This document shows, piece by piece, positions 1 through 64,000 of a DNA stretch of 64,000 bases. Numbering within the stretch: position 1 is the first letter of the stretch; every line of letters starts with the position of its first letter. Both the position numbers and the translations under genes were made by a program. The notes beneath the pieces were generated by a model. That model ran no database searches and was not told where the DNA came from. It saw nothing but the letters and a program-made list of their open reading frames with translations. This stretch comes from Alphaproteobacteria bacterium. GTDB lineage: Bacteria > Pseudomonadota > Alphaproteobacteria > Micavibrionales > Micavibrionaceae. Location of the stretch: NCBI GenBank assembly GCA_009995595.1, contig JAACPE010000001.1, positions 744,001 to 808,000 on the forward strand, written 5' to 3'.

Positions 1-1460
1 GTGAGCAATTTATCAACCGATGGCGACACACGCTCCATCACAAATCCAGGGGCAACGCCCAACCAAATCACCATCAATACGAGCGGCACAAAATAAAACA
101 TCTCGCGCTTATTGACGTCCTTCATCGCCGCCGCATCTTCATTTTTCTGAGCACCAAAAACAACGCCGCGATAAAGCACAAGCATGTAAGCAGCGCCCAA
201 AATAACCCCTGTTGTCGCAAACGCCGCTACAACAGTGTTGGCTTGGAACGCCCCAAGAAGCACAAGAAACTCACCAATAAACCCAGATGTCCCCGGCAAA
301 CCAACAGAACCAAGCATAAGGATCATAAAGATCACCGCATATTTGGGCATATTCTGTACAAGGCCGCCATAACGCGCAATTTCACGCGTATGAAGGCGGT
401 CGTAAACAACGCCAACGCAAAGGAATAACGCCGCGGAAATAACACCATGGGAGAGCATTTGGAATATACCCCCCTCAACCCCTTGCGTGGTGGCAGTAAA
501 AATGCCGAGCGTTACATACCCCATATGCGCGACCGAAGAATAGGCAATCAGCTTTTTCATGTCCGTCTGCACAAGCGCAACGAGGGATGTGTAAATAATC
601 GCAATAATCGAAAGCCAAAATACCATCGGCGTAAAAAACTCACTCGCCTCTGGGAACATCGGCAAAGAGAAACGAAGGAAACCATAGCCGCCCATTTTCA
701 GCAAAACACCCGCTAAAATAACAGAGCCCGCCGTCGGCGCCTCAACATGGGCATCAGGAAGCCACGTATGAACAGGCCACATCGGCATTTTCACCGCAAA
801 GGACGCAAAAAACGCTAGCCATAACCACATCTGCATATCCCGCACAACAGGATTAGCCATCAATGTCGGGATATCACTCGTTCCCGCTTGTAAGTAGAGC
901 GCTAGGAGTGCAATTAACATGAGCACAGATCCCAGCAATGTATAAAGGAAGAATTTATAGGATGAATAAACACGGCGCGGCCCGCCCCATATTCCGATAA
1001 TCAGGAACATCGGAATCAGCACGCCTTCAAAGAAGATGTAAAATAGAACGGCATCAAGAGCGCAGAAAGTCCCAATCATGAAAGTCTCAAGGATCAAGAA
1101 CGCAATCATATATTCTTTAACCCGTGTCTTGATTGAATTCCAACTCGCCAAAATACAGATTGGCGTTAAAAAAGTCGCCAGCATCACAAAGAAAAGCGAA
1201 ATCCCATCAATACCCATATGATATGAGATATTGAGTGATGGCAACCATTCCCCTTTTTCCACAAATTGAAACTCGCCAGAGCTTGCGTCAAAACGCATAA
1301 GCATAAAAAGCGATAGCAAAAACGTAAAGGTCGAGACAAATAATGCGGCGCGTTTAGCATTACGCGCTATCGCTTCTTCATCGCCGCGAATAATCAGCAC
1401 AAAAAACGCCCCCACAAGCGGCAAAAACGTCAGCATCGATAACAAAGGAAATTCAATCAT
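1..1460 (-). CDS. nuoM: NADH-quinone oxidoreductase subunit M (3' end cut by window)
   Basis: This is a membrane-arm subunit of respiratory complex I, one of the three antiporter-like proton channels. I translated it by hand from the ATG at 1460. The frame stays open for 486 codons to the window edge, against roughly 500 for the family, so only a few C-terminal residues are missing. It shows serial hydrophobic helices and family motifs such as [15 protein letters not shown] and [10 protein letters not shown]. It follows nuoL by 13 bases, in the usual L-M order; nuoN would be expected next, outside the window. Confidence 0.96.
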
Positions 1461-1473
1461 AATTTATCTCCGC

Positions 1474-3417
1474 CTACCCTTGCCCATTGGTTAATTTAAA
1501 GAAAAACCAACTAATGATCGCAATCAAACCAATAATCATCACAAACGCATATTGGAATACATATCCCGTTTGGAATTTGGATAGCATGGCACCAAATCCA
1601 CGCGACGTTTTGGCAACCCCGTCAGGTCCAAGCCCATCAACAACATTGCGATCCGTCGCCCAGAACACACGCCCAAATGCCGCTGCTGGTTTAACAAAAA
1701 CTGCATTATAAATTTCATCAAAATACCATTTATTGTAAAATAACGTATGAAGCGGCTTAAATACTTTTGTAAACACGCTCGGCAGGCCGACAAATTTCAA
1801 ATAAAACACCCAGCCCAGCACAAGACCTAGAGCACCAGCAACAATAGGAAGCTTCTTAACCCAATACGGCACATGATGCGCGGCTTCAACGGTGTCATTT
1901 TCAGGCAGAACAAAAATACTGTCTTGCCATATTTGATGATGCCCAACAAATTTATCGTAAAAGAGATATCCAGCAAATAATGCTCCGGTGCCTAAAATCA
2001 TAAGCGGGGTCAACATTGTTGGCGGGCTTTCATGGACATGATCCATTGTGTGTTTATCAGCGCGTGGCTTACCATGGAAAGTCATAAACAAAAGACGCGC
2101 CGAATAAAACGCCGTCATCACCGCCGCAGCAATACCTAGATAATACGCCAACTCCCCAAACCAAGTATGGTCAGCATAAGCGGCCTCAAGGATAATATCC
2201 TTAGAATAATATCCTGCAAAAAACGGCATACCTGCGAGTGCGAGCGAACCTATCCACATCAGCACATAGGTTGTTGGTATCTTCTTCCAAATACCGCCCA
2301 TTTTACGCATGTCCTGCTCATTCGACATCGCATGAATGACTGACCCTGCCCCTAGGAATAACAGCGCTTTAAAGAACGCATGAGTCATAAGGTGAAAAAT
2401 CGCCGCGCCATAAGCCGAAACCCCAAGCGCAAAAAACATATAGCCAAGCTGTGACATTGTTGAATAGGCAATCACACGTTTAATATCAAACTGCGTCATG
2501 CCTATTGTCGCCGCTACAAACGCCGTTGCCGCACCAACCAAAGTCACGACTAACAACGCATTAGGCGCATATTCAAATACAGGCGACATCCGCGCGACCA
2601 AGAAAACGCCCGCCGTTACCATCGTTGCTGCGTGAATAAGGGCAGATACAGGCGTTGGCCCCTCCATCGCATCGGGCAGCCATGTATGCAAACCCAACTG
2701 CGCCGATTTACCCATTGCCCCCATAAAGAGCAAAAGTGCAATTACCGTAATCGCATGGAAATCTTGACCAAAGAACGTCATGGTCGCATCGGCCTTGCTT
2801 GCCGCCATCTCAAACATGGCATCAAATTGCACCGTCCCAAACACAACAAAGGCTGCAAAAATTCCAAGCGCCAAACCAAAATCACCTACACGGTTGACCA
2901 CAAAGGCCTTAATCGCCGCGGCGTTCGCACTGTCTTTGTGGTTCCAAAATCCAATAAGAAGGTATGAGGCAACCCCAACCCCTTCCCAACCAAAGAACAA
3001 TTGGACAAGGTTATCTGCCGTCACTAACATCAACATCGCAAACGTAAACAGTGACAGATACGCCATGAAACGCGCCTTACATTTATCATGGCTCATATAC
3101 CCAACCGAATACACATGCACACAAGATGACACAATGTTCACCACGCACATCATCACAACAGCAAGCTGATCAACGCGTAGCGCCCAGTTAATTTTAAAAT
3201 CACCAGAGGCCATCCACTGCATCAAATGCACCGTGCGCGGATCACCATGACCGTCATGGCCAAAAATCACTTGAACAAATAAAACACATGATACAAACGC
3301 CGCGATTATAACGCCTGAACAGGTAATCAGCTGCGCACCCTTATCGCCCATCTGACGGCCGAAAAGGAACGCCATGAGAAAGCCAACCAAAGGAGGGAAA
3401 ATTGCCAAATATTCCAT
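1474..3417 (-). CDS. nuoL: NADH-quinone oxidoreductase subunit L
   Basis: This is the largest antiporter-like subunit of complex I and carries the long lateral helix of the membrane arm. The 647 residues match the family length. The conserved core SALIHAATMVTAGVFL and the motif GWEGVGVASYLLIGFW are present, and the protein is hydrophobic throughout with more than a dozen membrane segments. It starts one base after the stop of an unrelated 120-residue gene that separates it from nuoK, so it is probably translated from the same transcript. Confidence 0.98.
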   Translation of the reverse strand: MEYLAIFPPLVGFLMAFLFGRQMGDKGAQLITCSGVIIAAFVSCVLFVQVIFGHDGHGDPRTVHLMQWMASGDFKINWALRVDQLAVVMMCVVNIVSSCVHVYSVGYMSHDKCKARFMAYLSLFTFAMLMLVTADNLVQLFFGWEGVGVASYLLIGFWNHKDSANAAAIKAFVVNRVGDFGLALGIFAAFVVFGTVQFDAMFEMAASKADATMTFFGQDFHAITVIALLLFMGAMGKSAQLGLHTWLPDAMEGPTPVSALIHAATMVTAGVFLVARMSPVFEYAPNALLVVTLVGAATAFVAATIGMTQFDIKRVIAYSTMSQLGYMFFALGVSAYGAAIFHLMTHAFFKALLFLGAGSVIHAMSNEQDMRKMGGIWKKIPTTYVLMWIGSLALAGMPFFAGYYSKDIILEAAYADHTWFGELAYYLGIAAAVMTAFYSARLLFMTFHGKPRADKHTMDHVHESPPTMLTPLMILGTGALFAGYLFYDKFVGHHQIWQDSIFVLPENDTVEAAHHVPYWVKKLPIVAGALGLVLGWVFYLKFVGLPSVFTKVFKPLHTLFYNKWYFDEIYNAVFVKPAAAFGRVFWATDRNVVDGLGPDGVAKTSRGFGAMLSKFQTGYVFQYAFVMIIGLIAIISWFFFKLTNGQG

Positions 3418-3418
3418 T

Positions 3419-3781
3419 TTAAGAGGCCCTTAATAAGGAAGGAGACAATCCGATTAAAGGGAACTTTAAAATTACCGGCACGATTGGGTCTTGTGCGAAA
3501 TGATCTGTCTTTTGAACTTTTACAGGCACTTTATTGGGAAAGGCGATCATAGCCTGCTGAGATGGCCTTTTAGAACAAACCACAACAAATTTACTGACGT
3601 GATCACCATCTCGATTCACAAAACCATCTTTTGTAACTCTGCGTACAACATCATTACCTAACACTTTTTTTGCCCGTTCCTCTAAATCCGATCTAGCCGC
3701 TTCGTAATCAGAGCTTGCCAGCGTAAAACCCTGAACGAGATAATCTTTTTTAAAACTTAAAATGACTCCACTTTTAAACAT
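3419..3781 (-). CDS. Hypothetical protein inserted between nuoK and nuoL
   Basis: This 120-residue protein is not a known complex I subunit and I do not recognise a family. It has no signal peptide and no membrane segment. The composition is mixed, with a basic, charged middle (a helix-like EERAKKVLGNDVVRR stretch) and a hydrophobic C-terminal end. The ATG lies 6 bases after the nuoK stop and its stop is one base from the nuoL start, so it is embedded in the operon. The tight packing supports a real gene. It could be a complex I accessory factor or simply an operon passenger. Confidence 0.7.
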   Translation of the reverse strand: MFKSGVILSFKKDYLVQGFTLASSDYEAARSDLEERAKKVLGNDVVRRVTKDGFVNRDGDHVSKFVVVCSKRPSQQAMIAFPNKVPVKVQKTDHFAQDPIVPVILKFPLIGLSPSLLRAS

Positions 3782-3787
3782 GGATGC

Positions 3788-4105
3788 TTACCCCTTCATG
3801 CTCGAAATATCTTCAACGGCTATAGAGCCTTTATTACGGAAGAACACTACCAAAATCGCTAGACCAATTGCCGCCTCTGCCGCGGCAACAGTCAGGATAA
3901 ACAGAGTAAAGACCTGCCCCGTCAAATCCCCCAAATGCGCCGAAAACGCAACGAAGTTAATATTAACCGCAAGGAGCATCAGCTCAATACACATCAAAAT
4001 AATGATCACGTTTTTACGGTTTAAGAAAATACCAAAAACCCCGAGCGTAAAAAGCATCGCGGCAAGGGTAAGATAATGAGACAAACCAATGTCAAAAAAT
4101 TCCAT
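3788..4105 (-). CDS. nuoK: NADH-quinone oxidoreductase subunit K
   Basis: This small membrane-arm subunit of complex I has three helices in 105 residues, the normal size. The two conserved membrane glutamates involved in proton transfer are visible: Glu41 in the [10 protein letters not shown] motif and Glu76 in AAEAAIGLA. It begins 3 bases after the nuoJ stop. Confidence 0.98.
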
Positions 4106-4108
4106 GGC

Positions 4109-4723
4109 TTATACCCCCGTACCCGATGTAACTTTTTTAATCTCAAGTACATCTGATTTCTTACGCGCCTGTTGGTCAGCCACTTTTTGCTTACGCACAC
4201 CTGGGCGCGTTCTGTGCGTGAGGACAATCGCCCCAATCATCGCCACAAGAAGAATCAGACCAGACACCTGAAAGGCAAAAACATAATCCGTATACAGCAC
4301 GCGGCCAATTGCCTCGGTATTGGTAATACCCTCTGCGCTTTGCACAAATGGTACGGCAATATTATCTGCCGCATTGGGCGCAAACTTCCACGCCGAGAAC
4401 ACCGCTATTAATTCCGCCAGCAATATCCCACCGATAATAAGACCCATAGGCACATATTGCATCGCACCCTTTCGTAGATCAGAAAAGCTGATATCGAGCA
4501 TCATCACAACAAACAAGAACAACACCGCCACCGCGCCTACATAAACAATCACTAAAATCATCGCAATGAATTCCGCGCCCAGCAAGATAAACAAGCCCGC
4601 GGCGTTAAAAAACGTCAGTATAAGAAAAAGCACAGAGTGCACAGGGTTACGCGCGGTAATCACCGCTATCGCGCTCACCAGAACAACCGCTGCAAAAAGA
4701 TAAAAAGCCAGACCCGTTAGCAT
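4109..4723 (-). CDS. nuoJ: NADH-quinone oxidoreductase subunit J
   Basis: This is a membrane-arm subunit of complex I with five predicted helices. I chose the ATG at 4723, giving 204 residues that begin MLTGLAFYLF. The open frame reaches to 4909, but those extra residues resemble no NuoJ and lie in a terminator-bearing spacer. The core motif VIVYVGAVAVLFLFVVMMLD is typical. There is no clear Shine-Dalgarno sequence in front of the ATG. The sequence TTATAA ends just before it, so a leaderless or very short-leader transcript is possible. Confidence 0.95.
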   Translation of the reverse strand: MLTGLAFYLFAAVVLVSAIAVITARNPVHSVLFLILTFFNAAGLFILLGAEFIAMILVIVYVGAVAVLFLFVVMMLDISFSDLRKGAMQYVPMGLIIGGILLAELIAVFSAWKFAPNAADNIAVPFVQSAEGITNTEAIGRVLYTDYVFAFQVSGLILLVAMIGAIVLTHRTRPGVRKQKVADQQARKKSDVLEIKKVTSGTGV

Positions 4724-4822
4724 AGTGTTATAACTTATTATTATGGGGTATTGAATTGACCCGTGTTTTAAAACAAACACTGTTCTAATCTGATACGCGC
4801 AAGCGTGCAAGGGCGCATAAAG

Positions 4823-4845
4823 AAAAAAAAAGGGATATCCCTTTT
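4823..4845 (-). terminator. Rho-independent terminator after the first peptide gene
   Basis: On the minus strand, AAAAGGG, the loop ATAT and CCCTTTT form a perfect stem followed by more T residues. It lies downstream of the peptide gene at 4896-5079 and upstream of nuoJ, so nuoJ-M probably needs its own promoter or read-through. Confidence 0.75.
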
Positions 4846-4895
4846 GATTTTTTGTGATTTGAATGAAAAATGCCTTTTGCGGCGTTATGATAAAT

Positions 4896-5079
4896 TTACT
4901 TGCCACCACCAGAAAGCTTGGGTGCGGCTAACCCCCCCAGCTTGGCCTCCACGCGCATCATGTTGTGCTTTACGACCACCAGTGCAAGCCATACGATAAC
5001 GACCGCCCTGTAATTCGCTATGGATACTAGCGGCAGAACGGAAAGTTTCACTAATAGGCATACGTGATATGAGTCCCAT
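4896..5079 (-). CDS. Small peptide of about 60 residues, frame broken at a G7 run
   Basis: Frame 1 starts at the ATG at 5079, preceded by a good GAGG ribosome site, and reads MGLISRMPISETF up to the glycine run. The paralogue at 5201-5386 ends GGLSAAPRS; here the matching end (GGLAAPKLSGGGK) lies in the next frame. The switch falls exactly at seven consecutive G (plus-strand C 4932-4938). Six G would give a single 60-residue ORF. The cause could be an assembly indel, a true mutation or slippage. The core MACTGGRKAQ parallels MACWGDRVAQ in the neighbour. No known family is recognised. Confidence 0.6.
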
Positions 5080-5150
5080 AACATCCTCAATGTTTTATAG
5101 CTAGACTCTATCAAACTTTAAAAAGGGAATGCAAATTTACGAGAAAGTAT

Positions 5151-5180
5151 AATGAAACTAAGGCCTTCGTGAGGCCTTAG
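5151..5180 (-). terminator. Terminator after the second peptide gene
   Basis: CTAAGGCC and GGCCTTAG form a perfect 8-bp inverted repeat with a 7-base loop (5158-5180). On the minus strand it is followed by TTTCATT. It lies 20 bases after the stop of the peptide gene at 5201-5386. Confidence 0.65.
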
Positions 5181-5200
5181 GGTATTCGATAAAAAACTAA

Positions 5201-5386
5201 TTAGGATCTAGGAGCAGCTGATAAGCCACCAGAGTTTCTGGCTGTAGCATATTTTTGTGCAACGCGGTCACCCCAACAAGCCATTCCATGCTTGCCTTCG
5301 GCGCGAGCTGCATTAATCATGCTTGCAGAACGAGGAGATGCCCCGCCCCACACTTCTCTTAGACCTGGTATACATACGTTTTTCAT
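5201..5386 (-). CDS. Small peptide of 61 residues, paralogue of the gene at 4896-5079
   Basis: The ORF starts MKNVCIPGLREVW and contains RSAS and the core GMACWGDRVAQ, ending GGLSAAPRS. About half the residues from MAC onward match the neighbouring peptide, so the two form a tandem family. There is no membrane helix; the peptide is rich in Gly, Ala, Ser and Arg and has two cysteines. The start is uncertain, because an in-frame upstream ATG would add 6 residues and no strong ribosome site is visible. A hairpin terminator follows. Function unknown. The pattern resembles short, quickly evolving genus-specific peptides rather than an enzyme. Confidence 0.6.
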   Translation of the reverse strand: MKNVCIPGLREVWGGASPRSASMINAARAEGKHGMACWGDRVAQKYATARNSGGLSAAPRS

Positions 5387-5510
5387 GATTTCACTATAGT
5401 ACAAACAAAAAGCAGTGTCAAGATATTTGCATATCAGAAATGCATAAATAGAATAGCAATCCTGACAATCACAGAATTACCAATTTATTTAGGAATAAAT
5501 ACTTATATCA

Positions 5511-5519
5511 TGCTATAAT
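5511..5519 (+). promoter_or_regulatory. Extended -10 promoter of an orphan plus-strand transcript
   Basis: TGCTATAAT is a perfect extended -10 element (TGn plus TATAAT). No good -35 is visible, as is usual for extended -10 promoters. It faces a gene-less stretch that ends in a terminator. Confidence 0.5.
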
Positions 5520-5525
5520 CACGTA

Positions 5526-5640
5526 CAAAGGCGTTTTTGCGCCATTTGACAAAAAAACGAACTAAAGGCGTTTTGTTTAATATCAAGGAGTTAACCCCAC
5601 CGCTCAAGCCCTCAGCGGAACGAACTGAAGGGGCTTTTAA
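5526..5640 (+). ncRNA. Candidate small RNA between nuoI and the peptide genes
   Basis: From a start about 7 bases after the extended -10, a transcript of about 115 nt would hold a GGCG/CGCC hairpin, a repeated AAAGGCGTTTT element, an AAGGAG motif not followed by a start codon, and a terminal hairpin with a T run. No ORF fits. It does not match tmRNA, SRP RNA, 6S RNA or any riboswitch I know. This is a sequence-based guess. Confidence 0.35.
5606..5638 (+). terminator. Terminator-like hairpin of the candidate small RNA
   Basis: AAGCCC plus TCAG pairs with CTGA plus GGGCTT across a short loop, followed by TTTT. An alternative stem, CCGCT with AGCGG at 5600-5618, overlaps it, so two exclusive folds are possible. 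Confidence 0.45.
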
Positions 5641-5683
5641 AAGGTAGTATCAGGGTTGTAATATAGGTATTAATCGCTAAAAC

Positions 5684-6166
5684 TTACCGATACGGCGCGT
5701 CGGCGGCCAGATTGCGTGCAATTTGCGCTTCCCAACGATCGCCATTATCAAGCAGTTTTTGCTTGTTATAATAAAGCTCCTCGCGGGTTTCCGTGGCATA
5801 TTCAAAATTAGGACCTTCAACAATGGCGTCCACAGGGCATGCTTCTTGGCACAGGCCGCAATAGATACATTTGGTCATATCAATGTCATAACGCGTGGTT
5901 CGGCGTGATCCATCGGCGCGCGGCTCAGCTTCAATTGTGATGGCTTGCGCGGGGCAAATGGCTTCGCACAGTTTACAAGCAATACAGCGCTCCTCACCGT
6001 TTGGATAACGACGCAGCGCATGCTCACCACGAAAACGCGTTGATAATGGCCCTTTTTCATAAGGATAATTAATCGTCACACGCGGCATGAAGAACATGTA
6101 TTTCAGTGTTAAGAGCATGCCCTTAACCACTTCAACCAATAAAAAGGAATTCAAAAAATGTTTCAT
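5684..6166 (-). CDS. nuoI: NADH-quinone oxidoreductase subunit I
   Basis: This ferredoxin-like subunit carries clusters N6a and N6b in the peripheral arm of complex I. Starting at the ATG at 6166 gives 160 residues; a TTG at 6184 is possible but less likely. Two CxxCxxCxxxCP motifs are intact, with cysteines at 61, 64, 67, 71 and 100, 103, 106, 110. The alphaproteobacterial signature [18 protein letters not shown] is present. The gene follows nuoH by 18 bases. Confidence 0.97.
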
Positions 6167-6184
6167 AAGAACTATATATCTCAA

Positions 6185-7207
6185 TTAAGGAAGCGCATCA
6201 AAGTAAACAAGCAGGCCAGACACGAGCACAACGTAAAACAAGGTAAACGGCAGGAATATTTTCCAGCCCAAACGCATCAACTGGTCATAACGATAGCGCG
6301 GAAATGTCGCCCGCGTCCAAATAAAGAAGAACATAACAAGCAAGGTTTTCAGTACAAACCAAATAACGCCGGGAACTATCGCCAGCGCCTCAATCCCAAA
6401 CGGCGGCAACCAACCACCAAGGAATAAGACAACAGTCATCGCCGACATCAAAATCATATTGGCGTATTCACCCAGAAAGAATAGCGCAAAAGTCATCGCC
6501 GAGTATTCAACCATGAACCCGCCTGTTATCTCTGATTCGCCCTCAGGCAGGTCAAACGGCGCGCGATTCGTTTCTGCCAAGATAGAGATCAAAAACACGA
6601 TCAGCATTGGAAACAATAAGATTTGAACCCATGTTGGACGATCCGCCGTGATAATTTCAGAAAGGTTTAACGTGCCCACACAAAGCAAAACACAAACAAT
6701 AACAAGGCCCATCGATACTTCGTAGGATACCATCTGCGAGGCAGAGCGCAGGCCACCAAGGAAGGCGTATTTTGAGTTTGACGCCCAGCCCGCCATGATC
6801 ACGCCATAAACGCCCATGGATGACACAGCGAACAAGTATAAAATACCGACATTAATATCCGCCAAAACCCATTTGGCATTAACAGGAATAACCGCCCACG
6901 CAATTAGCGCCAGCGTAAAAAGCAACATCGGCGCAATCACAAAGACAGGGCCATTTGACTGCGTCGGGACAATTGTTTCTTTGGAAAGAAGCTTAATTCC
7001 ATCAGCAATAGGTTGAAGCAAACCAAACGGCCCAACCGTATTTGGCCCCTGACGGCGCTGCATTGCGCCCATGACTTTGCGTTCAAAATAGGTGTAATAC
7101 GCCACAAATAAAAGGACAACGCCAATAATCGCGCCAATATGCGCCATCATAAACGCAAATGGCAGTCCATAAATAGTCCACAGGTCAGATGAGAAAAATT
7201 CAGTCAT
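6185..7207 (-). CDS. nuoH: NADH-quinone oxidoreductase subunit H
   Basis: This membrane subunit forms the quinone-binding chamber at the junction of the two arms of complex I. The 340 residues match the family. It shows the signatures [16 protein letters not shown] near the N-terminus and [16 protein letters not shown] in the middle. The gene is separated from nuoG by TerD-like, MazG-like and opposite-strand genes, so it probably has its own promoter. TTGGTT (7242-7247) and TATTAA (7218-7223), 18 bp apart on the minus strand, would place transcription start a few bases before the ATG. Confidence 0.98.
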
Positions 7208-7217
7208 GACGTTCTTA

Positions 7218-7247
7218 TTAATATGCTTTGCCCTATTTTTAAACCAA
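7218..7247 (-). promoter_or_regulatory. Possible nuoH promoter
   Basis: On the minus strand TTGGTT, an 18-bp spacer and TATTAA stand only 10 bases before the nuoH ATG. This would give a leader of only a few bases. The match is moderate and based on sequence alone. Confidence 0.35.
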
Positions 7248-7275
7248 TAAGATCAAATAAATACAATATTTTTAA

Positions 7276-7305
7276 TTGACATAATAATAAAAAATATATT
7301 ATAAA
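7276..7305 (+). promoter_or_regulatory. Promoter of the exported ClpP-like gene, leaderless arrangement
   Basis: A perfect -35 TTGACA (7276-7281), an 18-bp spacer and TATAAA (7300-7305) end 6 bases before the ATG at 7312, so transcription should begin at or next to the start codon. No Shine-Dalgarno sequence is present. The first 12 bases (TTGACATAATAA) are identical to the promoter at 31459. Confidence 0.65.
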
Positions 7306-7311
7306 CGCGCC

Positions 7312-8112
7312 ATGTTTAACGGCGTAAAACTCACAACCTTCTTTATGGCTTCCACAATGCTCGCAACATCTGCAATTGCTGATGTTCAAAGCCCCTTTTT
7401 TACAGAAGTTGCTGAGGATGATATACGCCAAATAACAACGAGCGACGCCGAAATTCAGGCCGCCTGTCCGCAATTACAAAATATTTCATTACAAGAAATA
7501 CCATTCATGCGAATCCCGATCATAAAAGGAACGCATGAGATTTATTTTCCAGCCGATTTAAATTTACGTGAATTCGAAGATAGAGAACGCGTTACAGAAA
7601 TTGATGCATTCAGATTTCAGATGCTTCAAGCTGCCGATGGATCAGAACAATTTTTCATGCATATTAACTTCTTAGGTGGTAGCACAGATTCTGGCTTTCC
7701 CGTTGTCTATGCGATGCTCGCCTCCTATGGTTCAATCACAACTTATGCATCTGAAAATGCTGCCTCTATGGCTTTTACAATGCTGATTTCAGGAACGAAT
7801 GGAAATAGATACGTAGATAATACCAGCTATCTCATGACACATGAAATAACAATGACAGATGAAAATGGTGCCACAATTCATGCAGATGATGCAGAAATTA
7901 CGGACAGGGAGTCTCTTGACGAATTAAACCAAGCATTAAGGCAACTTATAGAAGCAAACTCAGTCACAAAGATAACCCCCGAATGCACAGCGGCCTTAGT
8001 CCAGTCAAAAACAGATGTTCAAATAATGCCGCAGGACGCCGTTAAACTTGGCCTTATAGATTATTCAATCGACTGGGCAAATATAACCGCAATGATGCGA
8101 GTTACGCCTTAA
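7312..8112 (+). CDS. Exported ClpP-like serine protease
   Basis: This 266-residue protein has an N-terminal signal peptide with likely cleavage after SAIA (about residue 23) and a ClpP/crotonase-type core. INFLGG (118-123) stands for the INSPGG of ClpP. Ser152 in NAASMA, His177 in LMTHE and Asp235 in SKTD fit the catalytic triad. The distance from the second glycine to Ser (29) and from Ser to His (25) equals that in the ClpP of this same genome. The C-terminal IMPQDAVKLGLID matches the ClpP end motif. I infer a periplasmic or surface peptidase, possibly self-assembling. Its 3' end overlaps the convergent TerD-like gene by 11 bases. Confidence 0.8.
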   Translation: MFNGVKLTTFFMASTMLATSAIADVQSPFFTEVAEDDIRQITTSDAEIQAACPQLQNISLQEIPFMRIPIIKGTHEIYFPADLNLREFEDRERVTEIDAFRFQMLQAADGSEQFFMHINFLGGSTDSGFPVVYAMLASYGSITTYASENAASMAFTMLISGTNGNRYVDNTSYLMTHEITMTDENGATIHADDAEITDRESLDELNQALRQLIEANSVTKITPECTAALVQSKTDVQIMPQDAVKLGLIDYSIDWANITAMMRVTP

Positions 8113-8686
8113 CAGCGGCTTCAATTGCAGATTGACCAAGGGATTCAATAGGTTTTTGGATATTCTTTAATGTCCATGACCCATCTTCACCTTGCGTAAC
8201 ATAACCAACAACAAAGTGTTGCTGAGATGACGCATTATTTGAATTGGCCTCAAGGCCTTTCAGATCAATACTTAAAAATGGCTCTAAATTAATACCATCC
8301 ATAAAGGCACATGAGGCATTTTTTACTTCAGAAAACTGTACGCGATCATTAATAGAAACAATAAAAGCCATCGCCCGAATATCTCTTTCGGTTTCTTGCA
8401 AAGAGTCAAGATAGACAGTCACATCTTCATCCTCAAAATCACCGCCGCCTGATGTGCTATCACCACGGTGAAAGATTTTGCCTTTATACTGCTCACGTTT
8501 TGGCTCAAGAGGTGTAATAATATCGCACACTTCAAGATCTGCATTAAAAACGGCGCATGAAAGATCAAGGTTATGAGGCGTTAAGCCACCAAGAACACCG
8601 GTGCTTTTTTCATTAGGGTCCCAAGAAAGACCTACCATGAGCTTCTTTTGATCTGAAGAAAAATTAAGGGTAATAATATTACTCAT
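8102..8686 (-). CDS. TerD-family protein
   Basis: This 194-residue cytoplasmic protein of the TerD/tellurium-resistance family has a calcium-binding beta-sandwich fold. Family motifs are visible: LMVGLSWDP near residue 16, DLDLSCAVFN, HRGDSTSGGGDFEDEDVTV with the acidic cation-binding loop, and AFIVSINDRVQFSEVKNA. TerD proteins are linked to membrane and envelope stress. The start overlaps the stop of the MazG-like gene as TAATG, so it is translationally coupled in a nuoG-mazG-terD unit. Other ter genes are absent nearby, so classical tellurite resistance is not implied. Confidence 0.85.
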   Translation of the reverse strand: MSNIITLNFSSDQKKLMVGLSWDPNEKSTGVLGGLTPHNLDLSCAVFNADLEVCDIITPLEPKREQYKGKIFHRGDSTSGGGDFEDEDVTVYLDSLQETERDIRAMAFIVSINDRVQFSEVKNASCAFMDGINLEPFLSIDLKGLEANSNNASSQQHFVVGYVTQGEDGSWTLKNIQKPIESLGQSAIEAAVKA

Positions 8687-9090
8687 TACGCGGCCTCCTT
8701 TTTGGGTTTCGTGATGAACTTTGTCATATCGGGTTTGAAATAATGAGGGCCTTTCATGACCTTGCCATCGCCTTCGCGTCGAATGGGTTTTCCATCCGCG
8801 CCAAGCTTGGACATATTCGAGCGATGTACCTCGTTAAACGCATCCATTTTTATATTTTGTAAGCCAAAAGATAAAAAGGCACCATCGAGAACATATTGAA
8901 GGTCAATAAGCGCATCCAGCGTCTCGACAATATCATCGTTTTCAAGCGCCTCTTTCAGCTCATCGAGTTCTTCTTGGAGAAGATTAATACGAAGCTCTTT
9001 TGTCTGCATAGAACCCGTTGTCTGCTCAGACTCAACAGGCAAACCATAGGTTTCATGAAATTCTTGAACTTGGTCTAATGTTGTTTTCAT
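8686..9090 (-). CDS. MazG-like nucleotide pyrophosphohydrolase
   Basis: This 134-residue protein has the all-alpha NTP-PPase fold. The metal-binding helices show EELDELKEAL near residue 40 and ETLDALIDLQYV near 60, and the tail HRSNMSKLGADGKPIRREGDG is typical of phage-like and bacterial MazG-type enzymes. The likely role is hydrolysis of non-canonical NTPs to NMP and pyrophosphate. The start overlaps the nuoG stop as TAATG, indicating translational coupling. The exact substrate cannot be told from the sequence. Confidence 0.85.
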   Translation of the reverse strand: MKTTLDQVQEFHETYGLPVESEQTTGSMQTKELRINLLQEELDELKEALENDDIVETLDALIDLQYVLDGAFLSFGLQNIKMDAFNEVHRSNMSKLGADGKPIRREGDGKVMKGPHYFKPDMTKFITKPKKEAA

Positions 9091-11138
9091 TATTCCGCCG
9101 CCTTTAGGGTTTCATCGGGCATTACAAATTCTGCAGAGCATTTCATCATGGTCGCAGAGGCCTTTGTAATGACATTGGTCAGGTAGAAATTATCAATCGG
9201 GTTTTCAAACACTTTGGCAGTGACTGTGCCCTTTATATCGCCGAACGCGCCCCAAGCGGCAGGTGCAATCTCATCAACCATGCCAAAAGCAGTATATTGC
9301 GCGGTAAGCGCCGAACGAAGTTGCGCAAGATTATTGTAAGGTAAGGCATTTCCGCATTCTTCGGAAAGGGCGCGGATAATTGTCCAATCCTCACGTGCCT
9401 GACCCGGCGGGTCTATGGCTTGGCGGCCCCGTTGAACGCGTCCTTCTGTATTCATATAAAGGCCGCTTTTTTCGGTATAGGCCGCGCCTGGTAAAATAAC
9501 ATCTGCGCGGTGTGCTCCGGCATCACCATGATGACCTTGGTAAACAACAAACGCATGCGGATGGATATTATCGAGAGTTTGATGATTATCAACACCAAGC
9601 AAATAAACAAAGCCCATCTCGCCAAGGTCAAACGGATTGGTCAGAGTGAAACCCATCTCCAGCGCAGCCATGCGGCTTGCAGCATGATGAAGGACATTAA
9701 AACCATTCCAGCCATCTTTTACAACGCCTAGTTTTTCTGCCGCCGTGTAAAGCAAACCATGAAGCGCCAAACCATCTTCACGGGCAAAAACATCGGCGCC
9801 GACAATAATCATCGGGTTCTTGGCCTCTTTCAACGTCTTGGCGAAACCAGTTCGCGCATTTGAGAGTTTCTCTATATCCTGCGGCGATGTACCAATGTGC
9901 TCATACTCAAATGTCGCATCCATTTTCTCACCGATAAGGGCGATAGCAATGTTGCGCTCATAAAAAGCACGGCGAATACGGGCATTCAGTACAGCAGCTT
10001 CACGGCGCGGATTTGTCCCAACAAGCAAAATCGCATCAGCCTCATCCACGCCCGCAATACCTGAATTAAAGCGATAGCCTGATTTGTTCGTTACATCAAA
10101 TTGCGCGCCATCTACGCGGCATTCGAGGTTATCGGCGCCGAGTGATTTCATAAGACCTTTAAGCGCGAACATGCTTTCTGCGTCGCAAAGATCACCCGCT
10201 AAAGCCGCCATATTATTGGCCTTAAAGGTCTTCATTTTATCGGCTAGGTAAGACAGAGCTTCAGGCCATTCTACAGCGCGCAGTTTTTTGCTGACTTCGT
10301 CTTTAATATATGGACGATCAAGGCGCTTTTTCTTAAGGCCATCATAGGCAAAGCGTGTGCGATCATCGATCCATTCTTCATTGATGTCCTCATTCAGGCG
10401 CGGTAAAATACGAAGCACTTCATTACCCCGACTATCGACGCGGATATTACAGCCCAGCGCATCATGCACATCAATACTTTCAGTTTTCTTCAGCTCCCAT
10501 GAGCGTGCTTTAAAAGCATAAGGTTTGGACGTCAACGCACCAACGGGGCAAATGTCAATCATATTACCAGACATTTCAGTTGAGATTGCCTTGGCAATAA
10601 AAGTGCCGATTTCGGCATCTTCGCCGCGGTTGAGTTGACCCAATTCAGTCACGCCGGCAACTTCCTCACCAAAACGAACGCAGCGCGTGCAATTTATACA
10701 GCGCGTCATGGTAGTTTTGATTAAGGGGCCGAGCGGCTTATCCTTTACCGCACGTTTGTTCTCTGAGTAGCGTGAGCGATCAAAACCATAGGCAACCGCT
10801 TGGTCTTGAAGGTCACATTCACCGCCTTGGTCACATATAGGACAATCCAGCGGGTGATTAATAAGGAGCATTTCCATGACGCCTTTACGCGCCTTCTTCA
10901 CCATCGGGGAATCAGTCTTCACCACCATGCCTTCACCGCACGCCATCGCGCACGAGGCCACTGGTTTTGGCGGCCCGCCTTCAACCTCAACCAAACACAT
11001 GCGGCAATTAGCCGGCACGGTTAAACGGTCATGGTAACAAAAACGCGGAATTTCAATACCAATTTGCTCCGCCGCCTGAATGATGGATGTTCCCAGGGCA
11101 ACGTCAACTTCTTGGTTATTAATGGTAAGTTTTGGCAT
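9090..11138 (-). CDS. nuoG: NADH-quinone oxidoreductase subunit G
   Basis: This large peripheral-arm subunit of complex I passes electrons from NuoE/F toward NuoI. It has 682 residues, the mitochondrial-like length. The N-terminal 2Fe-2S ferredoxin domain shows CYHDRLTVPANCRMC and a further Cys pair. It is followed by HPLDCPICDQGGECDLQ and RCINCTRCVRF for the 4Fe-4S clusters, then a degenerate molybdopterin-oxidoreductase domain. The gene is divergent from purL and separated from nuoF by about 6 kb of other genes. Confidence 0.98.
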   Translation of the reverse strand: MPKLTINNQEVDVALGTSIIQAAEQIGIEIPRFCYHDRLTVPANCRMCLVEVEGGPPKPVASCAMACGEGMVVKTDSPMVKKARKGVMEMLLINHPLDCPICDQGGECDLQDQAVAYGFDRSRYSENKRAVKDKPLGPLIKTTMTRCINCTRCVRFGEEVAGVTELGQLNRGEDAEIGTFIAKAISTEMSGNMIDICPVGALTSKPYAFKARSWELKKTESIDVHDALGCNIRVDSRGNEVLRILPRLNEDINEEWIDDRTRFAYDGLKKKRLDRPYIKDEVSKKLRAVEWPEALSYLADKMKTFKANNMAALAGDLCDAESMFALKGLMKSLGADNLECRVDGAQFDVTNKSGYRFNSGIAGVDEADAILLVGTNPRREAAVLNARIRRAFYERNIAIALIGEKMDATFEYEHIGTSPQDIEKLSNARTGFAKTLKEAKNPMIIVGADVFAREDGLALHGLLYTAAEKLGVVKDGWNGFNVLHHAASRMAALEMGFTLTNPFDLGEMGFVYLLGVDNHQTLDNIHPHAFVVYQGHHGDAGAHRADVILPGAAYTEKSGLYMNTEGRVQRGRQAIDPPGQAREDWTIIRALSEECGNALPYNNLAQLRSALTAQYTAFGMVDEIAPAAWGAFGDIKGTVTAKVFENPIDNFYLTNVITKASATMMKCSAEFVMPDETLKAAE

Positions 11139-11313
11139 GAGAGGTTTTTCTGACTCATAATTTGTTATAACGGCCTAAAATTGCCTAAAGCGAACATCAA
11201 AAGCAAGGGGCAATACGGCAATAAGATAAAAATATAACGCCTTTTCGGGATATTCTGGTTTTTAGGTAAAATTTCCTTTGATTACAAAACCATTGCCCTT
11301 TAAAAGATCAGGC

Positions 11314-14259
11314 ATGGTACAGCGTATAGAAGTTTTCACCCTCACCGAAGATGGCCGCGCCAAAACGCTTGAGGATCAGTTCAAAAAATCAGGTCAAAAA
11401 GTCGATAGCGTGCGCGTTGTGGATGTTTATACGATTGAGGAAGGTATCAAAGATGCTGCTAGCCTCGATGATTGCCTGAAATCCTTTACCAATCCGGTGA
11501 CGCAAAAGGCGTTTGTTCTTGAGGCTGGTCAAGAACCTGCCAATGATTACATGGAAACGGCAGGTGATTTTGATTGGGCGCTTGAGATCGGCTATTTACC
11601 AGGTGTAACGGATAATATCGGCCATACGGCAAGCGAGCTTACCGCTCTCACCTTAGGGCGCAATAAAACACTCTATAGCTCTCGAGTTATTCTTTTAAAA
11701 GGCACTTTGAGCGAAGATGATGTTAAGGCATTAGCCGCTGATTTGCATAATCCTCTAATCCAACGCGCCTCTAACAAGAATAAAGCCCAATTTACCAAAG
11801 AGGGCGGCATGGACGCGTTTATTCCCCGCGTTGTCCTAGATAATAAAGGCGCAGCCATTGATAGTGTTGATTTAAATGTATCTGATGAGGAACTCATCAC
11901 GATCGGTAAAGAAGGCATCAAAAATGAAGATGGGACGCGCCGCGGCCCGCTTGGAATGTCGCTTTTATATATGCAGGCCGTTCAACAGCATTTTGCCAAA
12001 GAAGGACGCAATCCTACAGATGTAGAGCTTGAAACCCTCGCTCAGACATGGTCAGAGCACTGCAAGCACACAATCTTTGCGTCCCCTATCGATGACATTA
12101 AAGATGGTCTTTATAAGCATTACATTAAAGGCGCAACGAATGAGATCCGTAAAGCACGCGGCGATGATGACTTTTGCATCTCTGTCTTTAGCGATAATTC
12201 AGGGGGAATCATCTTTGATGATAACTGGATGATTACTGACAAGGTGGAAACGCACAACTCCCCTTCTGCGCTTGACCCGTTTGGCGGCGCGATTACGGGG
12301 ATTGTTGGTGTCAACCGTGACTGTCTTGGGTTTGGTCAGGGCGCAAAACCCGTTTTGAACCGTTATGGCTTTTGCCTTGCTGATCCGCGTAAAGACCTTG
12401 AATATTATCGCGGTAAAAACAAAATGAACCCGACACTTTCTCCTGACACTATTATGAAAGGTGTTGTCGCAGGCGTTGAGGCGGGCGGGAACCAATCGGG
12501 TATCCCAACCCCACAAGGGTTTATGTATTTTGATGACCGTTATGTCGGCAAGCCACTTGTATTTGCAGGGACTGTCGGCGTTATCCCGCGAGAAATTAAC
12601 GGCAAGCCAAGCCATATTAAATCTGCCAAAAATGGTGATCGTATTGTGATGATTGGCGGAAAAGTTGGCCGCGATGGTATTCACGGCGCAACGTTTTCCT
12701 CCGTGGCACTCGATGAAGGCTCCCCTGCAACGGCAGTACAAATTGGCGACCCGATTACGCAAAAGAAATTTATGGACGCTATTGTAAAAGAAATACGCGG
12801 CCTTGGCCTTTATAATGCCATCACGGATAACGGCGCGGGCGGCCTTGCGTCCTCTGTTGGTGAAATGGGCGAAAGCTCTGGCGGGTTTTGCCTCGCGCTT
12901 GATAAAGTGCCGCTTAAATATCCAGGCATGCAGCCATGGGAGATTTGGATCTCAGAGAGCCAAGAACGCATGACACTATCTGTACCTGCGCAAAACATCG
13001 ACACGCTTTTCAAATTACTTGAAAAACGCGGTGTAGAGGCCTGGGATATCGGGGAATTTAATAATTCTGGCCGCGCCGTTCTCACATGGCATGGCGATAC
13101 GGCGATGGATATGAGTATGGAGTTCCTCCATGACGGCATTCCAGAAACCCCGCTTAAAACAACATTCACGCGCGGTGGAGAGCCTGAGCCTGATATTGCA
13201 GAGCCAAGCGATTACGCCAAAATGCTAATTGATATGATGGGTCGCCTCAATATTTGTTCCAAAGAATTTGTAGCCGCGCAATATGATCATAACGTCCAAG
13301 GGTCTGCCGTATTAGGGCCCATACAAGGTCGCGGGCGTGTTTTTGCAGACGCCACAGTGTCGCGCCCTGTATTGAATTCCAAACGCGCCGCCGTTCTCTC
13401 CCAAGGGTTAGCGCCGCGTTACAGCGATATTGATACACACCACATGGCACGCGCCGCGCTTGATACAGCCGTTCGCAATGCTATTGCGGCAGGAGGAGAT
13501 ATTGATCATCTTGCCCTTTTGGACAATATTTGCTGGTGTTCCTCTGATGAGCCAGAGCGTTTAGGGCAACTGAAACGGGCAATGGCGGCGATTTATCACC
13601 TTGCCAAAACATACCGCACACCCTTTATTTCAGGCAAAGATAGTATGTTCAACGACTTCCGCGGTTATGATGCGGACAATAATCCTGTTACGATCTCTGT
13701 CCCGCCGACCCTTCTAATTTCAGCAATCGGCGTCATAGAAGATGTGGCACATGCCGTATCCATTGACCCGAAAGCGGCTGGTGATTTGGTTTATATCCTT
13801 GGCGAGACGAAAGACGAACTGGGTGGGTCAGAATATTATGACCATCTGGGGCATTTGGGCAATAACGTGCCAGAAATGCATGATGAACCAAACTATGCTC
13901 TCTACCGCGCTCTTACCATTGCCAACAAGCAACAGCTTTGCGCCTCTGCCATGGCTGTTGGATTTGGCGGCCTCGGTGTGACGCTTGCCAAAAAAGCAAT
14001 CGCAAGCGGGCTTGGCATGGATATTAGTATTGATAGCGATCTTCGTCTTGATAAGCTCCTGTTCTCTGAAAGTCAGGGACGGATCATTGTGACCGTTTCC
14101 CCTGACGATCAATCCGCCTTTGAAACAACCATGAGCGGGTTAGAACATGTCGCCTTAATCGGTGAAGTGACAAACTATAATCACTTATATATCAACGGTA
14201 TAAAAAACGATATTGAAGCATTATCTCAAAGCTATAAATCGACCTTGGGAGGGTATTAA
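11314..14259 (+). CDS. purL: Phosphoribosylformylglycinamidine synthase, PurS-PurL fusion
   Basis: This enzyme converts FGAR to FGAM in purine synthesis, using ammonia from PurQ. I prefer the ATG at 11314 (981 residues, beginning MVQRIEVFTL); a TTG at 11278 would add 12. The N-terminal part reads like a PurS domain. The PurL catalytic parts follow, with TWSEHCKHTIF near residue 245 and VETHNSPSALDPFGGAITG near 310. It stands 2 bases before purQ. Most alphaproteobacteria keep purS, purQ and purL separate, so the fusion is unusual and could be acquired. It lies between nuoF and nuoG on the opposite strand. Confidence 0.92.
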   Translation: MVQRIEVFTLTEDGRAKTLEDQFKKSGQKVDSVRVVDVYTIEEGIKDAASLDDCLKSFTNPVTQKAFVLEAGQEPANDYMETAGDFDWALEIGYLPGVTDNIGHTASELTALTLGRNKTLYSSRVILLKGTLSEDDVKALAADLHNPLIQRASNKNKAQFTKEGGMDAFIPRVVLDNKGAAIDSVDLNVSDEELITIGKEGIKNEDGTRRGPLGMSLLYMQAVQQHFAKEGRNPTDVELETLAQTWSEHCKHTIFASPIDDIKDGLYKHYIKGATNEIRKARGDDDFCISVFSDNSGGIIFDDNWMITDKVETHNSPSALDPFGGAITGIVGVNRDCLGFGQGAKPVLNRYGFCLADPRKDLEYYRGKNKMNPTLSPDTIMKGVVAGVEAGGNQSGIPTPQGFMYFDDRYVGKPLVFAGTVGVIPREINGKPSHIKSAKNGDRIVMIGGKVGRDGIHGATFSSVALDEGSPATAVQIGDPITQKKFMDAIVKEIRGLGLYNAITDNGAGGLASSVGEMGESSGGFCLALDKVPLKYPGMQPWEIWISESQERMTLSVPAQNIDTLFKLLEKRGVEAWDIGEFNNSGRAVLTWHGDTAMDMSMEFLHDGIPETPLKTTFTRGGEPEPDIAEPSDYAKMLIDMMGRLNICSKEFVAAQYDHNVQGSAVLGPIQGRGRVFADATVSRPVLNSKRAAVLSQGLAPRYSDIDTHHMARAALDTAVRNAIAAGGDIDHLALLDNICWCSSDEPERLGQLKRAMAAIYHLAKTYRTPFISGKDSMFNDFRGYDADNNPVTISVPPTLLISAIGVIEDVAHAVSIDPKAAGDLVYILGETKDELGGSEYYDHLGHLGNNVPEMHDEPNYALYRALTIANKQQLCASAMAVGFGGLGVTLAKKAIASGLGMDISIDSDLRLDKLLFSESQGRIIVTVSPDDQSAFETTMSGLEHVALIGEVTNYNHLYINGIKNDIEALSQSYKSTLGGY

Positions 14260-14261
14260 CG

Positions 14262-15095
14262 ATGACAAACACCGCCCCAAAGGCAATGGTCGTTACTGGA
14301 TACGGCCTGAATAGTGAGGAAGAAACAGCGTTTGCGTTTGAGCGTGTTGGATTTAACACCGTGATACGCCACATCAATGATCTGGCCGAAAACCCGAATG
14401 AACTTTACGAGATACAGGCGCTTTCCGTCCCTGGCGGATTTTCTTATGGCGATGATACAGGCTCTGGCAATGCGTTTGCCCAAAAGATGCGCCTGACTAT
14501 CGGGGACGCGCTTAAAGAATTCGTATCGCGTGATACATTGACCCTTGGCATCTGTAATGGTTGTCAAATTGTTGTGAATTTAGGTCTAGCCCCCGCATGT
14601 GATGGTCAATACGGCGTGCGTCAAGTAGCCGTGACCCATAATGCTAGCGCGCGGTATCAATGCCGGTGGATTGATTTGGGAGTGACATCACATAAATCCC
14701 CTTGGCTTGAGGGTGTGGTCAACATGCACATTCCTGTCGCCCATGGTGAAGGGCGCTTTATGATGGACGATGCGACGCTAAAAACCTTAAAAGACAACGA
14801 TCAAATCGCTTTGCGGTATACGAAAGACGGCAAACCTGCCAATGGTGAGTTCCCTTACAATCCGAACGGGTCAACCGATGATATAGCGGGAATTACAGAC
14901 GAATCTGGCCGCGTATTGGTTCTGATGCCCCACCCTGAGCGCGGAATGTTCACATGGCAGCGCGATGATTTTGCAGTGCTGAAAGACCAAGCGCGCCGTT
15001 TAGGCATGCCTTTGCCTGAAGAAGCGGACGGCCTTGCCCTTTTTGAAAACGCCGCCCGTTATTTCGGTGTTAATGCGATGAAAAAGACGGGTTAA
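14262..15095 (+). CDS. purQ: Phosphoribosylformylglycinamidine synthase, glutaminase subunit
   Basis: This glutamine amidotransferase supplies ammonia to PurL. At 277 residues it is longer than the usual alphaproteobacterial PurQ of about 225. The class I GATase features are present: PGGFSYGDD near residue 58, the nucleophile Cys in LGICNGCQ near residue 98, and the His-Glu pair in MPHPERGMF near 225. It starts 2 bases after the purL stop and is clearly co-transcribed. The extra length fits the PurQ partner of long PurSL-type enzymes. Confidence 0.95.
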   Translation: MTNTAPKAMVVTGYGLNSEEETAFAFERVGFNTVIRHINDLAENPNELYEIQALSVPGGFSYGDDTGSGNAFAQKMRLTIGDALKEFVSRDTLTLGICNGCQIVVNLGLAPACDGQYGVRQVAVTHNASARYQCRWIDLGVTSHKSPWLEGVVNMHIPVAHGEGRFMMDDATLKTLKDNDQIALRYTKDGKPANGEFPYNPNGSTDDIAGITDESGRVLVLMPHPERGMFTWQRDDFAVLKDQARRLGMPLPEEADGLALFENAARYFGVNAMKKTG

Positions 15096-15155
15096 TAACC
15101 AGACTTATTCTAAAATTCCCAAAAGCAACCGCTGTAAAAAATACCGAGCTTTTAA

Positions 15156-15704
15156 TTAAGCAGCTTTTCTCACATCACTTGTCGAAACATGTGGAAAATC
15201 CACATCTGTGTCGGCAACGTGATTGAAATAGTTTGTGAAGATATTAAAGGCAATCACAGCAACCATCTCTAAAACTTCGCCTTCTGAAAAACCAGCCTCT
15301 TTAACGGCTTTTACGTCCGCATCGGATACATTTCCGCGGCTTTCAACAGTTTTGGCGGCAAAAGTAAGGGCGGCTTGGGTTTTTGCGTCCTCTGATTGGC
15401 CTTTAAGATTGTGCTTTAATTCTTCTGTCGTTAAGCCTGCGCCTTCACCAATTTTAGTATGCGCGGAAGCACAATAATCACAGCCGTGAAGACCCGCAAC
15501 GGTGAGCGCTAGGCTCTCTCTCAGTTTTGTAGAAATTGATGTCTTGCCGAGCGCGCCTGATCCTTGCATGTAAAAATCAAGAACAGCGGGCGAATGAGCA
15601 AAAGTTTGAAAAATATTCGGCACAGAGCCAAGCTTTGCCTTTACGCCATCAAGTTGTTTTTGTGCCTCTGCGGCGGGTGATGTGTTTGGGGCGATACGTG
15701 CCAT
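15156..15704 (-). CDS. AhpD-like carboxymuconolactone decarboxylase family protein
   Basis: This 182-residue peroxidase-like protein has the redox motif CDYCASAH near residue 75, with the two active-site cysteines and the conserved His. This is the signature of AhpD-type alkylhydroperoxidases. I chose the ATG at 15704 because GGAGAC lies 5 bases in front of it; an upstream ATG at 15740 has no ribosome site. The protein may detoxify peroxides. It stands alone, convergent with purQ. Its physiological partner is unknown. Confidence 0.87.
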   Translation of the reverse strand: MARIAPNTSPAAEAQKQLDGVKAKLGSVPNIFQTFAHSPAVLDFYMQGSGALGKTSISTKLRESLALTVAGLHGCDYCASAHTKIGEGAGLTTEELKHNLKGQSEDAKTQAALTFAAKTVESRGNVSDADVKAVKEAGFSEGEVLEMVAVIAFNIFTNYFNHVADTDVDFPHVSTSDVRKAA

Positions 15705-15851
15705 AATAGTCTCCATTTTTATAGGGGTTAAAATATGCATTGTGAATTCGTTAATATCATACGCTTGTTACAAATAAGTGTCCATTTTCTTTAAATAATA
15801 AAATTCATGTTGTGCGGATATAAGACTTAAAATATTTTACACTCACAATCG

Positions 15852-15857
15852 TATAAT
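15852..15857 (+). promoter_or_regulatory. -10 element of the symporter gene
   Basis: A perfect TATAAT stands 30 bases before the start codon. The -35 region is AT-rich and shows no good match. Confidence 0.35.
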
Positions 15858-15887
15858 TATTATCGGTTCATACAACTGGGGGAATGA

Positions 15888-17354
15888 ATGTTAATTGGAT
15901 TTGTTTGTCTTTATATGATTATTTCAATTGCCGTTGGCCTATATGCGGCGCGGCGCGTTCATAATTCAACCGATTACGTCGTAGCAGGACGATCCCTCCC
16001 CCTTTACATCACTATCGCAACCGTTTTTGCCACATGGTTTGGAAGCGAAACCGTTTTGGGCGTTCCCGCGACATTTATTGAAGAAGGCTTAGGCGGGGTT
16101 ATTGGCGACCCGTTTGGCGCGGCAATGTGCCTTATACTCGTTGGTTTGGTTTTTGCGGCGCGTTTATATCGCATGAAGCTTCTGACAATTGGCGATTTTT
16201 ACAAACAAAAATATGGCCGTAAGGTTGAGGTGATTGTTTCTCTCTTTATCTGCACCAGCTATCTAGGGTGGGTTGCAGCGCAGGTCATGGCGCTTGGCCT
16301 TGTTTTTCACATTGTTACCCATGGGGCGCTTTCCCAAGAATGGGGCATGGTTTTGGGCATCTCGATTGTTCTGCTCTATACAATATTTGGTGGGATGTGG
16401 TCTGTTGCGATTACTGATTTCATGCAAATGGCCGTCATTACAATTGGCCTTTTCATTATTGCCTATGTTATTTCAGGCATTGCGGGGGGTGCAGATATAG
16501 TCATCAATCATGCGATTGATAACCAAGCTTTCAGCAATTTTTGGCCTGAGCTGACTCTGCCCGCCATATTAGCGTTTATTGCCGCTTGGATTACTCTGGG
16601 GTTTGGCTCTATCCCGCAGCAAGATGTGTTTCAGCGCGTCATGTCTGCCAAAGATGAAAAAACCGCCGTGCGCGGCACAATCATTGGGGGCGTGGCTTAT
16701 TTCTTCTTTGCGTTTATTCCGATTTATCTGGCCTATTCAGCGTTCATTATTGAACCTGATACGGTGGCAACACAATTGACAGAAGACTCGCAAGTTATTC
16801 TCCCTTCGCTTATCTTAAATCATACGCCGCTATGGATACAGATTATCTTCTTTGGCGCGCTTTTATCCGCCATCATGTCAACGGCATCAGGGACGTTGCT
16901 CGCGCCTTCCGTGACCTTTGCAGAAAATATTTTGAAAGGCTTTATGCCCAAAATTAGCGATAAGAACTTTTTACGCCTTATCCGTTTTTGTGTTTTGGGT
17001 TTTGCGTGCACCGTTTTATTTATTGCAATTAATAGTGAGCTTTCCATTTTTGAGATGGTAGAGAATGCTTATAAAGTAACGCTTGTGGGGGCGATTGTGC
17101 CGCTCTTTGCCGGGCTATATTGGAAGCGCGCCCATACTGACGGCGCTTTGACTTCAATTGGCATGGGGCTTGTGACATGGCTTTCAATCGAAGGGCTTAT
17201 TATTTGCGCAGACCAAGAAAATGGATGCACACTACCCTTGCTATCACCCGAAACAATTCAAGCCATTCTTATTTGGCCGCCGCAACTTGCAGGTTTTGTC
17301 GCGGCTATCATTGGCATGGTTTTGGGAAGTTATTTGATTAAAGCAAAAGCGTAA
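15888..17354 (+). CDS. Sodium:solute symporter family protein
   Basis: This 488-residue inner-membrane transporter belongs to the SSS family (LeuT fold). About 13 membrane segments are visible. Family features include DYVVAGRSLPL near residue 29, the TVFATWFGSETVLGVPATF region for sodium binding, and GFGSIPQQDVFQRVMSAKDEKTA near 235. The ATG follows a GGGGGA ribosome site. The substrate is not readable; proline, pantothenate and similar solutes are all possible. It sits on the plus strand inside the nuo locus. Confidence 0.92.
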   Translation: MLIGFVCLYMIISIAVGLYAARRVHNSTDYVVAGRSLPLYITIATVFATWFGSETVLGVPATFIEEGLGGVIGDPFGAAMCLILVGLVFAARLYRMKLLTIGDFYKQKYGRKVEVIVSLFICTSYLGWVAAQVMALGLVFHIVTHGALSQEWGMVLGISIVLLYTIFGGMWSVAITDFMQMAVITIGLFIIAYVISGIAGGADIVINHAIDNQAFSNFWPELTLPAILAFIAAWITLGFGSIPQQDVFQRVMSAKDEKTAVRGTIIGGVAYFFFAFIPIYLAYSAFIIEPDTVATQLTEDSQVILPSLILNHTPLWIQIIFFGALLSAIMSTASGTLLAPSVTFAENILKGFMPKISDKNFLRLIRFCVLGFACTVLFIAINSELSIFEMVENAYKVTLVGAIVPLFAGLYWKRAHTDGALTSIGMGLVTWLSIEGLIICADQENGCTLPLLSPETIQAILIWPPQLAGFVAAIIGMVLGSYLIKAKA

Positions 17355-17363
17355 CGCGTTCGC

Positions 17364-17561
17364 TCACATTTTTCGCGCTGGACCATAATGTTGTCGCAGA
17401 CGCCGCTCTTGCGCCGCTCCAATGTCACTAGACATTATTCCTTTTGGATTTTCAGCCTGTGGGTCGCGCCGTGCAGGATATCCTTTATGACTTGGCGTAA
17501 ATTCGTTACGCGGCAATCTCGGCTCTTCGCCCCATTGGCGATCTTCAGGCGGCTTAAACAT
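17364..17561 (-). CDS. Small basic protein after purine/symporter block, upstream of nothing known
   Basis: This 65-residue protein is rich in Arg, Pro, Gln and Glu and has no hydrophobic segment. The ATG at 17561 has a strong AAGGAG ribosome site 8 bases upstream, which supports a real gene. It lies 33 bases downstream of the nuoF stop, so it is probably a trailing member of the nuoEF transcript. No family is recognised. The composition suggests an unstructured, nucleic-acid- or ribosome-binding type protein, but this is only a guess. Confidence 0.55.
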   Translation of the reverse strand: MFKPPEDRQWGEEPRLPRNEFTPSHKGYPARRDPQAENPKGIMSSDIGAAQERRLRQHYGPARKM

Positions 17562-17594
17562 AGTATTACTCCTTAAAAAGTGATTGAGATAAAA

Positions 17595-18881
17595 TTAAGC
17601 CGCCTTCTTTGCCTTACGATAGGCTAAAATACGTGCTTCAACCTCTGGTCTAAAATGACGCATTAGTCCCTGAATTGGCCATGCTGATGCATCGCCATGC
17701 GCGCAAATTGTGTGGCCTTCGATCTCTTTTGTGACATCAAGAAGCATATCAATTTCTTCAAGCTCTGCATCCCCTTTCACCATACGGGTCATCACGCGCC
17801 AAAGCCATCCTGTACCCTCACGGCATGGTGTACATTGGCCACAACTTTCATGCTTATAAAAATAAGAAAGGCGCGCAATCGCATAAATAATGTCGGTTGA
17901 TTTATCCATGACGATTAAACCCGCCGTTCCTAAACCCGATTGCACTTCGCGCAAAGAGTCAAAATCCATAAGCACTGTATCGCAAATCTCAGCAGGCAGG
18001 AGCGGACAAGACGAACCACCCGGAATAACAGCCTTTAGGTTATCCCAACCACCACGAACACCGCCCGCATGTTTCTCAATGAGGTCCTTCATGCGAATGC
18101 CCATTTCTTCCTCGACGACGCAAGGGGAATTCACATGGCCAGAAATGCAAAAGAGCTTAGTGCCTGTGTTTTTCTCATCCTTACCAAAAGAAGCAAACCA
18201 GCTTCCGCCGCGTCTTAAAATTGTAGGAACTGACGCAATTGTTTCCACATTATTGATGGTTGTCGGCGCGGAATAAAGTCCCGCCATAGCAGGAAATGGT
18301 GGCTTATTACGTGGTTGCCCTTTTTTACCTTCGAGCGATTCAAGCAAAGCGGTCTCTTCGCCGCAAATATACGCGCCCGCGCCCCTGTGTAAGGTCACAT
18401 CAAAATCCCAGCCAGACCCAGCCGCATTTTTACCAAGCAACCCAGCCGCGCGCGCTTCTTCAATAGCCTGAACGACTTCAGATCCTTCATGCACAAATTC
18501 TCCACGAATATAAATAAACGCGTGATGTGCCTGCATAGCAAAACCTGCCAGTAGCGCCCCTTCAATAAGTTTATGGGGATCATGGCGCATAATCTCACGA
18601 TCTTTACAAGTGCCTGGCTCCGACTCATCTGCATTAATAACGAGGTAATGCGGTTTGTCTTTCAGCTCTTTTGGCATGAACGACCATTTAAGTCCCGTCG
18701 GAAACCCAGCGCCGCCGCGACCGCGTAGACCTGATTTTTTCATTTCCTCAATGATCCATTCACGCCCTTTTTTAATCAGCGCCGCCGTACCATCCCAATC
18801 ACCACGCTTTTTGGCGTATTCAAGGTTAAACGGCTCAAACCCATAAAGGTTGGTGTAAATTCTATCTTTATCGCTGAGCAT
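17595..18881 (-). CDS. nuoF: NADH-quinone oxidoreductase subunit F
   Basis: This subunit is the NADH entry point of complex I; it binds NADH, FMN and cluster N3. It has 428 residues. The glycine-rich site [16 protein letters not shown] lies near residue 51 and the FMN region [14 protein letters not shown] near 167. Cluster N3 ligands are Cys347, Cys350, Cys353 and Cys393, in [11 protein letters not shown] and TICAHGDA. The start overlaps the nuoE stop as TAATG. Confidence 0.99.
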
Positions 18882-19537
18882 TATAGCACTCCTGCCTTTT
18901 TGGCTTGTTCTTGTAATGATGTTGGCCCTGTTATTGCCATAGATCCACGTCGGCCATTTTGAGGGCCATGGGGCGGTATAATATCTTTTTTGAGGCTCTC
19001 TAAAATCTCGATCATTTTTTCGCCAGTTAGATCCTCATAGTAAAGATCATTCATTTGGATCATCGGTGCATTTGTACATGCGCCCAGGCATTCCACTTCC
19101 ATTAAAGTGAAATAACCGTCTTTGGTTGTTTGACCAATTTTAATGCCAAGGTGATCTGTACACGCCTTTACAATGTCATTCGCATTACAAAGCCAGCAAG
19201 GCGTTGTCGTGCACAATTGAATAAGATATTTGCCGACAGGCTCAAGATTATACATCGAATAAAAAGTGGCAACCTCATAGATTTTAATTTTTGCGACACC
19301 GCAAATTTCTGCGATTTTATCCATTGCGGCGCGAGTAATCCACCCCCCGCCAATAGGCAAATCACCATAAGGGCCAGTCACCGCAATTTGGCGCTGCGCA
19401 AGATCAAGAAGCGGCATAATTGCACTATGCTCGCGCCCCTGCGGATAGCGCCCGATAATCTCTTTAACCGCTTTTGGATCTGTAAACTCGAAGCTGTCAG
19501 GCTGAAAACTAGCGTTAATGGCGTTTGATTTTTTCAT
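18881..19537 (-). CDS. nuoE: NADH-quinone oxidoreductase subunit E
   Basis: This thioredoxin-like subunit carries 2Fe-2S cluster N1a next to the flavin. It has 218 residues. The cluster ligands are Cys109 and Cys114 (CTTTPC) and Cys150 and Cys154 (CLGAC). The motif [14 protein letters not shown] is typical. It starts 19 bases after an acyltransferase gene that separates it from nuoD, and overlaps nuoF. Confidence 0.98.
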
Positions 19538-19556
19538 CGTATTATCTCTGGTGTTA

Positions 19557-20657
19557 TTACCGATTAAATAGGTTTTTATTTTGGCGTAAAATATAAGATT
19601 TTGAAAGCCTTAGCATAGGCTTTTCTATCAATAAAAAGCTCACGCTTCCAGCACTTATCGAAAGAAACAAACATAAACCGCAAAAGAGCCACGGCGCAAC
19701 GTGGGCGGTGAGATCCAATTGCCCTATACACACGACCAAAACACCTATCGCAAAGGAATGGGATAAATAAAGAGAATAAGACGAATCACCTAAAAACCCA
19801 GCAAATTTGGGCATTTTCATATCAAAAGCGCCCCTTGGCAAAACAATCAGCGCAATTGTGAGCGCAGCAAAGGTCTTTTGTGGAAAAGACAGACCTGTTG
19901 CCGCATATATTTGCGCGGCAAAAATCAACCAGATAAGCGAGGCCGCAATCACTAAAACGCCGAGATATTTTATGATTGTGGGCAGTGCTATACCCTTTTT
20001 GACCATAAAACCAATCCAAATGCCGCTTAAAAAATTAAGAACGATCGGGGCGCTGATAAAATGAATAATCTCATTTTGTTCGGCGCTGCCGCGCATAAAG
20101 AAGACCGGCACAAGAAGCGCGATGGTCAAGGCAATCATAAAAAAGCGCTTGGGTATGAGCATAAAAAAAGCAAAGAGAGCATAGAAATACATCTCATAGT
20201 TCAGGGTCCAGCCGACTTTGTAAAACGGCATTAAAATGCCATCACCGTTATAATAGGGAATGAATAAATAGGTTTTAACAACGTCATTGATATTGAAGCC
20301 CAAATAATCAAGCTGCTGCGGCAGAATAAAATAAGCGATCACAAGCAAGGTTATAAAAAACCAATAAAGTGGAACAATTCGCGCAATGCGTTTTAACATA
20401 AAAGTTTTGGCGGCGCTTGCATTGAACTCTGCAGGGCTGGTGTAGATCATTATAAAACCGCTAATCACGAAGAAAAGATCAATGCCGTAAATAAGAGGCT
20501 CTAACTGCCCTGCAGAAAAATTTGTTAAACCATAAAGTGAAACAGTTTCTTTAAGTGCATGATAAATAACAATAAGAACGGCCGCAAAACCCCGCATCAC
20601 TTGGATAGAATCAAGTGTGCCGCGCTCAGATAATATCGCGCCGCCTGAGACGGTCAT
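19557..20657 (-). CDS. Acyltransferase 3 family membrane protein
   Basis: This integral membrane O-acyltransferase has 366 residues with about 10 helices. The N-terminal motif RGFAAVLIVIYHALKE holds the conserved His, and the second conserved region DLFFVISGFIM follows near residue 75. Such enzymes acylate LPS, capsule or other envelope glycans. The start codon overlaps the nuoD stop as TAATG and nuoE follows 19 bases later, so the gene is embedded in the complex I operon although it has no known link to respiration. Confidence 0.92.
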   Translation of the reverse strand: MTVSGGAILSERGTLDSIQVMRGFAAVLIVIYHALKETVSLYGLTNFSAGQLEPLIYGIDLFFVISGFIMIYTSPAEFNASAAKTFMLKRIARIVPLYWFFITLLVIAYFILPQQLDYLGFNINDVVKTYLFIPYYNGDGILMPFYKVGWTLNYEMYFYALFAFFMLIPKRFFMIALTIALLVPVFFMRGSAEQNEIIHFISAPIVLNFLSGIWIGFMVKKGIALPTIIKYLGVLVIAASLIWLIFAAQIYAATGLSFPQKTFAALTIALIVLPRGAFDMKMPKFAGFLGDSSYSLYLSHSFAIGVLVVCIGQLDLTAHVAPWLFCGLCLFLSISAGSVSFLLIEKPMLRLSKSYILRQNKNLFNR

Positions 20658-21874
20658 TAACGGTCAATCTCACCAAAAACGATGTCCATTGAGCCAATAT
20701 TTGACACAACATCGGCAAGCATGTGACCTTTACTGATAAAATCGAGAGCCTGAAGATGGGCAAAGCCCGGCGCGCGGATATGACAGCGATAGGGCTTATT
20801 TGTGCCATCTGCAACGAGGTAGACACCAAACTCACCCTTTGGTGCTTCGACCGCGGTGTAAGTTTCTCCTGCAGGGACATGGTACCCTTCAGTGTATAGT
20901 TTAAAATGATGGATCAGTGCCTCCATTGAATCTTTCATCTCGGCACGTGGCGGCGGTGACACTTTATAGTCATTCACCTTTACAGGGCCATCAGGCATGG
21001 ATTTTAGACATTGGCGCATGATTTTGAGCGATTCACGCATTTCAGCCACACGCACCAAATAACGCGCGTAACAATCACCCGTTTTACCAACAGGCACGTC
21101 AAAGTTCATCTCTTCGTATACATCATAGGGCTGACTTTTGCGTAAATCCCACGCAACGTCAGACCCACGGAGCATTGGCCCCGTAAAGCCCCAGTCAAGC
21201 GCTTCTTCTGTACTCGCCACACCAATATCAACAGTGCGTTGTTTAAAGATGCGGTTATCGGTCAACAAGGTTTCAAGATCATCAAGGGTTTTAGGACAGC
21301 TTTCTGTCCATTCGAGCATTTCTTCAGCCAGACCCGCCGGCATATCCATGGCAACGCCGCCCGGGCGGAAGTAATTAGCATGGAGGCGTGCGCCACAAAC
21401 GGCATCATAAAAGCGCATGCCTTTTTCACGTTCTTCAAATCCCCATAGTGCAGGCGTGATCGCCCCGACATCAAGGGCAAAGGTCGTAATGTTCAAAATA
21501 TGGTTTAAAATACGTCCCAATTCACAAAACAAAACACGGATATACTGCGCACGGCGCGGCGGGGTAATCCCCAAAAGCTTTTCAACACCAAGGGCAAAAG
21601 CGTGTTCTTGGTTCATTGGCGCTACATAATCAAGGCGGTCAAAATAAGGAATAGCCTGCGTATATGTTTTATGCTCAATAAGTTTTTCTGTCCCGCGGTG
21701 GAGTAAGCCGATATGAGGGTCGGAGCGTTCAACGATCTCCCCTTCCATTTCAAGAACAAGACGCAAGACGCCGTGCGCGGCTGGGTGCTGTGGGCCAAAG
21801 TTCATGGTCATGGGTTTAATCTGGGTTTGGGCAGAGACTTCGATCACTTCTTCTGTATGCACTGAATGAACCAT
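20657..21874 (-). CDS. nuoD: NADH-quinone oxidoreductase subunit D
   Basis: This 49-kDa-type subunit forms the quinone site with NuoB and NuoH. I chose the ATG at 21874 (405 residues), which has a GGGGGAC ribosome site and overlaps the nuoC stop as TAATG; an upstream start at 21913 would extend into nuoC. The motif [18 protein letters not shown] follows the short N-terminus, and [25 protein letters not shown] is intact. The C-terminus ends [15 protein letters not shown] as expected. Confidence 0.98.
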
Positions 21875-22533
21875 TATTTTTGTCCCCCAACCGTTTTGTC
21901 TGATTGTTTCCAACCGCGTTCGGGGATTGTACCCTTTTCATCTCCCGGCAGTTGAATGTCGGTCATCCCTTCCCATGGGGAGAGATAATCAAAACTGCGG
22001 TAGGCCTGCGTTAATTTAACAGGTTCGTAGACAACGCGCTGTTGTTCCTCGTCATATCGAAGTTCCACATATCCTGTTAACGGGAAGTCTTTACGTAAAG
22101 GGTGGCCATGAAAACCATAATCCGTTAGCAAGCGGCGTAAGTCTTCATGCCCATCAAAATAAATGCCGTAAAGATCCCATGTTTCGCGTTCATACCATCC
22201 TGCCGCGCTGAAAATTTTTGTTGCTGTTGGCACAAGCTCATTTTCGCCGACATGAAGCTTAATACGAATGCGCTGATTGAGGGTCATCGACAACATATGA
22301 TACACAATATCAAAGCGTTTTTCACGGCTAGGATAATCTGCACCGCATATGCTTATCAGTTGTGTGAATCGGCAGTCTTTATCACTTTTTAGGAATTGAA
22401 GGGTCGCGCAGATATTTTCTGGCGCAACAATGAGGCAAAGCTCCTCATCATCAATTGAATGGTTGAGAATGATATCCTCTAACTCATCTCTGATATGATC
22501 GGCTAAATCTGTAAAGGCTTCTGTTTTGGACAT
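21874..22533 (-). CDS. nuoC: NADH-quinone oxidoreductase subunit C
   Basis: This 30-kDa-type peripheral subunit has 219 residues, with the characteristic [20 protein letters not shown] and [38 protein letters not shown] motifs. C and D are separate genes. The ATG is preceded immediately by a hairpin and six T on the coding strand, with no Shine-Dalgarno sequence. That leaves the mode of translation initiation unclear. Confidence 0.98.
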
Positions 22534-22562
22534 AAAAAATACCGCGGTTGTTATTCGCGGTA
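22534..22562 (-). terminator. Terminator-like hairpin abutting the nuoC start
   Basis: On the minus strand TACCGCG pairs perfectly with CGCGGTA across a 9-base loop, followed by TTTTTT and then directly by the nuoC ATG. A second perfect 7-bp stem (TTTCCAA/TTGGAAA, 22584-22603) lies just upstream. It may end the transcript of the Tat-signal gene or attenuate nuoCD. Confidence 0.65.
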
Positions 22563-22611
22563 CTATAAAGAGTTAATCAGGGGTTTCCAATAGTTTTTGG
22601 AAAAGAATTCC

Positions 22612-23283
22612 CTATCTTAAAGCTGGAACAATCGGGCCTGGACCATTTGTCGGCGCATTCGTCGCCAAAGTGAAACCAAGACTTGTTCTAAACTGCTCAA
22701 CGCCTTGCGTCCAGGCATCCGACATTATGGGTGCAAGTACTTCTAATTGACCTTTTACAGCATCAAAATTCTCTGGTTCAGTATTTTTAACATGCTCTAA
22801 AATCTTAAGTGCCCCTTGAAGGCCAACATCTGCTATTTGCTTGTAATCTGATCTTCCTTCTGTTCCATTACCTTGTGCGATGTCTCTGATCGCCGCAGGT
22901 AAAATGCGCGTCAGCTGGTCATTTATAGTTGCAACAAGCCCCTGATCACGGCGACCATTAAAAAGAGCATCAAAAGGGCCACGATCATTATTTGCAAAAG
23001 CATCAATAATGCGTTGTTTAGCACTAGAATTATCGGCTTCTTCCCATTCAGCTACGAAAGCGGCAGCGATGGTTTCTGGTGTATAAACATTAGGATTAAA
23101 ATCTGCAGCGACTTCATCCGCAGTGCGATTACCATGAAGATTCTTGCCTGCAGCTTTTAAAAGCTCAACACCAAAATAACTGGGGTTGCTGAAAGTTTCT
23201 GCAGTGGCCTTACCACCAAAACCTGCTAAAGCTAAACTTGCACCGCCACCGAGTAAAACGCTGCGCCTTGTTACATCAACCAT
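22612..23283 (-). CDS. Hypothetical exported protein with Tat-like signal
   Basis: This 223-residue protein begins MVDVTRRSVLLGGGASLALAG, a twin-arginine type signal with Arg6-Arg7, and has a likely cleavage after about residue 28 (KATA). The ATG at 23283 has AGGAG 7 bases upstream; a GTG at 23289 is too close to that site. The mature part is helical and charged, with no cysteines for metal centres, and I recognise no family. It is inserted between nuoB and nuoC and is followed by a terminator-like hairpin. Tat export suggests folding before secretion. Confidence 0.75.
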   Translation of the reverse strand: MVDVTRRSVLLGGGASLALAGFGGKATAETFSNPSYFGVELLKAAGKNLHGNRTADEVAADFNPNVYTPETIAAAFVAEWEEADNSSAKQRIIDAFANNDRGPFDALFNGRRDQGLVATINDQLTRILPAAIRDIAQGNGTEGRSDYKQIADVGLQGALKILEHVKNTEPENFDAVKGQLEVLAPIMSDAWTQGVEQFRTSLGFTLATNAPTNGPGPIVPALR

Positions 23284-23375
23284 AATCACACTCCTATTTT
23301 TTTAGATTATGTAACCTACCCTTAAATTCGTATTACGTCAAATAAAATATAAGGATCAATTAGATTTAATCGGCT

Positions 23376-23951
23376 TTAGCGGGCAATACGCGTGTCTTCA
23401 CGCTGAATTTTCTTTTGAAGCTGTAAAAGTCCATAGACAAGCGCCTCAGCTGTTGGGGGACACCCGGGGACATAAATATCAACCGGAACAATACGATCAC
23501 ATCCACGCACCACAGAATAAGAATAATGGTAATAACCGCCGCCATTGGCGCAAGACCCCATTGAGATAACCCAACGTGGCTCTGGCATTTGGTCATAGAC
23601 ACGGCGAAGCGCGGGAGCCATTTTATTGGTAAGTGTGCCGGCAACGATCATAACATCAGATTGACGCGGGGATGGACGGGGAATCATACCAAAACGGTCA
23701 AGATCATATCGGCTCATATACGAATGAATCATCTCAACCGCGCAACACGCTAAGCCAAATGTCATCGGCCAAAGCGAGCCCGTACGCGCCCAATCAAAAA
23801 GGGAATCAGCGGATGTTAAAATAAAACCCTTATCATTAAGCTGTTTTGACATCGCCGCAGGCACTACATCTTGCTGTTGAGGCGGCGGCATCGGCAGCTT
23901 CGTTGTAAAAGGCACATCAGGTGCAATTATATTTTTACGATCATGTGACAT
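23376..23951 (-). CDS. nuoB: NADH-quinone oxidoreductase subunit B
   Basis: This subunit holds terminal cluster N2 next to the quinone site. It has 191 residues, with the N2 ligands Cys69, Cys70 (GLACCAVEM), Cys134 ([12 protein letters not shown]) and Cys164 (YVPGCPP). The first 40 residues are a Pro/Gln-rich extension before the conserved domain. The ATG follows directly after the stop of a 55-codon ORF (TAAATG). Confidence 0.99.
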
Positions 23952-24119
23952 TTAATGCATATACCTTAGAGGGTTTTGTCTAACTATTTGGCCAGTTTTT
24001 CTTAATTCCAACAACTCAAATTCAAGTGCGCCTATATAAGCCTGATACTCCCATACAATCGCAAGCGCAGATGAGCTACGCAAATCTTTTTCAGCAGCAA
24101 CTGAAAACTCTACTCCCAC
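23952..24119 (-). CDS. Short ORF between nuoA and nuoB (55 codons)
   Basis: A GTG at 24119 overlaps the nuoA stop, and the frame runs 55 codons to a TAA immediately before the nuoB ATG. The peptide reads [19 protein letters not shown] at its start and has a glutamate/leucine-rich helix-like middle, ending RQNPLRYMH. No cysteine and no membrane segment are seen. The exact fit between the two nuo genes, with overlap at one end and TAAATG at the other, is typical of operonic genes. Nothing I know resembles it, so coding is inferred from layout. Confidence 0.5.
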
Positions 24120-24481
24120 TCTAACGCGCCTTTATTCCATTCATAAATAAAGCCCACGGTGAGAACCCCTAAAAAAATCATCATCGACCAAAATCCAAAC
24201 ATACCAATTTCACTAAGGCTTATAGCCCATGGAAAAAGAAACGCGATTTCAAGGTCGAAAATGATAAAGAGAATTGCAACAAGGTAAAAACGCACATCAA
24301 ATTTATTACGCGCATCGTCAAAAGCATCAAATCCGCACTCATAAGCTGCGTTTTTATTCACGTCAGGGTTTTGCTTACCCGAAACAAACGACAGCACAAG
24401 CATCGCGCAGGACATAACAACAGCAACCCCAATAAAAATCAGGATCGGGAGGTAATTCAAAAGAAGTTCCGTAGGTGCCAT
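24110..24481 (-). CDS. nuoA: NADH-quinone oxidoreductase subunit A
   Basis: This is the first gene of the complex I locus, a three-helix membrane subunit of 123 residues near the quinone cavity. Family motifs are [39 protein letters not shown] and the [13 protein letters not shown] end. The Cys in YECGFD is the loop cysteine exposed in the deactive enzyme of related species. Confidence 0.98.
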
Positions 24482-24521
24482 AAAAAAGAAAATAAACCCT
24501 GGCCGCGTTTAAGTAAACAGG

Positions 24522-24551
24522 AACATACGCAAATAGTGACGATTTAGACAA
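24522..24551 (-). promoter_or_regulatory. Possible nuoA promoter
   Basis: On the minus strand TTGTCT and TATGTT are separated by 18 bp, about 40 bases before nuoA. The match is moderate. The -35 partly coincides with the T run of the preceding terminator. Confidence 0.3.
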
Positions 24552-24586
24552 AAAAATATCCGCGTCACAGTGTTGTGAATACGGAT
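24549..24586 (-). terminator. Terminator between tRNA-Asp and nuoA
   Basis: On the minus strand ATCCG and inner CACA pair with TGTG and CGGAT, followed by ATTTTTTT. It closes the tRNA-Asp transcript and separates it from nuoA. Confidence 0.65.
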
Positions 24587-24605
24587 AGATTTTAATTTAA
24601 GTTAA

Positions 24606-24682
24606 TGGCGCGAGTGACGAGACTTGAACTCGCGGCCTCCGCCGTGACAGGGCGGCGCTCTAACCAACTGAGCTACACCCGC
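24606..24682 (-). tRNA. tRNA-Asp (GTC)
   Basis: A 77-nt cloverleaf read on the minus strand: acceptor GCGGGTG pairs with CACTCGC, discriminator G, encoded CCA. The anticodon loop CTGTCAC reads GTC. The D arm TAGCTCAG and T loop TTCAAGT are normal. Confidence 0.96.
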
Positions 24683-24778
24683 GCAAAAAACTTGATCTGT
24701 ATTTAACGAAGAAAGCCTATAGCGTCAAGCATGAAATCCTAACAAAAAGAGGCTTTTATCGTCTTTTTAGCTTAAAAC

Positions 24779-25897
24779 TTATGCTGCAAGCTTGGCTGGC
24801 TCTGTAAACCCAAGGCCAAATTCATCTGCAACGCATTTATAAGTGACCTCCCCTTTGCAAACATTAAGACCAGCCATAAGGGCTGGATTTTCTGCCAGCG
24901 CCTTTTTCCAGCCTTTATCAGCCAGTTGAAGCGCATAAGGAAGTACCGCATTATTCAGCGCATGCGCGGATGTCATAGGCACTGCGCCCGGCATATTGGC
25001 CACACAGTAATGGATCACATCATCCACTGTATAAACAGGATCGTTATGCGTGGTGGCATGGGATGTTTCAAAGCATCCGCCTTGGTCGATAGCAATATCA
25101 ACAACGACAGAGCCTGGCCGCATTTTTGAGATCATTTCCTTAGTGACAAGTTTCGGTGCAGAAGCCCCTGGAATAAGAACCGCGCCAATAACAAGATCCG
25201 CGTCTAGAACATAACGCTCAATCGAATCGGCAGAGGACTGAATAACACGCGCTGTATTGCCAAAATGCTCATCGAGGACGCGAATTTGATCATGACCTTT
25301 TTCTAAAATTGTTACATCTGCACCCATCCCTACGGCCATTTGCGCCGCATGATAACCAGATACACCGCCGCCAATGACGACGACTTTTGCCGCCTCAACA
25401 CCCGGGGATCCGCCAATAAGACGGCCACGCCCTCCAAGATGTTTCAGCAAGTACGCGCCGCCCACCTGAATAGACAGGCGCCCCGCAATTTCAGACATAG
25501 GCGCAAGCAACGGAAGTCCGCGACCATTGGGGCCAGTAACAGTTTCATAAGCAATTGCAACACATTTAGATTTCATCAGCCCTCTTGTTTGCGCTTCATC
25601 TGCTGCAAGGTGGAGATAGGTGAACAAAACCTGATCTTCGCGGAGCATTTCGCATTCAATCGCTTGTGGCTCTTTAACTTTGATAATCATCTCTGCTTGG
25701 GCAAAGATTTCTTTTGCTGTTTTCAGGATTTTTGCCCCTGCTTGCTCATAATCTGCGTCTGTATAATTAATGCCTTCACCACAATTTGTTTCCACAATCA
25801 CATCATGCCCATGGGCAACAAATTCACGCACAGAAGATGGCACAAGCCCTACTCTATGTTCTTGAGGTTTAATTTCTTTCGGAACGCCTATGAGCAT
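24779..25897 (-). CDS. ald: Alanine dehydrogenase
   Basis: This enzyme reversibly deaminates L-alanine to pyruvate with NAD. I chose the ATG at 25897 (372 residues), where AGGAGA precedes the start; the open frame extends upstream without a ribosome site. Visible are MLIGVPKEIKPQEHRVGLVPSSV at the N-terminus, KVKEP with the substrate lysine, YLHLAADE with the catalytic His, the Rossmann motif VIGGGVSGYHAAQMA, and DIAIDQGGCFE with the catalytic Asp. It stands as a single gene behind tRNA-Asp. Confidence 0.97.
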   Translation of the reverse strand: MLIGVPKEIKPQEHRVGLVPSSVREFVAHGHDVIVETNCGEGINYTDADYEQAGAKILKTAKEIFAQAEMIIKVKEPQAIECEMLREDQVLFTYLHLAADEAQTRGLMKSKCVAIAYETVTGPNGRGLPLLAPMSEIAGRLSIQVGGAYLLKHLGGRGRLIGGSPGVEAAKVVVIGGGVSGYHAAQMAVGMGADVTILEKGHDQIRVLDEHFGNTARVIQSSADSIERYVLDADLVIGAVLIPGASAPKLVTKEMISKMRPGSVVVDIAIDQGGCFETSHATTHNDPVYTVDDVIHYCVANMPGAVPMTSAHALNNAVLPYALQLADKGWKKALAENPALMAGLNVCKGEVTYKCVADEFGLGFTEPAKLAA

Positions 25898-26076
25898 ATT
25901 CTTCTCCTGATATGTTGTTAAGGCATAGATATTATCAGGCAAAGCAAAACGGGCAAGCCTAAAAAATGCCTTAATTTTCACAATTAAATCATAGACTTAC
26001 CTTAGTATAGGCTTGATATCACATTAATTCAGCCACGCTTTAGTGGGATGGTAGCTTCACAGAAAGGATAAAAACA

Positions 26077-26175
26077 ATGACACAAACACATTTAGAGATA
26101 AATCTGCAAGGTACAGAGTTCACGGCCTATGACAGCTACCTTATTGCCCTTGTCCAGCAAACTCAGTCACAATAA
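26077..26175 (+). CDS. Possible 32-residue peptide gene
   Basis: A short ORF (MTQTHLEINLQGTEF, ending VQQTQSQ) has an AAAGGA ribosome site 7 bases upstream and is followed 13 bases later by a hairpin terminator. This is the full layout of a small transcription unit on the plus strand, divergent from ald. No family recognised. Confidence 0.4.
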   Translation: MTQTHLEINLQGTEFTAYDSYLIALVQQTQSQ

Positions 26176-26188
26176 AATCGCTTCAAAC

Positions 26189-26221
26189 AAGCCAGCCTTC
26201 AAAAAGCGCTGGCTTTGTTAT
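26189..26221 (+). terminator. Terminator of the 32-residue peptide unit
   Basis: AAGCCAGC and GCTGGCTT form a perfect 8-bp stem with a loop of about 11 bases, followed by a TTGTTATT tract. It sits between convergent genes. Confidence 0.65.
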
Positions 26222-26229
26222 TCTCAGTC

Positions 26230-26568
26230 TTATTTATTTTCGCGTAAATACCATAAAATGGCGATAAAGATCCCTTTAGTGGGTGGTAAGAGTATAAGGG
26301 AGAGAAGCGTAATATAAACGCAAATGATCGCAATATTGAAAGGCATTGAAAACCAGTTATAAACGCCTAAAGCGATTAATAGAGGGATTGTAAAAAGCCC
26401 GACAAAAAACATCGTAAACCAGGCGGGCCCATCATCGGCGTTTAAACCCTCAAAACTTTCGCCGCAATTTGGGCATTGATCGTGTTTTGTCAAATATCCC
26501 TTTAAAACACGTCCCTGCCCACACTTAGGACAGCGCATTTTCAGGCCATTCAGAATAAAAGGAGACAA
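26230..26568 (-). CDS. DUF983 family zinc-ribbon membrane protein
   Basis: This 112-residue protein has a paired zinc ribbon, RCPKCGQG (near residue 12) and QCPNCGESF (near 31), then the family motif ADDGPAWFTMF and two membrane helices. This matches DUF983 proteins of alphaproteobacteria. The function is unknown; some members lie near cytochrome oxidase genes. It follows the 68-residue gene at 26570 with a 1-base gap. Confidence 0.88.
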   Translation of the reverse strand: MSPFILNGLKMRCPKCGQGRVLKGYLTKHDQCPNCGESFEGLNADDGPAWFTMFFVGLFTIPLLIALGVYNWFSMPFNIAIICVYITLLSLILLPPTKGIFIAILWYLRENK

Positions 26569-26569
26569 A

Positions 26570-26776
26570 TTATGGCCCGCCGATTTGATTAGCCAAGTTT
26601 TGCAGAACAGGACCCAAAGGCTTTATTATTTCCTTTGGGATGCCCGCTACACCCCTTATAGTCGCGGCAATCCATGCCGCTTGTTCTGGTGTTGGCTCTT
26701 GATGGCTATGATTTGATCCATGACCAGATTCGCGGCCAGTCATTGTTAAGTCGAGAGGATGAGGTCTTTTAATCAT
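26570..26776 (-). CDS. Small hypothetical protein upstream of DUF983
   Basis: This 68-residue protein has a His/Ser-rich N-terminal half and a helix-forming second half (AAWIAATIRGVAGIPKEI). The stop is one base from the DUF983 start, which supports a two-gene operon. No known family and no signal peptide. Possible metal binding by the histidines is only a guess. Confidence 0.5.
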   Translation of the reverse strand: MIKRPHPLDLTMTGRESGHGSNHSHQEPTPEQAAWIAATIRGVAGIPKEIIKPLGPVLQNLANQIGGP

Positions 26777-26815
26777 ATATATTTAAGTAACACATCTAAT
26801 TTATTATGAAAACAT

Positions 26816-27457
26816 TTATTTAATGTTTTTGATAATAGATCGTACACACAAATAAAGCACAATGCCGTTTAAGATATGCCACATATAATGCACGCCGATT
26901 GGTAAGGCCTCACAAATCAACATATCAATAGATCTAAATGAGAGAGAAATGACAAAAAGCAACGCGGCTAATAACAATATCCATGGCTCATGTTTTTGCG
27001 CTCGTAAATGATAAGCCCCAAAACCAATCAGAAATATGAGCGCGGGGCTATATCCAAGCGACCCGTTAAGCCATGAATACGGCATCATGCCAGATAAAAC
27101 AGAAAGTCCCAAAAATAAGATAAACAGGGCGAATATTTTCGATCTCTTCAAACCAATAACAAGGTGGCTATAGCTTATTAAAAACGAGATTTTGAATAAC
27201 AAGATGGGTAGAACATCTGCAAATTTCGACCAAACATTCGCGTAAGTATGAAAAAGAGAACTGCCGATCCCTATCGCGGCAATCAGTACGATCAGTTTGA
27301 TCACATAAGCATTTAAAGCATTTTTCTTTTTCGCCAGTATAAGCGCCGCGATCGCCGCTATAATAAAAGCAATGTTCGATAGAGCATTCAAAGGCTCGGC
27401 CATTAAACCTGGCTCTAAGCGCTCGCAATAAATGTCAATGTGTTGATGTAGACCCAA
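26816..27457 (-). CDS. Ceramidase-like (CREST superfamily) membrane protein
   Basis: This 213-residue integral membrane protein has about 7 helices. Alkaline ceramidase/CREST hallmarks are seen: YCER near residue 10, EPLNALSNIAF, GIGSSLFHT with a conserved Ser and His, SFRSIDM with Asp, and GVHYMWHILNG with two histidines. Together these suggest the zinc-dependent lipid amidase fold. The substrate may be a sphingolipid, ornithine lipid or another amide lipid; bacterial members are poorly characterised. It stands upstream of tRNA-Val. Confidence 0.8.
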   Translation of the reverse strand: MGLHQHIDIYCERLEPGLMAEPLNALSNIAFIIAAIAALILAKKKNALNAYVIKLIVLIAAIGIGSSLFHTYANVWSKFADVLPILLFKISFLISYSHLVIGLKRSKIFALFILFLGLSVLSGMMPYSWLNGSLGYSPALIFLIGFGAYHLRAQKHEPWILLLAALLFVISLSFRSIDMLICEALPIGVHYMWHILNGIVLYLCVRSIIKNIK

Positions 27458-27485
27458 AGCTGATCCAAATATTTATAAGCTAAAA

Positions 27486-27561
27486 TGGTGGGTGGTAACG
27501 GGTTCGAACCGCTGACCCTCTCGGTGTAAACGAGATGCTCTACCAGCTGAGCTAACCACCC
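27486..27561 (-). tRNA. tRNA-Val (TAC)
   Basis: A 76-nt cloverleaf on the minus strand: acceptor GGGTGGT pairs with ACCACCC, discriminator A, encoded CCA. The anticodon loop TTTACAC reads TAC. T loop TTCGAAC. Confidence 0.96.
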
Positions 27562-27616
27562 CCATAAGAGATGTCAGTGTTTTAACCATCCCCGTTTAAA
27601 AATGCAAGCGAATATA

Positions 27617-27651
27617 AAGAAAAAAGGCCACACTAAATCAGTGTAGCCTTT
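27617..27651 (-). terminator. Terminator of hup
   Basis: On the minus strand AAAGGC-ACAC pairs with GTGT-GCCTTT with one mismatch and is followed by a T run. It lies just downstream of the HU gene. Confidence 0.8.
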
Positions 27652-27676
27652 GTTCAAATAATAGGAAGGGGTTAAC

Positions 27677-27955
27677 TTACTTCTTGTTAACGGCTTCTTT
27701 AAGCTCTTTACCAGCTTTGAACTTCGCGTTTTTAGAAGCAGGAATTTTAATCGCTTCGCCTGTACGTGGGTTACGGCCTGTTGTCGCAGCGCGTTTAGCA
27801 ACTGAGAATGTACCAAAACCAACAAAACGTGCATCATTGCCTTTTTTCAAAGTTGCAGTGATACCACCGAAAACAGCTTCAACAGCGCGTTGTGCATCTG
27901 CTTTAGTCATTTCAGTTTGTTTTGCTACGTGTTCAATAAGTTCTGCTTTATTCAT
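27677..27955 (-). CDS. hup: DNA-binding protein HU
   Basis: This 92-residue histone-like protein belongs to the HU/IHF family. It shows the helical dimerisation part and the beta-arm sequence GFGTFSVAKRAATTGRNPRTGEAIKIPAS with the RNP tip that intercalates DNA. It lies downstream of lon on the same strand, as in many proteobacteria, with its own terminator. A separate IHF-alpha gene is present at 62418. Confidence 0.97.
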   Translation of the reverse strand: MNKAELIEHVAKQTEMTKADAQRAVEAVFGGITATLKKGNDARFVGFGTFSVAKRAATTGRNPRTGEAIKIPASKNAKFKAGKELKEAVNKK

Positions 27956-28105
27956 AGGAGTGTCCCCTTATGTTAGAGTTTAATTTCATGAAGACGGTTT
28001 TATAAAGCAAATGTAAAACCATCTATCGAATCACTGAGAGTGGCTCTAGCCGTTTGTTTCTCTGTGTTTCAATAGAATCAGTTTTAAGCCCTTTTCAAAT
28101 AAGAC

Positions 28106-30529
28106 TCAATGATGAATCACGTCTTTCCCCTTATTTTCTGCAGTTTCTGGGGATATCGGGGCATTTTCTGCTGTTTTTTCGGTTAAAATCGGCTCTGGCA
28201 TCTTCAAAAGAGCGTGAACGAGCACTTCTTCAATCGTGTTTACAGGTACGATCTCCAGATTCTTTTTCACTTTATCTGGGATATCCGCAAGGTCTTTCTC
28301 GTTATCTTTAGGGATAAGAACCTTGGTAATTCCGCCACGAAGCGCCGCAAGAAGCTTTTCTTTAAGACCGCCAATAGCTGTCACATAACCGCGCAGGTTA
28401 ATCTCCCCTGTCATGGCAATATCTTTACGAATTTCAATACCTGTTAAGGCAGAAATAAGCGCCGTCGTCATTGCAGCGCCTGCAGAAGGGCCATCTTTTG
28501 GAGTAGCCCCTTCCGGAACGTGAACATGAAGGGCTTTTTCATTCAAAGCCGCATAATCAATTCCAAATTGTGCTGCTCGCGATTTAATCAGCATTTCTGA
28601 TACGCGAATAGATTCTTTCATCACGTCTTTCAAATTACCTGTCATCGTCACTTTGCCGTCTTTACCCGGCATCGTTACCGCCTCAATAGAAAGAAGGTCA
28701 CCACCAAATTCAGTATAAGCAAGGCCTGTGACTACGCCAACACGATCTTGTTCATCAATTTCGCCATAACGGAATTTTTTTACGCCTGCATATTTTTCTA
28801 AATTACGCGGTGTAATAGATACCTTCTCTTTACCGCCCATCAAAATTTCTTTGATCGCTTTGCGGCACAGATTGGCAATTTCGCGTTCAAGATTACGTAC
28901 CCCTGCCTCACGCGTATAATAACGAATAAGATCACGTATGGTTTTATCCGCAATTGAAATCTCAGAGGGTTTTAATCCTGCCGCTTTAATTTGTTTTGTA
29001 ATCAAATGGCGTTTAACAATCTCAATTTTTTCATCTTCGGTATAGCCCGCAATACGGATGACTTCCATCCGATCAAGAAGCGGTTGTGGCATACGCAGAG
29101 AGTTTGCCGTACAAATGAACATCACATCGGATAAATCGTAATCAAGTTCCATATAATGATCATTAAATGTGCCATTTTGTTCAGGATCTAAAACCTCAAG
29201 CAAAGCCGAACTCGGATCGCCGCGATAATCATTGCCCAGCTTATCAATCTCATCAAGCAAGAAAAGCGGGTTTGACACCTTGGCTTTTTTCATGCCTTGG
29301 ATCACTTTACCCGGCATGGCTCCAATATAAGTGCGCCGGTGGCCACGGATTTCTGATTCATCACGCACGCCACCCAACGACATACGGACAAATTGACGAT
29401 TAGTTGCCTTGGCAATAGATTGCCCAAGCGATGTTTTACCAACCCCCGGGGGTCCAACGAGGCAAAGAATAGGCCCTTTGACCTTGCTCACGCGTTGTTG
29501 CACGGCGAGATATTCAAGGATACGTTCTTTAACTTTTTCAAGACCATAATGATCTTGATCAAGAATCTTTTTGGCTTGTTTAATATCTTTGTGGACGCGG
29601 CTGCGCTTACTCCACGGCACGCCCAAAATCCAGTCTAGATAATTACGCACCACTGTTGCCTCGGCGGACATCGGGCTCATCTGGCGTAGCTTTTTCATTT
29701 CGTTCTTGGCTTTTTCACGCGCTTCTTTTGTGAGCTTGGTTTCTTCGATTTTTTTATCGAGTTCCCCCATCTCATCAAGGCCATCTTCACCCTCATTCAG
29801 CTCTTTTTGAATGGCCTTCATTTGCTCATTCAAATAATACTCGCGCTGCGTTTTTTCCATTTGGCGTTTCACACGATTACGGACACGCTTTTCAACCTGA
29901 AGAACGCCAATTTCGCCCTCCATAAAGCTGTAAATTTTTTCTAAACGCTCGGCAACAGTGCGAAGCTCTAACAGTTCCTGTTTTTCTTCGATCTTGAGTG
30001 TTAGATGTGACGCAATTGTGTCTGCCATTTTTGACGGCTCTTCAATTTGATTCACGGACACTAAAACCTCTGGCGGTATTTTTTTATTTAGCTTCACATA
30101 TTGTTCAAACTGTGAGACCACAGCTCGGCTGAGCGCTTCAAGCTCATCAGTGACCACTTCATTCTCGACCAATTCAATGGCTTCGGCTTCTATATAATCA
30201 CCGTCATCCATATATTTTTTGACTTCATGACGGATGCCGCCCTCAACGAGCACTTTAACAGTGCCATCTGGGAGCTTTAAAAGCTGCAGGATATTCCCTA
30301 CTGTCCCAACTTTATGCAGATCACCAGAAGATGGATTATCTTCAGATGGTGTTTTTTGGGTCATAAGCAAAACCTGCTTATTGCCCTGCATCACATGTTC
30401 AAGCGCTTTAACCGATTTCTCACGTCCAACAAAAAGCGGTACGATCATTTGTGGAAAAACCACGATATCGCGCAAAGGTAAAACAGCAAAAGTTTTATGG
30501 GTTGAAACAGAGCTCGTGATTTTAGGCAT
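28106..30529 (-). CDS. lon: ATP-dependent Lon protease
   Basis: This cytoplasmic AAA+ serine protease degrades misfolded and regulatory proteins. It has 807 residues: an N-terminal substrate domain, a coiled-coil, Walker A GPPGVGKTSL near residue 358, Walker B FLLDEIDKLG, and the protease domain with the catalytic Ser in ATPKDGPSAGAAM and Lys in GYVTAIGGLKEKLLAA. It lies between clpP and hup, but clpX, usually found between clpP and lon, is missing. No obvious heat-shock promoter is visible upstream. Confidence 0.98.
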   Translation of the reverse strand: MPKITSSVSTHKTFAVLPLRDIVVFPQMIVPLFVGREKSVKALEHVMQGNKQVLLMTQKTPSEDNPSSGDLHKVGTVGNILQLLKLPDGTVKVLVEGGIRHEVKKYMDDGDYIEAEAIELVENEVVTDELEALSRAVVSQFEQYVKLNKKIPPEVLVSVNQIEEPSKMADTIASHLTLKIEEKQELLELRTVAERLEKIYSFMEGEIGVLQVEKRVRNRVKRQMEKTQREYYLNEQMKAIQKELNEGEDGLDEMGELDKKIEETKLTKEAREKAKNEMKKLRQMSPMSAEATVVRNYLDWILGVPWSKRSRVHKDIKQAKKILDQDHYGLEKVKERILEYLAVQQRVSKVKGPILCLVGPPGVGKTSLGQSIAKATNRQFVRMSLGGVRDESEIRGHRRTYIGAMPGKVIQGMKKAKVSNPLFLLDEIDKLGNDYRGDPSSALLEVLDPEQNGTFNDHYMELDYDLSDVMFICTANSLRMPQPLLDRMEVIRIAGYTEDEKIEIVKRHLITKQIKAAGLKPSEISIADKTIRDLIRYYTREAGVRNLEREIANLCRKAIKEILMGGKEKVSITPRNLEKYAGVKKFRYGEIDEQDRVGVVTGLAYTEFGGDLLSIEAVTMPGKDGKVTMTGNLKDVMKESIRVSEMLIKSRAAQFGIDYAALNEKALHVHVPEGATPKDGPSAGAAMTTALISALTGIEIRKDIAMTGEINLRGYVTAIGGLKEKLLAALRGGITKVLIPKDNEKDLADIPDKVKKNLEIVPVNTIEEVLVHALLKMPEPILTEKTAENAPISPETAENKGKDVIHH

Positions 30530-30645
30530 GTTTTCTTTCTATGGATATTCGGTTGCGTTTGAGTTCGCTATTTATTCGCATTAACGCGCGTGTCAGTTAC
30601 TTTTTTAACAATCAACATTATTTCTCACAATACACCAAAAATGCG

Positions 30646-30672
30646 AAAAAGGGGAAATTCCATCCCCTTTTT
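30646..30672 (-). terminator. Terminator of clpP
   Basis: On the minus strand AAAAAGGGG and CCCCTTTTT form a perfect 9-bp stem followed by C and AT-rich sequence. It ends the clpP transcript before lon, so lon is transcribed separately. Confidence 0.85.
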
Positions 30673-30704
30673 TGACTTAAATTTCTGTAATTTATAGGAA
30701 AAAT

Positions 30705-31352
30705 TTATTTTTTCTTAGCGCTGTCATCATCTGAAGAAGCATTCTTAACAACAACCTCGTCAATAAGACCAAATTTCTTCGCTTCTTCGGCGGACATGAA
30801 GTTGTCGCGGTCCATTGATTTTTCGATCTCTTCGAGTTTCTTGCCTGTGTGCTTAACATAAATATCATTAAGCATAGAGCGGATACGTAAAATTTCACGC
30901 GCTTGGATTTCAATATCAGAAGCTTGTCCCTGTGCACCGCCTAAAGGCTGGTGGATCATAATACGGGCACTTGGTAACGCAAAACGCTTGCCTTTCTCCC
31001 CCGCTGTTAGCAGCAGCGATCCCATTGACGCGGCCTGACCAATACAAACCGTTGAAACCTGCGGTTTAATATATTGCATCGTATCGTACATTGCCATACC
31101 AGACGTTACCACGCCGCCCGGGGAGTTAATATAAAATGAGATATCTTTCTTAGGGTTTTCTGACTCTAAGAACAAAAGTTGCGCGCAAATAAGACTTGAT
31201 ACGTAGTCATTGACTTCACCTGTGAGGAAGATAATCCGCTCTTTTAATAAGCGAGAGAAAATGTCAAACGCACGCTCTCCGCGGTTGGTTTGCTCAATCA
31301 CCGTTGGAATAAGGTGGCTGTTTAAAACTTCTAAAGGATCGCGCTCGCTCAT
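30705..31352 (-). CDS. clpP: ATP-dependent Clp protease proteolytic subunit
   Basis: This serine peptidase forms the tetradecameric Clp chamber. It has 215 residues. INSPGG lies at 75-80, and the catalytic Ser109 in QAASMGS, His134 in IMIHQPLGG and Asp183 in [11 protein letters not shown] are all present. It stands alone between a terminator and a divergent P-loop gene; clpX is not adjacent. It provides an internal reference for the exported ClpP-like protein at 7312. Confidence 0.98.
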
Positions 31353-31458
31353 TTGTCTAATACTTTCAAATTTATAAATTGTGAATCAACTCCCCAAAGA
31401 TAACGAGAGGCCAAGCCACACGCAAGGGTTTCTTCTTCTGTATATTAACCGATTTTTA

Positions 31459-31487
31459 TTGACATAATAAATAGTGATGCGTATTTT
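31459..31487 (+). promoter_or_regulatory. Promoter of the P-loop gene, leaderless arrangement
   Basis: TTGACA (31459-31464), a 17-bp spacer and TATTTT (31482-31487) stand only 6 bases before the ATG at 31494. Transcription would start at or one base from the ATG. No ribosome site is present. It shares TTGACATAATAA with the promoter at 7276. Confidence 0.65.
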
Positions 31488-31493
31488 CCTGCA

Positions 31494-32180
31494 ATGTCAG
31501 ACAACACGCAAAATTCAAAACAACCGCAATCTCTAACGATTACTTTTAATAGTGCTACAAGAGATGAATTATATGAATTTTTTACTGATTTAATAAAAAC
31601 GATACCAGAGGCGTATTTATTAAAACAATCAGAGCATCCATGCTTTATAATAGTGAACGGGGACGAGGCATCTGGAAAATCAATGCTTTGGGATATAGCC
31701 AGAGAAGTCCTCTTTGACCAGCATACAATTGAGGAAGAAAATAGCATAACCCAAGCGGGTTTAATAAAACAAAACCGTGACAACTTTCGGGACATTCGCG
31801 TATACGAAGCCTATGCGGGCATCTCAAAAACAAATATTTCTATGCGTTTAATTTGTGCGAATGCACACGCACTCAGTTCTGAGGAAGGCGTTTATGCGGA
31901 TAGAATTTTAAAACGTTTACAAGCACTCTATAAATCCTGCCTATCCTCACAATGGACAGCCGACCCAACGGCAGAGGATTTTATAATTCTTAGCAATGCA
32001 TTGCCTTTCATCGGTTTTGGGAAAGATACAGCACCTGTAGAAGTAAATATAGAAGGGCCGCATGATAGTTGGGAAGGCGCAAAAGGAAACTGGACGCGCA
32101 TAACAACTGTTACCTTCAGAAAGCCAATTTTAATAAACGCCGCCTATGAGACGGGGCTAGTAAATAAATACTCAATGTAA
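31494..32180 (+). CDS. Hypothetical P-loop protein (TsaE-like Walker A)
   Basis: This 228-residue cytoplasmic protein has a clear Walker A motif, IIVNGDEASGKSMLWD near residue 52, after a short helical N-terminus. The order resembles the small ATPase TsaE, but the rest does not fit well and the protein is longer. A C-terminal beta-rich part follows (EVNIEGPHDSWEGAKGNW). It is a plus-strand insertion between tig and clpP. The exact role is unknown; ATP or GTP binding is likely. The ATG is probably used leaderlessly, given the promoter spacing. Confidence 0.65.
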   Translation: MSDNTQNSKQPQSLTITFNSATRDELYEFFTDLIKTIPEAYLLKQSEHPCFIIVNGDEASGKSMLWDIAREVLFDQHTIEEENSITQAGLIKQNRDNFRDIRVYEAYAGISKTNISMRLICANAHALSSEEGVYADRILKRLQALYKSCLSSQWTADPTAEDFIILSNALPFIGFGKDTAPVEVNIEGPHDSWEGAKGNWTRITTVTFRKPILINAAYETGLVNKYSM

Positions 32181-32204
32181 AAAGGCCCCTTTCGGAGCCT
32201 TTTT
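32179..32204. terminator. Bidirectional terminator between the P-loop gene and tig
   Basis: AAAAAGGC and GCCTTTTT with an inner CC/GG pair form a symmetric hairpin with A and T tracts on both sides, between two convergent genes. Confidence 0.85.
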
Positions 32205-32227
32205 CAAAATCTATCTACATTAGAAAA

Positions 32228-33634
32228 CTACTTATCGTCTTTCTTCGCAGCCTTTTTAGCAGGTGCTTTTTTGGCTGGCGTTTTCTTTACAGCCTTTTTC
32301 TTTGGCTTAAATTCTTCGTCGTCTTCTTTTGTTAGCTCTTCGATGCTGACTGATTTCTCGGTAACAGTGGCGCCTTCAACGATAAGATCAACAACCTTTT
32401 CTTCGAATAATGGTGCGCGAAGCCCTTCCAAAGCTTGGGGGTTCTTTTGATAATACTCAAAAACCATTCTTTCCTGACCGGGATATTTCTGGGCCTCACT
32501 GATAACGGCGCCTTGCAATTCGTTATTGGCGACAGTCACACCATTGGCCTGACCGATATCGGCGATCACCAAACCTAAGCGCACGCGGCGTTCAGCAATG
32601 GCTTCTAACTCTTCTTTTTCGTCATCCGTAAGCTGCTTATCTTTTTGCTCAGGATCAGCGGCGCGTTCTGCCTCGATTTGTTGCATAATGCCTTCATACT
32701 CTGCTTTTTGCATGCTTTCAGGCAGATCAAATTGGTGATTATCATCAAGAATATCCAGAATCTGACGCTTGAGCTTCATGCGTGTATACGCCTCATAATC
32801 TTTTGAGAGCTGGTTTTCAACCGCGTCACGTAATGCTTTTTCGTCGTCAAACCCAAGCTCTTTTGCAAAGTCGTCATTAACAACAGCATCAGTGGCTTCG
32901 TGGATTTCTTTAATCTCAACATCAAATATAGCATCACGACCAGCAAGCTTTGCCGCGCCGTATTGTTCTGGGAATGTGACATTAACTTCAACTTTTTCAC
33001 CTGCTTTTTTACCAATAAGTTGGTCCTCAAAACCAGGGATAAACTGACCAGAGCCAAGCTCTAGCTTCGTGCCATGGGCATGCATACCCTCATGCTCAAC
33101 GCCGTCATCCTTCGTGCGGCCATGAAAATCCATGATCACAATATCGCCCGATTTTGTCGCACGATCACCAGATATTTTCTTGGAACCTTTATGCTGCGCC
33201 GTAATACGTTTAAGCGCATCATCAATTTCTTTTTTATCGAGTTTCGCGACAAGTTTCTCGAGCTTCATACCTTTGATATCCATGACTTTAAAGTCAGGAA
33301 GCACTTCAAGCTCCATCGTATATTTAAGATCTTTGCCTTCGTCGAATTCTTGCACTTCAATTTTTGGCTGCATTGCGGGGCGCAGTTTTTTGTCTTTAAT
33401 AACCTGGCTCGTTGCATCATTAACAGCTGTTTCGAGAACTTCGCCTAAAACTGCTTTACCATAGCGTTTTTTGAGGATGTCCATTGGCACTTTACCAGGG
33501 CGGAAACCTTGCATTTTAACAGTTTTGCCAACTTCTAGAAGTTTGGCTTCAACGTGTTTTTGAATGTCATTTGCTGGAACAATAACTTCGAGTTCGTGTT
33601 TCAGACCTTCTGATTTGATTTCTTTAACCTGCAT
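32228..33634 (-). CDS. tig: Trigger factor with lysine-rich tail
   Basis: This ribosome-associated chaperone and peptidyl-prolyl isomerase has 468 residues from the ATG at 33634; a longer frame would run through tRNA-Leu and is rejected. The ribosome-binding signature near residue 44 reads GFRPGKVPMDILKKRYG. The FKBP domain and the C-terminal arms follow. The last 25 or so residues are a KKA/PAKKA repeat tail, unlike a typical trigger factor end and similar to histone H1-like tails. Confidence 0.95.
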   Translation of the reverse strand: MQVKEIKSEGLKHELEVIVPANDIQKHVEAKLLEVGKTVKMQGFRPGKVPMDILKKRYGKAVLGEVLETAVNDATSQVIKDKKLRPAMQPKIEVQEFDEGKDLKYTMELEVLPDFKVMDIKGMKLEKLVAKLDKKEIDDALKRITAQHKGSKKISGDRATKSGDIVIMDFHGRTKDDGVEHEGMHAHGTKLELGSGQFIPGFEDQLIGKKAGEKVEVNVTFPEQYGAAKLAGRDAIFDVEIKEIHEATDAVVNDDFAKELGFDDEKALRDAVENQLSKDYEAYTRMKLKRQILDILDDNHQFDLPESMQKAEYEGIMQQIEAERAADPEQKDKQLTDDEKEELEAIAERRVRLGLVIADIGQANGVTVANNELQGAVISEAQKYPGQERMVFEYYQKNPQALEGLRAPLFEEKVVDLIVEGATVTEKSVSIEELTKEDDEEFKPKKKAVKKTPAKKAPAKKAAKKDDK

Positions 33635-33679
33635 AACGCTCTTTCGTTTTTTTGTGATTTTTAGCCTATCGGCTGCTAA

Positions 33680-33764
33680 TGGTGCGGGTGAAGGGACTTG
33701 AACCCCCACGCCTCGCGGCGCCAGAACCTAAATCTGGTGCGTCTACCAATTCCGCCACACCCGC
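33680..33764 (-). tRNA. tRNA-Leu (TAG)
   Basis: An 85-nt class II tRNA with a long variable arm, on the minus strand. Acceptor GCGGGTG pairs with CACCCGC, discriminator A, encoded CCA. The anticodon loop TTTAGGT reads TAG. Confidence 0.95.
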
Positions 33765-33877
33765 ACATTTAAGCCTTCAATTGCGCGGTTTTAAACCATC
33801 AAGGCGATCATGCCAAGGGGAATTTCAAAATTTTGACATTTTTTATTGAGATAAAGCTTATATGAAGAAAATAGACT

Positions 33878-33907
33878 TTCCTGGGGCGGCTGACGGGGTT
33901 CGAACCC
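33878..33907 (-). repeat. Duplicate of the tRNA-His 3' end
   Basis: These 30 bases are identical to 33992-34021, which covers the CCA, the 3' acceptor strand and most of the T arm of tRNA-His plus 4 flanking bases. It is a direct repeat with the copies 114 bp apart. This is the usual footprint of site-specific integration into a tRNA 3' end, here with no element left between. No other tRNA arm is present, so it is not a tRNA gene. Confidence 0.8.
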
Positions 33908-33908
33908 C

Positions 33909-33930
33909 TTGCCGCTTCGCGGCAATTTTT
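33909..33930 (+). terminator. Terminator-like hairpin beside the tRNA fragment
   Basis: TTGCCGC and GCGGCAA form a perfect 7-bp stem with a 3-base loop and are followed by TTTTT on the plus strand. No plus-strand gene is seen before it, so it may be a leftover of a lost element. Confidence 0.5.
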
Positions 33931-33991
33931 AAAAAGAACGCGGGTTCACTTCATTGGAACTGGGGATACTGACTAAAGGTAAGATCTTTTA

Positions 33992-34021
33992 TTCCTGGGG
34001 CGGCTGACGGGGTTCGAACCC
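33992..34021 (-). repeat. Second copy of the 30-bp repeat, within tRNA-His
   Basis: This is the intact-tRNA copy of the direct repeat. It spans the tRNA 3' end plus four bases downstream. Confidence 0.8.
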
Positions 34022-34071
34022 GCGACAACTCGGACCACAACCGAGGGCTCTACCACTGAGCTACAGCCGCC
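33996..34071 (-). tRNA. tRNA-His (GTG)
   Basis: A 76-nt cloverleaf on the minus strand including the extra G at -1 that pairs with discriminator C73. Acceptor GCGGCTG pairs with CAGCCGC, encoded CCA. The anticodon loop TTGTGGT reads GTG. The G-1:C73 pair is the identity element of tRNA-His. Confidence 0.95.
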
Positions 34072-34295
34072 ACAAACAAGTGTGGTTTTGATATCGGATA
34101 CGCCTATTATGGTCAAGTATTTTTGCAAATACAGCTTTATATAATTATCTGCCTATAAAATTCATTTTTTTCACTAAAAAATGTAGACGTGTGTTTTTAT
34201 CGGTGTTAGAAAGCCTCAAATATTCTTTAGCGGCATAACAGTCATGCATCTTAAGAATGCCTACTTGCAACTTATATACAGGAGCCCCTTGGGAA

Positions 34296-35726
34296 ATGTC
34301 AGATAAAACACTTCGATTTAAAAGCTTTAACGAGTTTAAAAAATTCACTGATGAAAATGATATTCAATTCATTGGCTTAGAATTCACAGACCCCCGCGGT
34401 AAACTTCAACATACCGACCAACATATTAATAGCTTTGATAAAGATATGTTTGAAAAAGGCGTTATGATTGACGGCTCTTCTATTGCAGGATGGAAAGCGA
34501 TTAACGAATCTGACATGTGCCTTATCCCTGATTGGGGTAAATGTTTCGTTGACCCGTTTGCGGCGCAACCTACATTAAAAGTATTCTGTACAGTGGCCGA
34601 GCCATTGTCTGGCGAGCCTTATACGCGTTGTCCACGTGTTATCGCACAAAAAGCTGAAGCCTATGTGAAATCGTCAGGTCATGGAGACACAGCCTATTTC
34701 GGACCAGAGGCAGAATTTTTTGTCTTCGATGATGTTCGTATGAAAGCCAACATGAACGAAGTCAGCTATCGCATCGATTCAACCGAAGGTCCCTATAACT
34801 CAGGCACACCATACGAAGAAGGCAATACAGGGCACCGCCCAGGCATTAAAGGTGGATATTTCCCCGAAGCACCAGTGGATAGTGGCTCTGACCTTCGTGC
34901 AGAGATGCTCACCGTTATGGACGCTATCGGCGTTCCTGTTGAGAAACACCATCACGAAGTTGCCCCATCGCAGCATGAGCTTGGAATTTTCTTCTCAACA
35001 TTAGTAGAAACAGCGGACAACCTTCAGCTTTATAAATATGCTGTTCACAATGTTGCTCATATCTATGGCAAGACTGCGACCTTCCTACCCAAGCCTATTT
35101 TTGGCGACAATGGGTCAGGAATGCATGTTCACCAATCCATCTGGAGCGGCGGCAAGCCACTTTTTGCAGGTGATAAATATGCAGGGCTTTCGGACACCGC
35201 GCTTTACTATATTGGCGGTATTATTAAGCACGCCAAAGCATTGAACGCGTTCACAAACCCCTCGACAAACAGCTATAAACGCCTTGTTCCGGGATATGAA
35301 GCCCCTGTTCTTCTTGCTTATTCTGCACGTAACCGCTCTGCGTCTTGCCGTATTCCTTATGGCGAGTCACCAAAGGCAAAACGTGTTGAAGTGCGCTTTC
35401 CTGATCCAACAGCAAACCCTTATTTAGCATTTTCAGCGATGCTTATGGCTGGTCTTGATGGAATTGATAACAAAATCCACCCGGGCGAAGCCATGGATAA
35501 AGATCTTTATGATCTCCCTAAAGATGAGTTGGCGCAAATCCCAACGGTTTGTGGATCATTACGCGAGGCGCTTGATTCTCTGACAGCAAATCATGACTTC
35601 CTGTTAAAAGGCGATGTCTTCACGAAAGATATGATTGAAGCGTATATTGATCTCAAAATGCAGGACGTTCTGCGTTATGAAACAATGCCGCACCCGATTG
35701 AATTTTTGATGTATTACTCATCTTAG
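34296..35726 (+). CDS. glnA: Glutamine synthetase type I
   Basis: This enzyme forms glutamine from glutamate and ammonia with ATP. I chose the ATG at 34296 (476 residues, [11 protein letters not shown]), with AGGAG 11 bases upstream; the frame also opens further upstream. Signatures are [22 protein letters not shown] near residue 52, [11 protein letters not shown] with metal ligands, and [18 protein letters not shown]. The tyrosine in [11 protein letters not shown] fits the GlnE adenylylation site. No glnB is adjacent. A strong terminator follows. Confidence 0.97.
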
Positions 35727-35751
35727 AAAAATTCAAAGAAGTGAATAAAAC

Positions 35752-35782
35752 AAAAAGCCGAGAAGAAATTCTCGGCTTTTTT
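35752..35782 (+). terminator. Terminator of glnA
   Basis: AAAAGCCGAGAA and TTCTCGGCTTTT form a perfect stem with a 4-base loop, followed by T residues. Confidence 0.9.
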
Positions 35783-35803
35783 AATACCGTTTATAAAACT
35801 ATC

Positions 35804-37066
35804 CTATTTTCGGGAATCTAAATTTAAAGATTCTTTGTCCAAAACCTGATTACTTGGGGCCGTCAGTGTTTCATCATATTGTCTAATTGTTGCAACAACA
35901 TGCTTATAAGCTTCTTGGTTTTGCGCCCAAGTGTAAAACTCTGCCCCACGACCAGGCGTTAAAAGGGAGGCAATGATGTAATATCCATCAGACTCCATAA
36001 CGCTCACCCAAAGTTCATAATCAATTTGAGTAACAACATCAGGCTTCATCTCATAAACCTCCGTTGCCCCAAAATAAATATCAGAGTGGTAATCCAGAGT
36101 TTCAGGCCCAAGATATCGTCCTAAAGAATAATCGGGTATTTCAAGTTTTGTCTTAAAATCCTCAATCTCTTCTTGAAGCGTTGTTTTTTCAATTTTACTA
36201 ACCAAAAACATACTGATTTGGCCACTCAAACTATCAATATTCTTACTTTGCACCAAAGTCGCCTTCATACGAGCGATAGTTTTAATTTTTGAGGGGATCA
36301 GATACCAAGAGGCTGGATAATCAAAAAATGCCTCATTTAAGAAACTAAAGCTTTCCATAACTTCGATACCCGAAGTGTCAATATTGGTGAGTTGGAATGA
36401 CTTTACTACTTTTGCCTGTAAGGCGCGTTCTTCCATGTAGTGCTCTTGGGCGACATAATACCGAGCCAACACAATACGCGGCCCGTTAATAAACGCCATA
36501 ACGCGCACCAAATAGGTAGTATTATCAATAAGTTGAACATAAAGTCCCTCTGCCTGTGTTTTAGAGATAACGCTAAGCGCTTCAAGGGAATAACCCTGAC
36601 TAAATATATAATTTACAAACCAATGCTGCGCTTCAATTTCATAACCAAGCTCTAAAGCCTCAAGCGTAAAAAAGCTTCTGATTTGGTTTTTGGGTGGACT
36701 CACATATTCCGCAAATGTACCAAATAGCTTGACGGCGCTTTTTTCAACCCCTTCAAGGGCATCTATGCTGTCTTCAACTGAGACAGAATCACGCGGCTTT
36801 GCAGCGCGGAGCTTCCAGTCCTTAGGAATGCGAACCGTGTGCTCTAAAAACTGATCCTCGAATGGCATCTGCCTAATCAATGCTGTTTGGGCTTCAAACA
36901 CATCATCAGGTATTTCCTCCACCTCAACTATTGGTGGAATTTTTTCTAAATCAATAACCTGCGCTTTGGCTTGAAGCGGGATAAAAAAAGCAAGAAACCC
37001 GGCTAAAATCAAAAGATTCGGGACATGTCTAAAAAAACTATGGTTGAGCGCTTGTAGGATCTTCAT
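35804..37066 (-). CDS. Hypothetical exported protein, 420 residues
   Basis: The protein starts with a basic stretch and a hydrophobic segment LLILAGFLAFFIPLQAKAQ, a likely signal peptide with cleavage after AKA (about residue 34). The rest is mixed alpha/beta, with repeated phrases about surface positions such as YPASWYLIPSKIK and several aromatic strands; two halves may be related. No enzyme motif is recognised. It is divergent from parE and convergent with glnA. A periplasmic role is inferred. Confidence 0.7.
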   Translation of the reverse strand: MKILQALNHSFFRHVPNLLILAGFLAFFIPLQAKAQVIDLEKIPPIVEVEEIPDDVFEAQTALIRQMPFEDQFLEHTVRIPKDWKLRAAKPRDSVSVEDSIDALEGVEKSAVKLFGTFAEYVSPPKNQIRSFFTLEALELGYEIEAQHWFVNYIFSQGYSLEALSVISKTQAEGLYVQLIDNTTYLVRVMAFINGPRIVLARYYVAQEHYMEERALQAKVVKSFQLTNIDTSGIEVMESFSFLNEAFFDYPASWYLIPSKIKTIARMKATLVQSKNIDSLSGQISMFLVSKIEKTTLQEEIEDFKTKLEIPDYSLGRYLGPETLDYHSDIYFGATEVYEMKPDVVTQIDYELWVSVMESDGYYIIASLLTPGRGAEFYTWAQNQEAYKHVVATIRQYDETLTAPSNQVLDKESLNLDSRK

Positions 37067-37146
37067 ATTCTCTATTATATGCTATTTGGTTAATGAATGA
37101 AAATTGTGCCATCACAATGTGTTGATAATAAGGGATTTTAAATCAT

Positions 37147-39174
37147 ATGTCGGATCTTTTTGGGGCAAATACGAAGAAAAAAGAACAAGCCTATGATGCC
37201 TCATCGATTGAGGTTTTGGAAGGGCTAGAGCCTGTCCGTAAGCGTCCTGGCATGTATATAGGCGGCACTGATGAACGCGCCCTTCATCATTTGGTAGGGG
37301 AAATCCTTGATAACTCTATGGATGAAGCCGTTGCAGGTCATGCAAACAGGATTGAATTTCACCTTGATGAAAACCACGGGATCACTATTACCGATAACGG
37401 GCGCGGCATTCCAACAGACAAGCACCCCAAATTTCCAACAAAATCAGCTTTAGAGGTCATTCTGACCACCCTCCACTCTGGCGGTAAATTTAGCGGTAAG
37501 GCCTATCAAACCTCTGGTGGTCTACACGGCGTTGGTATTTCTGTTGTAAACGCATTATCTGATGACATGTGGGTTGAAGTTGCGCGCGATAAAAAGCTAT
37601 ATAAACAAACCTTTAGCAAGGGTCATGCAACATCTAAACTTCAAGATTTAGGCAGTGTTAATAACCGCCGCGGGACGAGTGTGTACTTTCATCCTGACCC
37701 AGAAATTTTTGGCAAAGATCCTAAATTCAAGCCTTCATGGCTCTATCAAATGGCACGGTCAAAGGCGTATCTTTTTAGAGGCGTTGAAATAAGATGGTCC
37801 TGCGCCCCCTCTCTAATAAAACCAGACAGTAAAGTAAAATCAGAAGAAGTCTTTCATTTTCCCAATGGGTTACTAGATTTTCTTAATTCAACACTTCAGG
37901 GCAAAACAACTGTAACCCCCAAAGCATTTGCGGGTCAGGCTGAGCTTCCTGATGGCGCAGGACGACTTGAATATGCGATTACATGGCCTGATCGTGTTGA
38001 TGGGTTTATGCATTCTTATTGTAATACAATCCCAACCCCACAAGGCGGATCACATGAGCAAGGCCTTCGCAGTGCATTAACACGCGGGCTCAAGGCCTAT
38101 GGTGAAATGGTGGGCATTAAAAAAGCGTCGCTCATTACTGCAGATGATATCTTGGGCTATGCAGGAGCGCTTCTTTCTGTATTCATCGGCGACCCACAGT
38201 TTCAAGGGCAGACCAAGGAAAAGCTAGTAACACAGGCCGCTAGCCGCTGGGTTGATATTGCAATTAAAGATCATTTTGATCACTGGCTAAGCGCCGACCC
38301 AGCGTCCAGCAAGATGTTGCTTGATCATATTATTGAAATAGCAGAGCAGCGCCTTGCCCGACGTGCGGAAAAAGAGACATCGCGTAAGTCAGCAACGCGT
38401 AAGCTCCGTCTGCCTGGCAAGCTTGCCGATTGTTCGCGCAACAATGCCGATGATACGGAGTTATTTATTGTTGAGGGCGATTCCGCGGGAGGCTCGGCAA
38501 AACAGGCGCGTATGCGCGAAACACAGGCCGTCCTTCCTCTGCGCGGTAAAATTCTGAATGTGGTGAGCGCAACAAAAGACAAAATTCGCGCAAATACTGA
38601 AATTCAAGACTTAATCCAAGCGATTGGAGCGGGTTCAGGCAAAGAGTTTGATCTAAATAAGCTTCGGTATGAACGCATTATCATCATGACGGATGCGGAT
38701 GTTGATGGAGCGCATATTGCAGCGCTTCTTGTGACCTTCTTTTACACCCAAATGCGCCCTCTCATCGAAGAAGGACATTTGTATATCGCGCAGCCACCGC
38801 TTTATCGCCTCGCCGCTGGTCCTCTAAGTGCCTATGCGCGTGATGACGAGCATAAAGAGGAACTGATGGAAAGTGTCTTTAAGGGTAAGAAAAAAGTTGA
38901 TGTAAGCCGATTTAAAGGTCTGGGTGAAATGCCCGCAGCGCAGCTTAAAGAAACAACGATGAACCCTAAATCGCGTATTTTGCTTCGCGTTGCTCTGCCT
39001 GATGTTATGGCTTCCATAGGGATTACAGGCGTGTTGCCTGATGACGAAGATGGCCTATCTTATCCGCTCAAAGCGCTTGATGAACTTGTCGATGATTTAA
39101 TGGGCAAAAACGCAGAAGCCCGTTTCAATTTTATCCAAGACAACGCGGAATTTGTTCAAGATATCGATATTTAA
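37147..39174 (+). CDS. parE: DNA topoisomerase IV subunit B
   Basis: This is the ATPase subunit of topoisomerase IV, which decatenates chromosomes. It has 675 residues. The GHKL ATPase signatures are EILDNSMDEAVAG near residue 57, DNGRGIP and GLHGVGISVVNALS. The TOPRIM part shows EGDSAGGSAKQARM near 445 and TDADVDGAHIAALL with the metal-binding DxD. The length and sequence (no GyrB-specific insert) favour ParE over GyrB. No parC in view. Confidence 0.94.
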   Translation: MSDLFGANTKKKEQAYDASSIEVLEGLEPVRKRPGMYIGGTDERALHHLVGEILDNSMDEAVAGHANRIEFHLDENHGITITDNGRGIPTDKHPKFPTKSALEVILTTLHSGGKFSGKAYQTSGGLHGVGISVVNALSDDMWVEVARDKKLYKQTFSKGHATSKLQDLGSVNNRRGTSVYFHPDPEIFGKDPKFKPSWLYQMARSKAYLFRGVEIRWSCAPSLIKPDSKVKSEEVFHFPNGLLDFLNSTLQGKTTVTPKAFAGQAELPDGAGRLEYAITWPDRVDGFMHSYCNTIPTPQGGSHEQGLRSALTRGLKAYGEMVGIKKASLITADDILGYAGALLSVFIGDPQFQGQTKEKLVTQAASRWVDIAIKDHFDHWLSADPASSKMLLDHIIEIAEQRLARRAEKETSRKSATRKLRLPGKLADCSRNNADDTELFIVEGDSAGGSAKQARMRETQAVLPLRGKILNVVSATKDKIRANTEIQDLIQAIGAGSGKEFDLNKLRYERIIIMTDADVDGAHIAALLVTFFYTQMRPLIEEGHLYIAQPPLYRLAAGPLSAYARDDEHKEELMESVFKGKKKVDVSRFKGLGEMPAAQLKETTMNPKSRILLRVALPDVMASIGITGVLPDDEDGLSYPLKALDELVDDLMGKNAEARFNFIQDNAEFVQDIDI

Positions 39175-39227
39175 CGGCGCACTGAACAGTGGTCAATCAA
39201 AGCATTTGAAAGTAGTTTATTCCAAAT

Positions 39228-40466
39228 ATGAAGAAAATAATTGCTATCCTCGTCTTGTTTTTATTTGTGGCCCTTGTTTGGTTTGCGGCATTGCCTTACG
39301 CCATAAACGTAAAGTTACAAGCGCATCTTGCCAATCTTGGATACCAAAATACCACAATTGGCCACATAGAATTTGGCCTCAAGAAGATTGTAGCGCAAAA
39401 TATTGAACTCAACGATACGGCAAAAACAAGTATTAAGACAATCCGTATCGGCGCATCGCCTCTTTCCATTCTTATGGGACACAGCATGAACGGGATACTT
39501 ATTGATGGGCTTGTGACGCAATTGCATATGCGCGATTTACGAAGCGCCGTTCACGATAGTGCAACACCATCTTTTTTTAATTTGATTGATATACCTGCCG
39601 AAAATATTGAAATAAAGAACTTCGAAATAATGGTGCCCATTAAAGAGGTTAAACAAACGATAACAGGTCATATTCACATTAAGGGTGCGCCATCAGATCA
39701 GATCAAAATGGTCACAGGCCTCTTAAAAAACAACTCTTCACTCACGTCAATATCAAGTCATCTTAACGGCAAGATTGACTCTAAAGGAAATGGGATCCTT
39801 CATTTTAGGTTAGAAGATGTGGATTTCAACACGGCATTTTTTAATACGAATCGCGCAAGTGGTTGGCTAGATTATAAAAAAGCCCCAGACACACCCATTG
39901 AAGTATCCGGTCAAATTGACGCAGGCGCAGGGAGTGTTTTTAGAACAGCTGTTAAAAACATAAGTGTGGTTTTAGGCAAAGCACGTCAGACGGATGATGT
40001 TATGAACCTCGTTCTTCGGGCAAAAGCGGCAGGCGTTGATGATGCCACTCTTTCAACAGATATAGAGTTTTCACATGTTCAAAAGAAAATCATAGCCGCC
40101 CAAAGCGTTATTGATACGAGAGCATTCGGTGACTTTTTGAGATATTTGAAAAAAAACAATAGCTCGATCGTCAATGAGTTTCCCAATTTACTCGCGCTGA
40201 AAGAGACGCAAATAACAATAAACTTTTTGCCAGAAAAACGTTTTGCTGACGGCCCTCTTCCTTTTGACTTAAACGTAATTGCGACCAAACAAAACATTAT
40301 GACAGGGACATTTCTGGTTTATCCCAATGATATGCAAATACGGGGTAGTGCTGAGACGGATATCAACATGACCAATGATATAAAATCACTTCTGTCTTTA
40401 ACTGATGAACAAGTGTCAGATAATGTTTTGCGACTTGATGGTAATTTAAAAAGCGCCGTATTTTAG
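39228..40466 (+). CDS. AsmA/YdbH-like membrane-anchored protein
   Basis: This 412-residue protein has one N-terminal membrane anchor (residues 4-25) and a long periplasmic part built of beta-strand repeats, with phrases such as GHIEFGLKKIVAQNIEL and LIDGLVTQLHMRDL. This layout recalls AsmA/YdbH proteins that span the periplasm and move lipids to the outer membrane, but it is shorter and the match is only structural. It lies 53 bases after parE. Confidence 0.55.
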   Translation: MKKIIAILVLFLFVALVWFAALPYAINVKLQAHLANLGYQNTTIGHIEFGLKKIVAQNIELNDTAKTSIKTIRIGASPLSILMGHSMNGILIDGLVTQLHMRDLRSAVHDSATPSFFNLIDIPAENIEIKNFEIMVPIKEVKQTITGHIHIKGAPSDQIKMVTGLLKNNSSLTSISSHLNGKIDSKGNGILHFRLEDVDFNTAFFNTNRASGWLDYKKAPDTPIEVSGQIDAGAGSVFRTAVKNISVVLGKARQTDDVMNLVLRAKAAGVDDATLSTDIEFSHVQKKIIAAQSVIDTRAFGDFLRYLKKNNSSIVNEFPNLLALKETQITINFLPEKRFADGPLPFDLNVIATKQNIMTGTFLVYPNDMQIRGSAETDINMTNDIKSLLSLTDEQVSDNVLRLDGNLKSAVF

Positions 40467-40478
40467 CGCACGTAAACT

Positions 40479-41201
40479 TTACGGATAATCACAAGAATCA
40501 AAGACAACCTTTGCAAATGATCGTGCGCCACTTTCAATTGTGAAGCGATATTCTCTATCCCCTGCAACGACCGAATATTTAATCGGCAAGGTTCTATTTT
40601 TCACTTCACGTTTTCCTTCGTAGTTAAAAACAACAGTAACGGGCTGTGTCGGATCATACCATGCCTCTGGCTTGCCTTCGCTGTTGCGCGCCGACTTACC
40701 ATCGCCTTCAATGATGATAGCACCATCGGCAATAGAAACCTTACTTTTAGGGCCTGTATAAGCCGGCGTTGTGACGACAAAACGCTTCACGTCACGCTCA
40801 GAACAATTTGTAGGAGGGCGCGCAGAGCGAATAACAAAAGAGAGGCGCTCAGGGTCCATCCCTTGCTCAATTTGGCTACGCACCAATGTCGCTAAATCCT
40901 GCATAGGCCCTTTAGGGATAATACTATCGACCTGCTCTTGGAGTTGCTTATACCGTGTATCAGCCGTTTGTGCCTTTGCACTAATTTCTGTCACACTTTC
41001 TTGAAGCAAATCACGCTCTGCAACGAGGGCTTTGTTTTTATCGGTCAAAACGATGAGCTGCTCTGCTCCGTATTGTTTACCAAACCAAAAACCAAGAAGC
41101 ATGGATAATAATACAACTGACAAAAACTTTAACAACGCATAAAAACGCTGCGCCGCTCTGTTGCGGTATCGTGCATCGGGGTTATAGGAGCTCAAAGACA
41201 T
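40479..41201 (-). CDS. Hypothetical membrane-anchored coiled-coil protein
   Basis: This 240-residue protein has one helix near the N-terminus (residues 23-42, LLKFLSVVLLSMLLGFWFG), then a coiled coil (about 50-95) and a C-terminal beta-rich domain with two cysteines in NCSERD and FDSCDYP. The layout suggests a periplasmic part with a possible disulfide. I recognise no named family. It is 9 bases upstream of the SLC13 transporter start in gene order and convergent with the AsmA-like gene. Confidence 0.65.
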   Translation of the reverse strand: MSLSSYNPDARYRNRAAQRFYALLKFLSVVLLSMLLGFWFGKQYGAEQLIVLTDKNKALVAERDLLQESVTEISAKAQTADTRYKQLQEQVDSIIPKGPMQDLATLVRSQIEQGMDPERLSFVIRSARPPTNCSERDVKRFVVTTPAYTGPKSKVSIADGAIIIEGDGKSARNSEGKPEAWYDPTQPVTVVFNYEGKREVKNRTLPIKYSVVAGDREYRFTIESGARSFAKVVFDSCDYP

Positions 41202-41210
41202 AAATTATTT

Positions 41211-43109
41211 TTACAAACCATAGTAAAATTTTGCAATAGCGATATACGTTACCCAAATTATTAAAACAAGCGGGATACCTGCTTTCATAAAGTCACGAAA
41301 ACGATAATGCCCAGGCCCCATCACCAAAAGGTTCGTCTGATATCCAATCGGCGAAGCAAAAGAGCAGTTTGCGGCAAAGATGACCGCAATAGCAAAGATA
41401 ATCGGATCAGCGCCAATATTCACGGCCATATTCATGGCAATTGGTGTAAACAAAATCGCGCACGCGTTATTGGATAAAATATTGGTACAAAATGCCACAA
41501 GAATGAAAAGAAGAGAAACCATAAAAAGCGGTTGATCAGCAAATGGCACTTTAAGCAGCAATTCGGCTATAAACTGAGCCCCGCCCGTCGCCTGCAATGC
41601 AACGCCAAGGGCAAGCATTGCCCCGACAAGGAGCAAAATTTTACGGTCAATCGCACGTGTGGCTTGCCTAATATTTAAACAACCCGTTGCAATTAACGCA
41701 ACCGCCCCAGTAATCGCCGCAACAGCAATCGACAAAACACCCGTTGAGGCTAAAATAACAGTTGCCAAAAATATAAGCCCCGCGATTGGCGCTTTTTTAG
41801 GCAAGGGTAATTCTTTTTTAGACCCAGACAAAACGATGACATCAGTTGTGTTGTCTTGCCGCATCGCGTTAATCTCACCTTGCGCCCCTGCTACTAATAA
41901 GACATCACCCGGCTCTAAACGGATACGGCCCAGACGGCGGCGGACAACACGCGCACGACGCTGAATACCCAAAACAATTGTGCCAAACTGTCTTAAGAAA
42001 TCCACTTGATCAATTGTCATGTCAACAAAACGGGAGGCTGGAGGAATCATCAGCTCGGCAAGGATACGGGTTTCTGCAACTGTATCTTCTAGATCAACCG
42101 TTTTAGCGATGCCATCGGGGTCATCTTGATGCTCTTGCTCTTTTTCATCAATTGCACGCACTTCTTCTTCCGATAATAAGAAACCAGGATATTTTGATAG
42201 AACGTCGGCGAGCGCATCGCGAGTTGCCGCGGCAATCAGAATATCTCCTTTTTCAAGCAGATATCCCTCAAAAGGCGGCAAAATCAAATGTCCTTGGCGT
42301 TGAATAAGACGGATATTCAACTCTGGCAAAAGAAGAAATCGACCATTCACACATTCCATTCCGATCAATACACTACCTTCTGTAACATCAAGCTCTGCAA
42401 CAAACTCTTTTGCATTCCCGCTCAACTCTTGGGTCAACGACTGACGGTTTGGCATTAAGAGCGGTAAGATAGTCACAAGATAAATTAAACCAACACCAGC
42501 AAGGATCATTCCTGGAATCAAAAAGTCAAAGAAACCGAGCGCTTCATACCCCTGCGCCACCATCGCACTGGATACGAGTAAGTTGGTAGACGAGCCAACG
42601 AGGGTCATCATCCCCCCTAAAATAGCAGCAAAACTCAATGGCATCATAATTTTACTGGGTGACACACCAGCAGAAATACCAATAGCCTGCATAATAGGGA
42701 TTGCCAAAATGACAAGCGGCGTATTGTTTAAAAACGCGCTCGACATTAAGACAAAAAGTAAAATCGCAACGATAGATGCCCATGGTGGTAAGAATTTTGC
42801 TTTCACAAAAATATTAATCATTGGCCGCAATGAGTCCGTTCGGATAATGGCTTGCCCCATAACCAATAGGGCAAGAACAGCCAATAAAGCCGGGTTAGCA
42901 AACCCAGCCAGCAGATAATAAGCATCAAGAAGATTACGTCCATTTGCATCTGGCACAGGAAAAATCTGTCCAAAAAGTAACAGAGCCGTTAAAATAGCAA
43001 CACTTGTGACTTCTAGTGGATATTTTTCACGCGCGAAGAAATAAACTGCTAATGCTGTTATCGCTAAGACAAACCACATATGAAAATCTGTATTGATAAT
43101 AGATATCAC
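41211..43109 (-). CDS. SLC13/DASS-family permease with TrkA-C domains
   Basis: This 632-residue inner-membrane transporter has N- and C-terminal halves of the SLC13 fold (motifs AVLALLVMGQAIIRT, FLNNTPLVILAIPIM and ILSNNACAILFTP). Two cytoplasmic TrkA-C (RCK_C) domains lie in between, near residues 205-290 and 330-420. Such proteins move sodium with sulfate or dicarboxylates; the substrate is unclear. Its start overlaps the lptD stop by 4 bases, so it is the downstream gene of lptD. Confidence 0.93.
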   Translation of the reverse strand: MISIINTDFHMWFVLAITALAVYFFAREKYPLEVTSVAILTALLLFGQIFPVPDANGRNLLDAYYLLAGFANPALLAVLALLVMGQAIIRTDSLRPMINIFVKAKFLPPWASIVAILLFVLMSSAFLNNTPLVILAIPIMQAIGISAGVSPSKIMMPLSFAAILGGMMTLVGSSTNLLVSSAMVAQGYEALGFFDFLIPGMILAGVGLIYLVTILPLLMPNRQSLTQELSGNAKEFVAELDVTEGSVLIGMECVNGRFLLLPELNIRLIQRQGHLILPPFEGYLLEKGDILIAAATRDALADVLSKYPGFLLSEEEVRAIDEKEQEHQDDPDGIAKTVDLEDTVAETRILAELMIPPASRFVDMTIDQVDFLRQFGTIVLGIQRRARVVRRRLGRIRLEPGDVLLVAGAQGEINAMRQDNTTDVIVLSGSKKELPLPKKAPIAGLIFLATVILASTGVLSIAVAAITGAVALIATGCLNIRQATRAIDRKILLLVGAMLALGVALQATGGAQFIAELLLKVPFADQPLFMVSLLFILVAFCTNILSNNACAILFTPIAMNMAVNIGADPIIFAIAVIFAANCSFASPIGYQTNLLVMGPGHYRFRDFMKAGIPLVLIIWVTYIAIAKFYYGL

Positions 43110-45454
43110 TGAATAACCTCATCGATTTCATTTTGGTTTTCGTCGCTTGAGCTATCAATGCTGATGCCTGACGTTTGGAACTCACCTAAGTTCTTCAGTC
43201 CTATACGCGCCATAATCTGTGTATCACTATCACCAGAGGTGTCGCGAGTAAATGTTTTGAACCCTGTTAAAGCAAAGGTCAAACACTGCCCATTATAACC
43301 AAAACCCGATGCGATGGACCGAAAACCCTCATTGGTTCGATCAAAATCATATTGGCTTGCCCCAAAGATATACCACTCGTCATTAATGCTGTAAGTGAGG
43401 CCATTATTGATTTGCTCTCGGCTTTCATCAAGGTCTGTGCCTTGTAATCCCGCAGTGTAGAAATAGCGCGTTGATAACGCAAAAGGCCCCATAACTGCGT
43501 TCATATCAAGCTCATGACGTTTTGATGAAAAGTCATTTTCGTCCAATTGTATACGATAATCTAAATTAAGATTCTGCCCCAAAGACGTTGATATTTGTCC
43601 CACGTAATCAGAATGATCTTCGGATAGACCTGATCCTTTTGGGAAAGGATTATCATCACTTTCAAATCGATAGCTTTGCCCCAAGAAAACTTCACCACTA
43701 TAACCGTTGTCTGCAAAAAGACCTGTTCTCACACCGTATGTTGCACGCTGTCCGTCTTCAACGCGGTCATAGCCCGGAAAACGGTTTGCAGTGAATAAAG
43801 TGATTGGATCGACAAAAACATCCTGACTATCTTCATTAGGAACACCATTATTAACATCGACATCTGAGGTCGATGTTAACGCAGCCAAAGGTTCAATGAG
43901 CCAATTCATTTTTTCAAACCGTTTTTGAACCGGATAGGCTACTTGGAAATGACCCGAGGCAAAACCACGTAACTCTGACGCACTCTCATCAAGATTATTT
44001 TGTACATTTGCCACATCACGATCGCTCACCTCATAAACGTCCCCGCGTGTCATGAGATCAAGCGTGCTGACAAACCCAACACCTGAAACAAAACGTCTAT
44101 TCCAGCCTGCTTCTATACTGCCACGAGTAACATCTTGGTCGCTTCCCTCGCGGTTCAGACCGAGCGCAGAAGCTTCAAAACTCCAACGCCCCCCCAGAGT
44201 TTCACCCGGCACCCCCAAAAAACGAGAATAAATTTCAGGAAAAATATTAGGCTGATCAGCTCGACGATCACTGACACGCACATCTTGGAATGCTGTCATC
44301 CTTGCAAGTGCATAGTCACGATCAGAAAAACGCTCAAGATAAAGATTATTTTCCAAAACATCTTTATTCGTAATATTGTATTGACGTAGATACTGATCGT
44401 CGGTTGTCATTTCTAGATCAAGGCCTGCACGCCACTTATCATTAATGTCCCAGATACTCTCAGAAAACAAATGCCCTCTAAAATCGGCATCAAGCCTATT
44501 TTTAACGCCCGCATCCCTATCAGAACGCTCTGAAAACGTGGCGCTCCCTTCTCCTTGAAAAGACGCGTTTTCAAATCGGTGACGATATTCTCCCAAAACA
44601 ACAGGCGCCTCGGCGCTTAGAGCCATAACACCAAATGTTGCATCACGATTAGGGGCGATATCCCAATAATATTGCTGTTCGTAAATTGCCCCAAGCTGAC
44701 TGTCATAACCAGCGCGAGGCGCTAAAAACCCGCTCTTACGATCAACTGACCCATCGGGATGAGAAAAATAGGGCGTATATAAAATGGGCACACCCCCTAA
44801 TTCAAAACGCGCATTTTTATAAGAGATGCGCTGCTCATCTTTATGATGCGTTACTTCATCAGCCTTAAGTTGCCACAAAACATTATCGGGGTTGGCTTTG
44901 CAAGGCTCACAGGGTGTGTATGTGGCATCTTTTAACGCCAGTTTATCACCATTTTGAGTTTGCTGTCCGTTTTTTGCAGTAAAACGAGATCCATCTGCCA
45001 AAAGCCCCTTAAGCCCAGTGACAAAACCCTCTTTCATTTGTTCAGAAAGCTGAAAATTTTCGGCAAAATAAACATCGCCTTGGTTATCATTTAAGACAAC
45101 ATTGCCATTGGCCTGAACAATATCCGTCGTCAGATTATAGGAGATTTCATCAGCACGTAAAATACGCCCCGCCTGAACCATCTCGACATTACCAAAGGCC
45201 GTTATAATTTGACCCGTTTCATCATGCTGAAGCATATCTGCCAGCAAGTCGACCTGATCGTCTGGATTAACCAGAGCGTCCGATGGCATATCAGGAGGCG
45301 TAACTGTGCTCAAAACCGCCTCATTTGGGAACATATCAAACGAAGGCTCTGCTGCTGTAGACGGCTTCAAGAGACTCAAATAAAGAACAGCGATGACCAA
45401 GGCTGGTATCGCCTTATTTTTAGAGAGTCTTAGGATCGTTTCAGAACAAATCAT
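43106..45454 (-). CDS. lptD: LPS-assembly protein LptD
   Basis: This outer-membrane protein inserts LPS into the outer leaflet. It has 782 residues: a signal peptide (first 36 residues, ending near STAAE), then the OstA-like periplasmic domain with ADEISYNLTTDIVQANGNV, and a large C-terminal barrel. The Cys pair in YTPCEPCKANPD and a late Cys in FGYNGQCLTFAL fit the disulfides of the family. The usual surA-pdxA neighbours are absent; instead an SLC13 transporter follows with overlap. Confidence 0.95.
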   Translation of the reverse strand: MICSETILRLSKNKAIPALVIAVLYLSLLKPSTAAEPSFDMFPNEAVLSTVTPPDMPSDALVNPDDQVDLLADMLQHDETGQIITAFGNVEMVQAGRILRADEISYNLTTDIVQANGNVVLNDNQGDVYFAENFQLSEQMKEGFVTGLKGLLADGSRFTAKNGQQTQNGDKLALKDATYTPCEPCKANPDNVLWQLKADEVTHHKDEQRISYKNARFELGGVPILYTPYFSHPDGSVDRKSGFLAPRAGYDSQLGAIYEQQYYWDIAPNRDATFGVMALSAEAPVVLGEYRHRFENASFQGEGSATFSERSDRDAGVKNRLDADFRGHLFSESIWDINDKWRAGLDLEMTTDDQYLRQYNITNKDVLENNLYLERFSDRDYALARMTAFQDVRVSDRRADQPNIFPEIYSRFLGVPGETLGGRWSFEASALGLNREGSDQDVTRGSIEAGWNRRFVSGVGFVSTLDLMTRGDVYEVSDRDVANVQNNLDESASELRGFASGHFQVAYPVQKRFEKMNWLIEPLAALTSTSDVDVNNGVPNEDSQDVFVDPITLFTANRFPGYDRVEDGQRATYGVRTGLFADNGYSGEVFLGQSYRFESDDNPFPKGSGLSEDHSDYVGQISTSLGQNLNLDYRIQLDENDFSSKRHELDMNAVMGPFALSTRYFYTAGLQGTDLDESREQINNGLTYSINDEWYIFGASQYDFDRTNEGFRSIASGFGYNGQCLTFALTGFKTFTRDTSGDSDTQIMARIGLKNLGEFQTSGISIDSSSDENQNEIDEVIQ

Positions 45455-45589
45455 ATGATGAAAAACAGCAGAATTAATAGAGTTATTGACGTTATGCCAT
45501 AGCGAATTAGAATAAAGCGCAATAATAGAGAATGAAAGACTTATTTACCGCCGATAACGACGTTATTTTAATATAAAAATGGCATCAGA

Positions 45590-46930
45590 CTATTTGAAGA
45601 AGTTTGGCATATCATCGCCAAAACCAGGCTGGTCTGCTGGCGCGTTGTCTGAGTAATTAAAATGTTTACCATCATCAAGATGCGCTGTTTTATCCCCATT
45701 TTTATCAACAGTAGGACGCTCTTTCTGCGGCTTCTTGTTGTTGTCTTGAACCTTAGATGATTGTTTCAGCGCAGGTTTTTCGGCTGTTTTTTTATCATCG
45801 CTTTTTTCAGATTTTGATTTTAAATCAACAACTTCTAACTGTTTCTTCAAAAGTTTCTCAATAGCATCAAGAAACTTCTCATCACGAGGCGTAGTAAACA
45901 TCCATGCACGACCCGTTGCCCCAGCACGCCCTGTACGGCCAATACGGTGAATATAGTCATCCGCACTCATCGGCACATCATAATTAAATACATGAGATAC
46001 ATTTTTTACATCAATACCACGCGCTGCAACATCGCTACAGACTAATATGTCAACTTTCCCAGTTTTAAACGCCTCAAGCGTTTCTGTACGCGTTGCTTGC
46101 GCCATATCACCATGCATCGCAGCAGCAGGATACCCTTTACTCTTTAAATATTTTCCGAGTATATCAACATCCTTTTTACGATTTAAAAAAACAAAGGCAT
46201 TTTCGACTTTTTCTTGTTTTAAAAGTTTTTCTAATAAGCGCTCTTTATCTTTTGGCTGGGTATGCACCAAGAATTGCTCAACAGTTACAGCGGCAGAGGC
46301 CGCAGGAGTCACTGAAATTTCTTTTGGGTTGGTCAAGAACTTCGCGGTTAACTTCCTAATTTCCGGAGGCATTGTCGCAGAAAACAAAAGTGTTTGGCGC
46401 GTTGGCGGCAGTAAGGACACAATCTTTTCAATATCAGGAATAAACCCCATATCCATCATGCGGTCTGCCTCATCAATCACGAGGATTTTAATATCGTTAA
46501 GTAAGATTGATCCGCGTTCAAACAAATCAAGCAAACGTCCAGGCGTTGCAATCAAAACATCCACGCCTTTTTCAAGGAGCTTAATCTGGTCCCCCATGGA
46601 CGTCCCACCAACAAGCAAGACCTTGCTGAGCTTATGATATTTACCGTATTGGTCAAAGTTATCAGCTACCTGCGCGGCCAATTCGCGTGTAGGTGCGAGC
46701 ACGAGTGAGCGTGGCATGCGCGCTTTGGCACGCCCCCCACTCAACGCATCAATCATAGGCAAAGTAAAACTCGCCGTTTTTCCTGTGCCTGTTTGGGCCA
46801 AGCCCACAACATCGCGTGTCATTTGGATGAGCGGAATAGCCATAGCCTGAATAGGCGTTGCCTCTGTATAGCCCATATCGGCGATAGCTTTTAATGTATT
46901 GGGATCAAGCCCTAAGTCTTCAAATTTCAT
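45590..46930 (-). CDS. rhlE: DEAD-box ATP-dependent RNA helicase (RhlE-type)
   Basis: This 446-residue RNA helicase uses the ATG at 46930, beginning MKFEDLGLDPNTLKAI. All motifs are visible: TPIQAMAIP, AQTGTGKT, PTRELAAQV, VIDEADRMMDMGF, SAT, DVAARGIDVKNV and HRIGRTGRAG. A charged, lysine-rich tail (after about residue 360) contacts RNA in related proteins. It stands alone with no close operon partner. Confidence 0.93.
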   Translation of the reverse strand: MKFEDLGLDPNTLKAIADMGYTEATPIQAMAIPLIQMTRDVVGLAQTGTGKTASFTLPMIDALSGGRAKARMPRSLVLAPTRELAAQVADNFDQYGKYHKLSKVLLVGGTSMGDQIKLLEKGVDVLIATPGRLLDLFERGSILLNDIKILVIDEADRMMDMGFIPDIEKIVSLLPPTRQTLLFSATMPPEIRKLTAKFLTNPKEISVTPAASAAVTVEQFLVHTQPKDKERLLEKLLKQEKVENAFVFLNRKKDVDILGKYLKSKGYPAAAMHGDMAQATRTETLEAFKTGKVDILVCSDVAARGIDVKNVSHVFNYDVPMSADDYIHRIGRTGRAGATGRAWMFTTPRDEKFLDAIEKLLKKQLEVVDLKSKSEKSDDKKTAEKPALKQSSKVQDNNKKPQKERPTVDKNGDKTAHLDDGKHFNYSDNAPADQPGFGDDMPNFFK

Positions 46931-46995
46931 GGCTGTACTATAACGTCCTTCTGTCAATAAGCAAACGTAATAAAATCAGCGGCTTAAAGCATAAA

Positions 46996-47421
46996 TTAAT
47001 GAGCGTGGTTATGATGAATACCGTGTTCTGCATAAATTACCGCGTTATGATCAAACGCATAGTAAATCACTAAATTAATAGCAAAAAGCGCAGTTGCAAT
47101 CATAAGAAGCTTTGCAGAACGCTTTTTCTTTGGTGCGCATGGCGGATGACCGCAGCCAGTATCATGACAATCAATACGGCGAGAAATCTCGTGTAAGGCC
47201 CATCCGAAAACGATCATAACGCCCGAAAACAAAATCAAATGAACTTCATAGACATGAATCACATTGTGCAATGTAGCGAGACCAGTCGGCATAGAGGCCA
47301 TAACCCCAAGGCCGCTCATCAGGCTTATTGCACTAATAACAGTCGGCAAACCACAGCACAGCACATGGCTTAGAAACGTACCAATGATTGTCCAATGAAA
47401 AATATTTTGAATGCGCTGCAT
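46996..47421 (-). CDS. MerC-like membrane protein with His/Cys-rich tail
   Basis: This 141-residue protein has four hydrophobic helices. A vicinal Cys pair SHVLCCGLP lies in the first helix, similar to MerC/MerT metal transporters. Two more Cys groups follow (IDCHDTGCGHPPCAPKK), and the C-terminus is HGIHHNHAH. This pattern suggests binding or transport of a soft or transition metal. No mer genes are nearby, so mercury specificity is not supported. Confidence 0.6.
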   Translation of the reverse strand: MQRIQNIFHWTIIGTFLSHVLCCGLPTVISAISLMSGLGVMASMPTGLATLHNVIHVYEVHLILFSGVMIVFGWALHEISRRIDCHDTGCGHPPCAPKKKRSAKLLMIATALFAINLVIYYAFDHNAVIYAEHGIHHNHAH

Positions 47422-47511
47422 AGTAACCTTAATTATTTTTTCACGAAATTAGTCATTTTTATCAAAATGTCTAGTATTTAGTGACATAATGGCGCGTTAT
47501 CCCAAAAGCTT

Positions 47512-48414
47512 TTAAGCCCTATTCCCCAAAACACGCGCCGCAACGGCGACGTATATACTCCAAACGACTTCGCTCAATACGATAAAGAGCGATGTTGTGG
47601 CGTCAAAGTAAGCAAAAGCAAGGCCAACAGCCAGTGAGTTATTCATCGCGCCAGAGCTGATAATAAAGGGCACTTTTTCGTATTTATCAACAAAGAAACT
47701 AAAAGCGATACCAAATAAGTAGCACGCGCCAATAAGTACAACCATCACCCAAAACCCTGAGAATATAAGAGCAATATTGTCCAAAAATTCCTGTTTTTGT
47801 GCCGCAATCACGACCATTAAAATCACCGCTAAAATAATCACCGCCGCTGATTTATTGTAATCCTTTATGGCCTTATTAACCTTTGGTATTTTTGACACGC
47901 CAAAGAAATATACGAGTATCGGAATGAACACGACAAAAACGAGCGTGACAAACAATTTAAAAATATCAACGGCAACATATTGACCCAAAAAAGCAAATGT
48001 CCCTGGAATAAAAACAGGAGCGAGCACGCTTGATACAATCGTCAGACTTAAACCAAGCGCAACCTTTGCTCCCGTCAACGAACAAAGCGATGCCACCGCA
48101 ACACCAGCAGGCATGAGCAAAAGCAAGAGCGCGCCGACTGCAAATTCAGGATAAATTGATTTCATCACAAAAAAACAAACAAGCGGAAATATTGCAAAAC
48201 GCAAGAGCGTAAAAAGGGCAACCTGAAACACATCAATCTTAAGAAAATCAACTGGCCTGATATCGGCGCATGATAAAAAGATCAAAAACGCCGTCAATAT
48301 GATCGCCACCTCATCAGCCGCACCCCCTATACTCGGTGCAACGAACCCCAATAGAAACCCAATAAGAAGCAAAAGCGAGAAGTTTTTTTCAATAAGTATT
48401 TTTATCTGCGCCAT
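47512..48414 (-). CDS. Bile acid:sodium symporter (BASS) family protein
   Basis: This 300-residue inner-membrane protein has about 10 helices. BASS-family features are the helix-break regions LLLMPAGVAVASLCSLTGAKVALGLSL and SSGAMNNSLAVGLAFAYFD. The substrate cannot be read; it may be an organic acid or an arsenite-like ion. The ATG is one base from the recJ stop, so it is the last gene of the hom-glpX-recJ unit. Confidence 0.87.
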   Translation of the reverse strand: MAQIKILIEKNFSLLLLIGFLLGFVAPSIGGAADEVAIILTAFLIFLSCADIRPVDFLKIDVFQVALFTLLRFAIFPLVCFFVMKSIYPEFAVGALLLLLMPAGVAVASLCSLTGAKVALGLSLTIVSSVLAPVFIPGTFAFLGQYVAVDIFKLFVTLVFVVFIPILVYFFGVSKIPKVNKAIKDYNKSAAVIILAVILMVVIAAQKQEFLDNIALIFSGFWVMVVLIGACYLFGIAFSFFVDKYEKVPFIISSGAMNNSLAVGLAFAYFDATTSLFIVLSEVVWSIYVAVAARVLGNRA

Positions 48415-48415
48415 A

Positions 48416-50272
48416 TTACGCCGCCCCTTTTATATCTATTTTATTTTTGTTATCAATGGCGTAAGCACCATCTTTAATGTGAAATTCTACACTATCACGT
48501 CCCTGCCAGTTGTTAATCTGAAACTGGCCTACAAGGTGGAATGGCATTACTTTTGACTGTGTCAATAACGCTTCACCAAGATCTGTTCCAACGCCGCTAA
48601 AGAACATACCTTTCATACGCATGCCGCCTTCCGCATCACTAAATAGAAGACGAATATGTTTATCTTTTAAAACATCTGCTTGATAAATTCGAAGATTGCT
48701 CAGCGCGAATAAAGGCTCGGGATTACCCATGCCAAAAGGGCCCATATTCGCCGTCAACAAATTCACAAAATCAGGTTTTGCACCCCGTACTGTTGCAAGG
48801 GCATCAATCTCTAATTCATCAATTATTTCATTATCTTGCGATAAATTTTGAATGTAAGAATAGAGATAATCTCGAAAGGCATCCAGTTTATCTGGCTCAA
48901 TCGTGAACCCCCCAGCCATCGCATGTCCGCCACCCTTCACAAGCAACCCTTCATCCCTTGCCTTGATGAACATATCGGCCATGGAAACTCCCTTGACGGA
49001 GCGTCCAGAGCCGCGCCCCTCAATCGTGCCATCAGGATTTTCAGCGTAGGTAATACAAATTGCAGGTTTACCATAGCGCTCTTTAAGGCGTCCCGCTACC
49101 AAACCACTTAACCCAGGATGAAAGCTCTCATCATCGACAATTATAATCGACTTCATGTAGAGATTGGTCATTTCTACCTTATCACAAGCCGTTTTCATCA
49201 TTTTTGTCTGAATGGCTTTTCGTTCCTCGTTACATTCTTCAAGCGCCATAGCAATTGAAAGCGCCTCTTGCGGGTCTTGAGTAGCAAGTAATTTTGCCCC
49301 AAGATCAGAACGATGAACACGCGATCCCGCATTAATCCGCGGCCCTATAGACCAGCCTGCATCGGTTGGTGTGGGCGCCTGTGTGATATTCCCCACAGCG
49401 CAAAGTGCCTTTATTCCCTCATTGGCATGACCCGCCATTTGGTCAAACCCAGCCTTGACAAAAAGCCTGTTCACCCCTTGAAGCGGTACCATATCGCAAA
49501 CAGTCCCCAAGCCCAGTAAATCCATCCATGATTTCAGGGGCGCTTCCTTAATATGATGCTCATTAAAAAAACCCCTATCGCGAAGCTTACTATTTGTGGC
49601 CACGCAGACCATAAAGCTAACACCGCATGCAGCAAGCATATCAAGATTAGAATTATCATCGGCGCGTTTTGGGTTCACAATATGGTTAGCATTGGGCAAA
49701 GTCTCTTCAGGCTCATGATGATCAAGAACTGCAATGTCAAGCCCAAGCGCTCGCCCCTGAGCAATTGGCTCATGCGCTGTAATACCGCAATCAGCGATAA
49801 TCACAAACGTTGCCCCTTGTTCTTTTAAGCTTTCAAAAGCGGCCTTGCTTGGACCGTACCCCTCATTGAGGCGATCGGGAATATAAAGAGGCGGATTAAG
49901 GCCACAATGACGCAAAAAGCGTGTCAATATCGCCGCCGATGTTGCCCCATCAACATCAAAATCGGCAAGAATTCCAATTGTCTTGGCACCCTTCTCAGCC
50001 GCCATAATATGATTTGATAAATCATCGCTAAGAGCTTCCATACCCGCCATTGAAAAAGGGTCAGGGAAATTATCGCGTAAGGTTGGATTAAAGAACGCAT
50101 CAATTGAATCGCTTGCAATGCCGCGTTGACATAAAAGCCGCGCGATAAATTCAGGAAGTTGCTTGGTTTGAATAATGCGCGTTATCTCTGCCTCGTCTGC
50201 GTTAAAAAAGCGCCAGCTTTTTCCGCCCAAGGACTTTGTAACATTCAGCGCATTCGTCTCACCCTTATTCAT
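48416..50272 (-). CDS. recJ: Single-stranded-DNA-specific exonuclease RecJ
   Basis: This 5'-3' exonuclease for recombination and repair is a DHH-family metal enzyme. I chose the ATG at 50272 (618 residues), which overlaps glpX by 8 bases and has GAGCGG upstream. Motifs are LADFDVDGATSAAIL near residue 83, DHHEPEETLPNANHIVNPKR, and MAGHANEGIKALC; the later DHHA1 part shows GRGSGRSVKG and GGGHAMAGGFTI. Confidence 0.96.
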   Translation of the reverse strand: MNKGETNALNVTKSLGGKSWRFFNADEAEITRIIQTKQLPEFIARLLCQRGIASDSIDAFFNPTLRDNFPDPFSMAGMEALSDDLSNHIMAAEKGAKTIGILADFDVDGATSAAILTRFLRHCGLNPPLYIPDRLNEGYGPSKAAFESLKEQGATFVIIADCGITAHEPIAQGRALGLDIAVLDHHEPEETLPNANHIVNPKRADDNSNLDMLAACGVSFMVCVATNSKLRDRGFFNEHHIKEAPLKSWMDLLGLGTVCDMVPLQGVNRLFVKAGFDQMAGHANEGIKALCAVGNITQAPTPTDAGWSIGPRINAGSRVHRSDLGAKLLATQDPQEALSIAMALEECNEERKAIQTKMMKTACDKVEMTNLYMKSIIIVDDESFHPGLSGLVAGRLKERYGKPAICITYAENPDGTIEGRGSGRSVKGVSMADMFIKARDEGLLVKGGGHAMAGGFTIEPDKLDAFRDYLYSYIQNLSQDNEIIDELEIDALATVRGAKPDFVNLLTANMGPFGMGNPEPLFALSNLRIYQADVLKDKHIRLLFSDAEGGMRMKGMFFSGVGTDLGEALLTQSKVMPFHLVGQFQINNWQGRDSVEFHIKDGAYAIDNKNKIDIKGAA

Positions 50273-51290
50273 CAACCGCTCTAAAGCCTGTTTTGCGGTG
50301 AAAATTATGCTCTGCTTGAATGCGGCGCACTGTACCGGATTTAGATCGCATGACAATAGAATGCGTCACCGCCCCCCCTGCATAACGGCGAACACCCGGT
50401 AGCATTGTCCCAGATGTCACGCCCGTAGCGGCAAACATCACATTGTCAGGTTTAGCAAGATCATTCGTTGTGTAAATACGATTAAAATAAGTAATGCCCC
50501 ATTTTTCAGCACGCTCGCGTTCGTCATTGTTTCTAAACACCAAACGACCCAGCATTGAGCCACCTGTACACTGAAGCGCCGCCGCCGCCAAAACACCCTC
50601 GGGCGCGCCGCCTGTGCCAACATAAAGATCAATCCCGCTCAACTCTTCTGTCGTGGATATAATCGCGCTCACATCTCCATCTTGTATAAGAGAAATACGC
50701 GCCCCAGCTTCACGGATACCTCTGATAATATCAAGATGGCGATCACGCTCAAGCACACAAACCAGAAGATCTTCAACACTTCCTTGCTTGGCCTTGGCGA
50801 CTTGTTTCAAAACATCACCAATTGGCGCCTCAAGATCAAGCACATTTGACGGTATTCCGGGCCCAACGGCCATTTTCTCCATGTAAACATCAGGAGCGTT
50901 CAAGAAGCCGTCTTTATCCGTCATCGCCAAAACCGCAAGAGCGTTTTGACCCCCTTGCGCGCAGATGGTTGTCCCCTCTAATGGGTCAAGGGCAATGTCA
51001 ATTTCTGGCCCTTGCATATTGCCGACCAATTCACCGATGTAAAGCATTGGCGCTTCGTCACGTTCCCCTTCGCCAATCACGACACGACCTTTAATGGAGA
51101 GTGAGTTCAATGCCTCTCGCATGGCATCAACGGCGGCGCGGTCTGCTGCTTTTTCATCGCCGCGCCCCATCGTTCTCGAGGCCGCTAGAGCCGCCGCCTC
51201 TGTAACACGCACGGCCTCTAGAGCAAGGTTACGATCCATAGAGAAACTTTCATCAAAAGCTGGTTTGTTTTGTGAGGGGGTTGCAGACAT
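50265..51290 (-). CDS. glpX: Fructose-1,6-bisphosphatase class II (GlpX)
   Basis: This metal-dependent phosphatase of gluconeogenesis has 341 residues from the ATG at 51290, which has an AGAAG ribosome site; another ATG 15 bases upstream has none. Motifs are GEGERDEAPMLYIGE, ALDPLEGTT and GTGGAPEGVLAAAAL. It lies between hom and recJ, the order seen in many alphaproteobacteria. Confidence 0.96.
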   Translation of the reverse strand: MSATPSQNKPAFDESFSMDRNLALEAVRVTEAAALAASRTMGRGDEKAADRAAVDAMREALNSLSIKGRVVIGEGERDEAPMLYIGELVGNMQGPEIDIALDPLEGTTICAQGGQNALAVLAMTDKDGFLNAPDVYMEKMAVGPGIPSNVLDLEAPIGDVLKQVAKAKQGSVEDLLVCVLERDRHLDIIRGIREAGARISLIQDGDVSAIISTTEELSGIDLYVGTGGAPEGVLAAAALQCTGGSMLGRLVFRNNDERERAEKWGITYFNRIYTTNDLAKPDNVMFAATGVTSGTMLPGVRRYAGGAVTHSIVMRSKSGTVRRIQAEHNFHRKTGFRAVDE

Positions 51291-51356
51291 ATGTCTTCTT
51301 TCCATTAAGGGGTGAATCTATGCCTTGACCTTAACGAAGTGCTTAGAGTTCTTCAA

Positions 51357-52649
51357 TTAGATTTCTTCAACGCGCAAATGCTTTGGCTTTGTCAAAATAC
51401 TGTCTAATTTTTCAAGCGCAATCATACCCGCGAGAATGTCTTTATATTGCCCTTTATGGGTAATCATCACTATAGATTCAGTGCCATTGTCGTTAAAACC
51501 AGGCTGTATGAATTTATTGATAGACACATTATGGTTTTTTAAAACTGAGGTTATATCCGCAATGACCCCCGATTGATCCTTCACTTCTAAATGAAGATAG
51601 CAAGCGCTTTGAATATCGTTTGCATCTGCCCATGACGCATGTTGAAGCGTCTTTGCGTCTACACCAAACATCGGCGGCACATTGCCGCGCGCTATATCAA
51701 TAATGTCTGCAACAATCGCAGAGGCCGTTGGCCCCTCACCAGCACCCGGCCCAACATTAAGAACCTCATTAACAAAATCGCCTTTTACACAGACGGCATT
51801 AAACACACCTTCAACATTACCAATGGCGCTTGTTTTCTTAACCAAGCACGGTTCCATACGTTGTAAAATTTTATCACCGCTTCGTTTTGCAATCCCTAAG
51901 AGCTTAATCTTATAGCCCATATCGGCGGCAAATTTAATATCATCAGCGGAAACGTCACGAATACCTGTTATCGAAAGCGCCCCAAAATCAGGCTTTACTC
52001 CAAAACCAAGAGCCGTCAGCAAAGTCAGTTTGTGCGCGGCATCAATTCCATCGACATCAAAAGTTGGGTCAGCCTCGGCATACCCTTTATCCTGCGCCTC
52101 TTTTAAAACATCCTCAAAGTCACGGCCTGTTTCGCGCATTTCTGTCAGAATATAATTACACGTGCCGTTTAAAATACCAAAAACGCCCGTGATATTATTG
52201 GCAGCAAGGCCTTCACGAAGTGTTTTAACAATCGGAATACCGCCTGCAATAGCAGCCTCATAGCCAACAGACACCGCGTTATCTGATGCCAGTTGCGCCA
52301 GATCTGCACCATGATGCGCAAGGAGTGCTTTATTCGCTGTGACGACATGCTTGTTGTTTTTAATTGAAGAATAAACAAAGTCTTTTACTGCACCTTCTGC
52401 GCCGCCAATCATTTCAACCACAAGGTCTAAGCCATTATGATTGCTCATAGTTGAAAAGTTTTTCACCCATTCATACCCAGATAAATCCACACCGCGGTCT
52501 TTGCCTTGATCCCGCGCACTTATCGCAATGATTTGAATGGGTCTGCCTGCGCGTTTTGAAATAAGATCACTATGATGTTGTAATATTTTCACAACACCAA
52601 CACCAACAGTGCCAAGGCCAGCAAGGCCTATCTTAAGTGGGTCTTTCAT
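51357..52649 (-). CDS. hom: Homoserine dehydrogenase
   Basis: This enzyme reduces aspartate semialdehyde to homoserine for Met, Thr and Ile synthesis. It has 430 residues: the NAD(P) site IGLAGLGTVGVGVVKIL at the N-terminus, VVTANKALLAHHG, and the signature GGIPIVKTLREGL with the catalytic lysine. A C-terminal ACT domain (from about residue 350, VKDQSGVIADITSVLK) likely senses threonine. Confidence 0.97.
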   Translation of the reverse strand: MKDPLKIGLAGLGTVGVGVVKILQHHSDLISKRAGRPIQIIAISARDQGKDRGVDLSGYEWVKNFSTMSNHNGLDLVVEMIGGAEGAVKDFVYSSIKNNKHVVTANKALLAHHGADLAQLASDNAVSVGYEAAIAGGIPIVKTLREGLAANNITGVFGILNGTCNYILTEMRETGRDFEDVLKEAQDKGYAEADPTFDVDGIDAAHKLTLLTALGFGVKPDFGALSITGIRDVSADDIKFAADMGYKIKLLGIAKRSGDKILQRMEPCLVKKTSAIGNVEGVFNAVCVKGDFVNEVLNVGPGAGEGPTASAIVADIIDIARGNVPPMFGVDAKTLQHASWADANDIQSACYLHLEVKDQSGVIADITSVLKNHNVSINKFIQPGFNDNGTESIVMITHKGQYKDILAGMIALEKLDSILTKPKHLRVEEI

Positions 52650-52673
52650 ATCAATAATCGTCTCTTATCTATC

Positions 52674-53684
52674 CTAGTAACCTGCTCCAGTAACAATATC
52701 AACGCGGCGCTGCTCTTCCTCTGATGGCGCAGGTACAGTATCGCCAAATGCCGTTGTTTTTAGTTTTTCTGCAGGAACACCTTTTTCGATCAAGGTTTTA
52801 GATACAACAAACGCGCGGTTCATAGATTCTTTGAGGTTCAAAATGCTGTTACGGATTGGGTCATTCGTTTGCGCGCGGCTGCTTGCATGCCCTTCGACCT
52901 TCACACGATCAACAGGAGAAAACTTAGCCGTTTCAGCAACTTGCGATAGTTTTTGCATATCACCAGAACCAAGGCGCGATGACCCATGGTCAAAGTAAAT
53001 AACCGCATCACGTGCGCTCACATTACCAGAAGCAGAACTATAACGCGGAGCCATATTATTGTTATAAGCGCGCCCCGTATCCAAAGCTGGCATAGCAGAA
53101 CCGCCAATGTTCGGAGAGACAGCAATTAATGGCTCACCATCAAGGGGATAAATCGTCACACTTGGGTCACCCATAGAAACACCAGCATTCATCGCCGGAG
53201 GACTAGGTAGTACCATAGGCACGCTAGCGCGCGGTGTTTGGTACTGTTCCAGATCACGATGAGCCAGCATTTCTGCTGGACTTAATGGCATCATTTCTAC
53301 GTCAGGCGCAGGTAAAGGCGGTGGTAAGTTTGGCGTACCCATTACAATCCCATCATCAGATATGCTCGCAGACATTGTTCCCTTATGCGTCATAACCGTG
53401 TCAAAAGAGTCTGATTGAGAATTTGCCTTCATATTAATGTTGCTGTTTGTTTTTAAAACAGTGTCATATGAATCTGTTGCTGTTCTTGAACTTGGCCCTA
53501 TCAAAACACCATCAACGGGGGCATCGGCGGGTACAACAGGCGCAAAGCTCGGATCAACAGGCGGCGGCACGGCAAGCGCGGCATTAGTCACTTTTATATC
53601 TGAACGATTTCCAAATGTCGCCATTTCACATGCGCCCAGTGCGATTGATAAAACCCCAAGGGATAAAACTATTGATGCCTTCAA
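52674..53684 (-). CDS. OmpA-family lipoprotein
   Basis: This 336-residue protein has a lipoprotein signal with the box ALGAC (Cys19). A long Pro/Ala/Ser-rich linker (residues 30-220) is followed by an OmpA-like peptidoglycan-binding domain: VIYFDHGSSRLGSGDM, KVEGHASSRA and NLKESMNRAFVVSKTLIEKGV. The sequence resembles alphaproteobacterial Pal-related proteins but is much longer. It probably links the outer membrane to the cell wall. It stands just upstream of hom on the same strand. Confidence 0.87.
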   Translation of the reverse strand: MKASIVLSLGVLSIALGACEMATFGNRSDIKVTNAALAVPPPVDPSFAPVVPADAPVDGVLIGPSSRTATDSYDTVLKTNSNINMKANSQSDSFDTVMTHKGTMSASISDDGIVMGTPNLPPPLPAPDVEMMPLSPAEMLAHRDLEQYQTPRASVPMVLPSPPAMNAGVSMGDPSVTIYPLDGEPLIAVSPNIGGSAMPALDTGRAYNNNMAPRYSSASGNVSARDAVIYFDHGSSRLGSGDMQKLSQVAETAKFSPVDRVKVEGHASSRAQTNDPIRNSILNLKESMNRAFVVSKTLIEKGVPAEKLKTTAFGDTVPAPSEEEQRRVDIVTGAGY

Positions 53685-53778
53685 GAAAAGCCTCCACTAC
53701 CTAATGATTTGAATTCATCTGCATCCTGTCCGAAAACGTGCCGCGATGCAAGGCCAAGGGAGGTTTATTCCCCGAAAT

Positions 53779-54285
53779 TTATGCCAAATATTCAGCCGCA
53801 AGCCTGACATAGTTATCAGCAGATTTTGGAAAGAAAGCGAGTTCTTCTTCGGTTAAGTGACGCATATAACGCGCAGGGCTTCCGCCCCATAATTGTCCGC
53901 TTGGTACAACTTTACGCGGCGTTAAAAGGGAACCAGCGGCCAGCATCGCGCGGTCTTCTAAAACAGCTTCATCTAAAATACACGCGCCCATGCCAACAAA
54001 AGCCTGATTGCCGATGGTGCAAGCATGCAATATAGCGCCATGCCCCACCGTCACCTCATCTCCGATATAAGTGCCAGATACACCGCGCGTTACATGGATA
54101 ACGCAGTTATCTTGGATGTTCGTGCGTTTGCCAATACGGATTTCATGTACGTCACCGCGCACCGAACAACCAAACCAGATATTACTCTCCTCCCCAATAT
54201 GAGTGTCACCTATAACGGCAGCATTTTCGGCGATAAAGACTTTATCTCCTATGGTCGGCATGATTTTACGATAAGGGAGCAACAT
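53779..54285 (-). CDS. Gamma-class carbonic anhydrase family protein
   Basis: This 168-residue left-handed beta-helix protein has hexapeptide repeats. The three metal-binding histidines are visible in NCVIHVTRG and VGHGAILHACTIG. Typical YrdA/PaaY-type features such as VRGDVHEIRIGKRTNIQDN are present. Either carbonic anhydrase or an acyl-transfer role is possible. In plants and some alphaproteobacteria such proteins associate with complex I, but no such link is shown here. Confidence 0.92.
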   Translation of the reverse strand: MLLPYRKIMPTIGDKVFIAENAAVIGDTHIGEESNIWFGCSVRGDVHEIRIGKRTNIQDNCVIHVTRGVSGTYIGDEVTVGHGAILHACTIGNQAFVGMGACILDEAVLEDRAMLAAGSLLTPRKVVPSGQLWGGSPARYMRHLTEEELAFFPKSADNYVRLAAEYLA

Positions 54286-54294
54286 AATAATATC

Positions 54295-55359
54295 CTAAAA
54301 CGGTATCGGATATTGACGGTAAACTTTATCAATATCCGCCATAACGTCATCTGATAATTCAATATCAAACGCATCAATATTTGTTTTCAGTTGTTCTATA
54401 TTTGTAGCCCCAATAATAGTTGAAGTCACAAAATTTTGTTTATCAACAAACTTGAAAGCCATTTGGCAGACATTAAGCCCATGCCTTTGAGCAATATCCA
54501 GATACCCATCCACAGCCTTATGCACATGCTCACTTTGTAGACGCCATGATCCAGAAGATAGCCCTAGCTTTTTCTCAACATCACCCCGAGACCCTTCTGG
54601 CAAAACACCGCCCTTATATTTGCCACTTAAGATACCTGTTGCCAGAGGCGACCATGGCAAATAAGCGACTTCTTCACGAACACAAACCTCTGCTAAATAC
54701 GGGTCATCTGAACGATCGAGTAAGGAGAACTCGTTTTGAATGGATTCAACGCGCGGCATATTATGTTTCTCCGCAAGACCTAAATACTTCATGATACCCC
54801 ATGCAGTGTCATCTGACAGACCAAAGTGACGAACCTTTCCCACCCTCACCACATCATGAATACCCGTTAGAATATCCATTAGATTATCTTCAATTTCAGC
54901 AGAGTTTTCAGCGGCGAAATCGATAATGCCCGCATGATTACGCCCAAAATGCGGAAAGACCCTGTTAGGCCAATGGAGCTGGTACAAATCAAGATAATCT
55001 GTCTGCAACCTCTCAAGGGAACTATCAATCGCCGCACGCACACCATTACCCGTTAAAGGGCCACCGCCGCGTATCCAATCAGGGCCAATACCCGCAATTT
55101 TAGACGCCAAAATCACTTGGTCACGCTTGCCATTTTTGGCAAACCAAGACCCTATATAGAGCTCTGTACTTCCTTGTGTTTCAGGATGAATAGGAATGGA
55201 GTATAACTCAGCTGTGTCCCAAAAATTTACGCCGCGCTCAAGTGCATAATCCATTTGCTCATGCGCCTCGGCCTCATTGTTTTGCTCGCCCCATGTCATG
55301 GTGCCCAAACAAACACGTGATACGTTGAGCCCTGTCCGGCCTAATTTTGAATATTTCAT
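54295..55359 (-). CDS. Aldo/keto reductase (Tas-like)
   Basis: This 354-residue NADPH-dependent oxidoreductase has a TIM-barrel fold. The tetrad residues are seen in NFWDTAELYS (Asp and Tyr), ILASKIAG (Lys) and LYQLHWPNR (His). The long loop and ELYSIP phrase fit the E. coli Tas group. It lies 9 bases upstream of the gamma carbonic anhydrase in transcription order. Substrate unknown. Confidence 0.93.
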   Translation of the reverse strand: MKYSKLGRTGLNVSRVCLGTMTWGEQNNEAEAHEQMDYALERGVNFWDTAELYSIPIHPETQGSTELYIGSWFAKNGKRDQVILASKIAGIGPDWIRGGGPLTGNGVRAAIDSSLERLQTDYLDLYQLHWPNRVFPHFGRNHAGIIDFAAENSAEIEDNLMDILTGIHDVVRVGKVRHFGLSDDTAWGIMKYLGLAEKHNMPRVESIQNEFSLLDRSDDPYLAEVCVREEVAYLPWSPLATGILSGKYKGGVLPEGSRGDVEKKLGLSSGSWRLQSEHVHKAVDGYLDIAQRHGLNVCQMAFKFVDKQNFVTSTIIGATNIEQLKTNIDAFDIELSDDVMADIDKVYRQYPIPF

Positions 55360-55440
55360 AAACGCTCCTAAAGATTAAAATACAAAAATGACCTTAATGA
55401 TTTTGGGTAAGTTTGAAAGTGAGAAAATTTTAACAATAAA

Positions 55441-55467
55441 AAAAAGGCGCTCAAAAAGCGCCTTTTT
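55441..55467 (-). terminator. Terminator of rplM-rpsI
   Basis: On the minus strand AAAAAGGCGC and GCGCCTTTTT form a perfect stem with a 7-base loop, then further T. Confidence 0.9.
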
Positions 55468-55515
55468 GTGAATAATATGTTCGTCTTGAGAACAAATGTC
55501 ATAGAGCGATTGAAA

Positions 55516-56022
55516 TTAACGTTTCGCCCACTGTTTCGAACGACGGGCCTTGTGCTTACCAATTTTCTTACGCTCAACCACACGGGCATCACGTGTCATC
55601 ATACCCGCTTTTTTCAGTGCTGGACGAAGCTCAGGCTCAAAGTTTTCAAGCGCGCGTGAAATACCGTGACGGATCGCGCCCGCTTGACCTGATAACCCGC
55701 CACCTTTAACGGTGCACATAACGTCAAATTGGTTCACGCGATTTGCAACAAGAAACGGCTGATTCAAAACGAGCAAGTGTGTCTGACGACAGAAGTAATC
55801 ATCTTGGATTTTGCCGTTTACAACGACTTTACCTGACCCTTTTTTGAGCCAAACACGCGCCACAGACTCTTTACGACGGCCTGTTGCATAAGCACGACCA
55901 AGATCGTCAACTTTACGCTCTTTGATATTTGATTGACCCTGAACTGGGGCTGCTGCAACAACATCTTTTGCTGTAACCGGAGTGCCCTTAAGGTCTTTTA
56001 AATCTTTCATTGCTTCGGCCAT
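55516..56022 (-). CDS. rpsI: 30S ribosomal protein S9
   Basis: S9 of the small subunit has 168 residues. A variable N-terminal extension of about 40 residues precedes the conserved [22 protein letters not shown]; the C-terminus ends [11 protein letters not shown], reaching the P-site tRNA. It starts one base after rplM, the universal order. Confidence 0.98.
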
Positions 56023-56023
56023 G

Positions 56024-56485
56024 TTACGCTCTCTTATTCTTAGGGTTCATGCTCGCAATGTCGAGGACTTGCGGCTGTTGTGCTTCATGCGGGTGCTCTG
56101 CGCCTGGATATACGCGAAGATTTTTCATCGCAAGACGTCCAAGGGGTCCACGGGGAATCATACGCTCAATTGCTTTTTCAACAACGCGCTCTGGGAACTC
56201 ACCATCAAGGATGGCACCTTTTGAGCGTTCTTTAATTCCGCCTGGATAGCCTGTATGCCAGTAAAAAATGTCATCTTCACGTTTTTTACCAGTGAGGTGT
56301 ACTTTTTGTGCATTGATAACAACGACGTGATCGCCATCATCCATGTGCGGCGTGTAAGTTGGTTTGTGTTTACCGCGCAGGTGATTGGCAACGATTGTCG
56401 CTAAACGACCAAGAACAACGTCCTGTGCGTCAACGATGAACCATTTCTTTTCAATCTCAGCGGGCTTTGCTGAATATGTTTTCAT
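56024..56485 (-). CDS. rplM: 50S ribosomal protein L13
   Basis: L13 of the large subunit has 153 residues. Motifs are [46 protein letters not shown] and [32 protein letters not shown]. It is the first gene of the L13-S9 operon. The upstream region is AT-rich with TTGACT as a possible -35. Confidence 0.98.
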
Positions 56486-56648
56486 CTGATTTTCCTTTAA
56501 GTTATGGCCTAAACCCTAAGTCTACACCTTAATTCTGGCGCTGTTTTGCAACATTACGAAGATTTAGTCAAGAAAAACCATATAAAACAGGGTGTTAAAA
56601 TAAAGGTAAAATAATACCTCAAACTTATGCTGTTTATTAAACTGTGAT

Positions 56649-58412
56649 CTAGGGCCTATTTAAACGGCAATGCGTTTGTGCAAAGCGAGTGTGAAGCGGC
56701 TGTTCAAAGTTACAAGCCACAGTAACTTCTGACGCGCGCGCAGGGACAACAAGCTCCCAATCCGCTGCTAAAAAATCAGGGTTTGTTATAAGGCTTGGAT
56801 ATTCTTGAGCATTCGCGGCGACAATAACCTCAATTTGTGCCAAAACCTCAGATGCAGAAGCATTTGGCTCTAACGAAGCTTGAGCGATCGCGGATAAAGT
56901 CCCAAATTGTGAGGCCAAAAAGACTTCATCTAAAGGTTCTTCTGGCATCTCTAACGGTTGATCCGTATTTGCGCCTTGAAACAATTCGAATAATGGCGTT
57001 TGAGCTGGCTCAACATGAGTGTAAGTTGCATGAATGACTGGAATATTGATGCCTGACACTTCTTCGGGCTCATAAGAGGGTAATGAACTTACTTGCGTTT
57101 GAGCTATTATAGGGTTCGGCTCAAGGGGTGTATTTGAAAAAGCAGCTTGAATATAAGGCCCTAAACCGCCCAAATCATTAGGCGCAATAGTCAAAGAGGC
57201 TGTTGAAACCGCAAGATCAAGTGTAAGATCTTCTTTTTGTGTATCAGAGAAAGATGCTTCACCCTTTGTGGAAACATAACTATCATTATTCAGGCTCTCA
57301 GAAGTGCCAAAAAACCCTGCGATAGCTATCGATGCCGCCGCTGCTAAGCGCTTTAAGCCGCCAAAAACGCCTGTTGGCGGCTTCGTAAACGGAACAACAT
57401 TCGAAGCAATTTGCGCTTCTTGAACTGTTTCTTCTCTCACTACTGAAATAACGGCACTTATATCTGCCTCATTAAGATTTGCGCCAATCGCTCTTGCAAG
57501 ATTAAAGGCAACGCGGTCATTCGTAAAAATCTTATAGGCCCTGTCACCAACACGCTCTTCAGAAGGAATGTTAATAACTCTAAAATCTGCGTGTTTTAGA
57601 ACCTCGTTAGAACTATCTAGAATACGACTTAGCGACTCCGCACTCACTGCAATTCCCTCAGGGTGCTTAATCATTTCATGCGCCACTGGATCTGGAGAGG
57701 ACACACGATATTCGCCGCTATCTAGGCGCTTAATATTAAGATGAGTCAAATATGGGTTATTGCTATTCACAAGAGCATCTAGGTTTTTTTTATCCATAAT
57801 ATATGGCTTGGCGTGAATATGGGCGGGCTGTCCGCTTAAAAAACGTGGCAACGTGATTGGCGGTTTTTCTTGCTCCACTGTTGTCAAATCAGGCACAGGC
57901 AGGACTGGTGGTGCAACAGCTCTAACTTCGCTTGTCTTTGCTGATAAATCTAATCCTAATCTTTGCGCAGCAGAATCAATAAGTGCCTCTCTTTCAGCTC
58001 TTTCTTTTGTCTGAATACCGGCAAGATGTTTGCGCAGACGCTCTGGCATAATCGTTACGGGAGGCGTTACAACTTCAGTTTCTTGAACAACTCTTTCTTT
58101 TGCCTTTTCCCCGCCGCTTACTTTACGAAGCAACGCGTCAACTTGATCTTTGGCATGTGGCTGGCTTTCTTGAACATAGGCAACAAAAGCGCTCAGTAGA
58201 TCTTCACCGTTATTACCGACGAAATCTTTATATTGATAAGCTCTTTGACTTTCATTTGTGCCACTCAACGGACTAAGGCCAATTAAATCACCTAAAGATC
58301 TTAGTGCTTTAGGCCCTACACCCTTCATATCCACTTTAGCGTTAAGAAAATCTGGGAACAACTCTCTCAAATGAATAGAAGTGGTTGGGCTGTCATCTAA
58401 ATTATCTTTCAT
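56649..58412 (-). CDS. Large hypothetical protein with a central membrane helix and LysM-like end
   Basis: This 587-residue protein is acidic and low in complexity. A single hydrophobic stretch (about 370-385, LKRLAAAASIAIAGFFG) separates a cytoplasmic-looking N-terminal half from a Pro/Glu/Ser-rich second half. Near the C-terminus VIVAANAQEYPSLITNPDFLAADWELVVPA looks like the second half of a LysM repeat, suggesting peptidoglycan contact. I chose the ATG at 58412, with AGGTG upstream. No defined family. Confidence 0.65.
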   Translation of the reverse strand: MKDNLDDSPTTSIHLRELFPDFLNAKVDMKGVGPKALRSLGDLIGLSPLSGTNESQRAYQYKDFVGNNGEDLLSAFVAYVQESQPHAKDQVDALLRKVSGGEKAKERVVQETEVVTPPVTIMPERLRKHLAGIQTKERAEREALIDSAAQRLGLDLSAKTSEVRAVAPPVLPVPDLTTVEQEKPPITLPRFLSGQPAHIHAKPYIMDKKNLDALVNSNNPYLTHLNIKRLDSGEYRVSSPDPVAHEMIKHPEGIAVSAESLSRILDSSNEVLKHADFRVINIPSEERVGDRAYKIFTNDRVAFNLARAIGANLNEADISAVISVVREETVQEAQIASNVVPFTKPPTGVFGGLKRLAAAASIAIAGFFGTSESLNNDSYVSTKGEASFSDTQKEDLTLDLAVSTASLTIAPNDLGGLGPYIQAAFSNTPLEPNPIIAQTQVSSLPSYEPEEVSGINIPVIHATYTHVEPAQTPLFELFQGANTDQPLEMPEEPLDEVFLASQFGTLSAIAQASLEPNASASEVLAQIEVIVAANAQEYPSLITNPDFLAADWELVVPARASEVTVACNFEQPLHTRFAQTHCRLNRP

Positions 58413-58592
58413 CACACACACCTAATTTACTTATTAACACTTTATTAAGCATTGTTTTGACAGAATAATGCAAATTTGTCAATTTAATTTACATAAATAT
58501 TAGATAGGGCGCTGATATTCCTCCCTGTAATTCGAAATATACTGACACTATCAAATCATGTTAGGGTGAGACATTACGGAAGGATTAATACG

Positions 58593-58835
58593 ATGGATAT
58601 GACGACACTCACACATTTTTTGGGCTGGTGTACGCTCATTAATATTGTAATTTTTCTTATCTCTACGGTTATGATTACCCTGTTTAAGGGTCTAGCTATG
58701 GGTCTTCATAAGAGGCTTTTTAACGTAGATGAGAGCTTTCTCACACAAAGTTATTTTAACTATCTGGCGCGCTATAAGCTTTTGATAATTGTCTTTAATC
58801 TTGTGCCCTACTCGGTTCTGCGCCTCGCGCTTTAA
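58593..58835 (+). CDS. DUF6868-type small membrane protein
   Basis: This 80-residue protein starts at the ATG at 58593, with GGAAGGA 8 bases upstream. The first helix runs INIVIFLISTVMITLF. A motif WCTLINI and the ending NLVPYSVLRLAL match the small two-helix DUF6868 group as I remember it. Function unknown. Confidence 0.7.
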   Translation: MDMTTLTHFLGWCTLINIVIFLISTVMITLFKGLAMGLHKRLFNVDESFLTQSYFNYLARYKLLIIVFNLVPYSVLRLAL

Positions 58836-58945
58836 ATTTCTTAAAAACCTGTGAAAAATAGCATGGAAGGAATAGACTCTGTCAAATACCATGTGCTTTA
58901 CTCATTTCTCAAATGCAATAAATGAATAGCAACAGGGTGTATTTA

Positions 58946-59473
58946 ATGTCACACGCAAAAACCTTATTATCAGCCGCAGTATTAGCCTTACACGCAAACT
59001 TTGCCGCAGCGCAGGAACAGCTCCTTACTCAAGATATTTCTATTGATGACACGTACCATACAAGAGAGCCTGTTTATGTTGTTTTGCCAACATCGAATGG
59101 GGAGTTAGTGCGTGATTTCACAGCGTGCACATCGGATAATCACCTCGTCACGGGAAACTTCGCCCTGCGCGCGGATATTGATTATGCGAACGCACAAATT
59201 GAAAATGGTGGATTAGAGGCGCTTAGTCGTCAGGCCTCTGTGGACGGATTCATGTACCAGCGCGCCTTAACAGAAGTGATTGGCAGCATGACATTGGCGA
59301 ACTTAAAGAGTTCACAAATCGCATCAAGTGCTGACCAAGCCCGAATGAGAGAGAATGTCGCAACAGTCCATGCTCATTTTACACAGGCTAACTCAGGTCC
59401 TGTTGAATATAGTTTTCATATTAATGAAAGCTTGTTTAGACGCCCCAACACAAGGCTATGTCCCCAAGCATAA
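58946..59473 (+). CDS. Hypothetical secreted protein, 175 residues
   Basis: The ATG at 58946 gives a signal peptide (hydrophobic LLSAAVLALHANFAAAQ, cleavage after about residue 23). The mature part has two Cys (FTACTSD and TRLCPQA), which could form a disulfide. No family recognised. It has an AGGGTG ribosome site. Confidence 0.65.
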   Translation: MSHAKTLLSAAVLALHANFAAAQEQLLTQDISIDDTYHTREPVYVVLPTSNGELVRDFTACTSDNHLVTGNFALRADIDYANAQIENGGLEALSRQASVDGFMYQRALTEVIGSMTLANLKSSQIASSADQARMRENVATVHAHFTQANSGPVEYSFHINESLFRRPNTRLCPQA

Positions 59474-59630
59474 ACGTCTGCATTTTTAATAGTCATCTTA
59501 AAGGTTAGAGCTAAGTCGTTTCACAAGCTTGCACGTATGCTAAAACCTATAAACTCACATTAAATGGAAACTCTTTAATCGGCTTATAATCGTTTACAAA
59601 ACCCAAAACATGTTTTTACGTAAAATAACA

Positions 59631-59659
59631 TTGACAGATAACCAACAAGTGGTTAATTT
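59631..59659 (+). promoter_or_regulatory. Promoter with dyad in the spacer, before the barrel gene
   Basis: TTGACA (59631-59636) and TAATTT (59654-59659) are 17 bp apart. The inverted repeat TAACCA-ACAAG-TGGTTA (59639-59655) falls almost entirely within the spacer, a place where a repressor could block RNA polymerase. Confidence 0.45.
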
Positions 59660-59691
59660 ATTTTACATATTTATTAATGGGTTGCCTAAAC

Positions 59692-60810
59692 ATGGGTTAT
59701 ACAAAAAATGTAGCAGCTTTCGCTCTGGTTGCATCACAAGCATACTCTGCACAAGCTGATGAAAATAACGGCTGGTTTGCAGGCTTAGAATACGAGCAAA
59801 ACGTTGACGCTTATACATTAACTATACCAACCAGTATGCTAGGGGACGGTCCGGTTTTAGACTACCTCCCTCACTTCCTTAGCATGAATATACTCAGCAG
59901 CAATTGCACCAACGCTTTTGCAGGACATCGCTGGGGCGGTGGGAATACAGATGTTGGTGGCTTAAGCTGGCGCTTTTCAGCATCTTTGAAAGCATCCAGT
60001 TGTCACTCCGATATCAATATTAACTTCGCCCCTAATCAATCATATGCATTGGCTAGAATGAACGAGACTGCTCACAGCACAATCCTCACTTTGATGGAGA
60101 CCAATATGCCTCCGGCAATATTATCTCTCGCTGGTATTTATGGTGTTGATATAGATAATGTGACAAATATATCAGCAGATGCAATCACAGCCCTTATAAT
60201 GGATCCAACCCGCCCCCTCCCAACAACAGAAAATGTCACTCTTGCATTTAGCAATGTTCCGGCTATTCCAAACCCAAGAGTAAATGCCGCCATAAACGAA
60301 GCACAAAACCATGCTTTGGAGGTAGTGAACGCAGCAAACGAAGCACGCGAGATTGTTGATTTTGTTTATTCTTTTCCTGATCAAGTAGATGATAATGGGA
60401 GAATGTTTGCCCTTGGTTTCGAGACTTCACTAGAAGCACGATATCATTTTGCAAGACAATCCTATTTTTATGCTGGTGCAGATAGTGAAGCGACCGTAAA
60501 AGCAAGCTTCCACGCTAATCCTCTGCCTCAGCTTTCTGATGAGACAAATTTTATTGTTCCTTTTTACGGCATTGAAACCACAGCGCGCCTTGGTGTTGCT
60601 TTTGAGGATGCAATTGGTAATTTTGATGTGGCAGCAGGATATAATCACCCATTCAGCACATTTGATATACCTTTAAATGATATTACACTAACTGGCATGG
60701 ACAGCCCTTACTTAAATCTTAGCTTATCTGATGATAGCGGGTTTAAGATAGATACAACATATACACCAGAGCTAAAACAGGCAGGCTTTACCGTAAACTT
60801 CACTTTTTAA
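59692..60810 (+). CDS. Putative outer-membrane beta-barrel protein
   Basis: The 372-residue product has a signal peptide (MGYTKNVAAFALVASQAYSAQA, cut after about residue 22; an alternative ATG at 59677 adds 5). Many strands have alternating aromatic residues, and the last residue is Phe in TVNFTF, the signal for barrel insertion. The middle part (about 115-225) is helical. No family recognised. The signal peptide and C-terminal Phe make an outer-membrane location probable. Confidence 0.6.
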   Translation: MGYTKNVAAFALVASQAYSAQADENNGWFAGLEYEQNVDAYTLTIPTSMLGDGPVLDYLPHFLSMNILSSNCTNAFAGHRWGGGNTDVGGLSWRFSASLKASSCHSDININFAPNQSYALARMNETAHSTILTLMETNMPPAILSLAGIYGVDIDNVTNISADAITALIMDPTRPLPTTENVTLAFSNVPAIPNPRVNAAINEAQNHALEVVNAANEAREIVDFVYSFPDQVDDNGRMFALGFETSLEARYHFARQSYFYAGADSEATVKASFHANPLPQLSDETNFIVPFYGIETTARLGVAFEDAIGNFDVAAGYNHPFSTFDIPLNDITLTGMDSPYLNLSLSDDSGFKIDTTYTPELKQAGFTVNFTF

Positions 60811-60854
60811 CTCAGCCGGTCTTTATCCAATAAACTTTGTAATAAGAATTCTAA

Positions 60855-60931
60855 TGGTCGGAGTGAGAGGACTTGAACCTCCGACCCCTCGCCCCCCAGG
60901 CGAGTGCGCTACCAGGCTGCGCTACACTCCG
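60855..60931 (-). tRNA. tRNA-Pro (GGG)
   Basis: A 77-nt cloverleaf on the minus strand: acceptor CGGAGTG pairs with CACTCCG, discriminator A, encoded CCA. The anticodon loop CTGGGGG reads GGG. Confidence 0.95.
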
Positions 60932-61036
60932 ACGAGATGTTGATATCGAAATTACGGCGTAAAATCAAATAAGTATTTACAAGTATTTTTGAATTATGTT
61001 AATACTTCGCAAAATTAAATAGTAAAGGTGTGTAAA

Positions 61037-61267
61037 ATGACAAATCAACTACAAGATATTAAAACAGATGTAGCGCCATCACGTGACTACCCTTTAGCAA
61101 CAGGTGCGGCTGTATCAACTATATGCAGCCTTACTGACGGATCATATGAGCCAGGAAGACCCACAATCACTAATGATGACTTAGCCAGACTTGCAGAGAG
61201 CCTAGGACAGGGAAAAACAGCCGACCGAAATGACAGAGCCCCATCTCCTTGTGGTATGGACTTTTAA
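61037..61267 (+). CDS. Small hypothetical protein, 76 residues
   Basis: The ATG at 61037 has AAAGGTG 8 bases upstream. The sequence is hydrophilic, with PTITNDDLARLAESLGQGK and two Cys; no membrane helix. Its 3' end is 11 bases before the next gene, which may be translated together. Confidence 0.5.
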   Translation: MTNQLQDIKTDVAPSRDYPLATGAAVSTICSLTDGSYEPGRPTITNDDLARLAESLGQGKTADRNDRAPSPCGMDF

Positions 61268-61278
61268 AAAATCTAAAA

Positions 61279-61695
61279 ATGGAACGAACACGCGGCGAAA
61301 AAATATCGTTTTTTGTGGCTGTCTGCAAAGAGAGCGCAGATGACGGCGCCGCGTTTATTTTGAGCGATGTTTTTCAATCGCACGCCCCAGACACAAATGT
61401 GAATGCGGAAGTCGCGCGTAAATACAACGCGCTGACTGAATTTGCGGAGAATGTTTACATAGCACTAGATGGACAAAGATCTCATATAGGCTCACTAGGC
61501 CCTCGCCAATACGCCGAGATGATAAGAGATATGCATAATGGCACAAATGCAGAAAACAACAGAATTTATGCCGCATTTATGATAGCAGGCCACCATATTA
61601 GAGAACTTACAGTTAGAGAACTTACAGAGCGTCCAGATTATGTAGTGCCTGTGATTATTACTCAACCGCCACTACAATCAGGTTTAAGAGCCTAA
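61279..61695 (+). CDS. Hypothetical protein, 138 residues
   Basis: The start at the ATG 61279 gives [15 protein letters not shown]; a TTG 30 bases upstream would overlap the preceding gene. Mostly helical and soluble. The tail repeats RELT ([13 protein letters not shown]). No family recognised. The 3' end overlaps the convergent merR-type gene by 4 bases. Confidence 0.6.
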
Positions 61696-62357
61696 GCTTT
61701 CACCATACTGCGGAGCGCTTTGAGCTCAGCGAGCATCATTTCTAAAACAGCGCGTTGTTTGGCTGACATTCCTGCAGGCTGCGCGGCCATAACTTGCGCG
61801 GTTGGTTGCACTTTCGGTTGTGGTGCGGGCGCGACACTTTGCGGCGCTTCGTTGGCGTTATTGGCTTCACCATCAACAATTTGACCTTTACCACGCCCCT
61901 TTAAAAGCTTTTGAACGCCTTTAATCGTATAGCCTTCGGTATATAAAAGATGATGAATACGTTTTAGCAAGGCCACGTCTTCTGGGCGATAATAACGGCG
62001 GCCACCCCCACGTTTAAGAGGTTTTACTTGTGTAAATTTTGTTTCCCAAAAACGAAGAACATGTTGCTGCACATCCAGCTCCGTCGCAACTTCGCTAATT
62101 GTCCTAAAGGCTGTTGCTGATTTTTTGATGGGTGATTGTTCGACGTTGTTAGCGGCGCTCGTTTGCGCTTTTTCAGATTCGCTAGGCACTCTTTTTTGAA
62201 TGGCTTCCATCTCTACGTGGCTTTCAACGCGCTTTGTTTGGAAAGGTTGCTCTGACAAAGGAGGTTGAACGGCGCGCCCAGTTTGATAACTGACTTGATC
62301 AACAAGCGTTGTTTCATCAGACATAAGCGGCGGTGTGACACGTGTATGATTATTCAT
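61692..62357 (-). CDS. MerR-family transcriptional regulator
   Basis: This 221-residue DNA-binding protein has a disordered N-terminal stretch (about 75 residues). The winged-helix MerR domain follows: [56 protein letters not shown]. It lies 60 bases after ihfA, the usual fabH-ihfA-merR order of alphaproteobacteria. No metal-binding Cys are present. Confidence 0.93.
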
Positions 62358-62417
62358 GGTATTTCTCTATTTCGTTAAAATAATAAAAGTTATAATTGTT
62401 TAAGACGTTTCGCCTGA

Positions 62418-62756
62418 TTAACTCTCAGACTTTGGAGTGCTCATCGCTTGCGTTGCTTTATTAATTCTGTCTTTCAGAACATGTGAGGCGCGAAATACAA
62501 GAACACTGCGCGGGCTTATCGCCACTTCGATTCCTGTTTTCGGGTTACGTCCAACGCGCTCTCCCTTGTGTTTGACAGAAAAACTGCCAAAAGAGGAAAT
62601 TTTAACACTGTCGCCTTTTGTTAACGCTTCCATCATCTCATCAAGCACTTGCTCGACAAGGTCAGAAGATTCGTTACGCGATAAACCCACTTGCGCGTAA
62701 ACCGCTTCGGCGAGGTCGGCGCGTGTGATTGTTTTGCTTTCTGGGGGTAAAGTCAT
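62418..62756 (-). CDS. ihfA: Integration host factor subunit alpha
   Basis: This 112-residue DNA-bending protein of the HU/IHF family has [43 protein letters not shown] with the RNP intercalation site. It heterodimerises with IhfB. The fabH gene follows in the genomic order, but an inserted plus-strand gene stands between. Confidence 0.96.
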
Positions 62757-62909
62757 ACCTGGCTCCGTTTGTTTGTATGCCTTACGCTAAGCCCCTGCGT
62801 TTTAACCGTCAACAGGTTGAATATATTTAATCACAAAAAAAGTGGATTATTTCAATGGGGTATAGTGATTACTTCAATTAATGAGGTTGTGGAACGAAGC
62901 ATTAAAAAA

Positions 62910-62961
62910 ATAGTTAATTTGTTAACTAATGCTTGAAAAGTTAACAAATTAACTATATAAA
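62910..62961 (+). promoter_or_regulatory. Promoter overlapped by an 18-bp perfect inverted repeat
   Basis: ATAGTTAATTTGTTAACT (62910-62927) and its exact reverse complement (62939-62956) are separated by 11 bases. The -35 TTGAAA is at 62933-62938 and the -10 TATAAA at 62956-62961, with 17 bp between. The right arm therefore fills the spacer. This is a classical repressor operator layout. It controls the gene at 63004 and perhaps ihfA on the other side. Confidence 0.75.
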
Positions 62962-63003
62962 ATTGCCATAACTTAACCCCTAATCCAAAAAATGGAGACA
63001 ATA

Positions 63004-63489
63004 ATGACTATATTATCTATTGCCAGCGGTTCGAGAAGAAGAAGAATTATGGAGGATAACATCGAATCCAGCACTTGGCAAAAAGCGGCAACCAATAAGG
63101 AAACTGGCGTTGCAGTAGCATCACGGATTGCGAAACATGCATTTATGGCCACCGCAGCCTATTCATTAACAGTTGAAACTGCGCCACAGCCATATACAGC
63201 CCTTATATTTGCCGCAGTCTCTTTGGCAGCGGCATCAGAGCACGCCATTATTAAAGACCGCCTTACAAATCGGGCAGGAGAATTTAATGATTTTGATAGA
63301 AACGCATCCAAGCTAGAATTAGGATATCAAAAAGCTCTTCGTCTTACAGTTGGCTTGGCGAACGAATATAATCCGATCCCATGCCTTCGTTCGGCTTGGA
63401 ACACCCTTCCCGAGAGAGAGGGATTGCTTCGTAACGCAAGCAATACTGTGAATAGAGGCTGTCGAGCCCTAATAAGAGCGATGATGTAA
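63004..63489 (+). CDS. Hypothetical protein between ihfA and fabH
   Basis: This 161-residue protein starts at the ATG at 63004, with GGAGAC 4 bases upstream; an upstream ATG in the same frame lacks a ribosome site. A basic SRRRR segment near the N-terminus is followed by an alanine-rich hydrophobic region (about 45-85) that may form two membrane helices, then a helical tail. No family recognised. It has its own strong promoter, covered by an inverted repeat, so it appears to be a regulated gene. Confidence 0.65.
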   Translation: MTILSIASGSRRRRIMEDNIESSTWQKAATNKETGVAVASRIAKHAFMATAAYSLTVETAPQPYTALIFAAVSLAAASEHAIIKDRLTNRAGEFNDFDRNASKLELGYQKALRLTVGLANEYNPIPCLRSAWNTLPEREGLLRNASNTVNRGCRALIRAMM

Positions 63490-63501
63490 ACTCTTAAATT
63501 A

Positions 63502-64000
63502 CTAATAACGCACAAGGGCGGCGCCCCATGTTAGGCCGCCGCCCATGGCTTCAATAAGCATCATCTGACCGCGTTTAATTCGCCCATCACGTACCGCCTC
63601 ATCAAGCGCAAGCGGAATAGAGGCCGCCGATGTATTACCGTGACGATCCACAGTGACAACAACTTTATCCATAGGCATATCAAGCTTTTTGGCGGTGGAT
63701 TCAATAATACGAATATTCGCCTGATGCGGCACAAGCCAATCAATAGAAGACGAATCAATATTATTATGTTTTAAAGTCTCTTCGACAACATCAGCCATAT
63801 AATTAACGGCGTATTTGAATACTTCGCGCCCTTGCATTTGAATGACGCCATTTTCCCCTGTGGATGACACACCGCCGGTTGTTTGTAACAACGCGCGCTG
63901 CGCTCCATTAGCATAAAGATGCGTAGAATGAATTCCTGCGCCCGCAAGACCTCTATCGTTCTCTGCCGCTTCAAGGATCACAGCCCCCGCTCCATCCGCA
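63502..64000 (-). CDS. fabH: 3-oxoacyl-ACP synthase III (N-terminal part outside window)
   Basis: This enzyme starts fatty acid synthesis by condensing acetyl-CoA with malonyl-ACP. Only the C-terminal 165 residues are in view; the frame is open to the window edge (reads ADGAGAVIL there). The active-site His and Asn are visible in [12 protein letters not shown] and [20 protein letters not shown]. The active-site Cys lies outside the window. Confidence 0.95.

Follow-up and report, generated by a model that had tools for sequence, protein, structure and literature searches.

Here, we present an analysis of a gene for a ClpP-like protein, P0001, in a 64,000-nucleotide stretch of DNA (the window) from a bacterium of the family Micavibrionaceae (GenBank assembly GCA_009995595.1). 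Judging from its sequence and those of its relatives, we consider it reasonably probable that P0001 is a serine protease of the ClpP fold that is exported, works on its own, and has a predicted stabilising disulphide. P0001 does not stand alone: it belongs to a clade of ClpP-like proteins of the Micavibrio-like order (Micavibrionales), most of which carry predicted N-terminal export signals. At the sequence level, we show homology to ClpP, a conserved catalytic triad, cysteines that are absent from the cytosolic paralogues, loss of the docking Tyr and of an Arg, and a promoter of the predicted leaderless type.

The gene (7312..8112, + strand) is an intact open reading frame of 266 codons with an ATG start, and two congeneric genomes have homologues at this site. 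Residues 103-250 match the Pfam family CLP_protease at an E-value of 1.4e-14 and 54.9 bits (cut-off 20.2), which is far beyond chance, and the best PDB match using phmmer is MtClpP1 (5e-7). The window also encodes the ordinary cytoplasmic ClpP of the genome (30705..31352, − strand; TIGR00493 6e-100, 332.8 bits versus a cut-off of 308.6), here used for comparison; P0001 itself, at 34.7 bits, misses the 308.6-bit cut-off of this ClpP equivalog model. A preliminary description of this DNA had claimed a ClpP-like core in a 266-residue protein, a triad aligned with that of ClpP, two spacings identical to those of the window ClpP, and NFLGG in place of the NSPGG element, and all four claims were borne out. 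The predicted nucleophile Ser152 (7765..7767), the predicted catalytic base His177 (7840..7842) and the predicted third triad residue Asp235 (8014..8016) fall in the same columns as S109, H134 and D183 of the window ClpP; the distances from the second Gly to the Ser (29 residues) and from the Ser to the His (25 residues) are equal in the two proteins; and Gly122-Gly123 (7675..7680, like the triad codons on the + strand) end the NFLGG counterpart of NSPGG. The distance from Ser to Asp is 83 in P0001 versus 74 in the window ClpP, i.e., 9 residues longer.

AlphaFold gave no usable model from the P0001 sequence alone (pLDDT 32). With an 18-row alignment, in which P0001 was joined by 15 ClpPs from viral contigs, the window ClpP, and one homologue, all sixteen 10-residue blocks of residues 101-260 averaged a pLDDT of 70-90, and pLDDT was low over the first 100 residues. 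All 50 Foldseek matches listed for this model were ClpPs (best E-value 6e-11), and VIA-align superimposed it on ClpP with a Z-score of 19.1 and an rmsd of 3.0 over 167 residues. This comparison, proposed as a check in the preliminary description, thus returned the ClpP fold and no unrelated one; because ClpPs were part of the alignment, the predicted fold agrees with the homology rather than proving it independently.

Conservation among homologues, proposed earlier as a further check on the triad, is high: in 43 ClpP-type rows (21 exported and 22 cytosolic), Ser and His are each present in 43/43 and Asp in 40/43, and the exported rows alone have Ser in 21/21, His in 21/21, and Asp in 19/21. 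These rows are a chosen set rather than a census; the degenerate cytosolic paralogue L088b, which has neither the Ser nor the His, was dropped beforehand, as were near-duplicate or redundant ClpP paralogues (L070:290, L072, L075, L077, L078, and L097) and the phage-like L098. Asp is replaced by Glu in L101 and by Asn in L353b, and the residue of L041 in this column depends on the alignment (Glu in one, Asp in another). In the seven-row alignment A4, which has a mean column identity of 33% and whose members all match CLP_protease at an E-value of 0.1 or better, Gly122-Gly123, Ser152, and His177 are invariant (7/7). The triad counts are this high although the relatives in group A are only 18-34% identical to P0001.

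This retention bears on the first alternative, according to which P0001 is exported but is no protease, being instead a protein of the ClpP fold with a binding or inhibitory role, its triad kept by descent. Such a role would fit the very fast divergence of P0001, which is only 22-34% identical to the two other proteins encoded at the same nuo site in genomes where nuoH is 84-87% identical, and it would fit the disappearance of the glycine-rich strand following the His in group A. However, a non-catalytic protein should lose the triad, and the exported rows have kept Ser and His throughout and Asp in all but two while most other columns vary. We therefore regard this alternative as unlikely, and favour an exported protease.

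Two further columns were compared with ClpP. In the column of the Tyr that belongs to the unfoldase-docking pocket of ClpP, Tyr is found in 0/7 rows of group A (His in P0001), and the Arg that precedes the catalytic Asp in ClpP is likewise found in 0/7 (Thr in P0001). Among 18 cytosolic paralogue rows, Tyr is also absent in 10 and Arg in 3; a missing docking Tyr was therefore rejected as a mark of export.

The N-terminus of P0001, MFNGVKLTTFFMASTMLATSAIA followed by D, resembles a Sec signal peptide (putative residues 1-23; 7312..7380, + strand), with cleavage predicted between AIA and D. The resemblance is modest: a crude signal rule is barely passed (mean hydropathy 1.21 versus a threshold of 1.2), and this rule passes 9 of the 52 window genes, at least two of which look unexported or membrane-spanning. 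The signal peptide claimed in the preliminary description, the absence of which would have spoken against export, accordingly stands as a modest, signal-like sequence. P0001 contains exactly two cysteines, both kept in its nearer relatives. Cys52 (7465..7467, + strand) lies in an ACPQL motif, and a Cys is found there in 5/5 A3 rows having the segment as well as in the N-terminal piece of the nuo-site gene of genome G004. Its candidate disulphide partner, Cys225 (7984..7986, + strand), is invariant in the seven A4 rows, and a Cys at most two columns away occurs in 9/21 exported and 0/22 cytosolic rows. Based on these cysteines together with the signal-like N-terminus, we consider the export of P0001 probable.

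Other exported rows have a different pair of cysteines, at positions −6 relative to the Ser and −5 relative to the His (S-6/H-5), which P0001 lacks, carrying Cys52 and Cys225 instead. The S-6/H-5 pair is found in 9/21 exported versus 0/22 cytosolic rows (Fisher's exact test, 5e-4), and an even number of cysteines in 19/21 mature exported versus 11/22 cytosolic rows (p 0.007), or in 17/21 exported rows if cysteines of the signal peptide or lipobox are not subtracted (p 0.055); these p-values are rough and overstate the differences because the rows are related and the Cys pairs were seen before labelling. The exported and cytosolic labels were assigned by eye from the N-termini after some of the Cys pairs had been noticed, and L041, with a doubtful signal, was counted as exported. 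Two exported proteins, L100 and L403b, have the S-6/H-5 pair with the first Cys one residue off, and this first Cys occurs by itself in 10/22 cytosolic rows; L214, a paralogue in the same genome, and L089 have one mature Cys each, and L214 has no counterpart of Cys52 outside its signal-like N-terminus. According to PMC7678975, exported proteins favour even cysteine numbers in E. coli, and more weakly so in another Gram-negative bacterium. DsbB was found in the P0001 genome (5e-31).

If the N-terminus were not a working signal, P0001 could be a cytosolic accessory ClpP subunit that, like ClpR or ClpP2, enters mixed rings. The modest hydrophobic stretch could be read in this way, as could the existence of one clade member without an evident signal (L352:2091-2885); the signal peptide of the nuo-site homologue in genome G008 is doubtful as well. 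However, this sole signal-less clade member also lacks the conserved Cys225, and N-termini of the signal-peptide, lipobox, and signal-anchor types recur by eye among the relatives. The paired cysteines, the cysteine parity and the absence of both the docking Tyr and the Arg before the Asp likewise speak against a subunit of cytosolic rings, which we find quite unlikely; a predicted extracytoplasmic location remains our preferred reading.

Searching 142 genomes of the order with a three-member profile gave more relatives, and later rounds added others. In a tree of 43 ClpP-type rows, 14 rows, 13 of them labelled exported, lie beyond one long branch (length 1.28) with support 87/99, which is under the strongest grade of the tool; the tree has many long branches, and its details are unsure. 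Thus, the phylogeny that the preliminary description had proposed as a check sets the P0001 group apart from canonical ClpP. The 14 rows come from nine genomes: the genome of P0001 (2), G003 (2, in tandem), G004 (2), G008, G015, G017, G034 (2), G059, and G060 (2). Eight further exported-looking ClpPs (L060, L068, L071, L087, L089, L101, L356, and L404) lie among the cytosolic paralogues, and the export label changes at least three times on the tree, which is compatible with several gains or with one gain and losses. No clade members were recognised outside the order among the matches listed in a class search of 385 genomes with the A3 profile, in which the best match in another genome had an E-value of 1.5e-19 and the matches in other genomes were taken for ordinary ClpPs by frame length. 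L214, itself a clade member, reached only 3.5e-14 in this search, below many of these listed matches; diverged members could therefore hide outside the order.

Besides P0001, its genome encodes another ClpP-like protein whose N-terminus looks export-like, L214 (C2:10847-11662; L214:3830-4660, − strand). It has the triad and a counterpart of Cys225, adjoins glycerol-kinase-like genes by eye, and scores 19.0 bits against CLP_protease, under the curated cut-off of 20.2. In the congeneric genome G003, which is without a nuo-site copy, two exported-looking ClpP-like genes lie in tandem with a 4-base overlap (L403 on contig C35, 1039-1971 and 1968-2798, − strand). Two such genes are also adjacent in G034 (L353, 2308-3306 and 3415-4290, − strand); the product of one has a lipobox-like LSAC sequence, suggesting a lipoprotein form.

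The preliminary description had treated the missing ribosome-binding site as an oddity. Indeed, no Shine-Dalgarno sequence was seen upstream of the P0001 ATG; however, a promoter TTGACA-N18-TATAAA (7276..7305, + strand) is placed with its −10 box ending 6 nt upstream of the ATG, and the mRNA is therefore predicted to start at or adjoining the ATG and to be leaderless. Of Markov sequences with equal composition, 0.03% have a promoter match this good at this place. The pattern TTGACATAAT-N20-30-ATG occurs twice in the window versus 0.01 expected, 11 times in the P0001 genome and 19 times in G060, while the reversed control occurs 0 times in both of these genomes and once in G008; 9 of the 11 motifs in the P0001 genome precede an open reading frame of at least 40 aa. 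With a motif of this kind repeated in the genome, the absent ribosome site would be an ordinary feature of the lineage, and what stands of the earlier claim is the absence of a Shine-Dalgarno sequence itself. Among the relatives, the promoter match is strong in L085 (11/12, as in P0001) and weaker in L084 (9/12), was not found at the corresponding place for L041 and L102, and lies too far upstream in L214; the idea that this promoter marks the entire clade was thus not borne out. We also rejected an export regulon, as most of the open reading frames printed behind the motif have no export signal by eye. One other gene behind a TTGACATAAT promoter (at 31459) lies divergently next to clpP in the window (31494-32180, + strand) and its product, 228 aa long, has a P-loop-like motif (GDEASGKS) and matches no Pfam family at 0.01; by eye, similar proteins are encoded behind this promoter next to clpP in G004 (contig C64) and G008 (contig C106), and elsewhere in G060.

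P0001 is flanked on one side by a gene that we take to be nuoH (6185..7207, − strand; 84-88% identical in eight congeneric genomes, and 80% over a partial stretch in G009). On the other side lie a TerD-domain gene (8102..8686, − strand; Pfam TerD 2.2e-10) and a PRA-PH/MazG-like gene (8686..9090, − strand; Pfam PRA-PH 3.6e-12). Three of the 10 genomes of the genus have a ClpP-like gene in the gap from the PRA-PH-like gene to nuoH, transcribed against the direction of nuo: the P0001 genome (G000), where the TerD gene is at that site too, G004 and G008. In the seven congeners without it, the gap between these two genes is 9-117 nt, except for 595 nt, filled by a TerD gene, in G001. The G004 nuo-site gene spans a contig break, with a 55-base overlap of identical sequence between the two contig ends, and both a signal-like start and the ACPQL motif are found in the N-terminal piece of this gene; a second ClpP-like gene of G004, without an evident signal, lies between nuoI and the next nuo gene, presumably nuoJ. 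The three carriers are non-sisters, and at least three changes are needed to explain the occupancy of the site, whether or not these began with a single insertion. Third-position GC is low in the P0001 gene (7312-8112, 0.34) and in the TerD gene (8102-8686, 0.29), six other genes of the window having 0.40-0.52; such low values would be expected if the two genes are accessory.

The position inside the nuo locus, also noted earlier as an oddity, proved to be less unusual than it had seemed. Over the fetched loci, where measurable, the spacing ranges from −1 to 3108 nt between nuoH and nuoI and from 33 to 2692 nt between nuoI and nuoJ; extra DNA between the genes of this locus is therefore common in the Micavibrionaceae. 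The added genes include TerD, PRA-PH-like, and unknown genes between the subunit genes (window 4109-9090; loci L034-L053). Among the matches listed for the PRA-PH/MazG-like gene (8686-9090, − strand) are relatives of ∼48-57% identity in many Flavobacteriales and some Rhodobacterales, hinting that this nuo-operon gene may have spread horizontally.

ClpP (MEROPS S14, PF00574, TIGR00493) and P0001 have in common the fold, the Ser-His-Asp triad, the Gly-Gly element, and the Gly-Ser and Ser-His spacings; unlike ClpP, P0001 has a signal-like N-terminus, no recognisable ClpP N-terminal region, Cys52 and Cys225, and a longer Ser-Asp distance, and it has neither the docking Tyr nor the Arg before the Asp. 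The S49 peptidases, including SppA, belong to the ClpP/crotonase superfamily, use a Ser-Lys dyad, and act outside the cytoplasm without ATP. A signal-peptide peptidase working in the manner of SppA would share the fold superfamily and, if P0001 is exported, the side of the membrane. However, the triad of P0001 is Ser-His-Asp, its match is to CLP_protease, with no Peptidase_S49 match up to an E-value of 1 (one A4 member matches Peptidase_S49_N at 0.088), and the genome has its own 617-aa S49 protein (Peptidase_S49 1.5e-75), which makes an SppA-like duty less likely still; we consider it highly improbable. That P0001 is a remnant of a phage ClpP-like head-maturation protease is barely credible: it shares the ClpP-type domain and matches such families weakly (phrog_94 1.3e-4; NF045542 6e-5, 23 bits versus a cut-off of 120; similarly phrog_133), but CLP_protease scores about nine orders of magnitude better, the adjoining genes are nuo, PRA-PH-like, and TerD genes and not phage genes, scans of viral contigs that reach only close relatives found none, and only 5 of 50,697 phage records have weak relatives (best 9e-7, 33% identity). 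Based on the weak PHROG and NCBIfam scores and the gene context, we rejected a phage origin, and a plasmid origin was rejected with only weak ClpP-type matches in 7 of 72,556 records.

The stomatin protease 1510-N/NfeD1b also has a ClpP-type fold and acts without ATP. As reported in PMC10153343, the active form of 1510-N is a dimer; the protein uses a Ser97-Lys138 dyad and has membrane-spanning helices and an NfeD domain, the protease domain being put on the cytosolic side. P0001, by contrast, has no Ser-Lys dyad, membrane helices, or NfeD domain, has His177 and Asp235 at the ClpP positions, and gave no NfeD1b_N match, although two A4 members match weakly (best 0.0031). By analogy, the 1510-N dimer may serve as an example of a ClpP-type enzyme that acts as a small oligomer. 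We suggest that Sec takes P0001 over the inner membrane, that signal peptidase would cleave after Ala23, and that DsbA/DsbB would oxidise Cys52-Cys225, so that the N-terminal segment is linked to the C-terminal portion of the domain. P0001 might then form a small or single-ring oligomer, in which Ser152, His177, and Asp235 would cut peptides or unfolded proteins without ATP. Because its occurrence is patchy and its change fast, we suggest that its task is not housekeeping but accessory, e.g., dealing outside the membrane with protein that is foreign, comes from prey, or arises from stress.

Exported proteins of the ClpP/crotonase type are also known under COG3904 ('predicted periplasmic protein'); should the clade fall inside COG3904, its novelty would drop. 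PMC3091676, the one paper returned that names COG3904, calls it only 'hypothetical protein'. The serine-protease survey PMC2605481 reports 121 Clp-type proteins and uses 'signal peptide' and 'periplasm' for other proteins only. Open-access literature was searched for ClpPs that are exported, secreted, periplasmic, or extracellular, as well as for COG3904 and for ClpP in Micavibrio; no description of such a clade was among the papers listed, which is weak evidence of novelty.

More broadly, we tentatively raise the possibility that the Micavibrio-like order made ClpP, in possibly more than one event, into a family of secreted or surface enzymes free of the ATPase, with signal peptides, lipoboxes, or anchors and lineage-specific disulphides, and that these are now fast-evolving accessory extracytoplasmic proteases, perhaps directed against prey or rival cells; the lineage includes bacterial predators. 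ClpP is the textbook protease held in check by its closed chamber and by a gatekeeper that runs on ATP. If a clade does keep the ClpP triad while working outside the cytosol, it would show how the closed chamber is opened or replaced, with its many diverged natural variants at hand for testing this, and it would add an extra class of extracytoplasmic protease to the Micavibrio-like lineage.
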